From Enterobacterales bacterium CwR94 (GTDB lineage Bacteria; Pseudomonadota; Gammaproteobacteria; Enterobacterales; Enterobacteriaceae): a stretch of 64,000 bases of DNA. Numbering within the stretch: the stretch's first letter is position 1; every line of letters begins with the position of its first letter. Position numbers and translations under genes: made by a program. Shown piece by piece: positions 1-64,000 of this stretch. The notes under the pieces are model-generated. The model was given only the letters and a program-made list of their open reading frames with translations, was not told the origin of the DNA and did no database searches. Location: assembly GCA_002837195.1 (NCBI GenBank), contig KZ478059.1, positions 496,001-560,000 of the forward strand. The letters run 5' to 3'.

Positions 1-105
1 TTCCACCTCAGAGACGGCCTCACACGGATGAACTTTGTTCAGGAAATAAAAGAGGTTATTGAACAGCAGTTTGCAGCCGCACAGGTGACTTTTACAGGAA
101 AGTAA
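1..105 (+). CDS. C-terminal end of an unidentified protein (5' part outside window)
   Basis: Frame 1 is open from the first base to a TAA at 103-105 and encodes 34 residues, ending QVTFTGK. The visible tail is mostly charged and helical-looking (NFVQEIKEVIEQQF). No domain can be recognised in so short a piece, and the start lies outside the window. It is transcribed towards the minus-strand small genes that follow, so it is convergent with them. It could be the end of a secretion-system effector or accessory protein, given the small membrane and lipoprotein genes alongside, but that is only a guess from context. Confidence 0.45.
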   Translation, partial: FHLRDGLTRMNFVQEIKEVIEQQFAAAQVTFTGK

Positions 106-196
106 ATTCCATAAGTAAACCAAAGCTAACCATGAAGATAGCCGGATATGGGGTTAAGGCCAAAGTGATATTTGACCTTATCAGCACAGATAATAA

Positions 197-523
197 CTAA
201 CTTTTATTTATCCGACAAAACCGCCAGCATTTAAATGAAATGATTGGCGGTTGAGAAAATCCAATTATAAATACAGCAACAAGTAACGATATACCACCAC
301 CAAAAATATATCCGACGTCATCAACCTTCGAATAAATAAGAAACAAAAAACAGGCGACACAACAACAAAAAACCCACAGAAAAATTTTAAACCTTTTGGC
401 TAATTCTCTGATAACTTCCTCAAACGTCCCGCCATAGTTATCGATATTATTCTGAAGTTTCTGTAATTCCCTCACCGTAAAACCCGATGCCAGGAGACTG
501 TCTTTACTGAAATCCACACTCAT
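197..523 (-). CDS. small two-span membrane protein, unknown function
   Basis: This 108-residue protein starts with a hydrophilic segment of about 45 residues. Two hydrophobic stretches follow (around FLWVFCCCVACFLFLIY and YIFGGGISLLVAVFIIGF), so it probably sits in the inner membrane with the N-terminus in the cytoplasm. An AAGGAAG ribosome binding site lies about 8 bases before the ATG, which supports the start. The gene is AT-rich compared with the genes after 2.3 kb. It lies 38 bases downstream of the lipoprotein gene on the same strand and may share its transcript. I do not recognise the family. An immunity or accessory role beside an effector is possible but unsupported. Confidence 0.5.
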   Translation of the reverse strand: MSVDFSKDSLLASGFTVRELQKLQNNIDNYGGTFEEVIRELAKRFKIFLWVFCCCVACFLFLIYSKVDDVGYIFGGGISLLVAVFIIGFSQPPIISFKCWRFCRINKS

Positions 524-561
524 TTCATCAACTTCCTTATCTAATCAACCTTACATACACG

Positions 562-888
562 CTATTTGAGGCGCTTATACTCAGTAAGTACTTTCTTCTC
601 ATCAAATACAAATAGAGATTGTTGGCCCATACCGTTTTCGCATACCACTGCATCTGTCCCCGTAGAATCCGTTACGCCTTGGCAGGCCATGTTCGATACC
701 GCCTTAGCCGCCTGACATTTCAACGTTTTTCCTCTCCGAATGATGAGGTGTCCGTCAGACGAAATGTCTTCAGGGGAGACGCTTGGGCAGTTGGCTGCTC
801 CCCAGTCAACGCCTTGGTGAAGTGGTGGTGTGATTGCACATCCATGTAAGGCAATTACGCCGAAAAGCACGGGTAAGTATCGTCTCAT
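562..888 (-). CDS. small putative lipoprotein
   Basis: The protein has 108 residues. A lipobox (VIALHGC, Cys about residue 17) follows a short basic and hydrophobic signal, so it should be exported and lipidated. Four further cysteines in the mature part (near residues 34, 58, 69 and 83) could form disulfides in the periplasm. No catalytic motif or known domain is visible. It is upstream of the small membrane protein on the same strand. Small cysteine-containing lipoproteins are common as accessory or immunity factors, but nothing here proves that. The gene is AT-rich and may be horizontally acquired. Confidence 0.5.
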   Translation of the reverse strand: MRRYLPVLFGVIALHGCAITPPLHQGVDWGAANCPSVSPEDISSDGHLIIRRGKTLKCQAAKAVSNMACQGVTDSTGTDAVVCENGMGQQSLFVFDEKKVLTEYKRLK

Positions 889-1100
889 TGAGGCTCTTTA
901 AGGGGGCTATTTGGATATAAGAAATATTGTACAGTAAGTCTGTACAGTTTCGTACGGTTGGGCTTCAAACCCCGAATGGCAGCGACTGAAAATATCTTCC
1001 CATCACTCATCGGTCATACCTGAGTCATAAGAGAAAAGGGCGGCGACAGCGGGTCGCTGCCATATCACTGCCGAGAGGTAACCGGATAAACTCAAGCCAC

Positions 1101-1874
1101 TTATTCAGTCAGACGTTCAATTTGCATAGCTGTCATTTCGGTCTGGCATCGATATATTTTTGTCTTTTCAGTCAATGAGATATCTGCAGTTGCCAGTAAT
1201 TCCACTTTGCCACATTTTCTGTCTTTTTGTTTTATCCAGTTTCGCATCTCACCTCTTAGATTATGTTGAATCAGTTCAGGGAGAGCACTGTATAGGGTGT
1301 TAATGTTGTCATCTGCTCGCGTAAAGTCTTCTTTTGCCTCAGAAAAGGCATTTTTAATCATCTCATTTTTAATGATTTTGGCGTTTTCATTGAACCAGGC
1401 AATGCCATAAATGGCATAAGAACTTCGGTCATGTGCATCAAAATCAACCTCTTTAAGAGTGCCATCATCGTTGGCAAAGACATCATATTGGAATCCCGCA
1501 AAGGAGAGAGAATCCTCGTTATTCTCTGTGAGATTCACGGCACTGGAAGGGAGATAATCGGCCACTATCTGCTGCGCGACCAGTGAATATTTCAAATTCT
1601 CACTGGATAATAGCTGTGTGACATTAGGATCCACTTTCAATGCAGCAGATGCCCAGCATGTAAGACTTTTGTCTTGTCTCATAACGGAGTTGGAAACTTT
1701 AGAAAAGCTCACAGAAACATCTAAAATGCTTTTCTCTTTTAATGTGGTGTTTCTTACCAGTGCGTTTTTATGAAGCCTGGCATTAACAGCGTCGAGCACC
1801 ACGGGTGAGGCACATGTGATTTCCTGGGCCAGTGAGGGTGCTGAAGGCGTGATTAACAGTAAGAATAAAACCAT
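1101..1874 (-). CDS. periplasmic protein with DUF1311/LprI-like C-terminal segment
   Basis: This 257-residue protein opens with a signal peptide (MVLFLLLITPSAPSLAQ) and is probably periplasmic. The last 60 residues carry the pattern W-I-K-Q-(+)-D-R-K-C-G then C-Q-T-E-M-T-x-x-Q-I-E-R-L. This resembles the DUF1311/LprI N-terminal module, in which paired cysteines and a terminal ER-L helix occur. The central part is not recognised. The ribosome binding site is weak (AAGAA). It stands alone on the minus strand, about 210 bases upstream of the lipoprotein gene. Proteins of this class are sometimes lysozyme inhibitors or secretion-associated, but the function here is open. Confidence 0.55.
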   Translation of the reverse strand: MVLFLLLITPSAPSLAQEITCASPVVLDAVNARLHKNALVRNTTLKEKSILDVSVSFSKVSNSVMRQDKSLTCWASAALKVDPNVTQLLSSENLKYSLVAQQIVADYLPSSAVNLTENNEDSLSFAGFQYDVFANDDGTLKEVDFDAHDRSSYAIYGIAWFNENAKIIKNEMIKNAFSEAKEDFTRADDNINTLYSALPELIQHNLRGEMRNWIKQKDRKCGKVELLATADISLTEKTKIYRCQTEMTAMQIERLTE

Positions 1875-2309
1875 ATTTTTTTTCTTGATGTTCCGTTATC
1901 AAAACAAATCCATGCGTCATGATGGGATAGACAGCGCAACGCTTTTTACACGGATAGCGCCGGGATTGCAATCGGCATCAAGCGTGCGGGCTGCGGAAGG
2001 CAGTGCTGATTTATTTGAGGAAAGAGAACTTGGGGAGGCGCTTTCAGAAGCTATCAGTAACCAGGCTAACGATGCCCACAAAACCCCAGATTTCACGTAG
2101 CGTTACTTAGGTGCGCATAATGTATATTATGTTAAATTGAATCTCAACATAGACCAGACCGCGTTTTCCGCCCCAATCCGTTCACTGAGCTCTCGATTCC
2201 CCCTGTTGATTGATGAATCATGTTCATAATGCTTATCCTCCCTGTGCTCATTATCATCATGCCGTGATCCCTTAACATGGTGTGATTCCTTTCCGGTTTA
2301 TGGATAACC
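1875..2309. other. intergenic region with a short palindrome
   Basis: No convincing gene is seen in this 435-base stretch. It contains an inverted repeat CATAAT-GTAT-ATTATG at 2116-2131, which could be part of an operator or promoter for the exporter gene at 2310. Long open frames on both strands between about 1900 and 2100 lack a ribosome binding site and recognisable products. Confidence 0.35.
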
Positions 2310-3512
2310 ATGCTCAATCTCAATGCGCAATCGCAGTCCTCAATCGCCAAAAAAGGCAGTCTGACGTTTATTCTTATCCTCAGCGCTCTGATGGCTGTGA
2401 CTTCTCTATCAACTGATATCTATCTTCCGGCTATGCCGGTTATGGCAAAAGATTTACAAGGTGATGCGGAGCTGACAATCACAGGGTTTCTTATCGGCTT
2501 TTGTATTGCACAACTGATTTGGGGACCGATTAGCGATCGCTATGGTCGTCGCCTTCCGCTATTTATCGGTTTAGGTCTGTTCGTCATCGGCTCCATCGGT
2601 TGCGCTTTATCAACAGATATTGTGCACATTGTCTTCTGGCGAGTGTTTCAGGCCTTGGGTGCCTGTACGGGGCCGATGCTGGCGCGCGCAATGATCCGCG
2701 ACCTGTTTACCCGCACCCGTGCAGCACAAATGCTTTCGACGTTGATGATCATTATGGCCATTGCGCCAATCGCGGGCCCACTGATTGGCGGGCAAATGAT
2801 AAAGATCACCTCCTGGCATGCTATTTTCTGGCTGCTGGCGATGATTGGCACCTTGATGTTCATCGCTTTATTCTGGCTATCTGAAACATTGCCTGCTGAA
2901 AAACGATCGCAACCCTCTGTTATCAAAGCCTTTCACAACTACTATGCTTTGCTCACCAACGCCAACTACATGCGTTTTACACTCTGTCTGGCGTTCTATT
3001 ACGTCGCGGCTTACGCCTTTATCACGGGCTCCCCGTTTGTTTACATCACGTACTTTGGCGTTGATCCGCAGCATTACGGCTGGCTGTTTGCAGTCAACAT
3101 TGTGGAATTAATGGCGGTGAGTTTGATCAACAGACGTTTGGTACACCGCTATCCACTGGAAGCGCTGCTCAAGTATGTCGTATTCACCGCCGCTGTTGCC
3201 GCAATAGTGCTGGCGGTCACCACCGGCCTTGGCGTAGGTGGAATGTCCGTCATTGTCGGCACTGTATTCGTGTTCTTCTCAATGAATGGCATTATCGCAG
3301 CAACATCCACAGCGTGCGCACTTGACGCCGTCCCTCATGTTGCAGGTTCAGCATCAGCGCTAATGGGCGCATTACAATACGGCAGTGGCATCATCTCTTC
3401 ACTGCTTCTCGCCCTGTTTAGTGATGGCACGCCCTGGACAATGGGCTGGATAATTGCATTGTTTACGGCAGCCAGCGCCTTAATGGCACTGACTGTTCAG
3501 CTAAAAAAATAA
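2310..3512 (+). CDS. MFS multidrug exporter, Bcr/CflA family
   Basis: The product is a 400-residue, 12-span inner-membrane proton antiporter expected to export small hydrophobic drugs such as bicyclomycin or chloramphenicol. The DHA1 features are visible: TDIYLPAMP in the first helix (residues 35-43), the loop 2-3 motif GPISDRYGRR (72-81), and a second-half helix with a short charged end (QLKK). Length is normal for Bcr/CflA proteins. The start codon is chosen because the hydrophilic N-terminus leads directly into helix 1, although the ribosome binding site is poor. It is monocistronic, followed by a hairpin at 3559-3587. Substrate cannot be told from sequence. A second Bcr/CflA-like gene lies at 41041. 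Confidence 0.85.
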   Translation: MLNLNAQSQSSIAKKGSLTFILILSALMAVTSLSTDIYLPAMPVMAKDLQGDAELTITGFLIGFCIAQLIWGPISDRYGRRLPLFIGLGLFVIGSIGCALSTDIVHIVFWRVFQALGACTGPMLARAMIRDLFTRTRAAQMLSTLMIIMAIAPIAGPLIGGQMIKITSWHAIFWLLAMIGTLMFIALFWLSETLPAEKRSQPSVIKAFHNYYALLTNANYMRFTLCLAFYYVAAYAFITGSPFVYITYFGVDPQHYGWLFAVNIVELMAVSLINRRLVHRYPLEALLKYVVFTAAVAAIVLAVTTGLGVGGMSVIVGTVFVFFSMNGIIAATSTACALDAVPHVAGSASALMGALQYGSGIISSLLLALFSDGTPWTMGWIIALFTAASALMALTVQLKK

Positions 3513-3558
3513 AACGCCGTTACTGATGCCAGACCACACTTTTGTCTAGAGATCCCTG

Positions 3559-3598
3559 CCCTTCCCTGCTCTGTAACGCGGGAAGGGATGCGTTTTAT
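3559..3598 (+). terminator. possible terminator after the MFS gene
   Basis: CCCTTCCC (3559-3566) pairs with GGGAAGGG (3580-3587) across a 13-base loop. A short T-rich run (GTTTTATCT) comes a few bases after the stem, which makes it a moderate intrinsic terminator for the exporter gene. Confidence 0.4.
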
Positions 3599-3612
3599 CT
3601 GGGATCCCAAGT

Positions 3613-3631
3613 CTATGAATTCCATTCATAG
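3613..3631. promoter_or_regulatory. 19-base inverted repeat, LysR-type box candidate
   Basis: CTATGAAT-TCC-ATTCATAG is a perfect 8-base inverted repeat with a 3-base spacer, and it contains T-N11-A (TGAATTCCATTCA). LysR-type regulators bind such sites. No LysR gene remains next to it. It lies just beside the gene remnants at 3769-4353 and may be a leftover operator from a larger deleted locus. Confidence 0.35.
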
Positions 3632-3768
3632 CGCCTATATAAGCAGCGTAATTATCTTCAACCGAAACTTCGTTAATCTGGGGCTATCGTGTGAACACGC
3701 AAGCGGAAAATAACTACAGCTGATGGACACACCCCAGCCTGCGCGGCTGGGGCATCATCGGAGGCTAA

Positions 3769-4065
3769 CTAAATATTCTTATTGAAAAAGACGCCTAACT
3801 TTTGCATTGCCTGGTCAACGTATTTTGGCACCCAGTACGTCTCGATATGAGTAGCCCCCTCGATCAGGAAGCGTTCTTTGTCCTTAGTACCGGTGGCTTT
3901 CGCGAACGCATCTTCAGTCATATAGAGCGTATCGGCTTTTGTACCAGCAATCATCAGCAGTGGTTTATTGATGAGATTGATATGGTCCGTTACGTCAAAG
4001 CTCATCAAATCCAGCAGACTGCTGGTGGTGTATTTAAACGTAGAGTTCGGGTGTGCGTGGGTTTT
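3769..4065 (-). pseudogene. 3' remnant of an alpha/beta hydrolase
   Basis: About 98 codons on the minus strand read as the C-terminal third of a YcjY/dienelactone-hydrolase-like protein. The strand PLLMIAGTKADTLYM is followed by the usual acidic-residue loop and then GATHIETYW, whose histidine would be the catalytic triad base. The reading frame continues upstream of the first usable start, through FKYTTSSLLDLMSFD, up to about 4065. There homology ends abruptly. The nucleophile serine and the N-terminal two thirds are absent. The break coincides with the start of the flavodoxin remnant on the other strand, so a deletion is the simplest explanation. It is unlikely to make a functional protein. 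Confidence 0.7.
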
Positions 4066-4353
4066 CCTAGCGTTGCAGATATCTCACGCTACGAGACCCT
4101 GTATTTAGGCTTTCCGATCTGGGGGACCAGCGTGCCGCCTGTAGTGCAAGCATTTCTCAGCAGCCACAACCTTGCGGGCAAATTACTCATCCCCTTCATT
4201 ACTCACGGGGGCTACGGTAAAGGAGACAGCGACGACATTCTTGCAAAGCTTGCTCCAGCCGCCCGCCGGGAAAAACCGCTGGTCATTGAATGCGATCAGG
4301 AGCGAAGAACAACTGAAACGGTCACCAGCTGGTTAGAGACAATACGCAGTTAA
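4066..4353 (+). pseudogene. 3' remnant of a flavodoxin-family protein
   Basis: From about 4066 the plus strand encodes the C-terminal half of a flavodoxin-like protein. It has DISRYETLYLGFPIWG (the conserved Y-D/E-x-I-x-x-G-x-P-I-W segment that contacts FMN), then a strand LLIPFITHGG, and a terminal helix ending TSWLETIRS. The N-terminal phosphate-binding loop of flavodoxins (T/S-x-T-G-x-T) is missing. The open frame can be extended upstream to 3802, but that part is antisense to the hydrolase remnant and is not flavodoxin-like. The gene is therefore 5'-truncated at the shared junction and probably inactive. Confidence 0.7.
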
Positions 4354-4460
4354 TCGTCCGCATTCATGAGTCTGCCAAATAAGGGCAATCAGGGGTGCTA
4401 AATAACTAACGCTGCCAACTCAGATATGACCGAACGACAAACATAACAGAGGATGTAATC

Positions 4461-5525
4461 TTGAAGACAATCTTAAAAACGCTGGCCATCTGCGTCATGG
4501 CGGGTGGTCTGGTGGCGCAGTCGGTATACGCCGAGCCGCTGGTCATTCAGGAACAGGGAAGCTTTTCTGCTGGTGGCACCATCATCACCGCGCCAGGAAC
4601 ATTTGATGCGAAAAAGCCGCTGGATTCTGCTGGCCAAACCTACCATGGCGATCATGCGTCTGTGTTCTACCAAATCCCGGAGAATCCGCATAAATATCCT
4701 ATCGTCATGCTGCACGGCGCTGGTCAGTTCTCTCGAACCTGGAAAAGCACGCCGGATGGTCGCGAAGGTTTCCAAAACATATTCCTGCGTCGCGGGTTTT
4801 CAACCTATCTTGTCGATCAGCCGCGTCGGGGCAGCGCCGGGCGCACGACGGTAGAAGGGACTATTACGCCTAAACCGGATGAACAAATGTGGTTCAACCA
4901 GTTCCGCGTTGGCGTGTGGCCAGAGTATTTTAAAGGCGTTCAGTTCTCTCACGACAAAGAAGCGTTGAACCAGTATTTCCGCCAGATGACCCCAAATACC
5001 GGGCCGTTTGATATCAATGTTATCTCTGATGCGATGTCCGCCGTCGTGGATAAATCCGGCCCGGCAATCCTCTTCACCCACTCTCAAGGTGGCGGAGCGG
5101 GCTGGTACACGGCGATGAAAAACAACAAGGTCAAAGCCATTGTCGCTTTCGAGCCTGGCAGCAGCTTTGTCTTCCCGGAAAAAGAACTCCCTGCCCCTAT
5201 GCCAAGCGCGTTCGACACGCTGAAAGGTGAGCCTGTGCCAATGGAGCAGTTTATGGCACTGACCAAAATCCCGATTCTGATTATTTACGGCGATAACATA
5301 CCGGATAAGCCCGTCGCCATGCCCGCGCAGGACAGCTGGCGCGTACGTCTGGCGATGGCCCGCGAGTGGCGTGACGTGGTGAACAAGCATGGTGGAGATG
5401 TGACGGTGACGCATCTGCCTGAAGTGGGAATCAAAGGGAATACCCACTTCCCGTTCTCTGATTTAAATAATGTGCAGATTGCTGATTTGGTCAGTCAGTT
5501 CCTTAAAGAAAAAAAACTACAATAG
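4461..5525 (+). CDS. secreted alpha/beta-fold hydrolase (esterase-like)
   Basis: This 354-residue protein has a signal peptide cut after SVYA (residue 24) and is likely periplasmic. The alpha/beta hydrolase signs are an oxyanion-hole segment IVMLHGAG (81-88), a nucleophile elbow THSQGG (Ser about 208) and a late histidine in GNTHF (about 329). The acidic member of the triad may lie in AFEPG (Glu about 231) or in the GDN loop. The start is a TTG at 4461, with an AGAGGA ribosome binding site about 7 bases before it; no in-frame ATG fits the signal peptide. The substrate is unknown. It follows the remnants of another hydrolase and may belong to the same ancestral locus. Confidence 0.75.
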   Translation: MKTILKTLAICVMAGGLVAQSVYAEPLVIQEQGSFSAGGTIITAPGTFDAKKPLDSAGQTYHGDHASVFYQIPENPHKYPIVMLHGAGQFSRTWKSTPDGREGFQNIFLRRGFSTYLVDQPRRGSAGRTTVEGTITPKPDEQMWFNQFRVGVWPEYFKGVQFSHDKEALNQYFRQMTPNTGPFDINVISDAMSAVVDKSGPAILFTHSQGGGAGWYTAMKNNKVKAIVAFEPGSSFVFPEKELPAPMPSAFDTLKGEPVPMEQFMALTKIPILIIYGDNIPDKPVAMPAQDSWRVRLAMAREWRDVVNKHGGDVTVTHLPEVGIKGNTHFPFSDLNNVQIADLVSQFLKEKKLQ

Positions 5526-5539
5526 GACGAGATAATAGC

Positions 5540-5650
5540 GAGCCTTCATTATTGAAGGCTCAATACAAACATCATCTTTATAGAAAAGTGGCCAAATCCT
5601 GGCGGAAAAGCGTTGAATGTGACGGTCTGCTTCGCGCACAAAGCAGACCG
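5540..5650. terminator. two strong hairpins after the hydrolase gene
   Basis: The first hairpin is GAGCCTTCA-TTAT-TGAAGGCTC (5540-5561). The second is CGGTCTGCTT-N8-AAGCAGACCG (5623-5650). Neither has a good T-run on the plus strand, so they may act as mRNA-end stabilisers or weak terminators between the hydrolase and the aldo/keto reductase genes. Confidence 0.45.
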
Positions 5651-5714
5651 CGAGATCGCAAATTAATGAGTAAAACTAATAAACCCTAGCTGATTACCCC
5701 ATCTAATCGAATAA

Positions 5715-7630
<1,916 letters not shown>

Positions 7631-7637
7631 CATCTGG

Positions 7638-7668
7638 ACGGGTCCGCAGCGAATGGCGGCCCGTTATT
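7638..7668 (+). terminator. probable terminator of the reductase pair
   Basis: ACGGG-t-CCGC pairs with GCGG-CCCGT across an 8-base loop (one bulged T), followed by TATTTC. It lies 8 bases after the stop codon of the second reductase. Confidence 0.45.
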
Positions 7669-7931
7669 TCGCGTACCAACACTCATAACTCGCCGCAGAA
7701 TCTCACTACGCCTCTGCCCCGCCTTTTCTGGTTTTCCGTGATGACGTCGCTACGTGAAATCTGGATTTTTTCGCAGGGTTTTCCTCGCGATTTTTTGCGC
7801 TACGCAACGAACACAGAAAGACCCGGCTGTATGCCGGGCCCGCGTGACGTATTGAACTCCGCTTGGGTAACGGAAATTATTTTTTTGGATTTTAAATCAA
7901 CAATATACACTCTACCCGTTGCCAGACTGGC
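7669..7931. terminator. gene-free stretch carrying a terminator for the kinase gene
   Basis: No gene is seen here. On the minus strand CCCGGC-ATACA-GCCGGG (plus coordinates 7822-7838) is followed by TCTTTCT, which makes a fair intrinsic terminator about 95 bases after the stop of the kinase gene at 7932. Confidence 0.45.
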
Positions 7932-8444
7932 TCATCTTCCACAGTCAACTTCTGATATTGCGAGAATTTTATCTACACATTCTGTTGCTGATAACGTGGC
8001 CGTATCAAGTTGCAGACGCTCCCTGTTCCAGGGTTCATACTGACGGGCTTGTACTTGTTCCCAGTCAGGGACAATTAAGCCAGGGATGTCTGATATTCTG
8101 TTCTCCACACGATAACGATGTTGCTTTTTATCTGAACAGAAAATTTCGACTTCCAGGAAGGGAACATTCAACGCGGTTGCTATATTACAAAAAGTATCAC
8201 GCACCAGATTAATATCATTAACTGAATCGGTAACTACCGTAGAGCCCAATTTAAGATTTTCACGCGCCAGTTCATAAAGGACAAAATATCCCTCTGGCCC
8301 AATCTTTATACCAGTTTCATAAGCCGAACGAAGGGCCTGTTCAACGGTATCAACCCGCAGATATACGGCACGTAACCGTTCAGATAATATTTTTGCCACC
8401 GTACTTTTTCCGCTGCCGGGTAGCCCACTGAATATAAATAACAT
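7932..8444 (-). CDS. predicted P-loop kinase (AAA_33-type)
   Basis: This 170-residue cytosolic protein opens with a Walker A loop GLPGSGKST (residues 7-15). Residues 28-35 (YLRVDTVE) hold the acidic substrate or Mg2+ pocket of the AAA_33 zeta-toxin/chloramphenicol-phosphotransferase-like kinase family. Strand VVTDSVN follows, and a lid with RYRVENR comes later. Length fits single-domain kinases that phosphorylate small molecules such as sugars, nucleosides or antibiotics. The actual substrate cannot be read off. It is followed by a terminator and preceded, on the same strand, by a small unknown gene 55 bases upstream. Confidence 0.7.
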   Translation of the reverse strand: MLFIFSGLPGSGKSTVAKILSERLRAVYLRVDTVEQALRSAYETGIKIGPEGYFVLYELARENLKLGSTVVTDSVNDINLVRDTFCNIATALNVPFLEVEIFCSDKKQHRYRVENRISDIPGLIVPDWEQVQARQYEPWNRERLQLDTATLSATECVDKILAISEVDCGR

Positions 8445-8499
8445 ATCTATCCTTTTGATAAAGCGCTAAAAAACCACCTTTCGAGAGGCGCCCAGCACA

Positions 8500-8721
8500 T
8501 TAGCTGCCGCTATTTATCTCCTCCTCTATTTTCGTGTATGAATATTCAGTGTAGCCATCTCCACACAGTAAATCGTCCATGGTCATTTTTCTGGGACGGG
8601 TTAAAAAATCATAGTGTTCGTCGCGTGCCGTCTCTGATTCAAACCATTTTTCGTATTTGTCCGTGCTTCTACAGCCAGGCGTTTCATCACGTTCGATTGT
8701 AAGAATTCCATATTTTTTCAC
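8500..8721 (-). CDS. small unknown acidic protein
   Basis: The gene encodes 73 residues starting at a GTG, with AAGGA about 9 bases in front. It is rich in acidic and aromatic residues (KYEKWFESETARDEHYDFL), lacks a signal peptide or membrane span, and has no recognised domain. It lies just upstream of the P-loop kinase gene on the same strand and could be co-transcribed with it. It looks like a conserved small cytosolic protein, but I cannot name a family. Confidence 0.45.
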   Translation of the reverse strand: MKKYGILTIERDETPGCRSTDKYEKWFESETARDEHYDFLTRPRKMTMDDLLCGDGYTEYSYTKIEEEINSGS

Positions 8722-8774
8722 TTATTACGTCCTTTTTTTGGTTTGTCTTGAGTGTTTCCTCAAAGAGACAGAAC

Positions 8775-8797
8775 ATTCCCCGGCCAGGCCGGGGAAT
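8775..8797 (-). terminator. terminator of the autotransporter gene
   Basis: ATTCCCCGGCC and GGCCGGGGAAT form an almost uninterrupted 11-base inverted repeat around a single A. On the minus strand it is followed by a T-rich stretch (GTTCTGTCTCTTT). It lies about 45 bases past the stop codon at 8844. Confidence 0.6.
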
Positions 8798-8843
8798 CAG
8801 TGGATTTATACGGTTAGCCGTATGACTTGTCTATTTTCAAATA

Positions 8844-11800
8844 TCAGAAACGCCAGGTGGCTGAAAGATTGCCGGCGATCGCGTTATAGCCAGGTCGAAA
8901 TAATTCGCTTTCAAGCCCAATGCCGACTTCAACATCAGTGTTGATGTTATAGCGCATTCCCGCCTTTACGCCCAGTGCATCTCGGCCTGTTACCTGATTT
9001 CGGGTACTAAACCCTGCACTGCGATAATTGGCAAAAGAGGCTTGTTGCACGACATTGCCATCCAGCAGTTCATGATCCCAGGTAAGCTGCAACTCAGCGG
9101 CGACCGACGCCGCTGAAGCAAGCGGCATGTTCCAGTTACCATTCACCCCGATACGGGATTGCAGCGAATTGAAGGTCGCTGAGGCTGGCAGCAGTCGGCT
9201 GCCGTCATTGCCATTCTCTTTCACACCAGGGCGATGCAATGTGGTGTAATTTAATGACGCGATCGGTCCAACATTCACCTGATCATTCAACGCCCAATGA
9301 TAGCCGCCGCCCGCCGTCACAGAGCCTGATAATCCCGTCCAACTGGCATGGTGGCTTGCGGCGTAACTTTCGATTTGAATGCTGCGATCCAGCCAGCTGT
9401 CTTCAATACCGAATCGACCATTGCCGAACAAATACATCCCTGCCGACCTTTCAACGCCGTAACTTGCATGTACACCCAAATCGAAGGCAGTGGTTTTTCC
9501 TTTTGCGGTTTCTGGCGATCGCACCGTCACCGACTGGCCACTGACCGCACCATGAAAGCCATACATCCAGTTGCGATCCTGATCGTTTTGCGTTTCGGCA
9601 CCGAACACGATGCCGTAACTGCTGGCGTCATACCCTACACTGCCACCCTGCCGCTGCTGCCAGAAACCGCCGCCAAAGGGTATTGCAAAGCTGCGCCATT
9701 CCCCTTCAGCCAGGGGTTTCGGCGCAACGGCAGCGTGAGGCCCGCTGATGATCCGCGTTATCTGCTGTTCACGATGAAGGGAACTTGCAAACATGGCGCT
9801 GTAGGCTTGTGCAGAAAGTTGCTGCAAGGCGTTGCTGATACTGCTGCCATCCGCGGCGGAGAAATCCAGAGAGCGGTACAACGGTTGTAGATCAGCGTTG
9901 GCTTTCGACACGATTTTATCGAGTGCCTGCCCCACCTGCCGCGCGTTACCATCCTGCGCATACTGGCTGTACGCATTGGCGGCGCGTAGCATTGAGAGTT
10001 GCCAGCTATTTTCGCCCTGAGGCGTAGTCTGCAGTCCCAGCGTGGGCGAGCGGAGCAAGCTGTTTACCGCACTGAATCCACCACTATACGAATCTGCTGT
10101 TAGCAAGTTTTTTGAATCCAGCCGCCAGTCTGGCGCATACCAGTCCGGTTGCGGTACAAACGTCAGTTGACCGTTATATTGTGCATGACCGTTAACGCGC
10201 AACGTATCATGCCTACCGCGTCCGTCGACGTCCAATCGCAACTCTCCGCTAGCACCCTGTTGATAGGCGCCTGTGATAGTGATTTGCCCAATTGAATTGC
10301 CTGGCGCGAGGATGCCGTTATTCACAAAGCGTCCTTCCTGATTCAGGGTGTAGTTGCCATTGCCGGATAATGTGGCACCCGATGCGACAGCCATGCTGTA
10401 AATCTGAACGTCGCCATTAAGTGAGGTGTTCCCGCCGTACGCCTTCAATTGCAGATTATTGATACCTTCGATGTTTCCACGGTAAGCAAAGTTGAAATCA
10501 GCATCAGCCCCCTCCACTGCCTGCCCATACGGATTGGTCTTCCGACCGAAGGTAAGCTGCGTCAAGCGCTGTTGGCCATAGGCATCTCGCTGGTCGTAGT
10601 CCGAGTAAATATTACCTTCCAACTGGGCGCCCTTTACTATATTGATATTGCCGACCAGCGCATTTGGCGAAATATAGATCGCCGCACCTTTCCCGGCCAC
10701 CCGTCCGCTAATATCGGCATTATCTACCAGGGCTCCCTGCAACTCGGGTAATACGGTGTCGTAATACCCGTCCACGATATGCAGCCAGGATCCACGATAG
10801 TCCGCGTCGTTACCCAGAAGATTATTGCCAAAATCAAAGCTGATCGCGACGCCATTGGTGCCCAGCGCTTGCACGTCGCCGCGCTGAATCAGGTTATGTT
10901 GTTTACCGTAAGCAAACATGACCCCGCGGCCATTCAGACCATCGGCGTAAACCCGTACGCCGGGTTCGATGCTCAGCGTGTTATGTTGACCATCAACACG
11001 GATACCCGCGCCCCCCGCTCCTTGCGTTAACAAATCCGCTTGCTGAAAGAGACGGTTTTGACTGCCATACACATGCAGGCCAACGCCCAGCGTTGCGGTG
11101 TTATAGTGCCCTACCAGATAGCCATCACCCTGCTGATTACGCAGAAAATAGCCGTTGCGGTTAACCAGGGTTTGCCCATTGCCGTATAACGAAAAACCGA
11201 AAAAATTGCGCCGGTCAATCTGATACCCCATGTCCTGCAGCAACGCCAGTTCCGCCTCCATAAAGGTGGTGTAATTGCGATAGTTTTGATGGCTCATCAT
11301 GCTGTTTTTCAGCTCGATATGGCTCATATAGTTATCATCAACTGAACCGTCGTCGCCCAGCATTTTCACCGGCACGCCAGGCATGGCACCTGCAAGCACC
11401 TCATCTACGTGACTGCCAGTGAAATAGCCTTTGTCGAGCCGTACATCAAAGCCCTGCGGATCCCATCGGTTATTGCAGCCATTACACAGTATGACTTGCC
11501 CTGGTCGGGCCGGATTGCCATGATCGTCGCGCAGATGGCGGGTCCAGGAACCAAAAGGCACCGTATCGAACGCGGGCGTGAATGTGTCAGGTCCTTGTAG
11601 ATCGGTCACCATAGTGGCTATTCCCAGGCCATGGGCCAACTCATGAACAGCGACGCTGAACAGGTCTGTCTTACCGGTGCGCGGCAGTTGCGCAGGCACA
11701 TAGGGAATGACGTCGAAATCCATTTTGCCCATGATGAATTGGCCATGAGAGCCGAAGGTCAACTCTCCGGTATCAATACCGTTTAACGCCCCCTGTAGTT

Positions 11801-12152
11801 GCGTCAGACTGATAATACCGTTGTGGACGGAGTCACTGGATCCCGCAGCATTACTCACATCAAACGTACCGACATTGATAATCGCGGGCAATTGCCCTGC
11901 TCTCGGCGTGATAATTTCGGCCCAATAACGCATGGCATCGAGTATTTTTTCTTTCTGCGACTGTCCCAGATTCCAGCTTGACTCAGAAGCGGTCGGCCAA
12001 TTCGGCATAAAGGGGCCGTCGCCAACATCAAAGAAGCGTACTTCAAATACCGCAATATTTTGCGGGCTATAGACCAGATAGCTTTCACCTGCAGATGAAT
12101 ATTGACTGGTTAATAAACCCGTTAATGCAGCTGTTAAAAAAAATTTTTTCAT
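8844..12152 (-). CDS. autotransporter with zinc-metalloprotease-like passenger
   Basis: This 1102-residue type Va autotransporter starts with a signal peptide of about 21 residues. The passenger's first third carries HELAHGLGI (His170, Glu171, His174), a zincin active site. The downstream sequence YMSH (His278), MMSH (His288) and ELALLQDMGY resembles secreted proteases of the HELGHGLGF type, where a later His completes the zinc site. A Cys-x2-Cys pair (LCNGCNN) lies between them. The middle third is a repetitive beta-helix (NGDVQIYSMAVASGATLSGNG, NNGILAPGNSIGQI). The last 270 residues form the translocator barrel ending WRF. AGGAGG precedes the ATG. It is monocistronic and should place a protease on the cell surface or release it. 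Confidence 0.8.
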   Translation of the reverse strand: MKKFFLTAALTGLLTSQYSSAGESYLVYSPQNIAVFEVRFFDVGDGPFMPNWPTASESSWNLGQSQKEKILDAMRYWAEIITPRAGQLPAIINVGTFDVSNAAGSSDSVHNGIISLTQLQGALNGIDTGELTFGSHGQFIMGKMDFDVIPYVPAQLPRTGKTDLFSVAVHELAHGLGIATMVTDLQGPDTFTPAFDTVPFGSWTRHLRDDHGNPARPGQVILCNGCNNRWDPQGFDVRLDKGYFTGSHVDEVLAGAMPGVPVKMLGDDGSVDDNYMSHIELKNSMMSHQNYRNYTTFMEAELALLQDMGYQIDRRNFFGFSLYGNGQTLVNRNGYFLRNQQGDGYLVGHYNTATLGVGLHVYGSQNRLFQQADLLTQGAGGAGIRVDGQHNTLSIEPGVRVYADGLNGRGVMFAYGKQHNLIQRGDVQALGTNGVAISFDFGNNLLGNDADYRGSWLHIVDGYYDTVLPELQGALVDNADISGRVAGKGAAIYISPNALVGNINIVKGAQLEGNIYSDYDQRDAYGQQRLTQLTFGRKTNPYGQAVEGADADFNFAYRGNIEGINNLQLKAYGGNTSLNGDVQIYSMAVASGATLSGNGNYTLNQEGRFVNNGILAPGNSIGQITITGAYQQGASGELRLDVDGRGRHDTLRVNGHAQYNGQLTFVPQPDWYAPDWRLDSKNLLTADSYSGGFSAVNSLLRSPTLGLQTTPQGENSWQLSMLRAANAYSQYAQDGNARQVGQALDKIVSKANADLQPLYRSLDFSAADGSSISNALQQLSAQAYSAMFASSLHREQQITRIISGPHAAVAPKPLAEGEWRSFAIPFGGGFWQQRQGGSVGYDASSYGIVFGAETQNDQDRNWMYGFHGAVSGQSVTVRSPETAKGKTTAFDLGVHASYGVERSAGMYLFGNGRFGIEDSWLDRSIQIESYAASHHASWTGLSGSVTAGGGYHWALNDQVNVGPIASLNYTTLHRPGVKENGNDGSRLLPASATFNSLQSRIGVNGNWNMPLASAASVAAELQLTWDHELLDGNVVQQASFANYRSAGFSTRNQVTGRDALGVKAGMRYNINTDVEVGIGLESELFRPGYNAIAGNLSATWRF

Positions 12153-12393
12153 ATCAACCCTCCTTGTGTGAAAACGTCATGTTCTACGTCCGTAGATATA
12201 TCTTCACAAGCAGGTTCAATAAATCACAAACAAATAGAGTAACTATCGATATGAATTGATGATTAATAACAATGCGTGGTCTTATTCTGCGATAGTTTCA
12301 TCTTCCAGTATTTTATAAACGGTGCAGATGGGGTGATATTTTCTATCGACCCCTGGATTATTTAGGAATTAAGCGGTTTTTATAGGAAATGGA
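12153..12393 (-). promoter_or_regulatory. promoter region of the autotransporter gene
   Basis: This AT-rich 241-base gap between the autotransporter start and the LysR gene's 3' end must hold the autotransporter promoter. A near-perfect Shine-Dalgarno (AAGGAGGG) sits directly before the ATG at 12152, implying strong translation. No operator stands out. Confidence 0.4.
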
Positions 12394-13272
12394 CTATTTG
12401 GATATCAGCGATGATTTTAACGTCTCCATAAATGTGCTGACCCGGAGAGGAAGATAACGCGTTGTCGGTAGCAGGGCCCAGACAGATAAAGCCTGCGGCC
12501 CGACGTTAGATAAATTAATTTCGATCAATTTCCCTTCCCTGATTTCCGTCATAACATCCCAGCGCGTAAGTTGTGCTATTCCTAATCCTTGCAGGCACAT
12601 TTCTCTCACGCCTTCCACGTTGTCGGAGCTGAAACGCCCTTCAACACTGATTCTGATCGTCTCGCCTTCGCGTTCAAAAATCCATTGAGGGACGCTGCTG
12701 AGCTTGAGGCAATGATGCTGGATTAAATCTTCAACCACCTCAGGTGTACCTTGTGCTTGCAGGTAGTCGGGTGAGGCGCAGATCACCCGTGGGTTATCAG
12801 TCATTTTTCTCGCTATCAGTGTGGAGTCTTTTAATGGCGCAATACGAATGGCGACATCAAAACCTCGTCCGACAATATCAACCACATCTTCGCTGAGCTG
12901 AAGATCGATACTGAGCTCCGGATTAGCCTCTAATAGCTCAGGTACCAGAGGCAAAATATTACGCCGACCGAATCCCGATGGCGCAGTAATTCTCAGTAAT
13001 CCGGTAGCCCCTCGTGTAGCCGAGGAAAATAACGTCCTCGCGCCCTTCTCTGTTTCAACAAGCGCCTGGGCATAAGGTAAGAACTCCATACCTTCCTGCG
13101 TTAATGAAACCGACCGTGTGGTTCGCTGCAACAGGCGTGTACCCAGTTCCTTTTCCAGCGCCGCAAGACGTCTTGAAACCGCCATCGCTGAAGTGTTTTG
13201 TCGTTTCGCCGCCTGGGTAAGGCTGTGCGTTTCGGAGATAACCAGAAACAGTGATACGTCTTGTAGATTCAT
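12394..13272 (-). CDS. LysR-family transcriptional regulator
   Basis: This 292-residue protein has an N-terminal winged HTH (residues 1-60: SLTQAAKRQNTSAMAVSRRLAALEKELGTRLLQRTTRSVSLT) and a two-lobed effector-binding domain from about residue 90. The pattern GLLRITAPSGFGRRNILPLVPELLEANPELSIDLQLSEDVVDIV is typical of the large CrgA/DsdC-like LysR subgroup. It is transcribed divergently from the flavin oxidoreductase gene. The 159-base gap between them holds a perfect inverted repeat, so it probably controls that gene and itself. The inducer is unknown, but an electrophile handled by the reductase is a reasonable guess. Confidence 0.88.
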   Translation of the reverse strand: MNLQDVSLFLVISETHSLTQAAKRQNTSAMAVSRRLAALEKELGTRLLQRTTRSVSLTQEGMEFLPYAQALVETEKGARTLFSSATRGATGLLRITAPSGFGRRNILPLVPELLEANPELSIDLQLSEDVVDIVGRGFDVAIRIAPLKDSTLIARKMTDNPRVICASPDYLQAQGTPEVVEDLIQHHCLKLSSVPQWIFEREGETIRISVEGRFSSDNVEGVREMCLQGLGIAQLTRWDVMTEIREGKLIEINLSNVGPQALSVWALLPTTRYLPLRVSTFMETLKSSLISK

Positions 13273-13331
13273 GGCGGCACCTGGCTCTCAATGATTTCGA
13301 ACATTATTTTAAAGGAAATACACCACTGGAT

Positions 13332-13350
13332 TATAACGAAAATCGTTATA
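13332..13350. promoter_or_regulatory. LysR-type operator between regulator and reductase
   Basis: TATAACGA-AAA-TCGTTATA is a perfect 8-base inverted repeat containing T-N11-A. It lies midway in the divergent intergenic region, 60 bases upstream of the LysR start and 82 upstream of the reductase start. This is the usual location of the LysR recognition site. Confidence 0.6.
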
Positions 13351-13431
13351 TAGGCTTATCAAATTGCGCTATTTATTGCTCATATAACAATGATTATAGT
13401 GTCTTTATGATTTAATTACACAGGAACACCC

Positions 13432-14529
13432 ATGAAGACATCATCCCTTTTTATGCCAGGAAAAATCGGCAACGTTTTGTTGAAAAACCGTCTGGTGGTC
13501 GCCCCAATGACACGTGTCACTGCCTCGGAGGATGGGATAGCCAGCGATCGAATGAAGACGTATTACGAAGATTTCGCCCGCGGGGGATTTGCTCTGGTCA
13601 TTTCAGAAGGTATTTATATCGATACCGCCTACTCACAGACCTACGCTTTCCAGTCTGGGTTAACCTGTCCGGAACAGATTGCGGGATGGAGAAAGACGAC
13701 TCACGCCATACATCAACAGGATGGTCGTATTTTTGCGCAAATTCAGCACGCTGGATCACTGTCGCAGGGAAACGCTTTTCGGGATGAGACCGTCGCACCC
13801 AGCGCAGTTCGTCCCGTGGGCAGCCAGATGACGTTTTATCGTGGAGAAGGGAAATATCCCCTGCCTCGTGAACTCCGTGAAGATGAAATTCAGGATATTA
13901 TCTGCAGTTTTGCCGAAGCCGCGGCGCATGCGGTTTTCGACGCGGGTTTTGATGGCGTCGAAATCCATGGCGCCAATGGATATCTGCTCGATCAATTTTT
14001 CACGGATTACACCAACTTGCGGACTGACCGCTGGGGGGGAGATATCGCCGCGCGTCTTACACTTAGTCTGGCAGTGATTCAGTCGGTCAGACAAAAAGTG
14101 GGCCAGGCTGTTCCAGTGGGCATTCGAATCTCTCAAGGGAAAGTGAATGACTTTTTCCATAAGTGGGCCAACGGGGAAGACGATGCCCGGATTGTGTTTA
14201 CGCTGCTGGCGGAGTCCGGTATCGATTACCTGCATGTGACCGAATATGAAGCCTGGCAACCGGCATTTCCTGACTGCCCGCTCTCACTGATCGAACTGGC
14301 GCGTAAGTATGCGCCGGGGCTGACTATTATGGCGAATGGTAGCCTGCATCAGGCTTCGCGCGCCCAGCAAGTGATGGCGATGGGTGCCGACTTTATTGCA
14401 CTTGGCCGTGGCGCACTGGCTAATCATAATTGGCCTCAACGGCTTGTGGCGGATGAAGCCTTTAATGAATTTGACAGCGCGATCCTGGGCCCTATTGCCA
14501 ATATTAAAGATAGTGAACTTCCTGTCTAA
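13432..14529 (+). CDS. NADH:flavin oxidoreductase, Old Yellow Enzyme family
   Basis: This 365-residue FMN-dependent TIM-barrel protein should reduce activated C=C bonds of enones, nitro compounds or quinones with NAD(P)H. It opens with LFMPGKIGNVLLKNRLVVAPMTR, the FMN-binding N-terminus. The substrate-binding pair His179 and Asn182 lies in DGVEIHGANGYLLDQF, and the phosphate-binding end has MANGSLHQA...MGADFIALGRGAL. The short barrel-lid sequence and NLRTDRWGG are typical of the family. The ATG at 13432 has AGGA in front. It is divergent from the LysR gene at 12394, its likely regulator, and is followed by a hairpin. Confidence 0.88.
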   Translation: MKTSSLFMPGKIGNVLLKNRLVVAPMTRVTASEDGIASDRMKTYYEDFARGGFALVISEGIYIDTAYSQTYAFQSGLTCPEQIAGWRKTTHAIHQQDGRIFAQIQHAGSLSQGNAFRDETVAPSAVRPVGSQMTFYRGEGKYPLPRELREDEIQDIICSFAEAAAHAVFDAGFDGVEIHGANGYLLDQFFTDYTNLRTDRWGGDIAARLTLSLAVIQSVRQKVGQAVPVGIRISQGKVNDFFHKWANGEDDARIVFTLLAESGIDYLHVTEYEAWQPAFPDCPLSLIELARKYAPGLTIMANGSLHQASRAQQVMAMGADFIALGRGALANHNWPQRLVADEAFNEFDSAILGPIANIKDSELPV

Positions 14530-14537
14530 TCGACCTT

Positions 14538-14558
14538 CCCCGGAAGCATGGTCCGGGG
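14538..14558 (+). terminator. hairpin after the flavin oxidoreductase gene
   Basis: CCCCGGA-N7-TCCGGGG begins 9 bases after the stop codon and is followed by TTGCTGATTTAT. This is a plausible but weak intrinsic terminator. Confidence 0.45.
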
Positions 14559-14646
14559 TTGCTGATTTATGTAGTCCCTGCTTTCAGCTGCAACATCGAG
14601 CGTCAATGATCTCGGTAATGCTCTCGGTATCGTAGAAATAAGAAGT

Positions 14647-15426
14647 TTATTTGATTCTGATAATGCCTGGTGAAGAGTCTATTAACTCAGCTAGACTAAC
14701 GTAGAGGACTTTCCCCGCCTTGCGCATCTGTTCTAGCCGCCAGAAAAGAAAAGTATCGGAAACCACGGTATGATACTCGCCCATTAATTGTCCTACTGCC
14801 CAGGCTGCGGGACGAGGTTGAGTGAAAGAGAACCGATTAAGCAAGTTCTCATCGAAATGTTCTACCGGATAGTCATTCAGGACGCCATGCCGATCGGTTT
14901 CTCGCCAACCCTGCGCATTGTCTTTCCAATAACGCCAGAAGAGACGTAGCTCATCGCGTTGCTGTTCAGAAAGTAATTGGGGTGTTACAGCGAGTAATTG
15001 CGCGGGTGGGCACATGCCAACACTTCGGTTTAGGCGACTTAATATTGAGACGTTGACAACTGAAACCGGTATGTTTCGCGGTAGGCGCGCAACAACCAAC
15101 GCCAGCATTAAACGGTCGTGGGCATTTTCACCTATCCAGATAACCACTGGGTGAGCCTGAGAACGGAGTGCATGGAGAGCTTTTTGCTCCTCTTCAAGCC
15201 GTTTTATAGTGTTGGCTTCCGTGCTTGCATCATACCACCACTGTGCCTGCAACAGTCGACGATTAAGATCGATGCGCATCGCTCCTGAATTATCCATATC
15301 CTGAAGAGCACCAATGCTGAAGTCATCAATGATCGCTAAGATAGCGTGCTGCTCTCCCCGTAACTCATTGACAACACGTAATATGCCCGCCGCACTGTCT
15401 CCCCCAACGATATATGTCTGCTGCAT
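14647..15426 (-). CDS. DUF1835/DUF3658-like protein
   Basis: This 259-residue cytosolic protein begins TYIVGGDSAAGILRVV and continues DDFSIGAL. That is the DUF1835 signature, in which a small Rossmann-like domain has a G-D-S-x-A loop and a conserved D-x-x-S-x-G-P/A-L. The C-terminal half, with a conserved W-x-V-G and a helical end, fits the DUF3658 partner domain. The biochemical activity of this family is not established. The gene follows the ABM-domain gene by 9 bases on the same strand, so the two are likely one transcript. No signal peptide is present. Confidence 0.7.
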   Translation of the reverse strand: MQQTYIVGGDSAAGILRVVNELRGEQHAILAIIDDFSIGALQDMDNSGAMRIDLNRRLLQAQWWYDASTEANTIKRLEEEQKALHALRSQAHPVVIWIGENAHDRLMLALVVARLPRNIPVSVVNVSILSRLNRSVGMCPPAQLLAVTPQLLSEQQRDELRLFWRYWKDNAQGWRETDRHGVLNDYPVEHFDENLLNRFSFTQPRPAAWAVGQLMGEYHTVVSDTFLFWRLEQMRKAGKVLYVSLAELIDSSPGIIRIK

Positions 15427-15435
15427 ACATGCCCC

Positions 15436-15909
15436 TTAGTGTTGAGTCTGTGACGGCATCTCATCCCCGTATTCGCGGATCACTTGCGCGATGCGGATGG
15501 TATGCTTCTGGAACCAGGTTTCCTTGCCCAATTGCTGAATAATCTTATGTTCTTCGTTATTTCTAAAAGCACGGATAGCATCGAGATCTTTCCAGTAACT
15601 CATGAGGATGATAAAGCCTTTCTCATCCTCCAACCCTTCGGCACCCAGGTAGCCCGGTGTCGATGAGGCTAATTCCATCATCCGCGCATCGGCTTTTGCT
15701 AATGCATCCGTTTCTTTACCCGATGTTTGAATAGTAAACATCACTGCATAATACGGCGGTGCCGGTGTTTTCGCAAAACGCTGCTGATAGTCAGTATTTG
15801 ACATGGCGACATTCTCCTTCGGAAGCTGACTTTCCACGGTGGTGGCATTGGCAAACAGGGGGAATAAAACAAATGCACAACAAACGATAAATATTTTGTT
15901 ATATCTCAT
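15436..15909 (-). CDS. secreted antibiotic-biosynthesis-monooxygenase (ABM) domain protein
   Basis: The chosen ATG (15909, preceded by GGAAAG) gives 157 residues with a signal peptide (RYNKIFIVCCAFVLFPLFANA). An earlier in-frame start at 15936 would put hydrophilic residues before the signal and is rejected. The mature part is a dimeric ferredoxin-like ABM domain: YYAVMFTIQTS, ASSTPGYLGAEG, then SYWKDLDAIRAFRNNEEHKI, where the W and H match the ABM pattern. Most ABM proteins are cytosolic, so export is unusual. It is upstream of the DUF1835-like gene in a probable two-gene operon. Function is unknown; a stress or quinone-modifying role is conceivable. Confidence 0.65.
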   Translation of the reverse strand: MRYNKIFIVCCAFVLFPLFANATTVESQLPKENVAMSNTDYQQRFAKTPAPPYYAVMFTIQTSGKETDALAKADARMMELASSTPGYLGAEGLEDEKGFIILMSYWKDLDAIRAFRNNEEHKIIQQLGKETWFQKHTIRIAQVIREYGDEMPSQTQH

Positions 15910-16182
15910 TTTCTTTCCGCATGGATAACCGGTCACATTAAAAATAAGAATACTGTTAACTCGAATGATTTATATCATGCACAAAGTAAACGCAATCTTA
16001 ACCGTTTTTGTAATTATGCCGTGAAAGTTAATCTCCAGATTGTTAAAGAAAGTATAAAATTTAATTTATAAATAATTTTTAAATTTTTACTTATCAACAA
16101 CGATGATCTTAAAAACAGGTATTGGCTATTAGCCTCTCACAGCACGAATTATGCGGGTAATGATGAAAAGTAAACAGCCAAA

Positions 16183-16232
16183 AACCGGGGAAGTGAGTTA
16201 TTGGCATATCCACATAACTCACTTCCCCGGTT
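16183..16232 (-). terminator. strong intrinsic terminator of the beta-lactamase gene
   Basis: A perfect 19-base inverted repeat (AACCGGGGAAGTGAGTTAT at 16183-16201 with its complement at 16214-16232) encloses a 12-base loop. On the minus strand the stem runs into TTTTT. It starts 28 bases after the stop codon of the beta-lactamase gene at 16260. Confidence 0.8.
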
Positions 16233-16259
16233 GTATTTACTTAATGGTTTGAAACAGAG

Positions 16260-17114
16260 TTACCAGTTAGCAATAATTGAAGCACCAATTTCAGCGATAA
16301 TGCGATTTTGCTCATCAATATCCGTCTTGCTGTTGGTGATATAAATGACAACAATGCGCGACGGTTGGTTGTCTGGACCCAGCATGGCGATGATGCCACG
16401 TGACCCATGTCTACCTGCCCCCGTTTTATCGGCGATAAACCATCCTGAAGGCAGCACGGAACGAATGAGTGCGCCAGCCACTTCATCCCCAATCATCCAC
16501 TGCGTTAACAAATCGCGAGACTCTGCCGTAAGCGTATCGCCCTTTAATAACTTACGCAGGGTATTGGCCATGGCCAGCGGGCTGGTGGTATCGCGCTCAT
16601 CGCCGGGTACTGCATCATTCAAATCAGGCTCATAACGATCAAGTCGTGTAACCGGATCATTTATTCCCCTTAAAAAATGCGTTAGCGCCTGAGGGCCCTG
16701 AATGATATTCAAGAGTAAATTAGCCGCAGTATTGTCACTCACTGAGACGGTGGCTCGGCATAACTCCTCTATCGTCATACCGCTTTCAATATTTTTTTCT
16801 GTAACCGGAGAATACGTGATCAAGTCACTCTGTTGATAATTTATGCGGCGAGATAAGTGCTCTTTCCCCTGATCGACGCGTTCCAGTACGGCGCCACAGA
16901 CCAAGGTTTTAAATGTACTCATCATAGGAAAACGCTCATCAGTGCGATATCCATCAATGAGTTTTCCACTCGCCAGGTCTATTTCCGCATATCCTATTCG
17001 GCCCGAGATTTTATTTTCAAGCGTTTTAACTTTGTCAACCGTGTTATGCGATGAACAACCCGCCAATGAAAATAAAAGCACTAAAGAAAAACACCAGGGA
17101 CGCAAAAAAGGCAT
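16260..17114 (-). CDS. class A beta-lactamase, predicted lipoprotein
   Basis: This 284-residue serine beta-lactamase hydrolyses penicillins and perhaps some cephalosporins. All class A elements are present in Ambler numbering: S70-TFK in MMSTFK, SDN130-132, E166-x-x-x-N170 in EPDLN, and KTG234-236. It also has the Cys77-Cys123 pair (TLVCGAV, ELCRAT) typical of the TEM/SHV cluster. The signal ends in a lipobox SLAGC (Cys20), so the enzyme should be anchored in a membrane rather than free in the periplasm, which is unusual for this cluster. GGAG lies before the ATG. There is no AmpR-type gene beside it. A second class A enzyme is at 45437. Confidence 0.9.
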
Positions 17115-17599
17115 AGGAATACTCCATTATATAATTAAACCATTACGTTGAAATGATTGTTAATGTCTTAGCGGGTGATTAATTTTAACCGCATAATAAG
17201 AATTATTAAAAAGCAGATGTTTTAAAAACGCTCATTTTCAGAGGCTAGTGTGCGGGCCGCGGCCGTGGAGAACAAACGATAAGATTTAACAGTAGCTGTA
17301 AGTTTATCTATCAAAGAGATTGTTAGGCGTTTGATGGCCGCTATGACATCCGACCACTTCAGACGACATCTGATCGCGTAAGACAACAATGACACAAGTA
17401 GAGCCCTGGATTACAGAACCCTACAGCCCGTCTCAATGCTCATTTCTAAGAATGCCTTCATGATGTGCATCATCAAACGGGGAAACCTCAAGATATTAAC
17501 CTGAGCGAATATGGCATTTGAGTCATGTGCCCAGGAAAGAAACACTGCTTACCGGTCTGCGGTAAGTGGTTGCAATGACTTAACCAATATGGAATTAAC
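17115..17599. promoter_or_regulatory. intergenic region upstream of the first fimbrial operon
   Basis: This 485-base region lies between the beta-lactamase start and the first pilin gene and must carry both divergent promoters. I looked for flanking inverted repeats of the fimS invertible-switch type and saw none. It is AT-rich on the beta-lactamase side. No gene is apparent. Confidence 0.35.
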
Positions 17600-18118
17600 A
17601 TGAAAAAGAATATCGCGGCTCTCGCAATCATCACGGCATTATTCGCAACGACCGCTCAGGCTGCTGACGGCACCATCAACTTCACTGGTAACATCACTGA
17701 TGATACTTGTGATGTTTCTGCTGCATCATCTGCACAGAACGTGAATTTGGGCACCATTGGTAGCGACTCCTTCGCTGCAGGTGCAGGCACCACTTCTGCT
17801 GCAACCGGTTTTAGCGTTGTACTGAGCAGCTGCCCAGCATCACACACTAACGTTGCTGTGAAATTTGACGGTCTGCCAGATGGCGGTAACCCAGCGGTAT
17901 TGGCGCTGACAAATACCGGTACTAACGCTCAAGGCGTGGGTATCCAGTTACGTGACAATGATGGCACCCCGCTGTCTCTGTTCGCTGATTCAAAACCTGT
18001 GGCAATTAACGCGGGTAACGCTACGCTTAACTTCAGCGCGGCATACGTTGCTACCGCTGCAACCGTATCTGCGGGTGATGCAAACTCTACTGCAAACTTC
18101 ACCGTAGTATACAACTAA
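17600..18118 (+). CDS. major fimbrial subunit (type 1-like), operon 1
   Basis: This 172-residue pilin has a signal peptide (MKKNIAALAIITALFATTAQA). The mature start ADGTINFTGNITDDTCDV carries the first conserved cysteine, and SSCPAS carries the second. The C-terminal beta-zipper ANFTVVYN ends in the penultimate Tyr used for chaperone recognition. These are classic FimA/gamma-type pilin features. It is the first gene of a four-gene operon (pilin, chaperone, usher, adhesin), with no separate minor pilins. A perfect hairpin follows it, probably raising pilin mRNA over the downstream genes. Confidence 0.9.
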   Translation: MKKNIAALAIITALFATTAQAADGTINFTGNITDDTCDVSAASSAQNVNLGTIGSDSFAAGAGTTSAATGFSVVLSSCPASHTNVAVKFDGLPDGGNPAVLALTNTGTNAQGVGIQLRDNDGTPLSLFADSKPVAINAGNATLNFSAAYVATAATVSAGDANSTANFTVVYN

Positions 18119-18127
18119 TTGTTGAAC

Positions 18128-18155
18128 GAGCTGCGCTATGTAAATAGCGCAGCTC
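18128..18155 (+). terminator. intercistronic hairpin between pilin and chaperone genes
   Basis: GAGCTGCGCTAT-GTAA-ATAGCGCAGCTC is a perfect 12-base stem with a 4-base loop, 9 bases after the pilin stop. It is followed by a pyrimidine-rich stretch (TACTTCTTTATCTTTC). A partial terminator or mRNA stabiliser would set a high ratio of pilin to assembly proteins. Confidence 0.65.
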
Positions 18156-18188
18156 TACTTCTTTATCTTTCTTAAACCGGTGGATACC

Positions 18189-18869
18189 ATGAATAAATTA
18201 TCTACAGTCCTGCTGTCATCGCTGATGTTAAGCACATCAATAAACGCATTTGCAGGGGTACAGATTGGTGGAACACGTGTTATCTATAATGAAAAAGATA
18301 AAGAAGTATCGGTTCAATTACGTAATCCAGACGATAAAGCCTTTCTGGTTCAATCCTGGACCGAAACTGAATCAGGTGCTGCTGATAAAACCTTTGCGGT
18401 AACCCCTCCTCTTTTCAGACTGGATGCGAAACAGAACAACGCACTGCGTATTTTATTTCGTGGCGCGCCTTTAGCGGCTGACCGCGAATCGCTGTATTGG
18501 TTAAATGTTAAGGCGATTGCCGCAAGCAACAGTCCTGAAATCAAAAACCAATTGCAGTTATCCGTGAAGACGCGCATTAAGCTGATTTACCGCCCCAGTG
18601 CTTTAGGCAAGAGTGGCCCGGTTGAATCCGCCAGCGGATTAAAATGGCGCCGTTCGGGCAATAGCTTACAAGTCACCAATGACTCACCGTATTACATGAA
18701 TTTTTCCGCACTGACCGTCAATGGCAAGCCATTAGAGAATGTGACCTATGTTGCGCCACACGCAAGTAAACTCTTTGCGCTTGGGTCCGCGCAGTCCTCG
18801 GGTAAGGTTGAATGGAAAGTGTTTAATGATTACGGCGTTGCCAGTCAGGCTTTCCAAACCAATTTTTAA
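18189..18869 (+). CDS. periplasmic pilus chaperone, operon 1
   Basis: This PapD/FimC-type chaperone has about 226 residues. It has a signal peptide (MNKLSTVLLSSLMLSTSINAFA), the start of the N-terminal Ig domain (GVQIGGTRVIYNEKDKEVSVQLRN) with the conserved Arg of the pilin-binding cleft, and the G1-region Lys in LQLSVKTRIKLIYRP. It escorts subunits by donor-strand complementation to the usher. The ATG at 18189 has GGTGGA in front and starts the signal peptide; the in-frame GTG at 18180 is too close to that site. It lies between the pilin and usher genes. Confidence 0.9.
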   Translation: MNKLSTVLLSSLMLSTSINAFAGVQIGGTRVIYNEKDKEVSVQLRNPDDKAFLVQSWTETESGAADKTFAVTPPLFRLDAKQNNALRILFRGAPLAADRESLYWLNVKAIAASNSPEIKNQLQLSVKTRIKLIYRPSALGKSGPVESASGLKWRRSGNSLQVTNDSPYYMNFSALTVNGKPLENVTYVAPHASKLFALGSAQSSGKVEWKVFNDYGVASQAFQTNF

Positions 18870-18890
18870 TGCAGTCACCTGGATAATCTA

Positions 18891-21413
18891 ATGAAGCGTT
18901 TCACGTTATCTACTGCTGCACGGCCTAAATTAAAACCCCGCGCATTGGTACTTTTCTTAACGTCATTTATCTCAAGCGTATACGCCACAGATTACTTTAA
19001 TCCGGCAATGTTAGAACGCATCGGTGATGCGGGCGATACGCCTGACTTAAAACATTTTCAGACCGGCGGCCAGGCCGCAGGCTCCTATTACGTCGATGTA
19101 TACATCAATGGTGATTATGTCGATGCAACCGATGTTGTCTTTTCAATGCAACGTGTTGCAGGTAGCGAGGTTTTACAACCCTGCCTGAGCGTCGCTCAGC
19201 TTAAAAACTATGGTGTTCGCGTCGAGGCCTTTGCGGGCTTGAAGGACGACGATCAACAATGTGTTGATATGAGTACGGTGCCTGATGCGACCGCTGTGTT
19301 TGATTTTAAGGCACAGGCCTTACGCTTAAGTATTCCGCAGGCTGCACTTATTAGTGCGGTGCGCGGCTATGTCGCGCCGGAAAAATGGGATGACGGACTG
19401 ACGGCCGCCATTATCGACTACAGCTTGTCCTCCAGTTATACATTGGCCCGCAATAACGGCGCCAGTGATACGCATTCACAGTATGCCAGCTTGCGCCCAG
19501 GCATTAATGTCGGTGCATGGCGTTTTCGCAATTACTCCACTTACATTAAAAACGCCGGTGAAAGCAGCCAGTGGGAAAGTGCCTATACCTATGCACAGCG
19601 CGGCATTACGTCGCTCAAAGGGCAACTGACCTTAGGTGATACGAATACCCCCGGTGAAATTTTTGACAGCGTCTCTATTCGTGGAACACAACTGGCTTCC
19701 GACGATGAAATGCTGCCTGAAAGCCAGCGCGGGTTTGCGCCTACCGTGCGCGGTATTGCACGTGGTGATAATGCCGAAGTGGTGATTCGCCAGAACGGTT
19801 TTGTGATTTACCAGGCTTATGTGCCTGCGGGCCCGTTTGAGATAGCCGATTTGTATCCGACGGGCGGCAACGGTGATTTATATATCACGGTCAGAGAGAG
19901 TGATGGCAGCGAACAGTACCAGGTGGTGCCCTTCGCTTCCCTGCCAATATTGCAACGTGTAGGCAATATGCGCTACGCGCTGAGCGCAGGTCAGTACAGA
20001 AACATCGAAAAACGGGTCGAAGAAAGTTGGCTGGTCCAGAGCTCGCTGATTTATGGTTTGCCAGCGGGTTACACGGCGTATGGCGGGCTGCAAGTCGCTG
20101 AACACTATAATGCGCAGTCACTGGGTATCGGTAAAAACTTAGGTGATTTAGGGGCGTTATCCGCTGATATCACGCGCTCTGAAAATACGCTGAAAAACGA
20201 TGAAACCACTAAAGGGCAATCGTTGCGCCTGAGATACAGCAAAAGCATGGCCAACTCGGGGACCAATTTGTCCATCGCCGGTTACCGCTACTCTACGTCA
20301 GGTTTCTACACCCTCAATGAGGCGTTTGATCTGCGCTACAGTGGTTATGACTTTATTGCGCAAGAACGCCGCCGTAACCGGGCAGAATTAACCTTGACTC
20401 AAAGTTTAGGGGATTATGCCGGGTATATTTCAGCCACCGTAATCCGCCAGGACTACTGGGGAACCGATCGTAAAACGGACTCCTGGTCTGCAGGCTACAG
20501 CAACAGTTTTAAAGGCGTTGGCTACAGCATTAACTATGCCTACAACAAAGATGTTTCCGGCTCTCGTGATAATCATTCGGATCGCTTGATCGCCTTTACC
20601 CTAAGCGTGCCGCTCACGCTGTTCTCAGGCAGCACGTATGCCGGCTATAACTTTAGTAACAGCAAAGAAGGCGGGACCAATCAGAATATATCACTGAGCG
20701 GTAGCGCACTTGAGGCCAATAGCCTGAGTTGGTCGGTCGCACAAGGATACGGCAGCAGAGGACAAGGCACCTCAGGTTACGGACGCGCAAACTATAAAGG
20801 CACCTACGGCGAAGTGAATGGTGCCTACAGCTACAATAAAGCCAGCCAGAACGTTAACTATGGTGCACAAGGTACGCTGGTGATCCATGAGGATGGAATC
20901 ACGGCCGGTCAATCGTCTGGAGAGACCATTGCCCTGGTTAAAGTCCCCGGCGCCTCAGGATTGCGTGTTAATAATCAGTCGGGTGTGAAAACCGATTATC
21001 GTGGTTATGCTTTAGTGCCTTTTATCAGCCCTTACCGTAATAACGAGTTGATGATCAGTACAGAAAGCATGCCTGACGATGTTGATGTTGAAGTGACCAG
21101 CCGGAATGTGGTGCCGACCCGTGGTGCTGTCGTGCGGGCCACCTATGCCGCCAGGGTGGGGCAACGTGCGCTGATTACGCTGCGTCGAGCTGACGGTAAA
21201 TATGTCCCCTTTGGTGCCACAGCCAGTTATGGCGACGATAAGAACGGTGCCGGTATTGTTGGCGATCAAGGTGAAGTCTATCTGAGCGGTTTGGCAGATA
21301 AAGGCACATTGAAAGTCAAATGGGGTAATACGTCTGCGCAACAGTGCAATGCAGAATATCAATTACCGCAGGAAAAACAGGCGCTGGTCAATTTAGCCGC
21401 CGTTTGTCGCTAA
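18891..21413 (+). CDS. fimbrial outer-membrane usher, operon 1
   Basis: This 840-residue usher forms the outer-membrane pore for pilus assembly. After the signal peptide comes the N-terminal chaperone-binding domain (DYFNPAMLERIGDAGDTPDLKHF). The 24-strand barrel with plug follows (YPTGGNGDLYITVRESDGSEQ lies in the conserved usher core), and then the C-terminal domains with a terminal Cys pair (QQCNAEYQLP, AAVCR). Length and order are standard for FimD/PapC ushers. It starts 21 bases after the chaperone stop and is followed by the adhesin gene 19 bases later. Confidence 0.92.
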   Translation: MKRFTLSTAARPKLKPRALVLFLTSFISSVYATDYFNPAMLERIGDAGDTPDLKHFQTGGQAAGSYYVDVYINGDYVDATDVVFSMQRVAGSEVLQPCLSVAQLKNYGVRVEAFAGLKDDDQQCVDMSTVPDATAVFDFKAQALRLSIPQAALISAVRGYVAPEKWDDGLTAAIIDYSLSSSYTLARNNGASDTHSQYASLRPGINVGAWRFRNYSTYIKNAGESSQWESAYTYAQRGITSLKGQLTLGDTNTPGEIFDSVSIRGTQLASDDEMLPESQRGFAPTVRGIARGDNAEVVIRQNGFVIYQAYVPAGPFEIADLYPTGGNGDLYITVRESDGSEQYQVVPFASLPILQRVGNMRYALSAGQYRNIEKRVEESWLVQSSLIYGLPAGYTAYGGLQVAEHYNAQSLGIGKNLGDLGALSADITRSENTLKNDETTKGQSLRLRYSKSMANSGTNLSIAGYRYSTSGFYTLNEAFDLRYSGYDFIAQERRRNRAELTLTQSLGDYAGYISATVIRQDYWGTDRKTDSWSAGYSNSFKGVGYSINYAYNKDVSGSRDNHSDRLIAFTLSVPLTLFSGSTYAGYNFSNSKEGGTNQNISLSGSALEANSLSWSVAQGYGSRGQGTSGYGRANYKGTYGEVNGAYSYNKASQNVNYGAQGTLVIHEDGITAGQSSGETIALVKVPGASGLRVNNQSGVKTDYRGYALVPFISPYRNNELMISTESMPDDVDVEVTSRNVVPTRGAVVRATYAARVGQRALITLRRADGKYVPFGATASYGDDKNGAGIVGDQGEVYLSGLADKGTLKVKWGNTSAQQCNAEYQLPQEKQALVNLAAVCR

Positions 21414-21432
21414 TCAAAGCGGATACTTATTT

Positions 21433-22440
21433 ATGAAAAACGTTAAGCTTAAGCTGGCTTCTAAAATTTCAATCGGATTATTATCGCTTATTAGCTTTAA
21501 TGCATTCGCTTTAGTGAATTGTCAATATGTGGGCTCTGTACGTGAAGGGTCGGAGTCCGTGAGCTTTGGCGATATTATCGTTCAACGTGACGCCCCCGTT
21601 GGGACCGTATTGGCCTCCATCAACATGTGGCAGCGCTTTCAGAGCCGCGGCAACATTGCAGATTGTCCGCGCACCGGCGGCTATGCGGCCTTACTGGATG
21701 TGGGGGCCGAATTTACTCGCGTGACCTATAGTGGCCAAGAGCTCTTTGAGAGCGGCGTGGCCGGTGTGGCCATTCGCGTCAGAGCGATTAATACCAACCG
21801 CATGCCACGTACTAGTGGTACATGGTGCTCCGTGGCCACAACCACCAGTCGTTATTGTGCGCGCAGTTCCTGGGGGAATGGCGCGGGCAGTAACACCATT
21901 GAACTGGTTAAAATTGGCAGAACCGACAGTGGGCTTATTCAGGCGGGTGAGGTCATGATCAGGGGGTTTACCAACGGTGAAGGACGCGTTTTTACCTCTA
22001 ATTTGACGCCGTCGAAAATCACTACCGTGGCCTGCTCGGTGAGCAATCCTAATATTCACGTGAATATGAACGAGGCCAGAGCCACCGATTTCAGAAAAAG
22101 CGGCGGTACCGCAGGCAAAACTGATTTTCAAATTGATTTGGATTGCGATGCCTCAACCAATGTCAATGTGACGATCGACCCCGGTGCTTCAGGTGCGGAA
22201 AATGCGGCATCCGGGATCTTGAAACTCGACCCTACCTCGGGTCAATCCGCAGCCGGCATCGGCCTGCAAATTTTATCGCATGATGTTCCCGTACACTTGG
22301 GGCAGAGAATGCGTATTGGTACCACCAGTGTGGATGGTAATTACACCATTCCCCTGCAAGCACAATACATACAGACCGGCACAGATATCACAGCCGGCGA
22401 TGCCAACGCCAGTGCAACATTTACGATGACCTATCAGTAA
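21433..22440 (+). CDS. two-domain tip adhesin, operon 1
   Basis: This 335-residue FimH-like protein has a signal peptide (KISIGLLSLISFNAFA) and an N-terminal lectin-type domain of about 180 residues with several cysteines (VNCQYVG, IADCPRTG, GTWCSVA). A C-terminal pilin domain begins near TTVACSVSNPNIHV and ends ASATFTMTYQ for incorporation into the fimbria. The ligand cannot be predicted from the sequence. It is the last gene of the operon and is followed by an intrinsic terminator. No minor pilin genes intervene, so the adhesin may dock directly on the major pilin. Confidence 0.85.
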   Translation: MKNVKLKLASKISIGLLSLISFNAFALVNCQYVGSVREGSESVSFGDIIVQRDAPVGTVLASINMWQRFQSRGNIADCPRTGGYAALLDVGAEFTRVTYSGQELFESGVAGVAIRVRAINTNRMPRTSGTWCSVATTTSRYCARSSWGNGAGSNTIELVKIGRTDSGLIQAGEVMIRGFTNGEGRVFTSNLTPSKITTVACSVSNPNIHVNMNEARATDFRKSGGTAGKTDFQIDLDCDASTNVNVTIDPGASGAENAASGILKLDPTSGQSAAGIGLQILSHDVPVHLGQRMRIGTTSVDGNYTIPLQAQYIQTGTDITAGDANASATFTMTYQ

Positions 22441-22453
22441 TATGTACTGCCTT

Positions 22454-22480
22454 GCCGGCCCTCCTGGGCCGGCTTTTTTT
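22454..22480 (+). terminator. intrinsic terminator of fimbrial operon 1
   Basis: GCCGGCCC-TCCT-GGGCCGGC is followed directly by seven T residues, 13 bases after the adhesin stop. It is a textbook intrinsic terminator for the plus-strand operon. Confidence 0.85.
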
Positions 22481-22498
22481 ATTTCATTCCCCCAGATA

Positions 22499-22523
22499 TA
22501 AAAAACCCGGCAAGATTGCCGGG
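22499..22523 (-). terminator. intrinsic terminator of the opposing adhesin gene
   Basis: On the minus strand CCCGGCAA-TC-TTGCCGGG runs into TTTTTTAT. It ends transcription of the minus-strand adhesin gene (stop at 22549), back to back with the terminator of operon 1. Confidence 0.8.
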
Positions 22524-22548
22524 TAAAATTCTGCACAGATTAACTCTA

Positions 22549-23715
22549 TTACCGATAGTTAATCGTAAACACCGTACTGCTATTGGCTAGTCCCGGCTTC
22601 AACGGGTCACTACCGGCCTGAATATAACGTGCTTTCATCGGGATAGCGAAACTGCCCGGCATACTGGTACTGACATTTTGCCTAAAACCCGCCGAGAAAC
22701 TGAATAGCACAGGATCAACGGCCCCGGTATCCTGTGCCAGTTGAATACCCACGCCCGTTGCGCTGTTCGCCACCGACTGTAAGCGCATAATGCCCTTCGC
22801 ATCATCAATCACGCCGTTTACCGGTGCAAAAGTGGTCTGTAAATAGTTTGTTTGACGTACACCGTAGGTCACATCACCATCAAATACTCCCGCGTTGGTT
22901 GAACCGGTGTAATTGCCGTTAAAAATTGCACAACCACTGAGCGTAATGGAAAACGGCACCCAGGGCGTATTATTCGGCTTGCCACTGCCAAAATAATTTT
23001 CAATAGCGTACTTGCCCATGGGCACGTTGGGGCTGCTGGTAACGTTACAGGTACTGTTAATCACCTGAATATCGCCGGAAAATTGAATGGTCCACGGGGT
23101 GGTGTCTAGCCCGGTGACGGGAATGGTTCCCGCTGCCGTTAGCCGCACGGTCGGCAGCGTTGCCGCGGAAATGGTCCCTGTGGATATGGGGCCCGTTTTC
23201 ACCAACACCAAAGACAAAGCATTACCATAGTAAAAATTGAAAATGGTTGCTGCAATGGGCGTTTGCCACTTTAACGTAGGCGTAGGGGTGACAGCCTGGC
23301 CTGACGTTGTGCCGTCCCGATTAACAATCGCAAACCCAATCCCACTCACGCCTGATTGGTATAAAGCCCCGGCATATTGACCTGTCCAGCCCGGTACCAG
23401 AGCGGGAGGTGCACTGAGTGCCAAATATTGAGCAATATTATAAGTAGAACCATCACTGGATGGACGGCAACTGATCCAGGGGGAGGCTGCGGCATTGCGC
23501 GTAAAATTGACCTGATGCAGTACTGTACCAATTGGCGTGTCGGCACCGATGGAAATTGTCGTCGCTCCTAATCTGGGCGTTTGATTAACATTGGTAGGCC
23601 GGCCAAGGTATGAGTCACATACGGCGGTTGCGGCAAATGCTCCTCCGCTAAACAGCGTAGATGACAGTAAGAAAATTTTGAAAATGGGCTTTATCGTCAC
23701 GGTGGTTTCCTGCAT
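22549..23715 (-). CDS. second tip adhesin, operon 2 paralogue
   Basis: This 388-residue fimbrial adhesin has a signal peptide ending GGAFA. The N-terminal receptor domain includes CDSYLGRPTNVNQTP, GWTGQYAGALYQSGVSGIGF and FNFYYGN. A C-terminal pilin domain runs from about TCNVTSSPNVPMGKY to the closing SSTVFTINYR. It shares long blocks with the adhesin encoded at 23993, so the two arose by tandem duplication. A 277-base gap containing an intrinsic terminator separates them, suggesting this copy has its own promoter. ATG at 23715 begins the hydrophobic signal better than the start one codon earlier. Confidence 0.82.
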   Translation of the reverse strand: MQETTVTIKPIFKIFLLSSTLFSGGAFAATAVCDSYLGRPTNVNQTPRLGATTISIGADTPIGTVLHQVNFTRNAAASPWISCRPSSDGSTYNIAQYLALSAPPALVPGWTGQYAGALYQSGVSGIGFAIVNRDGTTSGQAVTPTPTLKWQTPIAATIFNFYYGNALSLVLVKTGPISTGTISAATLPTVRLTAAGTIPVTGLDTTPWTIQFSGDIQVINSTCNVTSSPNVPMGKYAIENYFGSGKPNNTPWVPFSITLSGCAIFNGNYTGSTNAGVFDGDVTYGVRQTNYLQTTFAPVNGVIDDAKGIMRLQSVANSATGVGIQLAQDTGAVDPVLFSFSAGFRQNVSTSMPGSFAIPMKARYIQAGSDPLKPGLANSSTVFTINYR

Positions 23716-23946
23716 CACGGACTTGTTAAATCAATGCAAGCAGTACTGGTGAGAGGTCACTCGCATTTATTAGGGGAACTGGCATGGAATTGCCAATCTC
23801 AGCTTGAGATAATTCTTGCAGGAAAGGGCTCTGAGTTAAATCAGACATCCTTCATACCCTGGTAGGCGATAGATTACAGACTAAGAACTTTCTGGTTATT
23901 GTGAATGGGAAAGTGTGTGACGTTAAAACGATATCAGGAGATAGTT

Positions 23947-23972
23947 AAAAAAAGCCTGGCTTTAGCCAGGCT
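23947..23972 (-). terminator. intrinsic terminator between the two adhesin genes
   Basis: On the minus strand AGCCTGGC-TAAA-GCCAGGCT leads into TTTTTTT, 20 bases after the stop of the adhesin at 23993. The rest of the 23716-23992 gap holds no gene and should contain the promoter of the downstream adhesin copy. Confidence 0.75.
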
Positions 23973-23992
23973 ATAGAGAGAAGCAAGTGGTA

Positions 23993-25156
23993 CTACCGGT
24001 AGTTGACTGTAAATACCGTTCTGCTGTTCGCCAAACCCGGTCGAACAGGGTCTGTTCCGTTGCGGATATAACGCGCTTTCATTGGGATCGCGATACTGCC
24101 GGGCACGTTTGTGCGAATATCCTGCCTTAAGCCCGTTGAAAAGCTAAATGCCACCGGATCAACGGCGCCAGTATCCTGCGCAATCTGAATACCTACGCCA
24201 GTAGCACTGCCTGTGACAGGTTGCAGACGCATAATGGCTTGCGCATCATCAATAACCCCATACACAGGAACAAAAGTGGTTTGCAGATAGTTCGTTTGCC
24301 AGTTGCTGTAGGTTGCTGACGACGTTGTTAATAATTCAACTGTTCCTGTTGCATTGGTTCCCAAAAATTGCGTACAGCCGCTAAGTAAGACGCTAAACGG
24401 AACCCATGGCGTACTGTTTTGTCTGCCTGAGCCAAAATAGGTCTCAATATTATGTTTCCCCAATGAAACAGTTGGACTGCTTGCCACATTACAGGTGCTG
24501 ACGGTAACAGGGATGCTGCCGGTAAATTGTGTTATCCATGGTGTCGTTTCTAATCCTGTCGTGGTAATTGAGCTTGAGGCGCTCAATACAACACGTGTTA
24601 AGGAGGCTCCTGAAATAACACCTGGCGAAATCGGACCGGTTTTAATAAACACAACGCTAATTCTATTACCGTAGTAAAAAGAAAAACCCGGTGGTGAAAT
24701 GGGGGTTGTCCATTTCAGTACGGGTGTGGCGTTCTGTATTGCCTGACCTGCTGTCGTACCATCTCTGTTGACAATAGCAAAGCCGATACCACTGACATCC
24801 GTCTGATATAAGGCCCCGGCATACTGTCCCGTCCAGCCAGCGACAGGCCTTGCCACACCAAACAGCCTTAAATACTGATTAATATTATACGTTGACCCAT
24901 CACTTGCTGGAGCACAAGTTATCGAGGGCAGACTGTTTGCTTGAGCGGTATTATTGGCATTGATTGTCAGCAGTACCGTACCCACAGGCACGTCCGCGCC
25001 GATGCTAATTGCCTGTGATGTGATCGTGGGCGTTTCATTTACCCGCGTAGGGCGACCCATATATTGGGAACAGACAGGCGTCGCCCCCCATGCCCCTCCG
25101 CTAATAACGGCGGCCAACATCACCAGTATCCGAGAATATTTATTTTTGCTCATCAT
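23993..25156 (-). CDS. two-domain tip adhesin, operon 2
   Basis: This 387-residue FimH-like adhesin has a signal peptide (ILVMLAAVISGGAWG) and an N-terminal domain with CSQYMGRPTRVNETPT, GWTGQYAGALYQTDVSGIGF and FSFYYGN. The C-terminal pilin domain starts near STCNVASSPTVSLGKH and ends SRTVFTVNYR. Its start lies 3 bases after the usher stop, with the ribosome binding site (AGGA) inside the usher gene, so it is translationally tied to the usher. It is paralogous to the protein at 22549. A terminator follows. Confidence 0.85.
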   Translation of the reverse strand: MMSKNKYSRILVMLAAVISGGAWGATPVCSQYMGRPTRVNETPTITSQAISIGADVPVGTVLLTINANNTAQANSLPSITCAPASDGSTYNINQYLRLFGVARPVAGWTGQYAGALYQTDVSGIGFAIVNRDGTTAGQAIQNATPVLKWTTPISPPGFSFYYGNRISVVFIKTGPISPGVISGASLTRVVLSASSSITTTGLETTPWITQFTGSIPVTVSTCNVASSPTVSLGKHNIETYFGSGRQNSTPWVPFSVLLSGCTQFLGTNATGTVELLTTSSATYSNWQTNYLQTTFVPVYGVIDDAQAIMRLQPVTGSATGVGIQIAQDTGAVDPVAFSFSTGLRQDIRTNVPGSIAIPMKARYIRNGTDPVRPGLANSRTVFTVNYR

Positions 25157-25158
25157 TA

Positions 25159-27765
25159 TTATCCTGCTACGCGCGGGGCGCTCTGATTACTGGCATATAA
25201 GGTGCCTTTCTGCGTTTTTGGCGCAGATTTCTGGCAATCTAATGTCATTTCACTCAGTGTGGTGCTGGTTTTCTTCTCGCCGTCAGGGATGGCATAATTC
25301 AGTGCACATTGCTGATTAGCAGCATTGCCCCAACGGACCGTCAATTCACCACTGGTTTGCTGAACGCGCGCATACACCTGGCCAGCCTGCCCTACGCTGC
25401 CCACGGTGGCACCGCTGGCATCCACTACTTCTGCGGCAAACGGCAGTGGCTCGCCGTTAAAGCGACCATTAATCAGAACCGGTAAGCTACGCTGGCTATT
25501 GAAGCTCACTTTTACCATTGCGCCATCCCAGGGCACCACGCGTTGTTGGGTGTTAGCCAACTCGATATCCTCTGGCGCGTTTTTCGGATCAATAGTGATT
25601 TCGTTATACTGATACGCATGCATGTATGGCACAGCAGCGTAGCCTGCGCGATCAATCGTGATTCCCGGATAACCTGTCACACTTGCGCCCTTCGCCCCTT
25701 TTGCTTCAACAATGGCAAAGGTCTCACCGTTATAAGGCGTCAATGTAATGCCGCCTGAGTGCGCAAGCACTGTGCCCGTTAAACCTAAAGAGGTGCTGCG
25801 ATAGCCTTCACCCTGGGAAATACTGCCGCTCACACTGCTGACCGGAGAACGGTATTGACCACTTAATGACCCGCTGTCGCCATTACGGACATCATGGCTG
25901 GCGGTCGCACTGTAGCCGAACTGGTTATCACTGCCCAGATCGCCAGATACTGTGGCCTGCTGGCTATTGCCGCCATTACTGTCTTTATTCCAATCCATAC
26001 GCACATAAGGGCGATGCAAGTTGTCATTGCTCCCAAGTGGGAAGCTCAGTGATAATAAATAGGTTGTCTGCTGCGTGTTTAAATTGCTGCGCGAGCGACC
26101 GGCACTCACACCCCATGTCACTGATTTATACTGCGAGTTATAGCCCAGTTGGTATTGCACATCACTACCATCACTATTCCAGTAATTCTGCACGGAACCA
26201 TTCACCCAAAACTGCCCCCAATTGCCAGGCAGGGTTTGCGAGGCGGCCAGCGTGGCACGGTTTTTAATGCGAGAGATTGCACTGGAATCCAGACCTTGCT
26301 CAAGATACTGACGTGAGGTTGCTGCCGTCAGGAAATCCATATAGCCACCCGTTGAAAAACGGTAAGTCGCTAATGAAAGATTACTGCCGGTTTCCGTAAT
26401 GGTTTTGTTCCAGCTGACGCGGTAACTCTGGCCACTCATGCTGTCACCTTTATTATTCAGGTGTGCTCGCGCCTGAGTAACGTCGGCAGCAACAGCACCG
26501 ATTGGCGTGGAGACTGCGCCTCCTAACTGCAACGCATAGTAGTCCTGGCTAAGCTGCAATCCGCTATAAGTGGTCAGGCTATTATTGATACCGTGCTGCA
26601 CTGTTCCCTGATAAAGCGCGGGATTGTCTTTGAGAAACTCACTGCGCAACTGGCCTGCCGTCACAGCATAACGGGTGGTACCCGGTCGTAATAACTGTGC
26701 GACCGAGGCATAAGGTACCGCGAAATTTTGTGTGCTGCCGTCAGCCTCCGTGACCGTGACCTGCAAATCCCCGCCGTAGCCCGTTGGGTACAGATCATTG
26801 ATCAGGAATTCACCCGGAGACACGGTGGTTTCATAGATAACCTGCCCGCTCTGACGCACGGTGACACGCGCGTTAGTGCGCGCAATACCGCGGATATCCG
26901 GTGCATAGCCACGCTGTGATGACGGCAACATGCGTTCATCTGTGCTCAACGTCACGCCGGTATAGGGCAAGGTATCAAACAAGACGCCACTGGTGTTTGA
27001 CTGACCGGCAAGCAAACGGCTGCGCAGCGGCGTAATATCACGCTGCACGTAAGAGTTCATCGTCGTGTACTTACTGTCGACATTATCGCCGTAAGTCCAG
27101 TTGCCATTGTGACGAAAGAACCAACCGTCAATATTGATGCCCGTATTCAGGTTAGTAAACAAGAGGTTATTGGTGTCTGTGCGGTTTTTGTTCTGCCAGC
27201 CATTGACGCTATAACCCAGGAAGCCGCCATTAATGCCGCGATCCCACTGTGCAGGATTCACATCACCGCGTGCACGCTGCGCGAGGAAACGCTGGGGAAT
27301 CGAGATATCCAGGCGTTGCTCGCTGCTGTCAAAATTAAAGCTGGCATCGGGTAACACCTCTGCCAAATTGGTGCAGGCTTGCGGATGCATTAGCGCAGCG
27401 CTTGCCTCACCAGAGAGTTGGCTTTTATTAAAGCCAATACTGGTAATTAAGTCGGCGGGCAGGCAAGGTTCAACAGTACCGTTATGCTCTTTAAATTCGA
27501 TTTCACGAACATCGAGCACTTCATTATTCAGTACAACGGAAACTTGGTAACGCCCAGGTGCGGCACTGGCGCCATTCGCAAAACGTGAAAGGTCAAAAGA
27601 CTCAACGCCACCATTAATAAAATCAGCGTTAAACTCAACGTTTTTTGCGATAACCTGATCGTTCGCATAAGCCCCGGCAGAAAGGAGGATCGCATTACCC
27701 AGCAGTACCGTCTGAATAGCAAGAGTCAGAGAACTCAATTTGGCAGTGACTGTTTCTATACGCAT
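25159..27765 (-). CDS. fimbrial outer-membrane usher, operon 2
   Basis: This 868-residue FimD/PapC-type usher has a signal peptide, the N-terminal periplasmic domain (VEFNADFINGGVESFDLSRF), the conserved core LYPTGYGGDLQVTVTEADGS, and the C-terminal domains with paired cysteines (QQCALNYAIP, LDCQKSA). It ends in an extra tail (PKTQKGTLYASNQSAPRVAG) beyond the usual final cysteine, absent from the usher of operon 1. It is the third gene of the operon, preceded 35 bases upstream by the chaperone gene. Sequence blocks differ clearly from operon 1, so the two operons are not a recent duplication. Confidence 0.92.
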   Translation of the reverse strand: MRIETVTAKLSSLTLAIQTVLLGNAILLSAGAYANDQVIAKNVEFNADFINGGVESFDLSRFANGASAAPGRYQVSVVLNNEVLDVREIEFKEHNGTVEPCLPADLITSIGFNKSQLSGEASAALMHPQACTNLAEVLPDASFNFDSSEQRLDISIPQRFLAQRARGDVNPAQWDRGINGGFLGYSVNGWQNKNRTDTNNLLFTNLNTGINIDGWFFRHNGNWTYGDNVDSKYTTMNSYVQRDITPLRSRLLAGQSNTSGVLFDTLPYTGVTLSTDERMLPSSQRGYAPDIRGIARTNARVTVRQSGQVIYETTVSPGEFLINDLYPTGYGGDLQVTVTEADGSTQNFAVPYASVAQLLRPGTTRYAVTAGQLRSEFLKDNPALYQGTVQHGINNSLTTYSGLQLSQDYYALQLGGAVSTPIGAVAADVTQARAHLNNKGDSMSGQSYRVSWNKTITETGSNLSLATYRFSTGGYMDFLTAATSRQYLEQGLDSSAISRIKNRATLAASQTLPGNWGQFWVNGSVQNYWNSDGSDVQYQLGYNSQYKSVTWGVSAGRSRSNLNTQQTTYLLSLSFPLGSNDNLHRPYVRMDWNKDSNGGNSQQATVSGDLGSDNQFGYSATASHDVRNGDSGSLSGQYRSPVSSVSGSISQGEGYRSTSLGLTGTVLAHSGGITLTPYNGETFAIVEAKGAKGASVTGYPGITIDRAGYAAVPYMHAYQYNEITIDPKNAPEDIELANTQQRVVPWDGAMVKVSFNSQRSLPVLINGRFNGEPLPFAAEVVDASGATVGSVGQAGQVYARVQQTSGELTVRWGNAANQQCALNYAIPDGEKKTSTTLSEMTLDCQKSAPKTQKGTLYASNQSAPRVAG

Positions 27766-27800
27766 AATTTTATATCTTTCAGACCCGAGCTTAATCAGAA

Positions 27801-28526
27801 TTATTTAATGGTGGATTCGGTCGACACAATGGCGCCGTAATCATTGACCCACTCGAATTTAACGGTTTTACCCGCGGCCGCACCCGCCACATTTAGCTGC
27901 TGCGAACCACCTGGCGTCAGCATATCGCCGTCGGCAGGTTTACGGTTATCACCCTTAATGGACACATTCACTAAAGAGACATGGTATGCAGAAGCATTAC
28001 TTACTTTTACTTGCGTCCCAGCCATACTCCAGCTCAGTGACGTAGCCGCCTCACCTGGTGAGCCTTTCAGACCGCTTGGGCGAAAGAACAGCTTGATGCG
28101 TGAACGAAATGCCATCTGCAACAGGTTTTCACCTGCCCCTTCCGCCTTGGAGGGAATTTCCAGTACGTTGAGCCAGAACACGCTCTCTTTGTCCTGCGGC
28201 AGTGGCTGTCCGGTATAATTGATACGCAGCGCCTGTCCTTTCTTTGGTTCAACGCGGTTAATCGGCGGTGTCAGAATAAAAGGAACACGAATATCCTGGG
28301 GTTTAGCATTAACATCACCATTGTCGATCCAACTTTGTGCCAATACAGGTTCATCACCCTGATTGGTTAATTGCACGGTAATGCTCTTTTCTTTTTGTTC
28401 ATAAATAACACGCGTGCCGCTAATAATGATGCCGGCTTGACTCGTGGCTGAATACAAAGAAAATAGCGCTACGGTAAAGGTTAAAAATAACGATTTACAT
28501 GGTTGAGCAGAACGAATGGAAAACAT
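27801..28526 (-). CDS. periplasmic pilus chaperone, operon 2
   Basis: This FimC-type chaperone has 241 residues from the ATG at 28526, which has TCTGGAG in front. An in-frame start 39 bases earlier would lie in the terminator-like hairpin and is rejected. The signal peptide ends near ATSQA. The first Ig domain starts GIIISGTRVIYEQKEKSITVQLTN. The cleft Lys is in MAFRSRIKLFFRP, and the second domain ends FEWVNDYGAIVSTESTIK. It escorts the pilin and adhesins of its own operon. It sits between the pilin and usher genes. Confidence 0.9.
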   Translation of the reverse strand: MFSIRSAQPCKSLFLTFTVALFSLYSATSQAGIIISGTRVIYEQKEKSITVQLTNQGDEPVLAQSWIDNGDVNAKPQDIRVPFILTPPINRVEPKKGQALRINYTGQPLPQDKESVFWLNVLEIPSKAEGAGENLLQMAFRSRIKLFFRPSGLKGSPGEAATSLSWSMAGTQVKVSNASAYHVSLVNVSIKGDNRKPADGDMLTPGGSQQLNVAGAAAGKTVKFEWVNDYGAIVSTESTIK

Positions 28527-28539
28527 AATAACTCCAGAT

Positions 28540-28561
28540 AAAAAAGGGGGCCGTTGCCCCC
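28540..28561 (-). terminator. attenuator-like hairpin between pilin and chaperone, operon 2
   Basis: On the minus strand GGGGGC-AACG-GCCCCC is followed by TTTTTTA. It lies 7 bases after the pilin stop and just before the chaperone ribosome binding site. It is a complete intrinsic-terminator shape, so most transcripts may end after the pilin gene. Confidence 0.75.
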
Positions 28562-28568
28562 TCAATAA

Positions 28569-29108
28569 TTATTTGTACTGAATTGAGTAAACAACGCTGC
28601 TCACAACAGTACCAGGGCCAGTTGCATCAGTAGCGTAATATGCAACACTGTAAGGCAGTACAGCAGTGCCGCTTGCAACATCCAGGTAAGTGGTGTTAGC
28701 GATCTGGCTTGCATCACCCACTTTGATCACGCCTTGTGCGCCGGAACCATCAGACAGTTGCAACTGAACATTGCTCGCAGAACCGGTGGTGTTTTTTAGA
28801 CGGCCAGATGCTGAATCAACAGTAGAGCCTGCTTCATAGTAGGCAGATGCGGTTTTCAGAACACCGGCACAGTTGCTCAGGTTGATGTTATAAAAGGTTT
28901 CGCCTTTAACTACACCTGCAGCATTCAGCAGAGAGGTGCTCAGAATAGGCAACTGAACGGTTGCGCTTGGACCTTTACCATCAACAGACGCATCACAAGT
29001 GGTTGCAGTCAGTTCACCGTTAAAGGTGATGGTGCCAGAGGAAGCAGCGTGAGCAGCAGAAGTTGCCATCATTGCAGCTAATGCAGAAAGTGCGATAATC
29101 TTTTTCAT
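28569..29108 (-). CDS. major fimbrial subunit (type 1-like), operon 2
   Basis: This 179-residue pilin has a signal peptide ending TSAAHA. The mature N-terminus ASSGTITFNGELTATTCDA holds the first Cys, LSNCAGV the second, and the terminal strand VVYSIQYK carries the penultimate aromatic of chaperone recognition. It is the first gene of a minus-strand operon that runs pilin, chaperone, usher, adhesin. Its sequence differs substantially from the pilin of operon 1, although the signal peptides and layout are alike. Confidence 0.9.
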   Translation of the reverse strand: MKKIIALSALAAMMATSAAHAASSGTITFNGELTATTCDASVDGKGPSATVQLPILSTSLLNAAGVVKGETFYNINLSNCAGVLKTASAYYEAGSTVDSASGRLKNTTGSASNVQLQLSDGSGAQGVIKVGDASQIANTTYLDVASGTAVLPYSVAYYATDATGPGTVVSSVVYSIQYK

Positions 29109-29751
29109 TTAATTGGTCCTAGAGTAGTGTCATGTTTCGGCGTAGTCCTTTATCTTTTTAAGACCATTTTCGAAACTATTGCATCAGCCAGTGAATCTGG
29201 CTTCGTTACATATAAACAGAGGTAAATTTCCCCGCTTATACAAAATAAGTTTGCTTAAAGGTGTTCCTTAGCAAGTGAGATTATTCTGTCACTAAAAAGA
29301 AATTGTCTAAATGGGAATCAAACTACGCGTTGGTAGGGAGTGGACTACGCACTCAGAACTTTCTGCCTAAAAAGTGCTATTTTTGATTAAAAACAGGAGT
29401 TTGAAAGGATGGGGTGATTGCTCTGATAGGCAAAATGTATCAAGGCAGATAACAGAATACCGCGCTATTCGATGTCTGAATGTTAATTTTTATAAAAATA
29501 TTGCTGAATAAAAATAAAAAACGTATTCACTGCACGGTAATTGTCTCTGCTTAATATATTTAACTTATTAAAACGCAAAGCATTAATACCGTAATGGCCG
29601 ACAATACCGAGGGTATAAAAACGTCCTACAAATCCATTTATTCGCTTAATGACGTAGCGGTTCCCTGATGAAAGCGCATCTGTCAGCCTCTTTTCTATTG
29701 AACATCGCCGCCAGAGGAACGCAGAGATGCACTCTATCCCCGCATCTCCCT
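29109..29751. promoter_or_regulatory. AT-rich control region of fimbrial operon 2
   Basis: The 640 bases upstream of the second pilin gene are AT-rich and contain no convincing gene. Several TATAAA-like and poly-A/T patches occur, as in H-NS-silenced fimbrial promoters. I found no invertible-switch repeats. A short open frame at 29668-29883 on the plus strand is antisense to the next gene and is not counted. Confidence 0.35.
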
Positions 29752-30060
29752 TTACTGTCGCCGCCCTTTAGTGACCGATACCGACCAGTTGAAATCGTTA
29801 ACTTCACTTGCCGTCATGGCCTCAGGTTTTTTCTTTTTCACAGGCCGCTTTGCCTTCTCAGCCTTTGCCTTTTCCCGCGCTAATTTTGCGACCATCACCG
29901 TTTGTCGTGCCTCTGCGGTAAACGCCTTCTGTTTTTTACTGTCGGGTTCTGCGCCCGTACGTTGCCGGTATTTTTCCATTAAGGCGTTAACGGCTTCATC
30001 TACAGCCAGACGTTCACCGGCATCAAACTGATCGATGGAGATCATCTTTTTATCGTTCAT
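29752..30060 (-). CDS. small highly charged protein, unknown
   Basis: This 102-residue cytosolic protein has an acidic first half (ISIDQFDAGERLAVDEAVNALMEKY) and a lysine/alanine-rich second half (KLAREKAKAEKAKRPVKKKKPEA). The second half is likely to be a basic helix that could bind nucleic acid. No known domain is recognised and no signal peptide is present. The start ATG follows AAAGGGACAGCGACA, a usable ribosome binding site. The lysine block may cause ribosome pausing. It lies between fimbrial operon 2 and the VF530 gene, divergent from the latter. Confidence 0.55.
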   Translation of the reverse strand: MNDKKMISIDQFDAGERLAVDEAVNALMEKYRQRTGAEPDSKKQKAFTAEARQTVMVAKLAREKAKAEKAKRPVKKKKPEAMTASEVNDFNWSVSVTKGRRQ

Positions 30061-30230
30061 TGTCGCTGTCCCTTTTTGCCTCTGATGTCATGAGTGTACC
30101 TCATTACGGCAACACTTATCGTTGCTGTAGCGATTAGGCCCTCGCTGTCGCCGCGTTTTTCGCCCTCTGCGCGCCTTGCATCCCTCCTTATTGCTCAGTA
30201 TGGTGAGCAAAATTTTTCAGGAATATCGCA

Positions 30231-30518
30231 ATGACTGCCCATTCTTCAAAAGATCCTTTGCACGGCGTGACGCTTGAAATGCAAGTCAATGCCTTAGTGG
30301 CCCGTCTCGGCTGGGCTGAGCTAAGCCAACACATCAATATCAATTGTTTTAAGAATGACCCCAGTGTGAAATCCAGCCTCAAATTTTTGCGCCGTACGCC
30401 GTGGGCGCGCGCAGAAGTTGAAGCGCTGTATCTTGATACATTGAATACGCCTCTGGAAGTAAAACCTGCACAGGCGGCTGCCAACCCGTGGGCGAACAGC
30501 CGTATAAAGAAACCGTGA
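30231..30518 (+). CDS. VF530/DUF2132 family DNA-binding-like protein
   Basis: This 95-residue protein matches the VF530 family: [57 protein letters not shown]. The TPWAR(E/A)KVE ending and the SSLKFLR segment are the family's hallmarks. From what I recall, the structural prototype comes from Vibrio fischeri and a DNA-binding role was proposed. The ATG has AGGA about 9 bases before it. The stop codon TGA directly abuts the TCA (reverse stop) of the next gene, so the two convergent genes share no spacer. Confidence 0.85.
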
Positions 30519-31766
30519 TCAGAAAGACGCGCTGACAGAAATCGCACCGCTCAGGTTCGTCTGGTGGCTTTTATCCCACTGACGCCCCACTTCTGCACCG
30601 ACAGACCAGTTTTCATTTAACTGATAACGCCCACCGGTTTTCAGTGTGAAAACGCGTTGCCCCTCATTTTGCACTTCACTGCTAAAGGTCTGTCGTGTGC
30701 TAAAGCTAAAGCGTGCTTGTTCATGTAGGTTTTTGGCTTTGAACTCTCGCTCTTGAAGGAGTTGTAGCCAGGTGTGCAGCGATTGTTTGTCGGTCAATGC
30801 CCATTGGGCTTGCCATTCGGCTCCCACCTGACCACGCAAAGAGGTCACCCCCCGCTGGCCCATGATAAAAGCACCGGCCTCTCCCTGTTCTTTAATGGCA
30901 TTGCGCGTTAAGCGGGTATATTGCATACCCACCACCGGGCCAAGGCTGGAATGTTCAGTGAGCGCCCAGCGATACCCACCAGCCAGAGTCAATGCTTTGG
31001 AATAGCCTTTCCACTCCGCACGATAAAGCACCTCTTCTTCTCGCGTTGCCTGCGCGGCTTCTCGCCCCACACGCAGACTGCTGGAAACCCAGCCTCCGCG
31101 TCTGCTATCGGGCATATAGCGCATTTGTAATCCGGCGCTAACGCTATTGGCATCGCCTTTATCTGTTGGTGTAGCGCGGATTTTTACCGTTTGACGCCCG
31201 ATCACGGCGTGCCAGCCTACAGACAGGCCCTCTATGGCGCTCAGCGGCAGATCAGCCCCCAGCAATAAACCATAACTGGCCATGTTGTAATGCGTCTCTG
31301 GGGTGCTGCCTGAACGCTGCCGATTTTCGCCATACAACAGTGCAAAGGCACCTTTTGCCGGGCGTATCTCTAATGCTGCAGTTAACTGTTTTTCATGCTG
31401 CAAGCTGCTTAGCAGCATCAGGTTATAAATGGCAGGATTGTGCGCAAAGAGTCCGGGTAAATTAATCCCTTCGCCCTCATCGCGTTCATCGTCTCCCACC
31501 AAGCCGATATACATGCGGCGGATGTTCAAGCGGGTGCGATCGACCAACCGATCTAAGGCTCTGCTGGCCGGTGATTCTTCTTCCTTTTGGATCAATGCCT
31601 CTCTTGAGCGTGTTGGGCAGCTGTATTCAGGAATAAAATCGCATTGGCGAAAATCGTAGGATGAGAGGTCTGGATTTTCAACGGGGGCGGCGGGAAGTTC
31701 ATGTCCCAATGCCATAGAGGGGAGAAAAACGAGCACAAACGGTACGTAGTAACTTCCCTGATACAT
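30519..31766 (-). CDS. passenger-less autotransporter beta-barrel protein
   Basis: This protein of about 415 residues has a signal peptide (YQGSYYVPFVLVFLPSMALG) and a short 100-residue linker with two cysteines (RQCDFIPEYSCPTRS). A domain from about residue 120 to the end reads as an autotransporter translocator: repeated amphipathic strands such as ASYGLLLGADLPLS, GYRWALTEHSSLGPVVGMQYT, QVGAEWQAQWALTDKQSL and WSVGAEVGRQWDK, with a terminal Phe (SASF). No passenger is present. The ATG at 31766 has GAGGG in front. It may be a stand-alone outer-membrane porin or adhesin-like barrel, or a decayed autotransporter. It is convergent with the VF530 gene. Confidence 0.7.
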   Translation of the reverse strand: MYQGSYYVPFVLVFLPSMALGHELPAAPVENPDLSSYDFRQCDFIPEYSCPTRSREALIQKEEESPASRALDRLVDRTRLNIRRMYIGLVGDDERDEGEGINLPGLFAHNPAIYNLMLLSSLQHEKQLTAALEIRPAKGAFALLYGENRQRSGSTPETHYNMASYGLLLGADLPLSAIEGLSVGWHAVIGRQTVKIRATPTDKGDANSVSAGLQMRYMPDSRRGGWVSSSLRVGREAAQATREEEVLYRAEWKGYSKALTLAGGYRWALTEHSSLGPVVGMQYTRLTRNAIKEQGEAGAFIMGQRGVTSLRGQVGAEWQAQWALTDKQSLHTWLQLLQEREFKAKNLHEQARFSFSTRQTFSSEVQNEGQRVFTLKTGGRYQLNENWSVGAEVGRQWDKSHQTNLSGAISVSASF

Positions 31767-32304
31767 TCGATCCCTCACATATTTTCAATGTGTTAAATTG
31801 AAACTGGCATCCTGCACAAGATTCTGCATCACTGTCACAGTGAACGGTTTACATTACCGGTTATATTAACATAAATTTTACTTTAAGATGATAACCATAG
31901 CGCCACAGGGTTTTAGGAGAGCAAAACACTGAACGCGCGCCTTTCTCAGTCTTTCATTTGAGAGCAGATACCAAAGCCAGTATAAAATCCGCCTTTTATA
32001 CCGCCAATTTCGTCAGGATATTTTTTTTTTTGCAAAGAATTATTGTCATGCACAACATATTGCTTCATCCTCTGCCTTATCGGTGACCTTGTCACCTTTC
32101 TGTTCACGACAGTAATTCCCCCTAAACGCCCTTTCATCCCCTGTCATTGCTCGCTTTCTTGCTACACTTCAGATACATCTGAGTCTCATGTAGTCCATTT
32201 CCTACTTATTGCTAATATTGATCCTGCTATCTGATTGGATTTTTGAGGAAACATCCTAAAATTGTCGAATAATTTCTAATACAAGCCATTTTGGAGAACC
32301 TCGC
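31767..32304. promoter_or_regulatory. intergenic region with hairpin and T-run
   Basis: This region holds no gene. It must carry the promoters of the beta-barrel gene (minus) and the EvgA-like gene (plus). An inverted repeat GTATAAAA-TCCGCC-TTTTATAC lies at 31980-32001. A homopolymeric run of about 12 T residues is near 32020-32032, unusual in this genome segment. It may be prone to slippage but lies outside genes. Confidence 0.4.
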
Positions 32305-32928
32305 ATGGCAGACATTTTGATTATTGACGATCATCCCGTCGCTCGTCTCGCTGTGAGAATGCTGCTTGAGAAGGATGGTCACAACATCGTTGCGGAAGCA
32401 GGAGAAGGTTACCAGGCCCTGCGACTGGCGAACGAGCATCGGCCAGAACTGATCATTGTCGACCTCGATATTCCCGGTATCAGCGGAATTGAATTGATTG
32501 AGAAACTGCGTGCTGCAGAGTTCCAGTGCGGCATTTTAGTCCTCACCGCCCGTGATGATGACCACTATCTCAGTCGTTGCATGAGCATTGGTGCGGATGG
32601 CTTTGTCGGCAAACGTAACAACCTGGAAGAGCTGGGCGACGCGGTACGCGCCGTGATGCGCGGCTACGCCTATTTTCCACTCAAGCGCAAAGACACGCCG
32701 ACCAGCAAAATTCCAGAAGTTGAAATTGTTGCCATTAAAAACCTTTCCAGCCGCGAGCTGCAGGTGCTGCGTTACCTGGCTCGTGGTGAAAAACTGATTG
32801 ATATTTCAGATAAAATGCACATTAGCAATAAGACGGTAAGCACCTATAAAACCCGCATCTTATCGAAACTCGAATTGCACACGACCCTTGAACTGATTGA
32901 TTTTGCTCGCCGCCATCAACTGGACTAA
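32305..32928 (+). CDS. evgA: EvgA-like NarL/FixJ-family response regulator
   Basis: This 207-residue DNA-binding response regulator has a receiver domain with acidic pocket Asp8-Asp9 and phospho-acceptor Asp53 (IIVDLDIPG), and Lys103 in GFVGKRNN. A LuxR-type HTH occupies the C-terminal 65 residues (LSSRELQVLRYLARGE...ISNKTVSTYKTRILSKLEL). The length, the KTVSTYK recognition helix and the large tripartite kinase encoded directly after it fit EvgA of E. coli, which activates acid-resistance and drug-efflux genes. Targets here are unknown; the nearby beta-barrel and fimbrial genes are candidates. GGAG lies before the ATG. Confidence 0.78.
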   Translation: MADILIIDDHPVARLAVRMLLEKDGHNIVAEAGEGYQALRLANEHRPELIIVDLDIPGISGIELIEKLRAAEFQCGILVLTARDDDHYLSRCMSIGADGFVGKRNNLEELGDAVRAVMRGYAYFPLKRKDTPTSKIPEVEIVAIKNLSSRELQVLRYLARGEKLIDISDKMHISNKTVSTYKTRILSKLELHTTLELIDFARRHQLD

Positions 32929-32932
32929 CCCT

Positions 32933-35900
32933 GTGAAAAAACTCCTGTTACTTTTGCTTGTTTTTTGGATTGGTGGTGCGCTGGCTCAAAACTCGGGAGA
33001 ACCCTCGAAGCTGCGCGTCGTCAGCCGTGAAAGTTACGAACCGGTTGAGTTAAACCTGGATGATGCTGACTGGCGTTGGCTGGGCCAAAAACGCCTGATG
33101 AAGGTCGCCGTATGGCGCCCGGAGATCCCGCCGTTAGATCTTTATACCCAGGAAGGTCAATACGAGGGGATGACGGCCGATTATCTGTACCTGATCTCGC
33201 AATCTTTAGGCGTGCGTATGGAAGTATTAGAATACCCTGCGCGAGAAAGAGCATTGATGGCGCTCAATAACCATGAAGTCGATTTGATGGTTGATACGTC
33301 CGGTAAAATACTGCCTCAACAAAGTGACTTACGGCTGTCAAAGAGCTTTATCAGCGATCATCCGGTGCTGGTACACCGCAAGCGCATTCCCGGCGAACTG
33401 TTTAAATATACTCCCGGCATGCGTATGGCGATTGCGCGCTGGTATGTGGACGATGCCTGGTTAGAAGAGAACTTCCCCGGCGTGCGTATTATGCACTTCG
33501 ACACCGATGCAGAAGCCATGGCCTCCGTGGCCTTCAATGACAACGACTTCTTTATCGGCAATCTGGTCACCTCCTCTTTCCTGCTGGATCGCAACTACAC
33601 CAATCTGCTGGAGTTCCAAACCGTGTATCCAGAACGCGATACCGGCAGTCGCTTTGTCATGCGCAAGGGAGAAGAAGCCCTGTTACGCACGGTAAACATC
33701 GCGCTCAGTTCGATTTCAGGCTCCCAGAAACAGGTCATCATGCAGCAGTGGAGCGAAGGTGCCGATATGTGGCGCTTACGTAAGCAGATTGAGTTCAGCC
33801 GCATTGAACAAAACTGGATTACCAACCATCCTGAGGTCAAAGTCTCCGTCAATCCGTTTTATGCCCCTTTCACTATGACCGACTCGCAAGGGCATTTTTA
33901 CGGGGTCACCGCCGATATTTTGCGACTGATTCGCCAGCGCACGGGCATTCATTTCGAGCCGGTTTCCGCTGAATCACTTCCCGATATGCAAGACCAGGTG
34001 ATTTCTGGCGAAACGTTGTTTATTGGTGCGTTGAGTCACAGTGAAGAACGAAATTCGTCGATGTTGTTTACCCGTCCCTACTTTGAATCCCCGTTTGTCA
34101 CGGTGGTGCGTGAAGATGCGCCACGGACAGAAGAGTTGCCGACCGGCGCTCGCGTGGCACTGGTGAAAGACAATTCACTGATTCCTGTGCTATTGGCGTC
34201 GCATCCGGGTATTAAAATTATCGAAACCCCGAATGCCAGTATTGCCATGCAATATGTAATTGAAAATAAAGCGGATGTCGCGGTGCACACCCTCTTCGGC
34301 GCCAATTACATGGTTGACCGCTATTTTAAAGGACAACTGAAAATTGCCGGTCGTATTGGCAATCGCAGCGCTGCCATCAGTTTTGCCGTTGCCCGTAATC
34401 AGCCTGAACTCCTTAGTATCCTGAACAAGGCGCTGGAGAACATCTCGCCTTCGGACATCAATAACATCATTAAAAAGTGGCAAATTCGCCCGGATGTTCG
34501 CCTGGACACCTGGGAGATTTACCGCAAGCAGTTTTGGCTGGTCTCCGGTATCGCCGCCATCCTGATGCTGATTTCACTGTTGTGGATTTTGTCACTGCGC
34601 CGTGAAATCAAAGCACGTAAACGCGCGGAAGGCAGTCTCCATGCGCAGCTAAAATTTAATGAAACCCTGATTAACACCTTACCGGTGCCGGTGTTTGTCA
34701 CCGATGACAAAGGTGAAATCAGGCTTTTCAACCAGTCATTACGCGACTTTTTTAAAGACTCCTCTCCTTCGTTGTGTGCCAGCTTGCTGGATGATGAATC
34801 CCATCCGCTGCATTCCGTCTGGCAGGAAGCCAAAGAGAACAGCGCAGAGACGGGAACAGAAGAGACAGATAACCAGACTCAGACGCGGTATACGCAGTTG
34901 GATAATGGCCAGCAACAGCGCAGTGTGATTCTGCATGCCGTTTCCTATACCGACGATCCCGAGATGCCCGGTGGCATGATCTGCACATGGATCGATGTGA
35001 CCGAGCATGAAGAGCTAAACAGCGCACTGTCAGAAGCGCGCGAACGCGCCGAGCAAGCGAACCGCGCGAAGAGTACCTTCCTGGCGACCATGAGTCATGA
35101 AATCCGCACGCCGGTCAGCGCGATCATTGGCTTGCTGGAACTGGCGGTGAAAACGTCGCAACCGCAGGTGGAAAAGGAAGAAAGCATTCGCGTTGCCTGG
35201 GAGTCCGCACGCAGTTTAATGGGGCTGATTGGCGACATTTTAGATATGGCGCGCATTGAATCGGGCCGCCTGGAATTAGCGCCGGAATGGGTGCGCACCA
35301 CCGATTTACTCCCCCCGGTCATTCGTGTGTTTGAAGGTTTGGCACGCCAAAAAAGTTTGCGCTTAAACAGCACACTGCCGCCCTTCTTACCTTATGAAGT
35401 GTTTATTGACCCCTTGCGTTTCCGTCAGGTGCTGTCAAACCTGGTGAGTAATGCGATCAAGTTCAGTGAAAAAGGCGGCATCACCGTTGATTTAGATATT
35501 CTGAATGGGCAAACCGCAGAACAAGGCCAGTTGCGTATTAGTGTGCAAGACTCTGGCCGCGGCATTGCACAAGATGACCTGGTGGATATCTTTGACCCTT
35601 GGGTGCAAACCCGTGCAGGAAAAACGCAGAGTGGTTCGGGTCTGGGTCTCGCGATTTGTGCGCAACTGGTGCATATGATGAGCGGACATATAGAGATGAA
35701 GAGTCAGTTGGGCAAAGGCACGCAGGTGATCTTCACCATTCCAGTGGAAATTCACTCGGAACGTAGCGAGCCACAGCCAGAACTGCCTACGGTCGATATC
35801 TCGCATGAGCACATTCCGTTGCGCATTCTGGCGGTGGATGACTATCCTGCTAACCGCATGTTACTGCGTAGCCAGTTATTGCATCTGGGCCACAGCGTGA

Positions 35901-36580
35901 CTGAAGCCGAGGACGGCGAAGAAGGCTGGGCCAAATGGCAGGAAGGTGAATTTGATGTGGTGATTACAGATTGCAGCATGCCTGGCATGGATGGTCTGGC
36001 GCTCACGCGCATGATCCGCCAACATCAAACCCGACCGGTGATTATTATGGGACTCACGGCCAACGCCTGGCCTGAAGAGCGCAGCCGCTGTTTGGCTGCC
36101 GGGATGGATGAGTGCTTGTTTAAGCCGCTTCAGCTTCCGCAACTCGAAGCCCTGTTAGATGAGGCCGCCCGGTTACGCAATCCCGCTCTGCCGAACTCCC
36201 CTTTGCTGGGTGAACTGCTGAGCTTTGAAGACCTGGCGACCCTCACGCACCACGATGAAAAGATGCGTTATGAATTGCTGGTCATGACCTTGAATAGCAA
36301 TCGGGAAGATTTACAGCAGGCTGCAGATTTGTTTGAACTGGAGGACTGGCCAGAGCTGGCGAAATGTATTCACCGCATCTCGGGTGCGGCACAAATTATC
36401 GGTGCGCGGAGAGCGGAAACCAGTTGCCACTTGCTGGAGAAAACCTGTTTACAGATGGCGGCAGAGTCGATAAGCAAGGATATTTTAACCGAACAGTGGC
36501 AGGAAGCGCGCTATGCCGTGGTTGAACTCAACACGGGCATTGAACACTGGCTGAGTATGCAGCTCCCTTCCCAACAGTAA
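32933..36580 (+). CDS. evgS: EvgS-like tripartite hybrid sensor histidine kinase
   Basis: This kinase has 1215 residues from a GTG at 32933, 5 bases after the regulator's stop; a TTG start 36 bases upstream would bury the signal peptide. Domains in order are: signal peptide (KKLLLLLLVFWIGGALA), two periplasmic SBP_bac_3 sensor modules (about 50-520), a TM helix (FWLVSGIAAILMLISLLWIL), PAS, HisKA (His722 in MSHEIRTP), HATPase (NLVSNAIKF, GSGLGLAI), receiver (Asp1013 in VITDCSMPGMDG) and Hpt (His1147 in CIHRISGAAQ). These positions are close to those I remember for E. coli EvgS. It relays phosphate to the adjacent regulator. The environmental signal is not visible in the sequence. Confidence 0.82.
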   Translation: MKKLLLLLLVFWIGGALAQNSGEPSKLRVVSRESYEPVELNLDDADWRWLGQKRLMKVAVWRPEIPPLDLYTQEGQYEGMTADYLYLISQSLGVRMEVLEYPARERALMALNNHEVDLMVDTSGKILPQQSDLRLSKSFISDHPVLVHRKRIPGELFKYTPGMRMAIARWYVDDAWLEENFPGVRIMHFDTDAEAMASVAFNDNDFFIGNLVTSSFLLDRNYTNLLEFQTVYPERDTGSRFVMRKGEEALLRTVNIALSSISGSQKQVIMQQWSEGADMWRLRKQIEFSRIEQNWITNHPEVKVSVNPFYAPFTMTDSQGHFYGVTADILRLIRQRTGIHFEPVSAESLPDMQDQVISGETLFIGALSHSEERNSSMLFTRPYFESPFVTVVREDAPRTEELPTGARVALVKDNSLIPVLLASHPGIKIIETPNASIAMQYVIENKADVAVHTLFGANYMVDRYFKGQLKIAGRIGNRSAAISFAVARNQPELLSILNKALENISPSDINNIIKKWQIRPDVRLDTWEIYRKQFWLVSGIAAILMLISLLWILSLRREIKARKRAEGSLHAQLKFNETLINTLPVPVFVTDDKGEIRLFNQSLRDFFKDSSPSLCASLLDDESHPLHSVWQEAKENSAETGTEETDNQTQTRYTQLDNGQQQRSVILHAVSYTDDPEMPGGMICTWIDVTEHEELNSALSEARERAEQANRAKSTFLATMSHEIRTPVSAIIGLLELAVKTSQPQVEKEESIRVAWESARSLMGLIGDILDMARIESGRLELAPEWVRTTDLLPPVIRVFEGLARQKSLRLNSTLPPFLPYEVFIDPLRFRQVLSNLVSNAIKFSEKGGITVDLDILNGQTAEQGQLRISVQDSGRGIAQDDLVDIFDPWVQTRAGKTQSGSGLGLAICAQLVHMMSGHIEMKSQLGKGTQVIFTIPVEIHSERSEPQPELPTVDISHEHIPLRILAVDDYPANRMLLRSQLLHLGHSVTEAEDGEEGWAKWQEGEFDVVITDCSMPGMDGLALTRMIRQHQTRPVIIMGLTANAWPEERSRCLAAGMDECLFKPLQLPQLEALLDEAARLRNPALPNSPLLGELLSFEDLATLTHHDEKMRYELLVMTLNSNREDLQQAADLFELEDWPELAKCIHRISGAAQIIGARRAETSCHLLEKTCLQMAAESISKDILTEQWQEARYAVVELNTGIEHWLSMQLPSQQ

Positions 36581-36642
36581 CACTTTGTACTTTGCAGCGA
36601 GAGGTCACTCTCGCTGCAGAATCCATGGTCACTCATGTCGCC

Positions 36643-37257
36643 TCAGTGCGCAGAAAAACCCAGTTTACGTAGTTTACCTGCGAACTCGGCTTCAGACGTA
36701 CAACCCAGCTTATTGATGATTGCGCGACGGTGAAAGCTCACGGTCTTCGGGCTGATTGATGCGCGCTGGCCGATATCATGCAAAGACATGCCTGCACCAA
36801 ACCACTTCATCAATTTGAACTCACTCTGCGTAATGATTTTCGCCACCGCAGGGACTTTCCGATTCATCCAGCAATCCAGCAGATCCGCGCGGTAACTTTC
36901 ATCCTGGCGCAGTGTTGCCTGGATCAGTTCGACACTGTCTGTCTTGCGTAACAGGGTGACCGACGGCATGGCTTTAGCAAGAAAGTTAAGGACGGCGGGA
37001 TCGGCAATTTTTGTCAGAATCGCAAGCTTGAGATGTGGATAGCGCAGACGGAAACGTTGCAGGTAACTGACGGTAGATTCAATATTGTCGCAGTCTGACG
37101 TCAGTTCAGTGATGAACAGCGCAACACCTCCCGCTTTCAACACTTGCTCTGCACTTTCGAGGTTAACAACCTGAGTAATGCTCTTGGTTTTGTCACAGAA
37201 AATGGAATGGACACCTATTGCCACCATCGCATCCCTGTCATTGAGTAGAATTTTCAT
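36643..37257 (-). CDS. LuxR-type regulator with degenerate receiver (RcsB/BglJ/YqeH-like)
   Basis: This protein of about 204 residues has an N-terminal half with a receiver-like fold (MKILLNDRDAMVAIGVHSIF) but no usable phosphorylation site: the position of the acceptor Asp is within LFITELT, an Asn replaces one pocket acid, and no catalytic Lys-Pro loop is clear. The C-terminal HTH (ITQSEFKLMKWFGAGMSLHDIGQRASISPKTVSFHRRAIINKLG) is intact. Such atypical regulators often partner with RcsB or act independently of phosphorylation. ATG at 37257 is taken because the upstream start is a TTG. It is the last gene of a three-gene minus-strand set with a membrane regulator pair. Confidence 0.72.
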   Translation of the reverse strand: MKILLNDRDAMVAIGVHSIFCDKTKSITQVVNLESAEQVLKAGGVALFITELTSDCDNIESTVSYLQRFRLRYPHLKLAILTKIADPAVLNFLAKAMPSVTLLRKTDSVELIQATLRQDESYRADLLDCWMNRKVPAVAKIITQSEFKLMKWFGAGMSLHDIGQRASISPKTVSFHRRAIINKLGCTSEAEFAGKLRKLGFSAH

Positions 37258-37393
37258 CTTTATCGTGCCCAAAAATTACATATTAGCGGCACCAAACAGA
37301 AGAAAATATCGGACTGACTGCGTGACCATGAAGGCTTTTTTAACAAATCACGTGAGAGGTTTCTTACAAAGCAAGATCTGTCCGAACTCGCGC

Positions 37394-37933
37394 TTACTGC
37401 TCTCTGCACAGCATCCGCGGCACACTTTCTGGCCCTGCGGCCATCACCTTATCTTCCAGTAAGAACAAGGTAGAGTTATTCACTTCACCGGGTTCACTAA
37501 TTGGAAAGATAAGCTGCTTCACTAATGCATCATCGCTATGATCGCCTAAGCGTTTCGATGCGCTGACCAAAACCCAGTGCAGCTTATTGTCGCGAATACT
37601 CAGTTTCCACTCCATTTCGCGGCTGACAGGCATCTGTTTTGTTACCAATCCCGCTGCATTGCGAAATTCAATGGTGCCGGCATAGGTCGTTCGCCCTTTG
37701 AGATGGAACATCCCTTCAGGAAAGATTGCATACTCACCCGCCACTGCCACCACTGAACCTTGCGGGGCAATTTCAAATAACTCGAAATTAGAGCGACAGG
37801 TTGCCGCCTTAATGCTGTCTCCCATTTGCCAGCGAAAAATCAGCACAAAGCAGGCAAGGAAAACCCCCAGTGGGAGCAGCACTCGGCGATTAATCAAACC
37901 GGAAAAAAAAGGATTTACAGTCACTGTTCTCAT
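37394..37933 (-). CDS. membrane partner of the ToxR-like regulator (YqeJ-like)
   Basis: This 179-residue single-span protein has a short cytoplasmic start, a TM helix (RRVLLPLGVFLACFVLIF) and a periplasmic domain of about 140 residues containing two cysteines (AATCRSN and the terminal RMLCREQ). It overlaps the end of the upstream membrane regulator gene by 44 bases, which implies tight co-translation. Size and topology resemble ToxS/TcpH/YqeJ-type partners that bind and stabilise a membrane-bound transcription factor. No sequence motif proves that, so the role is inferred from position. Confidence 0.6.
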   Translation of the reverse strand: MRTVTVNPFFSGLINRRVLLPLGVFLACFVLIFRWQMGDSIKAATCRSNFELFEIAPQGSVVAVAGEYAIFPEGMFHLKGRTTYAGTIEFRNAAGLVTKQMPVSREMEWKLSIRDNKLHWVLVSASKRLGDHSDDALVKQLIFPISEPGEVNNSTLFLLEDKVMAAGPESVPRMLCREQ

Positions 37934-38699
37934 CCACTAGTGGTTTTCTACAGGCAAACAACCCCATAAATTCAGGTTTGTAAATGGCATTGATATACAG
38001 GTAACGATAGCTATCGGCTTCTGGCGTGTAGCGCCGCCAGGCGGTGATTAGATTTGCCGCCTGCTCAGTGGTTACGGGGCGTTTTGTCTCGGTAAACACC
38101 TGCTGGTTAGCCGCGATGCCCTGCCGCACATCGGTGAACGTAAGCGGCTGATAATAAATACGTGTTGGCGCGCCGCCAACAAATCGAGTTGCCCACCATG
38201 CCATTGCACTCCCCAATACCGCTGCCAGCAGAAGAGAAATTATCAGTGTTGTGGTGCTTTTTTTCGGCGCAGTAACGGCTTTACTCAGCGGCGATATCGG
38301 TGCGCTGTGTTCGGGAGCGGCAGCAGTATCTGCCGCGAGAGTGCTTGCGGCCTCTTGATGTTCAATCGCCTCGGACTCTTCATTGAGCAGCAATCGATAG
38401 CCCATACGCGGCACCGTGACGATCATCACTTCTTTATCGACTTGCAGTGACAACAGCGCACGCCGTAGCTGATTGATGGTGACACGCACGCTGCTGGCTG
38501 TCACTTCCAGACCGATGTTACGCCATCCAGATTCAATGAGGCTCTCTTGCGAGACCACCTCACCCTCCGCTTCCTTCATTTTGGTCAGGCATAAACTGGC
38601 GGAGACACTCAGTGTGACCTTGCGACCATCAGTGGCGCGTGAGAGTTCGCGCGTTTGCAGGTTTAAGCAAAGCCGGTTGCCTATCGAGAAAATGTCCAT
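37890..38699 (-). CDS. ToxR/CadC-like membrane-bound transcriptional regulator (YqeI-like)
   Basis: This protein of about 269 residues has an N-terminal OmpR-type winged HTH (LCLNLQTRELSR...VSQESLIESGWRNIGLEVTASSVRVTINQLRRALL...VPRMGYRLLL) and a proline/alanine-rich cytoplasmic linker. One TM helix follows (TTLIISLLLAAVLGSAMAWWA), then a periplasmic domain of about 95 residues with a Cys pair (LFACRKP, NSDCKSF). This is the architecture of ToxR and CadC one-component regulators, which sense the periplasm and bind DNA directly. The next gene, overlapping by 44 bases, encodes a probable partner. ATG at 38699 has AAAAGG upstream. Its targets may be fimbriae or surface proteins nearby. Confidence 0.75.
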   Translation of the reverse strand: MDIFSIGNRLCLNLQTRELSRATDGRKVTLSVSASLCLTKMKEAEGEVVSQESLIESGWRNIGLEVTASSVRVTINQLRRALLSLQVDKEVMIVTVPRMGYRLLLNEESEAIEHQEAASTLAADTAAAPEHSAPISPLSKAVTAPKKSTTTLIISLLLAAVLGSAMAWWATRFVGGAPTRIYYQPLTFTDVRQGIAANQQVFTETKRPVTTEQAANLITAWRRYTPEADSYRYLYINAIYKPEFMGLFACRKPLVDENSDCKSFFFRFD

Positions 38700-38702
38700 C
38701 AC

Positions 38703-39569
38703 GGCCTTTTAAGAGACTTTTTGCGAGTATAGCGGTACGCGTAAAAGAATCCCAATAACACCTTAATCTTTATTAAAACAGCAGGCTAAACGTACGTTGC
38801 GGAAACGACAGGAAGAGGACGGGAGTGATGCTGAAAGCATCGATTTGGGCCTGACAGGTTAGTGACATTCAGTGGCAATAAAACAGACGTATGACCGGGC
38901 GAGTACCAATTTTTATTATCAAAGGCCAGAAGAGAGATAATAAAGAAAAATGTATTTCCTAAGAGAAATAACTGACACCCTCTGCAATTTAAAAATGGCC
39001 AATAATAAAACCCTTCTGACAGAACGATGATGAATATGCGCTCCTCTCCTCGCTCAGTAATAATAACAACCTTTTGTGAATTGCTTTTCATTACTTTCGA
39101 AAAATATGTATGCGCAGCCTCCAGATGTGAGAGATTTTATTTGATTTATTTACTTTAAGAAATAAGAAACCGCGCCAAATTCTGTAACCTTATGACTACA
39201 TGATCAGAACATTCTTATTACTATTTTAATTTTACGTTAAAAATTATGACTGTAATGGTCCGTTGATAATGACCTCTAATATTTTAAATTCCCGTCTCCC
39301 GCTGATGAAAAACGCTTTCTTGCAATAAAGTAGAATGTTAATAATCTCAATTAAAAATCCTATCTCATTGAATTTAAAGTAAACATATTCAACATTGTTA
39401 ACGATTATTAAACTACACCCCCGTCTCTTGCCCGGCGCAAGAAAATCCCTAAAAATAGCGACATCGACATTGATAACAAGAAAAAAGCGCTAATAAATAT
39501 TCCATTTTTCATTTAATCTTCGACGATTTCAGGAAATTAAATATTCATTCTCATCAGCGGAAAACTTGA
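38703..39569. promoter_or_regulatory. long AT-rich intergenic region
   Basis: These 867 bases between two regulator genes are strongly AT-rich and hold no convincing gene. A minus-strand open frame at 38786-39091 has no clear ribosome binding site and a low-complexity, membrane-like translation. The region contains divergent promoters for the ToxR-like and LuxR-type genes. Its base composition would suit H-NS binding. Confidence 0.35.
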
Positions 39570-40190
39570 ATGTCAAACATTATTTCATTATCAGCCAATC
39601 AGTTGGTTCGCTCCTCATTACGCCTGGCATTAGCGAATGCCGGTTACTCTACAATGATTGATGCTGAATCTTTAGAGCAAACGCTTCAAATACTCACTGA
39701 AAATCATATTGATTTAATTATTATTGATTTTACACCCTGTGACGAAATCGCTCTTCATGCCGTGGAAAGCCTGCGCAGTAAAAACTGGGAAGGCGGTATT
39801 ATTGTGATCAGTGATAAGCGTGATGACTTATTTAGCCATCGTTGTAAAAATGCGGGCGCGCAAGGCATTATTGGTAAAAGTGATGGCATGGTGATGTTGC
39901 CACTGGCCATGCGGGCTGCCTTGCAAGGCTATACGCTTTTCCCTCAGCACAATAATTGCACAGGTGCGCCTGTTGCGCTCAACAGTCACAGCGGCAACAT
40001 TGTTATCTCGCAGCGTGAACGTCAGGTGTTGAAATATCTGGCACAAGGTAAAAACAATACGGAAATTGGTGGCATTTTGGACATTAGCCACAAGACGGTG
40101 AGCACCTTCAAACGTAAGCTGTTAACAAAGTTAGATATTCATAGCACGGCGGAACTGGCCGCGTTTGCGCGCGAACACAAGATGGATTAA
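39570..40190 (+). CDS. EvgA-like LuxR-family regulator with altered receiver
   Basis: This 206-residue regulator is clearly paralogous to the one at 32305, sharing KTVSTFKRKLLTKLDIHSTAELAAFAREHKMD. The receiver keeps the acceptor Asp53 (IIIDFTPCD) and Lys103 (IIGKSDG) but lacks the acidic pocket: residues 8-9 are Ser-Ala (MSNIISLSANQL) instead of Asp-Asp. Mg2+-dependent phosphorylation is therefore doubtful. No kinase gene lies beside it. It may heterodimerise with, or compete against, the EvgA-like regulator, or act constitutively. It is preceded by a long AT-rich region and followed by carbonic anhydrase. Confidence 0.72.
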   Translation: MSNIISLSANQLVRSSLRLALANAGYSTMIDAESLEQTLQILTENHIDLIIIDFTPCDEIALHAVESLRSKNWEGGIIVISDKRDDLFSHRCKNAGAQGIIGKSDGMVMLPLAMRAALQGYTLFPQHNNCTGAPVALNSHSGNIVISQRERQVLKYLAQGKNNTEIGGILDISHKTVSTFKRKLLTKLDIHSTAELAAFAREHKMD

Positions 40191-40247
40191 GCACAGACCT
40201 CCCATCACGCTGTTCCCTGCCAGACCTGTGCCCTACTGTTACACTGT

Positions 40248-40270
40248 GAAGCGGTTTGACCAGCCGCTTC
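40248..40270 (+). terminator. hairpin after the LuxR-type gene
   Basis: GAAGCGG-N9-CCGCTTC is followed by a pyrimidine-rich run (TCTGACCTCTCCTTTT), 57 bases after the regulator stop. It is a moderate terminator candidate. Confidence 0.4.
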
Positions 40271-40374
40271 TCTGACCTCTCCTTTTAAGCATTTCTATTC
40301 TGCCGGGTAGTGTTACACTGACAAACTGCTTTCTTTGTCATGCCGAAATTCATACCGAGAAAAGAGATACTGCT

Positions 40375-41010
40375 ATGCAACATATCATTGAGGGTTTCCT
40401 CAACTTCCAGAAAGAGATCTTTCCGCAACGCAAAGAGCTCTTTCGCAGCCTGGCCTCCAGCCAAAACCCTAAAGCACTGTTTATCTCCTGCTCCGATAGC
40501 CGTTTGGTGCCCGAACTGGTGACGCAGCAAGATCCCGGTCAGCTGTTTGTTATTCGTAATGCCGGCAATATTGTGCCCTCTTTCGGCCCGGAGCCCGGTG
40601 GCGTATCGGCCACTATCGAATACGCTGTGGTGGCATTAGGCGTCACTGATATTGTGATTTGCGGCCACTCCAACTGCGGTGCCATGAAAGCCATTGCGTC
40701 CTGCCAGTGTCTGGATCCCATGCCTGCCGTTGCCCACTGGCTACGTTATTCCGACGCCGCAAAAGCCGTGGTGGAGAAAAAGTCCTGGGATAATGAAGAT
40801 GACAAGGTCAATGCCATGGTGCAGGAAAACGTTATCGCGCAATTGAATAATATTAAAACCCACCCCTCGGTTGCCGTTGGGCTGCGCAACAACGCCATTC
40901 GTCTGCATGGCTGGGTGTACGATATTGAAAGCGGCGTTATCCGTGCCCTGGACAAAAACAGTAAAAACTTTGTTTCTCTCTCAGAGAACCCCGACGTCTT
41001 TTTCGAATAA
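40375..41010 (+). CDS. beta-class carbonic anhydrase
   Basis: This 211-residue zinc enzyme interconverts CO2 and bicarbonate in the cytoplasm. Zinc ligands Cys39, His98 and Cys101 are visible in [10 protein letters not shown] and [10 protein letters not shown], along with the Asp41-Arg43 dyad and the conserved VIRNAGN loop (59-65). The C-terminal half has [20 protein letters not shown], typical of CynT/CAH proteins. Size fits the CynT-like branch rather than Can, although no cyanase gene is adjacent. Monocistronic, with AGAGA upstream of the ATG. A role in bicarbonate supply for fatty acid and arginine synthesis is expected. Confidence 0.88.
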
Positions 41011-41040
41011 GCGTCAACAGGGCATGGATGCCCTGCTCGC

Positions 41041-42177
41041 CTACACTGGATTATCCCGCCTTCTTAGCGCCAACAGACACATCGCTACGCTGACTGCAAA
41101 CAGGGCAAGAAACCATTGTTCCATATAGCCCATCACCGTTAAACCCAACGCTAATAACAAGTAATAGTACAGGCCAAACAGCGCCCCCGCGGTGCCTCGC
41201 TGTGCGCTGTAAGCTACCAACGCCTGGCTGAGTAAAGCGGGGATCCCCATGCCAAAGGCCATTGCCATTAATCCAACCGGTACGATAACCCATAGCCTGT
41301 CTTGCAATAGTAATCCGCCAGCGGTTGCAATAACGGTGATGATGCACGCCACGCGCACCTGTACGTTCGCAGGCAGATGATGTGTCAACATGGCCCGATT
41401 GATCAGACTGCCCAGCAATGTGGCTATCGCCAGCAGTAAACCTGAGTAGCCAAAAATATCGACACTCATCCCGAGGCGGACAAATAAGGCTGCACCTTGC
41501 TGATACCAGGTAAAGATCAGCAGATTAAACCCAGCCACCAGCAAAGCACTGTGCTGCAATGCACGATCGCGCAGCATGGCCCGTGCGACCGGTAAACATT
41601 CTCGGTTGTTCACAAGGTGTGTTGGCCGGGTTTCCGGTAACGCGAACAGGCTACAAATTATCAACATGGCCGCCAATGTTGCGAGGGCAGCAAAGACAGC
41701 CAGATGACCCGATAGACTGACCAACCCGCCGCCCAGCACCATCCCCAATGCCGGACTCATCGCGATCCCTGCCCCCAAGGTAGCAAACACTTTTGCCAGC
41801 GCCCCACCCTGAAAACAATCTCGCAGCATGGTTTGCGTGACCACCGAGCCTACCGCGGCACCAAACGCACTGATGGCGCGCAGCACTAATAATTCGGTGA
41901 TGCTGGTGCTAAACAGTGCGGCCACCGCCGCCAGCATATAAATGACTAACCCGGCTAGCATGGCGGTCCGGCGTCCCTTGCGATCGCAGAAAATGCCCCA
42001 AAACACCACGCCAGGCGCGAAAGCCAGGAAGTAAATGCTCAACGTCTGTGCTGCAATGGCATGTTCTACACCATAGGCCCGTGAAATCGCGGGTAACGCG
42101 GGGCTGTAAAGTGTCTCAGCAATCTGCGGAAACATGGTGAGTAGCATGAGTAGCCATAAGGGGGGAGATTTGGTCAT
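41041..42177 (-). CDS. MFS transporter, Bcr/CflA-like
   Basis: The ATG at 42177, with GAGGG upstream, gives 378 residues; a start 48 bases further upstream would add a hydrophilic leader and is less likely. Twelve hydrophobic spans are visible. The loop 2-3 motif is GIFCDRKGRRTAML, and helix 1 has ETLYSPALPAIS, the Bcr/CflA-type signature. The protein probably exports a small toxic molecule by proton antiport. It is divergent from an AraC-type regulator gene 96 bases away, an arrangement like nimR/nimT of E. coli, though NimT belongs to a different transporter subfamily. Confidence 0.82.
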   Translation of the reverse strand: MTKSPPLWLLMLLTMFPQIAETLYSPALPAISRAYGVEHAIAAQTLSIYFLAFAPGVVFWGIFCDRKGRRTAMLAGLVIYMLAAVAALFSTSITELLVLRAISAFGAAVGSVVTQTMLRDCFQGGALAKVFATLGAGIAMSPALGMVLGGGLVSLSGHLAVFAALATLAAMLIICSLFALPETRPTHLVNNRECLPVARAMLRDRALQHSALLVAGFNLLIFTWYQQGAALFVRLGMSVDIFGYSGLLLAIATLLGSLINRAMLTHHLPANVQVRVACIITVIATAGGLLLQDRLWVIVPVGLMAMAFGMGIPALLSQALVAYSAQRGTAGALFGLYYYLLLALGLTVMGYMEQWFLALFAVSVAMCLLALRRRDNPV

Positions 42178-42273
42178 GGAAGCGCCCTCTGTAATGAAAA
42201 GAACGCAGTGTAGATAAGCGGACATCTGTCCTGTTACTATGATTTAGACAAAAAACAACGCGAATAAGACATT

Positions 42274-43053
42274 ATGGCTTTCATTGATGCTCACACGCCC
42301 TTCGATCCTGATGGTTTTGCTACCGAGGTAGTGGGTTTGGCCTCGACCTTAGGGCGGCATGATTCGGGTGTTCATCAGCATCGCAAAGCGCAGTTACTGT
42401 ATGCGCCACAAGGCTGCATTACTGTAACGCTTAACCACTTACGCTGCGTGCTTCCGCCTTCCCGCGCGGCGTGGATCCCAGCAAATACCCCGCATTGTGT
42501 GGAGATGATAAACGTCGTGGCCTATCGTTCACTGTGGTTCTCACCCTCGGTATTGCCCTTTGATCCCGACAGCGTAAAAGTGGTGCAGATGAACCCGCTG
42601 TTACAAGCACTGATTGAACGTATGGCATTTTGGCCCTGGGATAAGCCCTATGCAGAAATGCAGGCCTCGCTGGCGTTGTTTTTTGAAGAGTGGCAGCACA
42701 CCCAGCAAGAACCCTTGTCATTGCCCATGCCGACTGATCGTCGATTGCAGCAAGCCATCACCCGATGGCGTCAAACGCGCGAACCCTTGCCTACGTTAAG
42801 TGCGCTGAGCCAGCAAGTCGGTGCCAGTGAGAAAACATTAACCCGCGTGTTTCAGCGGGAAACCGGGATGTCCTGGCAGGCATGGCGTCAGCAGTGGCGA
42901 TTATTACATGCCATCGAATGGCTGGCGGAGCCGGTCTCCATCAGCGAAGTGGCTTATCAACTTGGCTTTTCCAGCGACAGCGCGTTTATTGCGTTTTTTC
43001 GCCAGCATTGGGGACAAACGCCGCACCAGTTCCGGCAGGTAACGACACGCTGA
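42274..43053 (+). CDS. AraC-family regulator (NimR-like)
   Basis: This 259-residue protein has an N-terminal cupin-like sensor domain (HDSGVHQHRKAQLLYAPQG...IPANTPHCVEM) with a His-rich strand, and a C-terminal double HTH (LPTLSALSQQVGASEKTLTRVFQRETGMS...SISEVAYQLGFSSDSAFIAFFRQHWGQTPHQF). This layout matches NimR/YeaM and similar regulators of drug efflux. It is divergently transcribed from the MFS gene at 41041 and probably controls it. The effector is unknown. Confidence 0.87.
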   Translation: MAFIDAHTPFDPDGFATEVVGLASTLGRHDSGVHQHRKAQLLYAPQGCITVTLNHLRCVLPPSRAAWIPANTPHCVEMINVVAYRSLWFSPSVLPFDPDSVKVVQMNPLLQALIERMAFWPWDKPYAEMQASLALFFEEWQHTQQEPLSLPMPTDRRLQQAITRWRQTREPLPTLSALSQQVGASEKTLTRVFQRETGMSWQAWRQQWRLLHAIEWLAEPVSISEVAYQLGFSSDSAFIAFFRQHWGQTPHQFRQVTTR

Positions 43054-43202
43054 ACAGGCAAATTCGTTGTCTACTCTCCTAAACACCTTAAAACAGCGTA
43101 ACTGTGATCTGCTTCTGTCGTAACTTATGCCAAATTTAACCCCTGTTTAGGATTTTCCGAGCACAGTTATCCTCCCTACCCGTTTCAGTAATTAATCTTA
43201 TT

Positions 43203-45392
43203 ATGAAAAAAAACGTTCTTAGTGCCTTGCTGTTCGCGGCCCTGTGCCCCTTTTCTTCCGCCCAGGCGCTGCTTTTGCAACAGGCGGGTGTGCCCTTTGA
43301 TATTGATCCCGCCACGCTGAAAGTCAGTGTCAGCGATGTGGTGGTCAACGCCCCGCAAGCCGAGCAAATCACAAGTCAGTTAAAAGCAACGCCAGCGCAA
43401 GCCAGTTGGTATTGGCCTGCGCGTAACACCTACGTGACCGCTACGGCAAAAGGCAATGACTTACAGCTCTCTTTCACCAGCGACCGGCCGCAAGTGCTGA
43501 GCTGGTTTACGCTACCGCCCCAGATTGGCGTGTTACAACTGGCGATAGGTGAAGGCAGTCGTATTCCCCTGGATAACGCAGACTGGCAAACCTATCTCAT
43601 CCGTGAGCAATCCACCATGGATACCAATTTTGACCTGAAACTGCCGCTGTGGGGGCTTGAACATCAGGGCAAGGTCTACAGCTGGATCATGCTTACGCCG
43701 TTTAGCAACAAGGTTTCGTTTGCCAAAGTGGACAGACAACTCAATATGCAGGCGGCGCACACCTTCAATCAATTTAACCAGGGCCAATCCTTTGATGTGC
43801 TGTTGCATGTCGGAAATAGCGCGCTATCCGGGGCGCAGCGCTACCGTGAATATTTGCAACAGAGCGGGCAGTTCAGCACGCTACGTGAAAAAATGGCCGT
43901 TGCGCCCGAGGGCCAAAAACTTATTGGTGCCTCTCACCTCTATTTATGGGGCAATGGCTTGTTGGCCCCCGAAGATGTGCAAGACTGGGCTGGACTGATG
44001 GGCTACCTGCAATCTCCAGCAGGAAGTGCCTTGTGGCAAAAATTGGATACTACGGCCAAAAGTACCCTGCAACAGCGGCAAGGGCGTGAACCGGAAGGAT
44101 GGCAAAAAGCCTCGCTGATGGAGTCAATCAATGCTGCGCTGGTAGCGCAATTCCCGCTGGCCGTCACGCCCGATGCCCCCTCTTTTCTGCAAGCGCAACA
44201 GCAGCAGGCACTCGCTGTGCGCCAACTGGCACAGCGTCTGTTAGCTAAGTGGCTTATCCCTGCAGACCAATGGGGACAGGGGCTCTCAGCACCGGTTATT
44301 AATGCCTTAGCCCAGGTGGGCCTCCCGCGCCTGTGGTTAGGGACAGATAACTGGACGGCCGCCTTTTTACAGCCGCAAGCTATCGCGCAGGCCAAAAAAG
44401 CGGGCTATCTGGTCACCAGTTATGACTCCTACGACACCGGTATTCCACCGGGGCTGAATGACAGTTGGTTAACCGCACAGCTACCGGGCGATTTACGTGA
44501 AAAGTGCGCTATCGTGCGGGCCGATGGCACCAAAAAGCCCGGCTTTGGTGGTGAGGGATATTACTTGAATCCCGCTTGCGTCTTGCCGTTTTCGCAAACG
44601 CGGATGCGTGAACTGATCCAATTGGCGGGGTTGAACACGCTGTTTCTCGACGTTGATGGCACTGGGATGGTGTCCGATGATTACCAGCCACAGCATCCCA
44701 CTGGTGCCGCGCAAATGGCAGAGGCGCGCAACGCGCGGATGGCCTGGTTTGCCAACACGCTGAAATTGCCACTGGGGTCTGAGGACGGCAACGCGGTGAC
44801 CGCACGCTATATTTCTTTTGCACACGGAATGGAAACCTGGGGATTTGGCTGGCGGGATAATGATATGCGCCACAACCGAGCATCGCCCTATTTCCTCGGC
44901 GCCTGGTGGCCCAATGCACAACCGGCCACATTCTTTAGCCCGGCGAAGGTAAAACCGCTGTACCGCACGGTCGCCTTTGATCCGCGCTACCGTTTGCCGC
45001 TGTATCAGGCGGTGTTTCATGATGCGGTGATCAATACTCACCACTGGACGATGGATAATCTTAAATTCAGTGATGTGAAAACCACACGCACCCTGTTGAG
45101 CCAACTCTATAACACGCCGCCGTTATTTAACCTCAGTCGCGGTACGCTTGCTGCGCGGTTGCCGGAGATTGTCAAAGCCGATGCCCGTTTCCGCCCCCTG
45201 CATGCGGTGCTATGGGATAAAGCGCTGACGGATTTCCGCTGGCTGGATAACGATGGCTGGGTACAACAAACCACCTTTAGTGACGGTTCCGTACTGAGAG
45301 CTAATTTTAGCGATCGCCGCTATCAAGACCTCGCACCGAAGAGTTTGCAGGCGCAGTTGGCAAATGGGCAAACGCTGAATTTCACCGACTGA
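43203..45392 (+). CDS. secreted putative glycoside hydrolase (GH101/GH129-like)
   Basis: This 729-residue protein has a signal peptide (NVLSALLFAALCPFSSAQA). The first 200 residues look like a beta-sandwich of the kind that precedes many glycosidase barrels (FDIDPATLKVSVSDVVVNAP). The rest reads as a TIM barrel: DNWTAAFLQPQAIAQAKKAGYLVTSYDSYDTGIPP, then NTLFLDVDGTGMVSDDY (Asp483 and Asp485), and HGMETWGFG. The LDVDG segment resembles the nucleophile region of GH101/GH129 alpha-N-acetylgalactosaminidases, so cutting of O-linked or mucin-type sugars is possible, but the family call is tentative. It is monocistronic with a bidirectional hairpin downstream. Confidence 0.55.
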   Translation: MKKNVLSALLFAALCPFSSAQALLLQQAGVPFDIDPATLKVSVSDVVVNAPQAEQITSQLKATPAQASWYWPARNTYVTATAKGNDLQLSFTSDRPQVLSWFTLPPQIGVLQLAIGEGSRIPLDNADWQTYLIREQSTMDTNFDLKLPLWGLEHQGKVYSWIMLTPFSNKVSFAKVDRQLNMQAAHTFNQFNQGQSFDVLLHVGNSALSGAQRYREYLQQSGQFSTLREKMAVAPEGQKLIGASHLYLWGNGLLAPEDVQDWAGLMGYLQSPAGSALWQKLDTTAKSTLQQRQGREPEGWQKASLMESINAALVAQFPLAVTPDAPSFLQAQQQQALAVRQLAQRLLAKWLIPADQWGQGLSAPVINALAQVGLPRLWLGTDNWTAAFLQPQAIAQAKKAGYLVTSYDSYDTGIPPGLNDSWLTAQLPGDLREKCAIVRADGTKKPGFGGEGYYLNPACVLPFSQTRMRELIQLAGLNTLFLDVDGTGMVSDDYQPQHPTGAAQMAEARNARMAWFANTLKLPLGSEDGNAVTARYISFAHGMETWGFGWRDNDMRHNRASPYFLGAWWPNAQPATFFSPAKVKPLYRTVAFDPRYRLPLYQAVFHDAVINTHHWTMDNLKFSDVKTTRTLLSQLYNTPPLFNLSRGTLAARLPEIVKADARFRPLHAVLWDKALTDFRWLDNDGWVQQTTFSDGSVLRANFSDRRYQDLAPKSLQAQLANGQTLNFTD

Positions 45393-45396
45393 CCCT

Positions 45397-45425
45397 TGTG
45401 ATGGGCGCGCTCTGCGCCCATCACA
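45397..45425. terminator. hairpin between convergent glycosidase and beta-lactamase genes
   Basis: TGTGATGGGCGC-GCTCT-GCGCCCATCACA is a perfect 12-base stem with a 5-base loop between the stop codons of the two convergent genes. T-runs are absent, but symmetry suggests a bidirectional terminator. Confidence 0.6.
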
Positions 45426-45436
45426 CGCTGCGTGGC

Positions 45437-46291
45437 TTACCAGTTTTTTATGAGTGCATCGCCAATCTCGGCAATCTTCTGGTTCCGCTCATCCATGTTT
45501 GCCGAACTGCCGGTCAGATAAATCACCACAATACGAGAAGGTTTACCGTCTGGGCCCAGTGCCGCGATGATGCCACGCGAACCGCGCTCTCCTGCTCCGG
45601 TTTTATCCGCGATAAACCAGCCCTTCGGCAAGACTGAACGCAAAAGCGGCCCAGCGACTTTGTCCTCTTCCATCCAGCGCAGCAGTTGCTGTTTCGAAGC
45701 CTCACTCAGGCTGTTGCCAGTCAGCAGTTGGCGCAAGGTTTGCGCCATCGCCGCAGGTGTTGTGGTATCACGTGGATCGCCGGGCAAAGCGTCGTTCAAC
45801 TCTGGCTCCCAGCGATCCAGACGGGTAATTCCATCACCCGTGCTGCGCAGAAATGTGGTCAGCGCCTGCGGGCCACCCAACGCCGTTAACAGCAAATTAG
45901 CCGCCGTATTGTCACTCAGGGTGATCGTCGCGTCGCACAATTCGGCCACCGTCATCCCCCGGTCGAGGTGTTTCTCCGTCACCGGGGAGTATGTGATGAG
46001 GTCTTGCTGACGATAATGGATACGGCGTCCAAGCTGCTCTTTTCCGGCATCAACACGGGCTAAAACAGCGCCGCACAGCAAAACTTTAAACGTACTCATC
46101 ATCGGGAAACGCTCATGCGCGCGATAGCTTTGCAGCAGTTGACCGCTGCTGAGATCGATTTCAGCGTAGCCCACGCGCGGATTCAACTGATGTTCCACCT
46201 GTTTGACTTTATCCACCGTGGTTTGAGCGGCAACGGTGGGCAGGCAAAACGAGGCTAACAAAGGGACGAGTGACAGACGAAAATAGTGCAT
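45437..46291 (-). CDS. class A beta-lactamase, TEM-like
   Basis: This 284-residue periplasmic serine beta-lactamase has an ordinary signal peptide ([18 protein letters not shown]). Motifs in Ambler numbering are S70 in MMSTFK, SDN130-132, E166-x-x-x-N170 in EPELN, KTG234-236, and Cys77-Cys123 ([14 protein letters not shown]). Long stretches match my memory of TEM-1 ([66 protein letters not shown]), with KTG instead of KSG, so it is a close chromosomal relative of TEM/SHV. No transposon is visible around it. It should hydrolyse penicillins and narrow cephalosporins. Its partner at 16260 is lipidated and more divergent. Confidence 0.92.
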
Positions 46292-46523
46292 ATTGTTGTT
46301 CTTCCATGGGGTTTGTTTCGTCGCATTGTAGAACTTTCGCCTGTATTTCTATGCCCCGTTTGTATAAACAATTGTAAAGGCATGGCCGGAACGGTTTGCC
46401 CTTCAACTTAATAATTCGACTAACTGCACATGCAACAATAGGCCCTACCTTTGGTCGGGTCTTAATTCGTCATCTACGCTTATGACTGACTGTTTTTTCA
46501 GGTTGTTTTTTTGGAGAGCAATG

Positions 46524-47987
46524 ATGAGCGATGAGAAACGTAGACCGACCACAACCGATGCAGGTATTCCGGTTGCCAGCGATGAACACTCCTTATCCGT
46601 GGGCCCGGATGGCCCGGTTGTACTGCACGATCACTACCTGATTGAGCAGATGGCGAATTTCAACCGTGAACGCATTCCTGAACGCCAGCCGCACGCCAAA
46701 GGCAGCGGCGCATTTGGTTTTTTTGAGGTCACCAATGATGTCAGCCAGTACACCAAGGCCGCCCTGTTTCAGCCGGGTGTCAAAACCGATGTGGTGATGC
46801 GCTTTTCCACGGTGGCCGGTGAACGCGGTAGCCCGGATACCTGGCGCGATCCGCGCGGGTTTTCCATCAAGTTTTATACCACCGAAGGCAATTACGACAT
46901 GGTGGGGAACAACACACCGGTATTTTTTATTCGTGATCCGATGAAATTTCAGCATTTTATCCGTTCGCAAAAGCGCCGGGCCGATAACAACCTGCGCGAT
47001 CATGATATGCAATGGGATTTTTGGACCTTATCGCCGGAATCTTCCCATCAGGTGACCTGGCTGATGGGGGATCGTGGCATTCCTAAGACCTGGCGCCATA
47101 TGGACGGTTTTTCCAGCCATACCTATATGTGGGCCAATGCGCAGGGCGAAAAGTTTTGGGTGAAATATCACTTTAAAACCGATCAGGGCAATGCCTTTTT
47201 AACCCAGCAAGAGGCGGACGTGCTGGCCGGGCAAGACGGTGACTATCATACTCGCGACCTGTTTAACGCCATTAAAGGCGGCGACTATCCGAGTTGGACG
47301 CTGTATATGCAGATCATGCCGTTTGCTGAAGCTGAAACCTACCGCTTTAATCCCTTTGATTTGACCAAAGTCTGGCCGCATGCCGACTACCCGCTGATCA
47401 AAGTGGGCAAACTTCAGCTTAACCGCAATCCTACCGATAACCATGCGCAAATAGAACAGGCGGCCTTTGAGCCCAACAACCTGGTGCCGGGCATCGGGTT
47501 GAGCCCAGACAAAATGCTGATTGGCCGCGTATTCTCCTATGCCGATGCCCACCGGGCGCGCTTAGGCGTTAACTACAAACAGATTCCGGTCAATGCGCCG
47601 CAATCCCCCGTTAATAGCTACAGCAAAGACGGTGCGATGCGTATTCATCCGGTTTCTGACCCAGTGTACGCGCCGAATTCGAAAGGCGGCCCCGCTGCCG
47701 ATGGCGAGCGCTATCCCACCGATTCCACCTGGCATGCCAGTGGCGATATGGTGCGGGCCCCCTACACCTTGCGCCGCGATGACGACGACGTTGGTCAGGC
47801 CAACACGCTGATTAACAAGGTTTTTGATGACGCTGCGCGTGAACGTCTGGTGAATAACGTTTCAGGCCATCTGTTGGCGGGCGTGGAAGAGCCGGTGTTG
47901 TCGCGTGCCTTTGAGTACTGGCGCAATATTGATCAAACGATCGGGGATCGTATCGCGCAAAAAGTGCAGGCAGGCCGTAAGCCTTAA
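46524..47987 (+). CDS. monofunctional heme catalase, small subunit (KatA-type)
   Basis: This 487-residue enzyme converts H2O2 to water and oxygen. Landmarks are the distal catalytic His57 ([15 protein letters not shown]), Asn130 ([11 protein letters not shown]) and the heme-ligand Tyr in [19 protein letters not shown]-binding-region residues and the C-terminal helices ([29 protein letters not shown]) are intact. Length fits clade III small-subunit catalases. GGAGAG precedes ATGATG; the second ATG has the better spacing, although 46521 is also possible. The neighbouring Mn transporter operon suggests an oxidative-stress context. Confidence 0.92.
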
Positions 47988-47997
47988 CATTAAGCAG

Positions 47998-48029
47998 CAC
48001 GGCAGCCTTGCTCCAGCCAGGCTGCCGTG
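47998..48029. terminator. bidirectional terminator between katA-type and sitD genes
   Basis: CACGGCAGCCT-N10-AGGCTGCCGTG is a perfect 11-base inverted repeat lying between the stop codons of two convergent transcripts. Confidence 0.65.
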
Positions 48030-48032
48030 TGA

Positions 48033-48860
48033 TTACTCATGGGCGGGAGAAAAACGCTGACGCTTATCGCGCCATAATGTCCATAGAAAAGCCGCAATAA
48101 ACACCAGGGTGAACAGCAACACCACGGTTGGCGCTGGCGCACTGTCTATCCAGAACGAAAGCATCACGCCGCTAAAAGAGACCCCGACTGACAGCACTAC
48201 CGCAAGCAGCAGCGTCATGGCGAAACGTCGCGTCAGTAATACCGCAATCGCTCCCGGTGCAATCAGCAATGAAATGGCCAGAATAATACCCACCGATTTC
48301 AGCGTGGCCACGATGGTTAGCGCAATTAAACACAGCAAACCGTAATGCAGCAAACCGGTACGTAAACCCGAAGCCCGCGCCTGAATGGGGTCAAACGCAT
48401 GCAGTAGGAAATCCCGCCATTTCAACCCGATAACCAGTACGGCAATCAGCGCAATCACGCCAGATTCGATGATATCCGCCCACCCAACGCCCAGCATGTC
48501 GCCGAACAAAATATGGTCGAGATGGACTTCGGGTTTCACGGCCAGATACAAGATTAGCCCGGCGGCAAACATGCCGGAGAAGACAATGCCCATCAGCGTA
48601 TCTTGCTTGATACGGCTGTGAGTTTTGAGATACCCGGTCGCCACCGCACAGAAGAGTCCGGCGGCAAACGCGCCGATCCCCAGCGGTAAGCTCAGCATCC
48701 AGGCCAGGACGATCCCCGGAAACACCGCATGGCTCATGGCATCCCCCATCAGCGCCCAGCCCTTGAGTACCAAAAAGCAGGACAACAGCGCGCACGGCAC
48801 GGCCACTATCACGGAAATCGTCAACGCATTGATCATAAAATCAAACGCAAAGGGATTCAT
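48033..48860 (-). CDS. sitD: Mn/Fe ABC transporter permease SitD
   Basis: This 275-residue inner-membrane permease of the ABC-3 (metal) family has about eight hydrophobic spans. The conserved core includes LKGWALMGDAMSHAVFPGIVLAWM and a cytosolic coupling-helix region near HAFDPIQARASGL. It pairs with SitC to form the channel. The gene overlaps the SitC stop by 4 bases and is last in the sitABCD-type operon (SitA-B-C-D order on the minus strand). Ends EASFAPAHE-like hydrophilic. A short spacer and hairpin follow. Confidence 0.88.
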   Translation of the reverse strand: MNPFAFDFMINALTISVIVAVPCALLSCFLVLKGWALMGDAMSHAVFPGIVLAWMLSLPLGIGAFAAGLFCAVATGYLKTHSRIKQDTLMGIVFSGMFAAGLILYLAVKPEVHLDHILFGDMLGVGWADIIESGVIALIAVLVIGLKWRDFLLHAFDPIQARASGLRTGLLHYGLLCLIALTIVATLKSVGIILAISLLIAPGAIAVLLTRRFAMTLLLAVVLSVGVSFSGVMLSFWIDSAPAPTVVLLFTLVFIAAFLWTLWRDKRQRFSPAHE

Positions 48861-49708
48861 TCACTGGCCTCCCGACGTAAGCGACGCTGGGCCAGTAAGC
48901 CCTGTTTGGGGGCGAACACAAAGGCCAGTAAAAACAGGGCGGTTTGGGCCACCACGATAATGCCGCCCGTGGCACCGTCTAAATAGTAACTTAGCCAGGC
49001 CCCAAGAAAGCTGGTGATACTGCCGATGGCCACCGCAATCATCAGCAGACGCGGAAAACGATCGGTCAGTAACCAGGCCGTTGCGCCCGGCGTGACTACC
49101 AGACAAATCACTAAAAAGGCGCCTACCGTTTGCAATGCCGCTACGGTCGACAGCGCCAGCAACGTAAAAAACAGCAATTTTAAACGCGCCGGATTCAGCC
49201 CAATGGCGCGTGCATGGCTTTCATCAAAAAAGACCACTAACAGATCTTTCCACTTCATCAACAACACCAGCAGCGACAGCGTACCAATCAGCACCAGTTG
49301 CAGGATATCGGCGGGAGCAATAGCCAACACATTGCCGAGAATAATGGTTTGCACGTTTACCGAGGTGGGATTAAGCGACACCATAAACAGGCCCAGGCCA
49401 AAGAAGGAGGAGAAAATCAGCCCAATGATGACATCCTCTTTCAGCCGCGTGCGCTGATTTAAAAACAGCATGCTGCCTGCCGCCAACGCCCCGGAAAAAA
49501 ATGCACCAAGGGAAAACGGCAATCCCAGCATTAACGCCCCGGCAACGCCCGGCACAATGGAATGCGACAGGGCATCCCCCATTAATGACCAGCCCTTGAG
49601 CATCAAATAACAGGATAAAAATGCGCACAGTGCGCCGACTAACGCAGACACCCACATGGCGTTGACCATGTATTGATAGGCAAAGGGTTCCAGCAAGGCG
49701 GCCATCAT
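48857..49708 (-). CDS. sitC: Mn/Fe ABC transporter permease SitC
   Basis: This 283-residue ABC-3 permease resembles SitD: LKGWSLMGDALSHSIVPGVAGALML in the second span region and a coupling loop FFDESHARAIGLN. The two permeases form a heterodimer that carries Mn2+ and Fe2+ delivered by SitA. Its ATG overlaps the SitB stop (ATGA at 49705-49708), so translation is coupled. It is the third gene of the operon. Confidence 0.88.
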   Translation of the reverse strand: MMAALLEPFAYQYMVNAMWVSALVGALCAFLSCYLMLKGWSLMGDALSHSIVPGVAGALMLGLPFSLGAFFSGALAAGSMLFLNQRTRLKEDVIIGLIFSSFFGLGLFMVSLNPTSVNVQTIILGNVLAIAPADILQLVLIGTLSLLVLLMKWKDLLVVFFDESHARAIGLNPARLKLLFFTLLALSTVAALQTVGAFLVICLVVTPGATAWLLTDRFPRLLMIAVAIGSITSFLGAWLSYYLDGATGGIIVVAQTALFLLAFVFAPKQGLLAQRRLRREASE

Positions 49709-50499
49709 GTCGGGTTTTCTCCTGCCGCCAGTGGCGCAGGCGCGACACCTTGCATCTGCGCAAACGGCAGGTGTGCCACACCGCTAAATGCCTGTTCGAG
49801 ATGTGCTGCGGTAAAGGTGGTCGCGGTAGGGCCACTGGCCAGCACGGTGCCTTTTACGAACACCGTGTGATCGCAATACTCCGTAACGGTGGTGAGATTA
49901 TGGGTAGAGACCAGCATGGTGCAGCCCTCATCACGCAGCTCCCGCAGCAGAGCAATAATGCGCTCCTCGGTTTTGACATCCACGCCGGTAAACGGCTCAT
50001 CCAGGAGAATCAACCGCCCTTGCTGGGCTATCGCCCGCGCCAGGAATACCCGCTTCTTCTGGCCGCCAGACAGCTCACCAATCTGACGATGGCGAAAGTC
50101 CTGCATGCCAACGCGCGTGAGCGCATCATCCACCGCACGCTTATCGGCCTGCCGGGCAATACGTAACATTCCCATGTGACCGTAGCGCCCCATCATCACC
50201 ACATCTTCAACCAGCACCGGAAACGACCAATCCACCTCTTCTGCTTGCGGCACATAGGCAATAAGGTTTTGACGCAGTGCTTTGGCTGGCGGCATACCCA
50301 GCAATTCGAGTGTGCCCTGACTGGCTGGCACAAAGCCCATAATGGCTTTAAACAGGGTCGATTTCCCGGCCCCGTTGACGCCCAGCAGCGCCGCGATGGT
50401 GGCTTGCGGTAGCCGTAAGGAAGTATCACGCAGCGCCGTGTGACCATTTCGATAGGTCACCCGCAGGTTCTCTATACGCAGTGCGGCTCCGTCACTCAT
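49705..50499 (-). CDS. sitB: Mn/Fe ABC transporter ATPase SitB
   Basis: This 264-residue ATPase has Walker A GVNGAGKST (40-48), a signature motif ELSGGQKKRVFLARA, Walker B LILLDEPF, and the switch histidine in STHNLTT. It powers the SitC/SitD channel. It overlaps the SitA stop by 8 bases, so the operon is compact. The DE residues after Walker B and the downstream D-loop are intact. Confidence 0.9.
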   Translation of the reverse strand: MSDGAALRIENLRVTYRNGHTALRDTSLRLPQATIAALLGVNGAGKSTLFKAIMGFVPASQGTLELLGMPPAKALRQNLIAYVPQAEEVDWSFPVLVEDVVMMGRYGHMGMLRIARQADKRAVDDALTRVGMQDFRHRQIGELSGGQKKRVFLARAIAQQGRLILLDEPFTGVDVKTEERIIALLRELRDEGCTMLVSTHNLTTVTEYCDHTVFVKGTVLASGPTATTFTAAHLEQAFSGVAHLPFAQMQGVAPAPLAAGENPT

Positions 50500-51403
50500 G
50501 TTGCGCCCCTTGCTGGAGGCCCTTCACCAGCGTTTCAGAGGTGACGCGCAGCAGATCAAGATAGGTGGGAACCGGGCCGTCTGCGGTACTCAGCGAGTCC
50601 ACATACAAAACGCCGCCATAATGTGCGCCGGTTTCCCGGGCCACCTGTTTCGCTGGCTTGTCAGAAACCGTGCTTTCACTGAATACGGCACCAATTTTTT
50701 TATGGCGTACCGTATCAATGACCTTTCTGACCTGCTGCGGCGTGCCCTGCTGGTCAGCATTGATCGGCCACAGATACAGTTCTTTTAAACCATAATCGCG
50801 TGCCAGATAGGAGAAAGCCCCTTCGCTGCTGACTAACCAACGTTGGTTTTCCGGCAGCCTGGCAATCGCCGCTTTCCACGGCGCGACAGTCGCGGCAATC
50901 TCACGTTTGTAGGCGGCGGCATTACGTTGGTAGGTATCGGCATTGGCCGGATCGTACTTCATCAATGCATCGCGAATATTGTCGACGTAGAGAGCGGCGT
51001 TTTCAGCAGACATCCAGGCGTGGGGATTGGGTTTCCCGTTGTACGGCCCCTCACTGATCCCCAGCGGATGCACGCCGGTGGACACCACCACTTCCGGGAC
51101 GTCTTTTAAATGTTGATAAAAGCGCGCAAACCAACGCTCAAGGTTCATCCCATTGGCCAGGATCAATTGAGCACGCTGCGCCCGGCGAATATCGCCCGGT
51201 GTAGGTTGATACTCATGAATTTCAGCACCGGCTTTGGTAATGGAATTCACCTCAGCGGCATCACCTGCCACATTTTTTGCCATATCGGCAATCACCGTAA
51301 AGGTCGTGACCACCTGAAATTTCTCGGCGGCGTGTGCACTCGCACTGGTTCCCAATGCGATAAGTAATGCTGCTGCCACCCTTTTCCACTTTGCCAAGGC
51401 CAT
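50492..51403 (-). CDS. sitA: periplasmic Mn/Fe-binding protein SitA
   Basis: This 303-residue cluster A-I metal-binding protein has a signal peptide cut near ASAHA (residue 25). Likely metal ligands are His63 (EIHEYQP), His128 (PNPHAW), Glu194 (VSSEGAF) and Asp269 (YVDSLS), in the same spacing as in SitA/YfeA. It delivers Mn2+ or Fe2+ to the SitBCD pump, needed under oxidative stress or host metal restriction. GGGGGAAAG precedes the ATG. A MntR-like operator lies 57-72 bases upstream, so manganese repression is expected. Confidence 0.92.
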   Translation of the reverse strand: MALAKWKRVAAALLIALGTSASAHAAEKFQVVTTFTVIADMAKNVAGDAAEVNSITKAGAEIHEYQPTPGDIRRAQRAQLILANGMNLERWFARFYQHLKDVPEVVVSTGVHPLGISEGPYNGKPNPHAWMSAENAALYVDNIRDALMKYDPANADTYQRNAAAYKREIAATVAPWKAAIARLPENQRWLVSSEGAFSYLARDYGLKELYLWPINADQQGTPQQVRKVIDTVRHKKIGAVFSESTVSDKPAKQVARETGAHYGGVLYVDSLSTADGPVPTYLDLLRVTSETLVKGLQQGAQHE

Positions 51404-51459
51404 TGCTTTCCCCCAGAAGAACGTCTAAAAATAAAACGATAATAGCTACTGCTAAAAGG

Positions 51460-51475
51460 TATAGCACAGGCTATA
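51460..51475 (-). promoter_or_regulatory. MntR-like operator upstream of sitA
   Basis: TATAGC-ACAG-GCTATA is a palindrome with the half-sites of the E. coli MntR box (AACATAGC...GCTATGTT, from memory). A related half-repeat ATAGCTACTGCTA lies at 51442-51454. Its position upstream of the start of sitA fits repression by manganese. Confidence 0.6.
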
Positions 51476-51608
51476 AAAAGCGTACAGGGTTTGCGTGGAT
51501 TTACATAAAGTCGCGACTTTGTTCAAAAAATAAGACGAAGCCTGGCGCAATTTTCCCTACAATCCGTAAATATACGTAAACACCTCTTGAAGGATGCAGG
51601 AGAATTAC

Positions 51609-51962
51609 ATGACGAGTAAAACGGTCCCCGCCAGCCCCTGGTTTGAACGCATTGTTGATGAAGACGATGACGATATCGACCATCCCCTTTTCAACCTCAA
51701 TCCCATGTTTCGTGGCCACGCTAATGCAGGCTGTACGGTCGCGCTGTTCGCTGGCGATCAGGAAATTGATCGCGTGGAGAGTGATAATCAAGGTAACTGG
51801 CTGTGGATGCCCAGGCTCACTGAGCTGTTGGCGGTGCTGCCCGAGGCCTTTCACCCCGACAGCACCTTAATGCTGGTGGCCCGCGCAATCGACAGAATGG
51901 GGAATGTTAGCGATCCATCACCGGCACTGGCCCTGAATGTTGAGGCGCATTCACTGCAGTAG
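51609..51962 (+). CDS. stand-alone bacterial Ig-like domain protein
   Basis: This protein has 117 residues from the ATG at 51609, which has AGGAG upstream (the ATG 15 bases earlier has no ribosome binding site). An acidic N-terminus (RIVDEDDDDIDHP) is followed by one Ig-like repeat: HANAGCTVALFAGDQEIDRVESDNQGNWLWMP...LMLVARAIDRMGNVSDPSPALALNV. Such repeats normally occur in long chains within giant secreted adhesins, yet here one stands alone with no signal peptide. Its 3' end overlaps the convergent acyltransferase gene by 56 bases. The function is unknown; it may be a remnant or a cytosolic binding module. Confidence 0.6.
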   Translation: MTSKTVPASPWFERIVDEDDDDIDHPLFNLNPMFRGHANAGCTVALFAGDQEIDRVESDNQGNWLWMPRLTELLAVLPEAFHPDSTLMLVARAIDRMGNVSDPSPALALNVEAHSLQ

Positions 51963-52572
51963 TGTCCCATTTATCGCAAAACGCCTGCATATCCTCACTG
52001 CGAAAATCCGCAATGTGTTGCATGATTTTCGTCAGAGGCCACTGCCACCAGGCAATGCGTTGCAGGCGTTCGATAATCTGTGGTTCAAAGCGATAACGGA
52101 TGATTTTAGCCGGCACGCCGCCCACCACGGCATAGGCTGGGACATCTTTGGTGACCACCGCACCTGCCGCCAGTATCGCGCCATTGCCCACGTTAACACC
52201 GGGCAGTACTGTTACGCCGTGACCAATCCAGACGTCATGCCCGATCAACACGCGATCCGCGCGGCGGGCTTGAAAAAACGCCGCGTCGCGGGCGACATCA
52301 GCATCATAGTATTCACTGCAATAGGTAAAGCGGTGCTGTGAGGCGCGCTTGAAAGGATGGTTTGGCGCACCGCAACGGACATAGGCCGCAATGGCACTGA
52401 ACATGCCAATATCGGTGTCGGCGATCATGCCGTATTCACCGATGTAAGAAAAATCCCCCAACCGGCTGTACTCCATTGCCGTGTGCTCAAGGACTTCACA
52501 CTGTTCACCAATTACGGTTTCCCGTAGCCCCACGCTGGGATGGATAAAGGTTTGTGCCAATTTTGCCGCCAT
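51907..52572 (-). CDS. hexapeptide-repeat acyltransferase (phosphonate-associated type)
   Basis: The ATG at 52572 gives 221 residues starting MAAKLAQTFIHPSV, matching the family N-terminus; a GTG start 36 bases further upstream is possible. The left-handed beta-helix is evident (GEQCEVLEHTAMEYSRLGDFSYIGEYGMIADTDIGMFSAIA), followed by NHPFKRASQHRFTY and the catalytic-His region VLIGHDVWIGHGVTVLPGVNVGNGAILAAGAVVTKDVPAYAVVGGVPAK. This pattern matches acyltransferases of the phosphonate-metabolism group (phn_thr-fam) and, more distantly, xenobiotic acetyltransferases. No phn genes are nearby, so the substrate is uncertain. It overlaps the Ig-like gene convergently. Confidence 0.72.
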   Translation of the reverse strand: MAAKLAQTFIHPSVGLRETVIGEQCEVLEHTAMEYSRLGDFSYIGEYGMIADTDIGMFSAIAAYVRCGAPNHPFKRASQHRFTYCSEYYDADVARDAAFFQARRADRVLIGHDVWIGHGVTVLPGVNVGNGAILAAGAVVTKDVPAYAVVGGVPAKIIRYRFEPQIIERLQRIAWWQWPLTKIMQHIADFRSEDMQAFCDKWDTTAVNAPQHSGPVPVMDR

Positions 52573-52650
52573 TTCCTCTGTCTCACTGTCTGCTACATCA
52601 ACGAGCACAGTCTCGGGCCGTTTGATGACAGTTTAATGATCAGAGAAACC

Positions 52651-53631
52651 TCAGCAGGATGCCCGCGCGATATAATGCCAGTCGAGAATGATTTTTTCTG
52701 CCGCGCTGCCGGGATCGGCAATTTTTTGCAGCAGCAGTTTCACCGCTTGCTGGCCGATGGCACGTGAAGGTTGCGCAATGGTACTTAACTGCGGCGAGGT
52801 AATTTCCCCTAATTCGGTGCCATCAAAGCCAATTACCGCCACCGCTTCCGGCACCCGCAAACCTTTGCTGCTGAGTGCCCGCAAGGCCCCCGCAGCCAGT
52901 GAGTCCGATACCGCAAACACGGCATCCGGCAACGCATCGCCGTCGAGCAGTTGATTGAGGGCTTCGCTGCCTGCTTCAGCACTCAGATCGCGGGCGTAGG
53001 CGATCCGCTGCCAGCCATTACCCGCCGCATTGAGCGCTTCGCGATAGCCCTGTTCACGCAGTTGCGCATATTTGTAATTGAGATCGTGATTGATCATTGC
53101 AATACGCTGGCAGCCGCGCGCTAGTAACTGTTGAATGGCAAAAATCGAGGCTTCGCGGTCGTGAATACCCACGGTAGAGACCGCTGAGTGCTCATCATAC
53201 TCGGCGCACTGAACCCAGGGCGCATCACCAATCATGCCGCTGAGCTCCGGTAAGGTTGTCAGCGCATCCATGGTGATAATGCCATCCACCATTTTGCCGG
53301 AAAGCAGTTGCAGACTAGATTGTGAGCGCGTGATATCAGAGCCCGAATTACACAGCAGAATACGGTAACCATTCTGTTCGGCTTCCGCCTCGATGCCTTT
53401 CACCACATCCGCACAAAAGGGGTTCGCGATGTTAGACACCATCACGAGCAGCATCCCGCTTCGTGCGGTACGCAACTGACGGGCTAATAAATTCGGCTGA
53501 TAATTGCTGGCTTTGATTGCCGCGAGCACGCGCTCGCGGTTTTTCTCTTTTACTGTGCCCTGATTATTCAGCACGCGTGAGACCGTTGCGACGGACACGC
53601 CTGCCAGTTGGGCAATTTTTTGAATCGACAT
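52651..53631 (-). CDS. LacI-family repressor of the adjacent transport operon
   Basis: This 326-residue protein has an N-terminal LacI HTH and hinge (IQKIAQLAGVSVATVSRVLNNQGTVKEKNRERVLAAIKASNYQPNLLARQLR) and a periplasmic-binding-protein-like effector domain (SGMLLVMVSNIANPFCADVVKGIEAEAEQNGYRILLCN...VIGFDGTE). It is the third gene of a minus-strand operon after an MFS transporter and a sugar isomerase-like gene. Two perfect palindromes upstream of the transporter fit the family's operators, so it likely represses its own operon until a sugar or nucleoside binds. Confidence 0.88.
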   Translation of the reverse strand: MSIQKIAQLAGVSVATVSRVLNNQGTVKEKNRERVLAAIKASNYQPNLLARQLRTARSGMLLVMVSNIANPFCADVVKGIEAEAEQNGYRILLCNSGSDITRSQSSLQLLSGKMVDGIITMDALTTLPELSGMIGDAPWVQCAEYDEHSAVSTVGIHDREASIFAIQQLLARGCQRIAMINHDLNYKYAQLREQGYREALNAAGNGWQRIAYARDLSAEAGSEALNQLLDGDALPDAVFAVSDSLAAGALRALSSKGLRVPEAVAVIGFDGTELGEITSPQLSTIAQPSRAIGQQAVKLLLQKIADPGSAAEKIILDWHYIARASC

Positions 53632-53675
53632 AGTCGCACGCTTCCCTGGAAAAAGGTGTCCATGCTATCAGACGG

Positions 53676-54740
53676 TTACGGCGCGTCCAGCCCCAGCATA
53701 CGCCGGGCCAGCGCAACGTCGTCGCCGCCAGCGGCAAAATCATCAAATGCCCGGTCTGCCACCGGGATAATATGGCGCTGGATAAAAGCCGCTCCCTCAC
53801 GCGCGCCGGTTTGCGCCTCTTTTAAGCAGCACTCCCACTCCAGCACGGCCCAGCCGCGATAACCGTGGGCGGTCAGGCGGCTAAAAATGCCTTTAAAGTC
53901 GATTTGTCCATCGCCCAGCGAGCGAAAGCGCCCCGGACGATCGCGCCAGGCCTGATAGCCGCCGTACACGCCGCTATGCGCTGAGGTGATAAACTCCGCA
54001 TCCTTCACGTGAAAGGCGCGAATACGGGAATGATACGCATCAATAAAGCCAAGATAGTCCATGTGCTGCAGGTGCAAATGGCTGGGATCGTAGAGAATAT
54101 GGCAGCGTGGGTGCTGATCCACAGCGGCGAGAAAACGTTCAAACGTGACACCGTCATGCAAATCTTCCGACGGATGCAGTTCATAACACAGATCCACGCC
54201 CTGCTCATCAAATGCATCCAACAGAGGACGCCAGCGGCTGGCCAACTCGCGAAAGGCTTCGGTTATCAGCGCCTCTTTACGCGGTGGCCACGGATACAGA
54301 TAGGGCCATGCGAGCGCCCCGGAAAAAGTGGCGTGTGCCGTCAACCCCAGGCGTTGTGATGCCCTGGCCGCTTGCATCAGCCGCGTGGCCGCCCACTGCT
54401 GACGGCCTTTGGGATCATCGCGCAGTGCGGCGGGCCCAAAATCTGCAAAGGCGGCATCGTAAGCGGGATGTACGGCGATCAATTGCCCTTCCAGATGGGT
54501 AGAGAGTTCGCTAATTTCCAACCCGCGCTCGGCAAGCGTACCGCGCACCTCATCACAGTAGGTCTGGCTCTCTGCCGCCTGCTGGACGTCAAAAATGTGC
54601 GGATGATTGCAGGGTATTTGCAGCGCTTTATAACCCAGATCTGCAGCCCAGTCGGCCAGTGTCTCTAACCGGTTCCAGGGCGCATCCGGGCCAATAAATT
54701 GGGCCAGAAAAATGCCCGGTCCTTTGAGGGTGTGCATCAT
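53676..54740 (-). CDS. sugar phosphate isomerase/epimerase-like TIM barrel protein
   Basis: This protein of about 354 residues belongs to the AP-endonuclease-2-like superfamily. Metal-ligand segments are visible: LEISELSTHLEGQLI, LCYELHPSEDL (Glu), CHILYDPSHLHLQHMD (Asp, His), FHVKDAEF (His, Asp) and VLEWECC (Glu). It should isomerise or epimerise a keto-sugar or process a sugar acid. It overlaps the MFS gene stop by 4 bases (ATGA), so translation is coupled. The start at 54740 allows that overlap; the next codon is also ATG. The exact substrate is unknown. Confidence 0.8.
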   Translation of the reverse strand: MMHTLKGPGIFLAQFIGPDAPWNRLETLADWAADLGYKALQIPCNHPHIFDVQQAAESQTYCDEVRGTLAERGLEISELSTHLEGQLIAVHPAYDAAFADFGPAALRDDPKGRQQWAATRLMQAARASQRLGLTAHATFSGALAWPYLYPWPPRKEALITEAFRELASRWRPLLDAFDEQGVDLCYELHPSEDLHDGVTFERFLAAVDQHPRCHILYDPSHLHLQHMDYLGFIDAYHSRIRAFHVKDAEFITSAHSGVYGGYQAWRDRPGRFRSLGDGQIDFKGIFSRLTAHGYRGWAVLEWECCLKEAQTGAREGAAFIQRHIIPVADRAFDDFAAGGDDVALARRMLGLDAP

Positions 54741-55996
54741 GCATTCTCCGTGTCACGCGCGTCTTCGCGATAGTGAAAGGTCAACATAAACAGGATGGCG
54801 ATAATCAGCGCAGCCACGGCGGGTATCCACCAGAATAATGGCCAGTTTGCCACGTTCGTCCCGTCGCCCTGATTCACAAAACGGTTATACAAGGCGCCGG
54901 AAATTTGCGAGCCCAGCAACATGCCAACACCGTAGGTGAACATCACCACCAGACTCTGCGCCTGCCCTTTGACCTCGCGGCCCGCCACGCGATCGGCATA
55001 GATGAAACCAATGACAAAAAAGAAGTCATAACACACGCCGTGCAACAGGATGCCGAGGTACAACAACCCGCGCATTTCGTCATTCACCCCGAGCGCAAAC
55101 ATCGCATAGCGGGCGAACCAGGCCAGCATGCCGATAAACAGCATCCACTTGATGCCCAGGCGGCGAAACAGCAGCGGGATAACCAACATAAAGAAGATTT
55201 CTGACATCTGGCCGAAAGACATCGCTGTGCTGACGTTAGTGATGCCGACATCAGATAAAAACGAGGCGGTATAGGCGTAATAGGTGCCCAGCGGCACTGA
55301 AATCAACATGGCGCAAATTGAAAACACCAGGAAGTGGCGTTTTTTCATCAATGCAAAAGCATCAGCACAAAACAAATCACGCAGTGCAACAGGCTTGCCT
55401 TTGGCCGGTGCTGGCGTATGTGGCAAGGTCAGGCTGTAGAGGGCCAGTAACAGTGAGATCACCGCAGCCAACTGGAATATTTTCACGCTGTCGGCGATGC
55501 CTGCAACACCGATAAAGATACCCGCCACAATCCAACCCAGCGTGCCAAACACGCGCACCAGCGGGAAGCGTTTCTCACTGTCATTCAGGCTGTGGAAGGC
55601 AATGTTGTTCCCCAGTGCCAGTGTGGGCATAAAACACAGCGTATAGGCAAACAGCAGCATAATCAGTTGCGTACCGCTTTGATTCTCCAGCGCTTGTGGG
55701 ATGCTCCACAAAATGGCTGCTCCGACGACGTTGAGCAGCGCGAGGACTTTTTGTGAAGCAAAGAAACGGTCCACCAGCATGCCCAGCACAAAGGGTGAAA
55801 GTATCGAGGCAATCGGGCCAGCGGAGAACGCATCACCTATCAGCATCGACATATTATGTTGCGTCATCACCAGACCCAAGGTGACGGACCAGGTTCCCCA
55901 GGTAAAGAACTGCAGGAACATCATCAATGCCAGACGCGGTACGACCCACTTAAACCCGCTGCTGGCGGTGACGGAATGTCTAACGGAAGAAACCAT
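54737..55996 (-). CDS. NupG/YegT-type MFS permease
   Basis: This 419-residue 12-span permease of the nucleoside:H+ symporter family shows LALMMFLQFFTWGTWSVTLG in helix 1 and GWIVAGIFIGVAG, PLVRVFGTLGW and YTLCFMPTLALGNNIAFH, typical of NupG/XapB/YegT proteins. The linked isomerase and LacI gene suggest uptake of a sugar or nucleoside. GGGGGTG lies before the ATG. Two LacI-type operators lie between it and the divergent alcohol dehydrogenase gene. It is the first gene of the three-gene operon. Confidence 0.85.
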   Translation of the reverse strand: MVSSVRHSVTASSGFKWVVPRLALMMFLQFFTWGTWSVTLGLVMTQHNMSMLIGDAFSAGPIASILSPFVLGMLVDRFFASQKVLALLNVVGAAILWSIPQALENQSGTQLIMLLFAYTLCFMPTLALGNNIAFHSLNDSEKRFPLVRVFGTLGWIVAGIFIGVAGIADSVKIFQLAAVISLLLALYSLTLPHTPAPAKGKPVALRDLFCADAFALMKKRHFLVFSICAMLISVPLGTYYAYTASFLSDVGITNVSTAMSFGQMSEIFFMLVIPLLFRRLGIKWMLFIGMLAWFARYAMFALGVNDEMRGLLYLGILLHGVCYDFFFVIGFIYADRVAGREVKGQAQSLVVMFTYGVGMLLGSQISGALYNRFVNQGDGTNVANWPLFWWIPAVAALIIAILFMLTFHYREDARDTENA

Positions 55997-56010
55997 AACA
56001 CCCCCAAAAA

Positions 56011-56054
56011 GTAATCGATTACAATTGTGCGACAGACAAAATGTAATCGATTAC
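56011..56054 (-). promoter_or_regulatory. paired LacI-family operators
   Basis: GTAATCGATTAC occurs twice, at 56011-56022 and 56043-56054. Each is a perfect palindrome with the central CG typical of LacI-family operators, spaced 32 bases centre to centre (about three helical turns). They lie directly upstream of the MFS gene start at 55996, which supports cooperative or looping repression by the LacI protein encoded at 52651. Confidence 0.78.
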
Positions 56055-56212
56055 TTTTGTTTGCCTATTTTTATCCCCTGCCTTTGCGAGATACTTCACA
56101 AACTATTTGCGCAAACAACCCGCAGTCAGCACATAGGGGCTCCTGAGGCCAACCGTAAATAAAGTGGATTTTGCTACACTTGCTGTTTGACCTATCCCAT
56201 TGAGAGGAATCG

Positions 56213-57229
56213 ATGAAAATCAAAAGCTACGCTGCCATGACTGCGGATGCCCCACTGGAACTTTGGGAAAATGAAGTGGGCCCACTGCAACTTGAAGAAG
56301 TGGAAGTGGACGTGGATTACTGCGGCATCTGTCATTCGGATTTGTCGATGATTGGCAACGAATGGGGCATCTCCCACTATCCCTTGGTGGCGGGCCACGA
56401 GGTGATTGGTCGCGTGACGGCACTGGGCGACGCCGCTAAAAACAAAGGGCTTAAAATTGGCCAAAAAGTGGGAATCGGCTGGACGGCGAAAAGCTGTCAG
56501 CACTGTGATGAGTGCATCAGTGGTCGTCAGGTGAACTGTGCCAGCGGTGTCCCTACGATTCTGAATAAAGGCGGTTTTGCAGAAAAAGTGCGTGCCGACT
56601 GGCAGTGGGTAATCCCCTTACCCGAAGGTGTAGACGAAGCCGCGGCAGGCCCTCTGCTGTGCGGTGGTATCACGGTGTTTAAACCCTTGCTGATGCACAA
56701 CATTACTGCCCTGAGCCGCGTGGCGGTAATTGGTATTGGCGGGCTGGGACATATCGCCATCAAAATTCTGAAAGCGCTGGGCGCAGAAGTGACCGCTTTC
56801 AGCTCTACCCCGGGTAAAAAACAAGCCATCTTAGATATGGGGGCATCCCACGTGGTGAACAGCCGTGATCCGCAGGCATTAACCGCGCTGGCGGGCCAGT
56901 TTGATCTGATCATCAATACCGTGGCGGTAGATCTGCAGTGGCAGCCCTACTTCGATGCGCTCGCTCCGCAGGGTAAATTCCATACCGTGGGTGCGGTAAT
57001 GAAGCCGTTTGAAGTCCCCGCTTTCAGCTTGATCATGGGCGATCGTGCGGTAACGGGCTCATCAACCGGATCGCCGGGACAATTGCGCGCCATGCTACGT
57101 CTGGCCTCACGTGCCGATATCGCGCCTCAGGTGGAGTTTTTCCCGATGTCGCAAATCAACGAGGCACTCGACCACGTTAAAGCGGGCAAGGCCAATTTTC
57201 GCGTGGTGTTAAAAGCGGACTTTGCATAA
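56213..57229 (+). CDS. zinc-dependent NAD(P) alcohol dehydrogenase (CAD/YahK-like)
   Basis: This 338-residue medium-chain dehydrogenase oxidises alcohols or, more likely, reduces aldehydes. Catalytic zinc ligands are in YCGICHSD (Cys37) and AGHEVIG (His-Glu); the structural zinc site is [15 protein letters not shown]. The Rossmann fold is [15 protein letters not shown] with a Ser/Thr-rich following strand ([10 protein letters not shown]) that favours NADPH. This matches the cinnamyl-alcohol-dehydrogenase branch (YahK, Ahr). GAGGAA precedes the ATG. It is divergent from the LacI-controlled operon; the two operators might affect it too. Confidence 0.88.
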
Positions 57230-57252
57230 GCCGCTTGTTTTCCGCCCTTCTC

Positions 57253-57276
57253 GCCCTTGCGGATCTCGGCAAGGGC
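57253..57276 (+). terminator. hairpin after the alcohol dehydrogenase gene
   Basis: GCCCTTGC-N8-GCAAGGGC begins 23 bases after the stop codon. It has no T-run and could be a weak terminator or part of the downstream leader transcript. Confidence 0.4.
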
Positions 57277-57410
57277 GCTATACCAACGTATACCCCGCTT
57301 ATGCGCCAGGTGACTTTTTACATCCCAATCACTGTTAGCGCCTGACTGGCCTGAATGCGAAAATACTGCGCGTTGAGGCAAGAGGACACTCTCACGCCAA
57401 CACCGCCTCG

Positions 57411-57447
57411 GTTGCCGGATAGACAGCGCTATCCGGCAACTTTTTTT
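57411..57447 (+). terminator. strong intrinsic terminator before the MgtL-like leader peptide
   Basis: GTTGCCGGATAG-ACAGCG-CTATCCGGCAAC is a perfect 12-base stem with a 6-base loop, followed at once by seven T residues. It lies 182 bases after the alcohol dehydrogenase gene and only 24 bases before the leader-peptide ATG. It either ends the dehydrogenase transcript or acts as an attenuator in the leader of the CorA-like operon. A shorter stem with GAGGC/GCCTC just upstream (57374-57410) could compete with it. Confidence 0.75.
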
Positions 57448-57471
57448 AATTTTTTGATGAGGAGAATCACG

Positions 57472-57564
57472 ATGGATCCCGACCCTGAACGGTGCGGTGA
57501 CGCCTACGTAACCCCTTTACATTTTAAAAACACCTTTTATCGGGCTTTTATCCCGAGGCTTTAA
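57472..57564 (+). CDS. MgtL-like regulatory leader peptide, 30 codons
   Basis: ATG at 57472, with GAGGAGA about 6 bases before it, opens a 30-residue peptide beginning MDPDPE and ending FIPRL. E. coli and Salmonella MgtL begin with a similar acidic/proline block (M-E-P-D-P-T-P, from memory). There the block destabilises ribosomes at low Mg2+ and so controls the magnesium transporter downstream. A longer in-frame reading from 57355 crosses the terminator stem and is rejected. The stop lies 51 bases before a gene set encoding three CorA-like proteins, the classic output of a Mg2+-sensing leader. Mechanism here is inferred by similarity. Confidence 0.68.
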   Translation: MDPDPERCGDAYVTPLHFKNTFYRAFIPRL

Positions 57565-57615
57565 CGCATTCTATGCATGAGAGGCCTTGGCGACGATCAG
57601 CCGCAGGAGATTCCC

Positions 57616-57948
57616 ATGCCGTTATACACGACGCCCTCCCACAACGGTTGCGCGATCATCCAAACACACGTTTGGACACGCAGCGCACGCAGACCCTCAC
57701 TCCAACCTACTCAACCTCCTCGTCGCTGGTCACGCTACGAGCGTTTGTCATTTTCCATGCTCGGCTATAGCTGGGGCATTCTGGTGGTCGCCGTCAGTGC
57801 TTTGCACTTTGGTAACTACGATTTGGAAACCAAAACCTCTTCCACATCAGGCTCACATGCCGGTTTTTATGAAAGCGTACGTGCACTGAAAACGGAGTCA
57901 TCGGCTCCGGTCCCACCCGCTAAAGATGCGCAAGGAGAGGCCAAATGA
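57616..57948 (+). CDS. small single-span membrane protein of the CorA-like operon (A)
   Basis: ATG at 57616, with AGGAG about 8 bases before it, gives 110 residues. An in-frame start at 57577 has no ribosome binding site. A basic, proline-rich N-terminus (RSARRPSLQPTQPPRRWSRYERL) precedes one TM helix (FSMLGYSWGILVVAVSALHF), then a hydrophilic tail of about 45 residues. Positive residues on the N-side suggest the N-terminus faces the cytoplasm. The stop overlaps the next ATG (ATGA at 57945-57948). I do not recognise the family. Its repeated pairing with CorA-like genes (see 58948) suggests an accessory subunit. Confidence 0.65.
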   Translation: MPLYTTPSHNGCAIIQTHVWTRSARRPSLQPTQPPRRWSRYERLSFSMLGYSWGILVVAVSALHFGNYDLETKTSSTSGSHAGFYESVRALKTESSAPVPPAKDAQGEAK

Positions 57949-58883
57949 CCCTCGACAATCGTTTGTTCGACGCAGACTGCACTGAGGCAGCACTGCATAA
58001 CTGGATTCGCGTCACACCGGACATGCCAGAGAAACTCGCCGACATTAAGCAGACTTTAGGCATCGATATTCATCGCACCCTGCATCAACATTTGCGTCAG
58101 GAAGGGGAATTCTGCTATTTCCCTGTCACCTTTCTGAACGTCTCTCAACAGGGCAAAAAGGCCAGCCGCGTGGTATTCGTGCTGGGACGCGATACGCTGA
58201 TTTCTCTGGAGCCGGCCCCTGCACCCGCGCCTTTAACCGCTGCCTTACAGCGCTTACAACGCGACACACGCACCACCGATGCATTTGAGAGTTTCGCCCT
58301 TATTTTGCAGGCAATTAACGATGCCACTGATGCATTACTGGATGCCCTCAACGACGATTTGGGTAACGTCCTGGTGCAGACCAATTCAGTGCTCAACAGC
58401 CTCGAAGCACGAGATCGCGATTTTGGTGTCAGTGACGTGGTCGCAGCCCAACTCGACCTTGGCGAAGTGGAAGAATTGCTGTCGGATTGCATCGAAAGCC
58501 AGTTGCAACTGGTGTTGGCCGCGCGCCACGTCCTCGCTCGTCTGCCTGCCGATCGCCTGCACTTGAAATCGCTGTATCACACACTGATTGAAGATATTGA
58601 AGCCGTTGAAGACCACGTCAGTTTTGTACATGACCGCGTTCGTTTGCTGCAAACCACCAATAACATGGCGCTGAATGTGAAACAGAACCAAATCGTGAAG
58701 GTCTTTTCGGTGATCACTGCGGTGTTCTTACCCGCCATGCTGATTTCCACCTACTACAGCATGAATGTGGCCAATATGCCGATTTTAGAGTGGCAATACG
58801 GTGAGCCCATGATCATTGCCCTCACCGCAGCGCTGGCGCTGTTACCCCTGCTGTATGTGAAACATCGCGGCTGGTTACGCTAA
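57945..58883 (+). CDS. CorA-like membrane protein 1 (SMN motif)
   Basis: This 312-residue MIT-superfamily protein has an N-terminal soluble alpha/beta domain (TEAALHNWIRVTPDMPEKL...FCYFPVTFLN) and a long helix leading to the membrane (NNMALNVKQNQIVKVFSVITAVFLPAMLISTYYSMNVANMP). A second TM helix and a basic C-terminus follow (LLPLLYVKHRGWLR). In CorA the end of TM1 carries GMN; here it reads SMN, in the right place before the M-P loop. Topology and length match a CorA channel subunit, pentameric in the family. It follows a small membrane protein with an ATGA overlap and precedes another after 64 bases. Confidence 0.82.
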   Translation: MTLDNRLFDADCTEAALHNWIRVTPDMPEKLADIKQTLGIDIHRTLHQHLRQEGEFCYFPVTFLNVSQQGKKASRVVFVLGRDTLISLEPAPAPAPLTAALQRLQRDTRTTDAFESFALILQAINDATDALLDALNDDLGNVLVQTNSVLNSLEARDRDFGVSDVVAAQLDLGEVEELLSDCIESQLQLVLAARHVLARLPADRLHLKSLYHTLIEDIEAVEDHVSFVHDRVRLLQTTNNMALNVKQNQIVKVFSVITAVFLPAMLISTYYSMNVANMPILEWQYGEPMIIALTAALALLPLLYVKHRGWLR

Positions 58884-58947
58884 CCCCACTTCATTAGCAG
58901 GATGACGGCGCATTCACCGTCAACCTCAAAAAAACAAGGAATACACC

Positions 58948-59280
58948 ATGTCGCAGACGCTTAACGACAAGACCACGCACGCCTCCGGTTCAGCCCAGCA
59001 GTGGCAAGGATTGGTTTGGAATACTGACTTAACCCTGCATGATGAGGACAATCACGCAGCAATCCAGCGTAAACAAGCCATTGATCAGGCGCGTGCCAGT
59101 CGCCCTCGCACGGCGCAAATTGAGCGCGAAATCATGATCGCCGTTATCGTGCTCTACATCCTGATTCTGGGAAGTTTCGCCGCCCTGCATATTTACGGTG
59201 AGTATGCCCTACCGGCCCCGGAAACGCCGGCTCAGCACCAGGCCCATCTCCCAGCGACTGAAAGCGAGACGCAGCCATGA
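58948..59280 (+). CDS. small single-span membrane protein of the CorA-like operon (B)
   Basis: This 110-residue protein has a hydrophilic N-terminus of about 65 residues (QQWQGLVWNTDLTLHDEDNHAAIQRKQ), one TM helix (IMIAVIVLYILILGSFAALHIY) and a short Pro/Ala/Glu-rich tail (LPAPETPAQHQAHLPATESETQP). AAGGAA lies before the ATG. Its stop overlaps the next CorA-like gene (ATGA at 59277-59280). Length, membrane layout and position mirror the small protein at 57616, although the sequences differ. It is likely a second accessory subunit. No known family is recognised. Confidence 0.65.
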   Translation: MSQTLNDKTTHASGSAQQWQGLVWNTDLTLHDEDNHAAIQRKQAIDQARASRPRTAQIEREIMIAVIVLYILILGSFAALHIYGEYALPAPETPAQHQAHLPATESETQP

Positions 59281-60218
59281 CGCCAAAGCACTTCCGCTTA
59301 CCCCAGACGGATGCGCATTTACGCCAGGGAGGCTGGCTGCGCCTGTCGATTACCCAGCAGGAGCACCTGATTGCCCATCAACATGAGCATCAGATCGACT
59401 TAACATCGGCACGCGGCCGCGCGGCCACAGAAGAGAATGGCTTTGTGATCATTCCCGTTGAGTTGGTGGTGCTGCAGGATAATCGCTATCAGGAAACCAC
59501 GGTGGTGTTCGCCCTGAGTTCTACCGTGTTGATCAGCCTTGAACACAATGTGCACCTCCATGCCTTTGACCATGTCAGCCAGCAGTGGATGGAAAAACTG
59601 CTACAGGGGGAACCCTCAAGCCCGGCTGCGATCCTGTTTACGCTGTTAGAAACACTGAATGACACGGCGCATGCCACGCTACGCGAAATATCAGCCCGTC
59701 TGGACGGGCTGAGTGAAACTGTCGCCGTTGCCAGCGGCGGCTATGCCATGTCAAAGCGTCAGGCGGGCGTTGCCGATATAGCAGGCACCGCCATTGCGCT
59801 TGGTGAAGCCGAGGAGCTGGTCGCAAAAACGGTGGAAGGACAACTGATGCTGGCGCGCGCCGGACGCTGGTTGCGTCGCGTCAGTGAGGATGCCGATTTC
59901 GTCAAACAACTGCCCGTATTGCTGTCGGATATCCAGAGCCTGCGGCGCTATGCCCGCTTTCAACACGATAAAATCCGCAATTTGCAACAGTCACTGATGA
60001 CCACCATGGACATCAAGCAAAATCAGGTGGTGAAAGTGTTTACCGTGGTGACCGCCGTGTTCACGCCCCCCACGCTGGTTGCCGCGTTCTACGGTCAAAA
60101 CTTTGCTTACATGCCGGAACTTGAATTGCCGTGGGGAGAGTGGATGGTGATGGGGTTAACTGGCCTGTTTGCCCTTATGCCACTGGCTTACATTAAACGT
60201 AAAGGATGGATGCGATGA
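59277..60218 (+). CDS. CorA-like membrane protein 2 (GQN motif)
   Basis: This 313-residue CorA-type protein shows the soluble N-domain (FVIIPVELVVLQDNRYQETTVVFALSS) and a long stalk helix. TM1 contains IKQNQVVKVFTVVTAVFTPPTLVAAFYGQNFAYMPEL, with GQN in place of GMN, and a basic end KRKGWMR follows TM2. GQN replaces the methionine of the selectivity motif while the asparagine is kept. It is paralogous to the proteins at 57945 and 60215. The start is translationally coupled to the small protein before it, and its stop is coupled to the next gene (ATGA at 60215-60218). Confidence 0.82.
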   Translation: MTPKHFRLPQTDAHLRQGGWLRLSITQQEHLIAHQHEHQIDLTSARGRAATEENGFVIIPVELVVLQDNRYQETTVVFALSSTVLISLEHNVHLHAFDHVSQQWMEKLLQGEPSSPAAILFTLLETLNDTAHATLREISARLDGLSETVAVASGGYAMSKRQAGVADIAGTAIALGEAEELVAKTVEGQLMLARAGRWLRRVSEDADFVKQLPVLLSDIQSLRRYARFQHDKIRNLQQSLMTTMDIKQNQVVKVFTVVTAVFTPPTLVAAFYGQNFAYMPELELPWGEWMVMGLTGLFALMPLAYIKRKGWMR

Positions 60219-61114
60219 ACCAACGCAATCCGTTGCAGGCGTGGAATCGCCTGTACGCCATTGATCATCAGGCGCTGGACGATCTCACCCGGCTTCACCA
60301 TGTCGACCTGCGGCCTCCGGCTGTCGCGCAGCCCGGCACTGCGATGCGCATTCGCTGCGTGCGGTTGGAAGCGGAACAGATATGGGCGACGGAAGTGCTC
60401 TGGCGTCAGGGCGCAGATGAACAACCGCTGTACACCGTGGAATGTGGTCAGCGCGTATTACAGCCCGGGCAAGCACAAGAACGCATCGACGCGCAGGGAT
60501 TGTCGGCAAGCAGCTCGCAGACCATCTCGTTAATGTTGATGCACCAGTTGCTGGGACAAGCGGTGCGTGTGCTGGAGCGCATCGATCAGGGATTAACTGT
60601 TTCGATGCAGGCGTTGCGCGTATTCCAGTTAAACGTCGGCACCAATCGGGCACGCGGCGCGGAAGACCTGGTCGATGTCGATAGCCACCTTTCAACGCTC
60701 AACGTACCGCTCTCTTTCGTGCTGCAGTCGCTGGACGATCTTGAACAGGCAGCGCTGCGTTTACGGCGGGTCGCACTGCAAGGCTCCGCCCTGGCGGCCA
60801 CACACATTGATGAGTTGATTGCAGAAATTGAAGGCGCACAACGACGCGCGCGTTTCACCCTGGAGCGTCAACGTTTTCACCGCCGGGCAACCGGGGAAAC
60901 GGTGGCAATGAGCGATCTTAATGTCACCAAGGTGTTTAGCGTGTTGTGGGCGGCTTTTATTCCGGGTACTGCATTAATCAACTGGTACGGGCAGAATTTC
61001 CGCGTGATGCCTGAACTGTCGTGGGATGGCTCCCTGTGGACGCAGTTATTATCGGTACTGATTTTAACCGCGGTACCGGTATTCATGGTGAAGCAATCAG
61101 GGGCACTCCGTTAG
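60215..61114 (+). CDS. CorA-like membrane protein 3 (GQN motif)
   Basis: This 299-residue CorA-type protein is the most divergent of the three. It has a soluble N-domain without the aromatic core of the others, a long helical stalk (IEGAQRRARFTLERQRFHRR), then TM1 MSDLNVTKVFSVLWAAFIPGTALINWYGQNFRVMPELSWDG and a second TM ending FMVKQSGALR. GQN stands at the GMN position. The ATG at 60215 overlaps the preceding stop (ATGA); an in-frame ATG at 60206 is less well placed. It ends the operon before a strong terminator. Possibly a modulatory subunit of a mixed channel. Confidence 0.8.
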   Translation: MNQRNPLQAWNRLYAIDHQALDDLTRLHHVDLRPPAVAQPGTAMRIRCVRLEAEQIWATEVLWRQGADEQPLYTVECGQRVLQPGQAQERIDAQGLSASSSQTISLMLMHQLLGQAVRVLERIDQGLTVSMQALRVFQLNVGTNRARGAEDLVDVDSHLSTLNVPLSFVLQSLDDLEQAALRLRRVALQGSALAATHIDELIAEIEGAQRRARFTLERQRFHRRATGETVAMSDLNVTKVFSVLWAAFIPGTALINWYGQNFRVMPELSWDGSLWTQLLSVLILTAVPVFMVKQSGALR

Positions 61115-61119
61115 CCGCC

Positions 61120-61152
61120 TGCTGCCGGGAAAGCCCGGCAGCATGGCTTTTT
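61120..61152 (+). terminator. intrinsic terminator of the CorA-like operon
   Basis: TGCTGCCGGG-AAAG-CCCGGCAGCA is a perfect 10-base stem followed by TGGCTTTTT, 6 bases after the last CorA-like stop. It separates the operon from the two-component genes. Confidence 0.78.
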
Positions 61153-61268
61153 CGATCCGTTATCAGGATCACGAATTTGCGCCTTGCTGGTCATTCCCCT
61201 GTCCAGGCATGATACATTTCGCGCCACTGAATATGCCTGTTCAGACCTTTTGTGACTGAGACGTTGCC

Positions 61269-62342
61269 ATGAAACTGGAGCCTTTACCTGTTCCTTCGCA
61301 AACGCATCGCAGAATACGCCTGCTGCTGATGGCCATCGTGATGGTGGCCATCTATATCCTTGATAGCATCACCAATTATGAAATCGCCGTATCGATGTTC
61401 TACACCGTGGTGATCTTGACCGCGGCCCGGGTTGTCGATCAGCGTGCCCTGTGGATGCTGACGGGGGCCTGTATTGGCATTACCGTCTTGAGTTTTGTCT
61501 CCACGCCGCAGGGGAACTACCGCGCGGGCGTGCTGAATATGATGATCAGTATTTTGTCGATTGTTATTACGGGTTATCTGGTGAGCCGAATGGAGGCCGC
61601 CAGAGCCGCCGCCCACTACGCACGGGAACGCCTGCTGCGCATCTCGCGAGAACGTAGCCTTGAGGGCCTGACCACCCTGATTGCTCACGAGATCAATCAG
61701 CCGCTGGCCGCAATAGTGACCAGTGGCAATGCGTGTCAGCGCTGGCTACGACACCCCTCCGCCAATCTGGAAAAAGCCGAACAGGCGCTTACCCGCATAT
61801 TGAACGATGCGCACCGCGCCAGTGACATTATTGCGCGCGTGCGGGCACTGACCAAAGGAGAGCCGCCCCAGAAGACGGCATTTGCCTTTAATCAGGCGAT
61901 AAAAGAGGTGGTGACGCAGTCAAAATCCGACATGACACGTAACGGCATCACCCTCACTCTGACGTTGATGCCCTCTCTCCCCGCCGCTCTCGGCGATCGG
62001 GTACAAATTCAGCAAGTGATGGCGAATCTGATCATTAATGCGATCGATGCGACAGTGCTACAAACCAGCGCGCCACGCACGATCTCCATTCGCTCCTGCC
62101 AGCAGGACGCAATGCTGGTATTTACCATTGTCGACAGCGGCATTGGCTTATCGGCAGAAGCTCACGCCCATCTGTTTGAGGCCTTCTGGACAACCAAAGA
62201 GCAAGGACTGGGTGTGGGGTTAAGCCTGTGTAGAACCATTATTGATGCTAATGGTGGACATATTTGGGCAGAGCCTCAGCCGCACGGCGGCGCATGCTTT
62301 GCCTTTCGCCTTCCCACCTTTGCAGAGGAATCCCCTGAATGA
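61269..62342 (+). CDS. membrane histidine kinase, FixL/HPK4-like
   Basis: This 357-residue sensor has four hydrophobic spans in residues 15-105 (LLLMAIVMVAIYIL, ISMFYTVVILTAARVV and two more) and almost no periplasmic domain, so it probably senses within the membrane or at its face. The H-box AHEINQPLAAIV has His140, and the ATPase domain has NLIINAIDA, DSGIGLS and GVGLSLC. The HEINQPL type of H-box belongs to the FixL/DctB-like HPK4 group. The stop overlaps the regulator start (ATGA at 62339-62342). The input signal is unknown. Confidence 0.85.
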   Translation: MKLEPLPVPSQTHRRIRLLLMAIVMVAIYILDSITNYEIAVSMFYTVVILTAARVVDQRALWMLTGACIGITVLSFVSTPQGNYRAGVLNMMISILSIVITGYLVSRMEAARAAAHYARERLLRISRERSLEGLTTLIAHEINQPLAAIVTSGNACQRWLRHPSANLEKAEQALTRILNDAHRASDIIARVRALTKGEPPQKTAFAFNQAIKEVVTQSKSDMTRNGITLTLTLMPSLPAALGDRVQIQQVMANLIINAIDATVLQTSAPRTISIRSCQQDAMLVFTIVDSGIGLSAEAHAHLFEAFWTTKEQGLGVGLSLCRTIIDANGGHIWAEPQPHGGACFAFRLPTFAEESPE

Positions 62343-62941
62343 ATGATGCTCGCGTTTATGTCATTGACGACGACAGTTCGGTACGTGCCGCACTGGCAGA
62401 CCTGTTGGCTTCCGTTGGGCTAGATGTCCAGGTGTTTAGCTCAACCCGGGAGTTTCTGGATACGCCACGAGAAAATTTGCCCGCCTGCCTGGTATTGGAC
62501 GTGCGGATGCCGGAACAGAGCGGTGTCGATTTCCATCGCCACATGAACAGTCTCGGCTTACATTTTCCGGTGATTTTTATTACCGGACACGGGGATATTG
62601 CAATGGGTGTCAATGCCATTAAAAACGGTGCCATTGAATTTCTGACTAAGCCCTTTAATGACCAGCAACTGCTCGATGCGATTCACCAGGGGATCGAACA
62701 GGATCGCTGTCGTTTGCAACGCGAATGTATCACTGCTGACCTGCTCCGCCGTTGGCAGTCGTTGAGTGACGGTGAACGTGATGTCACGCGCCTGGTCGTG
62801 CAGGGGTTGCTGAACAAACAGATTGCCTGGCAACTTAACCTCAGTGAAATCACGGTGAAAGTGCGCCGCGCCCATGCTATGCGCAAAATGCAGGCCGGCT
62901 CGCTGGCAGAGTTGGTACGTCTGGTCGCCGATGTCGTTTAG
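62339..62941 (+). CDS. FixJ-family response regulator
   Basis: This 200-residue regulator has a receiver with Asp11-Asp12, phospho-acceptor Asp54 (LVLDVRMPEQSG) and Lys104 (FLTKPFND), and a LuxR-type HTH (SLSDGERDVTRLVVQGLLNKQIAWQLNLSEITVKVRRAHAMRKM). It is encoded right after its likely kinase with a 4-base overlap. Targets are unknown; the CorA-like operon immediately upstream is a candidate but is separated by a terminator. A hairpin follows the gene. Confidence 0.88.
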   Translation: MNDARVYVIDDDSSVRAALADLLASVGLDVQVFSSTREFLDTPRENLPACLVLDVRMPEQSGVDFHRHMNSLGLHFPVIFITGHGDIAMGVNAIKNGAIEFLTKPFNDQQLLDAIHQGIEQDRCRLQRECITADLLRRWQSLSDGERDVTRLVVQGLLNKQIAWQLNLSEITVKVRRAHAMRKMQAGSLAELVRLVADVV

Positions 62942-62959
62942 GCGGTCATAAAGACCGCC
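62941..62959. terminator. hairpin between convergent regulator and acyltransferase genes
   Basis: GGCGGTC-ATAAA-GACCGCC begins at the last base of the regulator's stop codon and lies 10 bases before the opposing stop. It is a possible bidirectional terminator without a T-run. Confidence 0.4.
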
Positions 62960-62968
62960 CAACGCCTC

Positions 62969-64000
62969 TCACTTGATACCAAAGCCCAGTCGCGCTGCCG
63001 GAATGCGTCGCAGTAACAGATACAGGCTGACAGAGGACAACACCGACAACGCAATCACGCTCAAATAATAGGCCACGGCACTCATCGCCTGAGGATCAAG
63101 CAGATAGCCGTACAGGATCACAAAGGGATGATGAAACACATAGACCACCAATGCAGAGTGCGTAATAAAATCGACCAGCGGAGAACGCTTAAAACCGTCC
63201 CACAAAAACAAGTTAAAAATAAACGGGATAGCCGCCAATGGAATTAATGCCTCCAGCGTTGGCTTAATAAATTTAAAGAAGCTGGCATCACGAAAAGTAA
63301 AATAGAAAACATTCATCAGTACGTATGCCGACAGACTGAGCCACAATGGCAGCGACATCCATTTCTTTGCCCAGCCCGCCCCCGCTTTAAAGGCATAACC
63401 TAACAAGAAGTACGGCAAGTAATGCACTGTCAGTACCGGAATCTTGAGATATTCACGCAGTTGCAACGGAAAGTGGGCAGGAATCAATTTCGATGCAATC
63501 ACACAGCCGTACATAATCGCCATCACACTTAATATTACTGCCGCCACTGGAATATTTAGACGCACAACCTGACTGATCCGCGAATGGTATTTCAACACCA
63601 AAGCCGAAATAATAAACAGGCAATACAGAAACCACAGGTGTGATACAACACTGCCAACGTGGTGATCGGCGCTAACGCGCCACACCAGCCAGCATTGGGG
63701 GATAGCCACCACTAGCGTGGCAGTCAGCAATGGGATCAAAATCTTGCTGAGTCGGTTCTGCCAGAAAAATTGCTCGCCTTTCTTCTCGATCACTAAATAG
63801 CAAAAGTAACCAGAAATAAAGAAGAACACCTCCATTCTGAACAAGTGTGATATTGAAGAAAGAAGCGGAATAATCTCACTTTTGTGGTTAACACTGTTAT
63901 ATACCCAGTCCATCCCGCCCAATAATAACCCGGTGTGATACGGTATTCCGATTAAAATGAGAACGGCGCGCAATAAATCTAATCCATGTGCCCGCTGCGA
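62969..64000 (-). CDS. membrane acyltransferase, OpgC/OafA-like (5' end outside window)
   Basis: The minus-strand frame is open to the window edge, and the visible 344 codons begin inside the protein (RAHGLDLLRAVLILIGIPYHTG, a typical start region of acyltransferase_3 proteins with the R-x-L-D-x-L-R and catalytic-His-containing first span). About ten further hydrophobic spans follow (SHLWFLYCLFIISALV, YFLLGYAF and others). These integral membrane enzymes transfer acyl or succinyl groups to polysaccharides or glucans. The true start lies beyond 64000. The acceptor cannot be told. Confidence 0.72.
   Translation of the reverse strand, partial: SQRAHGLDLLRAVLILIGIPYHTGLLLGGMDWVYNSVNHKSEIIPLLSSISHLFRMEVFFFISGYFCYLVIEKKGEQFFWQNRLSKILIPLLTATLVVAIPQCWLVWRVSADHHVGSVVSHLWFLYCLFIISALVLKYHSRISQVVRLNIPVAAVILSVMAIMYGCVIASKLIPAHFPLQLREYLKIPVLTVHYLPYFLLGYAFKAGAGWAKKWMSLPLWLSLSAYVLMNVFYFTFRDASFFKFIKPTLEALIPLAAIPFIFNLFLWDGFKRSPLVDFITHSALVVYVFHHPFVILYGYLLDPQAMSAVAYYLSVIALSVLSSVSLYLLLRRIPAARLGFGIK

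Follow-up and report, generated by a model that had tools for sequence, protein, structure and literature searches.

A five-gene operon with three diverged CorA paralogues and two small membrane proteins, a candidate Mg2+-controlled channel of mixed subunits

Results

Organisation of the locus

In the window, by which we mean the whole stretch of 64,000 nt that was analysed, the genes sp1–CorA1–sp2–CorA2–CorA3 form a single tightly coupled operon on the + strand (57616–61114). The operon and its surroundings comprise the following features:

57279..57292, +, candidate operator palindrome TATACCAACGTATA (TATAC-N4-GTATA)
57410..57441, +, intrinsic-terminator-like hairpin and a following T7, located 3' of the palindrome and 5' of the leader ORF
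57472..57564, +, leader peptide ORF MDPDPERCGDAYVTPLHFKNTFYRAFIPRL, starting MDPDPE, with a strong SD (GAGGAG), candidate Mg2+-sensing, ribosome-destabilising leader
57575..57619, +, RNA hairpin predicted to cover the sp1 start codon and its SD
57616..57948, +, sp1, single-span small membrane protein of 110 aa, conserved in 25/25 triple loci
57945..58883, +, CorA1, CorA family, filter motif YYSMN (S-M-N), PF01544 E 4.9e-46
58948..59280, +, sp2, single-span small membrane protein of 110 aa, conserved in 25/25 triple loci
59277..60218, +, CorA2, CorA family, filter motif FYGQN (G-Q-N), PF01544 E 1.7e-39
60215..61114, +, CorA3, the most diverged CorA-family member, filter motif WYGQN, PF01544 E 1.8e-11
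61120..61143, +, intrinsic-terminator-like hairpin 3' of CorA3
61269..62342, +, sensor histidine kinase (HATPase_c/HisKA), possible regulator
62339..62941, +, FixJ-like response regulator (Response_reg and GerE), candidate binder of the palindrome

The five reading frames of a first-pass annotation agree in position with the sequence, the ATGA overlaps which it had listed could be read at 57945 (sp1/CorA1), 59277 (sp2/CorA2) and 60215 (CorA2/CorA3), and the terminators it had placed on both sides of the operon correspond to the terminator-like hairpins at 57410-57441 and 61120-61143. The 5' end of the cassette reaches beyond the bounds drawn then, with the palindrome at 57279 and the leader peptide at 57472. 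As the CorA2/CorA3 ATGA coupling is kept in all 25 triple loci, the window included, the start of CorA3 is 60215 and not the first ATG of the ORF (60206). For sp1, the conserved SD and hairpin suggest that the start is most likely 57616 and not 57577. No sigma-70 promoter was found on the operon's strand in the window. Since the genome has three more CorA-family genes at other sites, the operon does not represent the housekeeping CorA.

Family, fold and pore filter of the CorA paralogues

PF01544 matched CorA1, CorA2 and CorA3 with 157.8, 136.3 and 44.4 bits (curated cut-off 27), bearing out the earlier claim of three CorA-like proteins. The NCBIfam CorA equivalog TIGR00383 was not reached by any of them (106.7, 129.2 and 33.8 bits, respectively; cut-off 200.75), and neither was ZntB NF007092 (cut-off 292), for which CorA1 scored 18.7 bits and the other two paralogues gave no match. 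AlphaFold2 models of CorA1 (pLDDT 77) and CorA3 (pLDDT 81) both led to T. maritima CorA as Foldseek top match (E 1.4e-12 and E 1.8e-7, respectively; prob 1.00 for both), and the models have the complete CorA fold with a long stalk helix and two C-terminal transmembrane helices. The domain plan is common to the operon's CorAs and the known protein (PDB 4i0u/3jcf; PF01544; 2-TM-GxN/MIT superfamily): an N-terminal alpha/beta domain, the stalk helix, the two transmembrane helices and a YxxN loop. Unlike known CorA, the operon encodes three diverged paralogues together, none of them with GMN, and adds two small single-pass proteins and control elements of Mg2+ type.

The pore signature, which lines up with YGMN in the CorA of T. 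maritima, is fixed for each paralogue, being SMN in CorA1, GQN in CorA2 and GQN in CorA3 (25/25 each), as opposed to GMN in 27/27 single-CorA relatives. In the 2-TM-GxN family the pore entrance reads GxN with x as Met, Val or Ile, and the GMN-type signature has been linked to Mg2+ selectivity (PMC9276622). None of the three paralogues carries such a GxN in any of the 25 loci. As SMN and GQN break the signature of Mg2+ selectivity, the channel might carry another ion, or some of its subunits might not conduct; nothing usable on CorA-filter mutants was found in the literature searched. CorA2 and CorA3 retain the filter Asn and the frame YGxNFxxMPEL in 25/25 loci, and in the alignment CorA3 has Leu at the position of T. 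maritima CorA Asn288 and Trp at that of Ala298.

Related loci and co-inheritance

Searches led to 24 further loci with the same five genes, giving 25 triple loci with the window. They belong to Pseudomonas, Comamonas, Bordetella, Alcaligenes, Acinetobacter, Leucobacter and Actinotalea and to MAGs assigned to Burkholderiales, Verrucomicrobiota and Chloroflexota, so that at least four bacterial phyla have the cassette. Because the arrangement recurs in 24 independent loci, it is not due to chance. A neighbourhood survey, as proposed by the first-pass annotation, found the order sp1-CorA1-sp2-CorA2-CorA3 in 24 of the 25 loci and a permuted order in one. Both points on which that annotation had let its reading depend turned out in its favour: sp1 and sp2 are present at every related locus, and none of the diverged paralogues was found as an unlinked solo copy in the genome sets searched. 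CorA1, CorA2 and CorA3 each form one clade (tree support 100/100, 99/95 and 100/100, respectively), and the distance matrices of the five proteins agree pairwise with r 0.87–0.97.

The window was the sole match of a CorA3 query in 395 Enterobacterales, and the CorA3 profile detected, in 369 gammaproteobacterial genomes, only the window and two matches that were rejected as solo CorA3 copies, both being GMN-type two-gene systems. These searches of both genome sets gave no solo SMN or GQN paralogue. The E. coli genomes searched gave no match, and tblastn of the small proteins against plasmids gave no real matches. A phage or viral origin was rejected as no relative on a viral contig was found; for two 'phage' matches, the record carries annotated bacterial metabolic genes.

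The small proteins and the two-gene systems

Conservation in 25/25 loci rules out sp1 and sp2 as chance reading frames. Their motifs are YERLSF...NYxLETxTSSTSGSHxxFY for sp1 and RPRTAxIEREIMIAVxVLYxLILGSFAxLHxYG for sp2, and neither protein could be assigned to a known family in Pfam or NCBIfam. A widespread two-gene system, observed in Nocardia, on a Streptomyces plasmid, in Lysobacteraceae and in Verrucomicrobiota, has one small protein, also without a known family in the libraries searched, directly upstream of a single GMN CorA. Profiles of sp1 (96.8%, E 2e-10) and sp2 (96.5%, E 7e-10) both matched this single small protein, indicating by profile comparison that the two are homologous to it. 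The two-gene units encode the same CorA subfamily as the triple operon (HDKxRxLQ, KQNQxVKVF), likewise with the homologous small protein directly upstream, but have one CorA and one small protein only and retain GMN. No description of such a two-gene system was found in the literature searched, and the same holds for an operon of several CorAs with small subunits, in a search that left most subscription journals outside.

Elements of Mg2+ control

The leader ORFs MgtL (E. coli/Salmonella mgtA) and MgtQ (Salmonella mgtB) have acidic and Pro codons right after the start (PMC11282234, PMC8092293). In the window a short ORF with an SD has such codons directly after its start codon and lies upstream of a candidate Mg2+ gene, and, as between mgtQ and mgtB, a predicted hairpin would hide the ribosome-binding site of the next gene (PMC11282234, PMC8092293). 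This candidate leader differs from MgtL and MgtQ in preceding a CorA-type operon and in the greater length of the peptide. Leaders with M[DE]P[DE]P were detected at 10 proteobacterial loci, with 5 other matches in 789 kb of strand-specific sequence. Including 3 Alcaligenes loci where the leader starts with TTG and reads MGPDPESE, an acidic/Pro leader precedes 13/13 triple loci of proteobacterial isolates.

The hairpin at the sp1 start was only weakly better than its shuffles in the window (-17 kcal/mol, z -1.2), but orthologous hairpins reached -28.8 and -28 kcal/mol (z -4.1 and -4.6); in the alignment 89% of cells are paired and 4 pairs are changed on both sides. The alternative pairing CCGAGGC/GCCUUGG appeared only in the window's centroid fold.

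The M-box (ykoK) Mg2+ riboswitch RF00380 precedes 9 triple loci and one two-gene locus, scoring 79-136 bits (cut-off 44). The window has the leader peptide instead, and no Rfam riboswitch, the M-box included, was found in it even at a permissive threshold. These 9 triple loci are distinct from the leader loci of proteobacterial isolates. MgtC is a neighbour at two loci, L051 (PF02308) and L050 (by sequence). The term 'Mg2+-responsive' in the first-pass annotation was a guess; it has since gained strong independent support from the M-box riboswitches and acidic/Pro leader peptides of these loci, and Mg2+ control of the cassette, as judged from such elements, is strongly supported.

Discussion

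CorA, the textbook example of a homopentameric Mg2+ channel, is made from a single gene, and its GMN ring is regarded as a fixed selectivity element. From the gene content, the co-inheritance and the control elements, the operon probably encodes a hetero-oligomeric CorA-type channel for divalent cations, induced by low Mg2+ and composed of CorA1, CorA2 and CorA3 with sp1 and sp2 as single-pass subunits. The cassette would serve for the entry of a divalent cation, most likely Mg2+, and would be made under Mg2+ shortage. The three CorAs would join in one pentamer with an entrance ring mixing S-M-N and G-Q-N, as against five G-M-N, and sp1 and sp2 would lie with their N-terminus inside against the transmembrane helices of the channel, placing the invariant TSSTSGSHxxFY tail of sp1 at the outer mouth. 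Such a system may have arisen by duplication of an ancestral two-gene unit of one small protein and one GMN CorA, with the two conserved regions of the small protein then divided, the outer tail going to sp1 and the IERE...LY membrane-entry segment to sp2.

Co-inheritance of the three CorAs is also compatible with three separate channels in one operon, i.e. co-expressed homo-pentamers of differing ion preference or affinity, with sp1 and sp2 pairing with CorA1 and CorA2 but not with CorA3, after the pattern of the two-gene systems. The ancestral type of system, one small protein and one CorA, would agree with this, as would an operon that can be read as two pairs of this type with CorA3 added, the complete CorA fold of the CorA1 and CorA3 models and a fixed filter motif for each paralogue; yet separate gain and loss would then be expected, and all three were co-inherited in 25/25 loci across several phyla, with none found alone in the searches, and we consider separate channels unlikely. 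Rather improbable, too, is that CorA2 and/or CorA3 are non-conducting and form, with the small proteins, a sensor or valve for the gating of CorA1 or some other Mg2+ transporter. The altered filter of all three paralogues and the Leu and Trp of CorA3 would fit such a role, and yeast offers a modulating paralogue in Lpe10 with Mrs2 (a reference listed in PMC9276622), but the filter Asn and frame kept throughout in CorA2 and CorA3 argue for a retained ion contact. Mitochondrial Mrs2/Lpe10 of yeast resembles the operon in that two CorA-type paralogues act on one Mg2+ channel, and differs in being eukaryotic, in having two paralogues without small partners in an operon and in keeping GxN.

A channel for another divalent cation (Ni2+, Co2+, Mn2+ or Zn2+) which aids survival at low Mg2+, or an exporter, is the least probable of these alternatives and very unlikely. 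The non-GMN filter leaves room for it, and ZntB, which is related to CorA, has a different ion; against it stand the ZntB scores given above, and two unrelated control elements of Mg2+ type together with the MgtC neighbours point to Mg2+ itself.

Probably, then, the operon encodes a mixed-subunit ion channel of a previously undescribed kind. The evidence is about evenly balanced on the more specific proposal of an obligately heteromeric CorA-family channel, with one ring of three paralogues whose entrance residues are distinct, fixed and not GMN, and two single-pass subunits of a new small-protein family, induced by Mg2+ starvation via one or the other of two unrelated sensors, an M-box RNA or a ribosome-aborting peptide. 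If true, it would be the first bacterial CorA-type channel built of several kinds of subunit and having accessory ones of its own. Natural paralogue-specific SMN/GQN/GQN rings with partner proteins make the role of GMN testable, and likewise the effect of ring asymmetry on gating and the question of accessory subunits in CorA channels. In addition, sp1 and sp2 define a family of small membrane proteins absent from Pfam and NCBIfam, and the M-box or leader peptide provides a regulatory handle showing when to look for the system.

At low Mg2+, ribosomes may abort on the MDPDPE leader peptide of the window, upon which the RNA would shift out of the hairpin that covers the start of sp1, and the operon would be translated. 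The hairpin at 57410..57441 is a candidate for either the terminator of the upstream gene or an attenuator; no similar hairpin was found at the equivalent place in the other triple loci, and a REP-type repeat was rejected as it is a single copy in the genome. Transcription may be controlled by a regulator at the TATAC-N4-GTATA palindrome, perhaps the downstream FixLJ-like pair. The palindrome has 1 exact copy in the 4.48-Mb genome of the window. In 394 kb of sequence from triple loci it has 7, where base composition predicts 0.1; all 7 lie 100-240 nt 5' of the leader ORF, and with at most one mismatch it precedes the leader in 13/13 loci of proteobacterial isolates. Homologues of the histidine kinase lie downstream of CorA3 in triple loci of Pseudomonas, Comamonas and Acinetobacter, and the FixJ-like regulator is a conserved neighbour in 8 triple loci.

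Organisation of the operon

The tightly coupled five-gene set of the first-pass annotation is real: all five ORFs are closely packed, the claimed ATGA overlaps lie at 57945, 59277 and 60215, and terminator-like hairpins flank the set on both sides, as had been proposed.

57410-57441, strong terminator-like hairpin between a palindrome (57279) and a leader ORF (57472)
57616-57948, + strand, small membrane protein sp1
57945-58883, + strand, CorA1
58948-59280, + strand, small membrane protein sp2
59277-60218, + strand, CorA2
60215-61114, + strand, CorA3
61269-62941, FixLJ-like pair of histidine kinase and response regulator immediately 3' of the operon

The suggested CorA family membership was borne out by Pfam, with all three paralogues above the curated CorA cut-off; none reached the NCBIfam CorA equivalog cut-off, and sp1 and sp2 had no match in either collection. 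AlphaFold2 models of CorA1 (pLDDT 77) and CorA3 (pLDDT 81) gave CorA structures as first matches, with moderate TM-scores (0.4-0.7) of the kind expected when a flexible two-part protein is modelled as a monomer. As the genome contains three further CorA-family genes, the set represents extra CorA content. Among 17 set-bearing genomes, 3-6 CorA-family genes were counted per genome, and the triple set is the sole CorA content of three actinobacterial genomes.

Distribution and shared descent

A CorA2 query of 118 relatives returned ordinary CorA only, and a CorA3 query of 395 Enterobacterales only the window's genome. A three-row CorA2 alignment, scanned against 84,980 species genomes, led to 80 loci, 24 of them with CorA1, CorA2 and CorA3 together; CorA2-less loci would escape such a scan, a gap partly covered by the CorA3 searches. 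Two extra matches from a second CorA3 search (369 gammaproteobacterial genomes), considered as solo CorA3 copies, turned out to be GMN-type small-protein and CorA pairs. Hosts of the triple set are Pseudomonas (3), Comamonas (4), Bordetella, Alcaligenes (3), Acinetobacter, Leucobacter (8), Actinotalea and three MAGs (Burkholderiales, Chthoniobacterales and Chloroflexi; MAG host assignments may be wrong), and CorA3 is present in 10/54 Leucobacter genomes. In the neighbourhood survey that had been called for, sp1 precedes CorA1 and sp2 sits between CorA1 and CorA2 in the triple loci, with a permuted order (CorA2-CorA3-sp1-CorA1-sp2) in the Chloroflexi MAG. The CorA2/CorA3 overlap 'cgATGA' is kept in 25/25 loci ('agATGA' in one).

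The CorA1, CorA2, CorA3 and single-CorA sequences are each separated from the rest by one branch in a maximum-likelihood tree (103 sequences; support 100/100, 99/95, 100/100 and 97/86, respectively), and the distances of the five proteins correlate across 23 loci (r 0.87-0.97, permutation p 0.001). The only plasmid match, Serratia marcescens plasmid AP028600.1, carries a cassette remnant with CorA3 intact and CorA2 truncated at a transposase gene region; the cassette can move on plasmids. A 328 kb record labelled Acinetobacter phage MD-2021a (CAKLQH020000001.1), with a single CorA piece and bacterial metabolic genes, looks like a misfiled bacterial contig rather than a phage.

Mg2+-type control elements and neighbouring genes

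An M-box riboswitch, which switches OFF at high Mg2+ (PMC12810186), was detected directly 5' of the operon in Leucobacter loci L055, L056, L058, L059, L060, L062 and L091 (124-130 bits), and upstream of the triple loci L050 (130.7 bits) and L052 (79 bits) and the two-gene locus L065 (135.9 bits). Its carriers among the triple loci are actinobacterial loci and two MAG loci; the scan, which left out L057, did not find it in L053 and L061.

Ten proteobacterial isolate loci have an M[DE]P[DE]P leader ORF 0.45-1.0 kb 5' of CorA1 (5 other matches in 789 kb), and the three Alcaligenes loci a TTG-start leader MGPDPESE. Leaders of such composition include MgtL (EPDP), which senses Mg2+ via ribosome drop-off (PMC11282234; also PMC11552253), and MgtQ, which controls a Mg2+ transporter (PMC8092293); as in mgtQ-mgtB, a hairpin here hides the Shine-Dalgarno sequence of the next gene together with its start codon. 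Compared with shuffles, Comamonas and Pseudomonas have a strong hairpin (z -4.1 and -4.6) and the window a weak one (z -1.2). The covariation of the hairpin is modest: paired cells make up 89%, both sides have changed in 4 pairs, and 1/500 shuffles reached the score.

The palindrome TATAC-N4-GTATA occurs in 7 exact copies in 394 kb (0.1 expected), all 100-240 nt 5' of the leader, in 13/13 proteobacterial isolate loci at ≤1 mismatch, and as a single copy in the window's genome. Terminator-like hairpins of L040, L044 and L046 lie 5' of the palindrome, unlike in the window, where the hairpin may be an attenuator. The FixLJ-like pair, which has counterparts close to the operon at about eight further loci, is a candidate regulator through the palindrome.

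MgtC is a neighbour in L051 (PF02308, E 9e-35) and, recognised by sequence, in L050. Between leader and sp1, Comamonas and Acinetobacter encode a small protein that matches MgtE_N below threshold, possibly a Mg2+-sensing partner; the MgtE_N-like proteins in this position (L042:532-927, L043:4771-5166, L051:4920-5264) have ~115-130 aa (E 0.007-0.01). In Alcaligenes (L048:10919-11381; also L047 and L049), a second leader ORF, MDPDPS, lies 3' of the operon, with a degenerate palindrome copy before it and another MgtE_N-like small protein gene after it. Porins lie 3' of CorA3 in Comamonas, Acinetobacter and Alcaligenes; one Alcaligenes ORF (L048:8957-10672) fuses the N-terminal part of an MgtA-like P-type ATPase (Cation_ATPase_N and part of E1-E2_ATPase) to a complete porin.

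Filter loops and assembly

In direct register with T. maritima CorA, the filter loop reads Y[YF]SMN in CorA1, [FY]YGQN in CorA2 and WYGQN in CorA3 (25/25 each), and YGMN in 27/27 single-CorA relatives. As the family signature is GxN with Met, Val or Ile at x (PMC9276622), none of the three paralogues conforms to it, and each deviates in a constant manner. MPEL is kept in CorA2 and CorA3 and is mostly MPIL in CorA1.

Two unrelated Mg2+-type control elements, the MgtC neighbours and the CorA core make it very likely that the triple set serves in Mg2+ starvation; that the channel carries another ion seems quite improbable. The fixed co-inheritance of three paralogues, whose filter residues differ in a fixed way, and of two small membrane proteins as partners favours hetero-assembly, which we infer as the best single explanation and regard as reasonably probable. 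Separate homopentamers of CorA1, CorA2 and CorA3 are unlikely, and regulatory subunits within the set rather more so. No description of such a gene set was found in the literature searched, which covered few subscription journals.

Single-CorA loci of Nocardia, Mycolicibacterium, Cellulosimicrobium, Oerskovia, a Streptomyces plasmid, Lysobacteraceae, Brevundimonas and Verrucomicrobia usually have one single-span small protein gene immediately 5' of CorA. This protein carries 'LE[RNT][EQ]..LY' before and within its TM helix, which in most lineages is followed by 'SSxSPxH' or 'SSxSP[YF]N'; in alignments sp2 has kept the former part and sp1 the 'SSxSP' part. Profile comparison linked it to sp1 (96.8%, E 2.4e-10) and sp2 (96.5%, E 7e-10), and sp1 weakly to sp2 (63.7%); TM helices inflate such scores, but the shared residues beyond the helix are specific. 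The small-protein N-terminus is presumably cytoplasmic, as predicted by the positive-inside rule. In three Lysobacteraceae loci (L094, L097, L103) the two-gene small protein is lengthened at its C-terminus by ~60 residues, possibly with a PepSY-like fold.

Follow-up and report, generated by a model that had tools for sequence, protein, structure and literature searches.

A putative magnesium-sensing leader peptide with an MgtL-like start ahead of an operon of CorA-family genes

MgtL is the model of a nascent peptide that reports the Mg2+ of the cell through the fall-off of ribosomes. In the account given by PMC11282234 its E-P-D-P start leads to ribosome drop-off at low Mg2+, which is countered by EttA, and the same paper reports that the peptide affects transcription termination within the leader of mgtA. 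The peptide of Salmonella and E. coli has 17 codons as described in PMC8934632; beyond the start it carries prolines at 7 and 9, and its tail is basic. According to PMC11552253, Rho was not observed at the mgtA of E. coli, and translation of corL is described there as repressing corA, by Rho termination with alternative leader structures. The mgtP leader of Salmonella, as presented in PMC3641672, senses proline. A stem-loop in this leader hides the start of mgtC, and early stop codons in mgtP lower the expression of the downstream gene with the hidden start (PMC3641672). More product at high Mg2+ is suggested for YoaL-mgpA and for the CorC N terminus in PMC12421838.

The leader frame and its operon

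The window analysed here is a whole stretch of 64,000 nucleotides from Enterobacterales bacterium CwR94, and its features are collected in the table. A sequence-only reading of this DNA had picked out a 30-codon frame with a strong ribosome binding site and an MDPDPE start, and proposed that it controls CorA-like genes in the same way as MgtL. The frame is present at 57472-57564 with a good ribosome binding site, and beyond the start the peptide is indeed unlike MgtL, with an unrelated tail and a length of 30 codons. It had been placed 51 bases before a membrane-protein operon. That distance was checked, from the TAA ending at 57564 to the ATG at 57616, and is correct; the gene starting there encodes a small protein of 110 residues, and the first CorA-family gene is the one at 57945. 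Rfam gave nothing at the gathering score in the window, and nothing with E up to 1 in 57230-57700. Within open-licence papers we found no description of the leader or the operon.

Features of the leader region and operon (positions are those of the window)
Feature	Position	Strand	Remarks
Inverted repeat TATACCAACGTATA, probable response-regulator operator	57279-57292	+	degenerate form upstream of 15/15 leaders (post hoc count)
CCCAAT element	57324-57329	+	44 bases after ATACC start
Probable extended -10, TGCGAAAAT	57356-57364	+	transcript start ~57371, inferred
Terminator-like hairpin and T run	57410-57447	+	hairpin 57410-57441, 13 pairs (one G-T); T run 57441-57447
Leader ribosome binding site, TGAGGAG	57458-57464	+	7 bases to ATG; GGAG in 13/15 loci
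Leader ORF, MDPDPERCGDAYVTPLHFKNTFYRAFIPRL	57472-57564	+	30 codons; ATG at 57472, TAA ending at 57564
Hairpin that pairs the following start codon and, in part, that gene's ribosome binding site	57575-57619	+	
Small protein 1	57616-57948	+	110 aa; one hydrophobic stretch by eye; no Pfam match; hallmark of the operon
CorA-family protein 1	57945-58883	+	PF01544; signature YSMN
Small protein 2	58948-59280	+	110 aa; no Pfam match
CorA-family protein 2	59277-60218	+	signature YGQN
CorA-family protein 3	60206-61114	+	signature YGQN
Sensor histidine kinase	61269-62342	+	
FixJ-like response regulator	62339-62941	+	LuxR-type DNA-binding domain
Presumptive leader of the window genome's own mgtA (L079), MDEPPCTQRLRVAAIAC			17 codons; AAGGAG; 109 bases before mgtA ORF start

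The two small proteins of the operon are, in our reading of their hydrophobic stretches, putative membrane proteins. CorA-family proteins 1, 2 and 3 score 157.8, 136.3 and 44.4 bits against PF01544, all passing the curated cut-off of 27, and 106.7, 129.2 and 33.8 bits against the CorA Mg2+/Co2+ equivalog TIGR00383, where none reaches the cut-off of 200.75. The canonical CorA signature is GMN. It is missing from all three proteins, which carry SMN, GQN and GQN respectively in 15/15 loci, and because of this replacement the ion that they carry is not certain. The response regulator scores 204.5 bits against the FixJ model, under the cut-off of 255. ORFs for the two-component pair are found in the window, in L033 (by Pfam) and in L037, and a kinase-like ORF in L034 and L036; none was seen within the 10.9 kb of the Acinetobacter locus (L041). 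Behind the CorA-family genes there is a porin gene in L034, L035, L036 and L041, from which the operon looks like an uptake system. In Bordetella trematum (L035, 8273-10036) the N-terminal stretch of the porin ORF resembles part of the Mg2+ P-type ATPase MgtA (PRK15122, E 2.1e-13), and the porin ORFs of L060 and L061 from the same family (576 and 588 codons) have by eye a similar ATPase-like N terminus.

Further genes in the operon loci touch on magnesium. A gene of 95-133 residues lies between the leader and small protein 1 in 11 of the 15 loci with a leader, including L034 (4141-4503) and L041 (4227-4511); it is absent in the window and L037, and in L033 and L035 no more than short ORFs remain of it. 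Six members were aligned, and that of L041 was modelled with a pLDDT of 83. When this model was submitted to VIA-align the top six rows were cytosolic structures of the Mg2+ transporter MgtE, with Z of 7.7-9.4, values that are within reach of helical folds by common arrangement. Foldseek gave no match to the model below E 0.001, the best (0.19) being MgtE, and the comparison with Pfam MgtE_N fell below the cut-off. The predicted fold thus bears a weak resemblance, nearest to the MgtE N domain. An MgtC-family gene (PF02308, E 9.4e-35) stands behind the Acinetobacter copy of the operon, at 9479-10204 of L041. Elsewhere in the window there are ZnuA-type binding protein and ABC-3 permease genes at 48033-51403 on the minus strand, probably an ordinary metal uptake operon, and on the same strand two beta-lactamase-family genes matching PF13354, at 16260-17114 (E 6e-37) and 45437-46291 (E 4e-42).

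The operon was followed through other genomes using its CorA-family proteins and small protein 1. When 392 genomes of the same family were searched with CorA2 at E 1e-40, a single one matched, the genome of the window itself. A CorA1 scan of GTDB contigs gave nine loci, from Pseudomonas reidholzensis, P. fluorescens PS910, four Comamonas, Bordetella trematum, an Acinetobacter sp. and a metagenome-assembled genome labelled Chloroflexi; CorA1 had no match in the plasmid collection at E 1e-30. A model of small protein 1, built from alignment A1, was used for searches at the level of genus, family and class. It matched 1/274 genomes of the window's class, 6/53 of the genus of a Comamonas and 1/255 of that Comamonas' family, 1/175 of the genus of the Acinetobacter, 1/398 of the genus of P. 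reidholzensis and 5/268 of the family of B. trematum, all of these being samples in several of which 11-18 candidates were scored per genome, so that misses are possible. We take as operon loci the window, the nine loci of the CorA1 scan, two from the Comamonas genus and four from the B. trematum family, 16 in all; L049 and L050, weak second matches of the small-protein model at E 8e-4 and one with a stop, were left out. Because the operon is rare and scattered, the window copy was probably acquired by horizontal transfer, leader included.

Conservation and specificity of the acidic-proline start

The sequence-only reading had named a comparison of homologous loci among its checks, and lack of conservation of the peptide frame in relatives as a refutation. 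This we have run, and a short upstream ORF starting M-x-P-[D/E]-P is kept in 15 of the 16 operon loci, spanning the window, Pseudomonas, Comamonas, Bordetella with its family, and Acinetobacter. The other locus, L040, has a permuted operon, and no leader was found on scanning the whole of it on both strands. The 15 leader loci represent about six lineages. Pro3, Asp/Glu4 and Pro5 are each present in 15/15 leaders, and position 2 is Asp in 11 and Gly in four. The eleven open with ATG-Asp, and the four (L060-L063, from the B. trematum family) with TTG-Gly, reading MGPDPESE. GGAG lies ahead of the leader start in 13 loci, and the length ranges over 22-37 codons. Codon 4 may be GAC, GAT, GAA or GAG, and codon 5 CCT, CCC or CCG, and therefore it is the residue and not the codon that is kept. 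Over all 15 leaders pS is 0.56 and pN 0.16 in codons 2-7, against 0.58 and 0.48 after codon 7. The six leaders of the Comamonas genus give pS 0.17 and pN 0.05 for codons 2-7, and 0.27 and 0.21 for the later ones. In L060-L063 codons 2-7 are invariant and the values after codon 7 are pS 0.18 and pN 0.06, so in those four leaders the tail is constrained too. The tail of the leader mostly drifts and the start x-P-[D/E]-P is kept. Acidic residues alternating with proline in the first codons, and kept as amino acids, are one mark of an intrinsic-ribosome-destabilisation (IRD) leader, and the 15 leaders carry it.

How far the start signature is specific was examined at several scales. The pattern GGAG-N3..12-ATG-GAN-CCN-GAN-CCN has one match in the whole 4.48 Mb genome, and this is the leader. 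A narrower form, GGAG-N3..10-ATG-GAY-CCN-GAN-CCN, was run on the 15 whole genomes having operon and leader, and gave 11 matches in nine of them. Nine of these matches are the leader. The remaining two, in separate genomes of the Comamonas genus, begin ORFs of 145 and 176 codons. Six genomes are without a match because their leader has a TTG start or a weaker ribosome binding site. Within the fetched loci, about 0.99 million strand-bases, all 11 distinct short M-x-P-[D/E]-P ORFs with a ribosome binding site are the leader, a scan for which the list of accepted sites was widened post hoc, after L033 and L041. When the GGAG-N3..12 pattern was applied to 79 genomes of the window's family and order, 65 had no match, and of 14 matches one was the leader. 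The other 13 all have an mgtA-like gene just downstream, with 46-49% identity to the MgtA of the window genome over 372-444 residues. Their ORFs encode 11-30 residues, for example MDPDPTPLPKRRKTPFR, and are MgtL; nine begin MDPDP, and the tails vary as the lengths do. The reversed pattern, as a control, had no match in the 15 operon genomes and three in the 79. As far as sampled, the signature appears to mark leaders of Mg2+ transport in the window's family and order. The MDPDPE frame is far from chance.

We also looked at mgtA in the operon genomes themselves. It is present over the cut-off in 12 of the 15, and in two of these it is preceded by a short acidic-proline ORF whose ribosome binding site is convincing, the window genome (MDEPPCTQRLRVAAIAC) and Bordetella trematum (MPNSDEPEPRLRWVSLARPLS). 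In MDEPPCTQRLRVAAIAC the acidic and proline residues are ordered differently from the M-x-P-[D/E]-P start. Several of the Comamonas mgtA starts are those of the longest ORF, and consequently the absence of an mgtA leader there tells little.

The promoter region and the hairpin over the next start codon

A repeat close to ATACC-N3-GTATA lies upstream of all 15 leaders, a post hoc count without a chance control, the degenerate form having been set with the sequences already in view. In 13 of the 15, the exceptions being L037 and L041, CC[CT]AA begins exactly 44 bases after the start of ATACC and GARAAT lies exactly 79 bases after it. A scan for the sigma-70 consensus found no promoter. We read these three elements as a putative response-regulator operator with an activator-dependent promoter, because a fixed spacing across genera is hard to obtain otherwise, and the FixJ-like regulator of the operon is perhaps the protein that binds there. 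If transcription starts close to 57371, the hairpin at 57410-57441 is inside the transcript and ahead of the leader, and transcripts must pass it. This hairpin had been described in the earlier reading as a perfect terminator. It is terminator-like and has its T run, with a G-T among the 13 pairs; the shuffled region yields 0.8 terminator-like sites on average. It might be an attenuator, or the leftover terminator of the upstream dehydrogenase gene. Its being a conserved attenuator is not supported, since by eye no comparable hairpin with T run was seen near the other leaders.

The second hairpin lies behind the leader and holds the start codon of the next gene. The stop of the leader is 43 or 44 bases from the next start in 13/15 loci, 51 in the window and 72 in L041, which with its longer spacer was excluded from the hairpin alignment A3. 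In the 14 aligned loci 92.3% of the cells are paired, against at most 60.5% in slid versions. By eye L041 could form a hairpin of its own (CATGT/ACATG, AATCT/AGATT and CTTG/CAAG), and its minimum-energy fold is without that hairpin. When the stretch is folded by itself, 12 of the 14 loci have an essentially fully paired start codon, and the other two have unpaired fractions of 0.45 (L035) and 0.40 (L037). The next gene's ribosome binding site is partly paired, with 0-44% unpaired. In the longer context of the leader the start codon is open more often than in the isolated stretch. Single folds of nine loci gave z from -0.91 (L037) and -1.40 (window) to -4.40 (L060). Among 200 shuffles, those as good numbered 20 for the window, 40 for L037, 14 for L035, 10 for L041 and three for L062, and none for L033, L034, L039 and L060. 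Covariation is weak, its five measures being reached by 36, 18, 67, 131 and 31 of 500 shuffles, and one slid alignment has more double changes (six cells, against four observed). Weak covariation is expected when one arm of a hairpin carries start signals. The next start is held in a conserved hairpin beside the stop of the leader, which is one mark of a coupled leader; this hairpin is weak in the window alone and stronger in several relatives.

No more than about 10 bases separate the leader stop from the 5' arm in the aligned loci. The footprint of a terminating ribosome is given in PMC3641672 as 12-15 bases from the P site, so the arm begins inside it. A ribosome modelled at the stop makes the next start cheaper to open than it is in free RNA, by more than 0.5 kcal/mol, in 7/15 loci and costlier by more than 0.5 in 6/15, with little change in 2/15; the sign is not consistent among loci. 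The opening cost goes from 6.6 to 10.4 in L041 and from 8.2 to 11.4 in L058. Pairing of the distal leader in competition with the hairpin is not a general feature: in 13/15 loci it does not stand out from that of shuffled leaders, and it does so in L058 (1/100 as good) and L059 (6/100). The anatomy of the hairpin suggests translational coupling, in which initiation at the next gene is aided by a ribosome that has finished the leader.

A proposed mechanism and its alternatives

We think it probable, from position, motif and anatomy, that this is a cis-acting leader peptide with an MgtL-type sensor start and a coupled output on the next gene. The sensor half is well supported by position and motif, and is the stronger of the two. 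As with MgtL, low Mg2+ or a low capacity of the cell to stabilise ribosomes would let the M-D-P-D-P start destabilise the ribosome translating it. The ribosome would either abort at codons 2-6, or get to the stop and sit on the 5' arm of the hairpin. Positioned there it would help to free the start of the next gene, and abortion would leave that start closed. The promoter is probably switched through the inverted repeat by the operon's own response regulator, in which case the leader would add a check of intracellular Mg2+ to another signal. That a completed leader turns the operon on, a sign opposite to that of MgtL, is the least certain step, and we lean towards it by only a little. Of the sequence-only proposal, an acidic-proline leader ahead of CorA-family genes stands by position and motif; control in the same way as MgtL is doubtful, since the hairpin behind the leader stop, lying over the start codon that follows, suggests control of translation and possibly the opposite sign. 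Putting everything together, M-x-P-[D/E]-P might be a movable Mg2+ sensor of bacterial ribosomes, combined outside mgtA and beyond the enterics with a next-start hairpin into an opposite-sign switch for a three-subunit CorA-type system with its two-component pair, a composite that we put forward tentatively and at less than even chance.

The same sensor might work with the sign of MgtL, so that the operon is switched on when ribosomes fall off at low Mg2+ and shut off when the leader is completed, refolding of the RNA either blocking Rho termination or freeing the hidden start. We regard this as rather unlikely, though it has the logic of mgtL/mgtA and corL/corA as set out in PMC11282234 and PMC11552253 on its side, and would suit an operon that seems from its porin genes in four loci to serve uptake. 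In L041 and L058 it is the free RNA that opens the next start and the ribosome at the stop that closes it, and in L058 and L059 the distal leader outcompetes nearly all shuffles. Such competition is not general, however, 13 of the 15 loci behaving like shuffled leaders, and with the 5' arm so near the stop a finishing ribosome would open the hairpin and not close it.

An amino-acid attenuator, in which the proline codons 3 and 5 sense the supply of proline as proposed for mgtP and earlier for the mgtA leader ORF, draws on the invariance of both residues in 15/15 leaders and on the precedent of Salmonella mgtP, with the mgtC start hidden in a stem-loop (as presented in PMC3641672). It is improbable nevertheless: the acidic residue 4 is equally invariant, only the two earliest prolines are common to all the leaders, a ribosome stalled at them would miss the hairpin, and no proline genes are found among the scanned operon proteins. 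The start might instead be kept for the function of a small protein acting in trans, for example on the CorA-like proteins. MgtS is a short regulator of Mg2+ transport. MgtR, which is named in PMC3641672, is a further example, and the constrained tail of L060-L063 (pN 0.06, pS 0.18) is in keeping with such a role. Over the 15 leaders, however, residues after codon 7 are hardly conserved, the length runs from 22 to 37 with no hydrophobic stretch kept by eye, and the stop stands at a near-fixed distance from the next start; we consider a role in trans very improbable. Finally, short ORFs abound in the window, where 54-62 kb is overlapped by 117 that have 25 residues or more, and a random frame or annotation artefact could begin MDPDPE. 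The chance of this is negligible, and it is refuted by conservation, given the leader in 15/16 operon loci, the single match in the genome and the 13/13 other matches at mgtA.

Should this five-residue start also function in Comamonas, Pseudomonas, Bordetella and Acinetobacter, ahead of other transport genes and with a different RNA device after it, then the preferred reading, a cis-acting leader with a sensor start, would imply a modular sensor that has spread or arisen repeatedly. The signature could also serve as a cheap genome-wide marker of Mg2+-linked genes, all 13 of the other matches in the 79 genomes being at mgtA.

Comparison with described leaders

Each of the known leaders shares part of this arrangement. 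Like CorL, it is a leader ORF ahead of a CorA-family gene, and in the description of PMC11552253 the translation of CorL controls corA and is linked to Mg2+. Unlike it, CorL is reported there to work by Rho termination and to repress when translated; the likeness is one of description. With MgtP, the leader of mgtCBR, it has in common a short ORF containing proline followed by a stem-loop over the next ribosome binding site and start codon, whereas the prolines of MgtP as given in PMC3641672 are consecutive, at codons 10-12 of 17, and the acidic-proline codons of the present leader are at its start. YoaL and CorC, compared here by their description in PMC12421838, differ in that YoaL overlaps mgpA and CorC is itself the destabilised protein.

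With MgtL the leader shares the M-[D/E]-P-[D/E]-P start, a strong ribosome binding site and a transport gene downstream. It is not MgtL itself, differing in operon, length, tail and apparently output device. It stands outside mgtA and is followed by a small protein and the CorA-family operon; it has 22-37 codons and an unrelated tail in contrast to the published 17 codons, although the 13 MgtL found here also range over 11-30; and its stop is 43-44 bases from the next start (51 in the window, 72 in L041), with a hairpin on that start. The leader and MgtL would thus form a natural pair with possibly opposite outputs, which would test how an RNA reads the drop-off of ribosomes.
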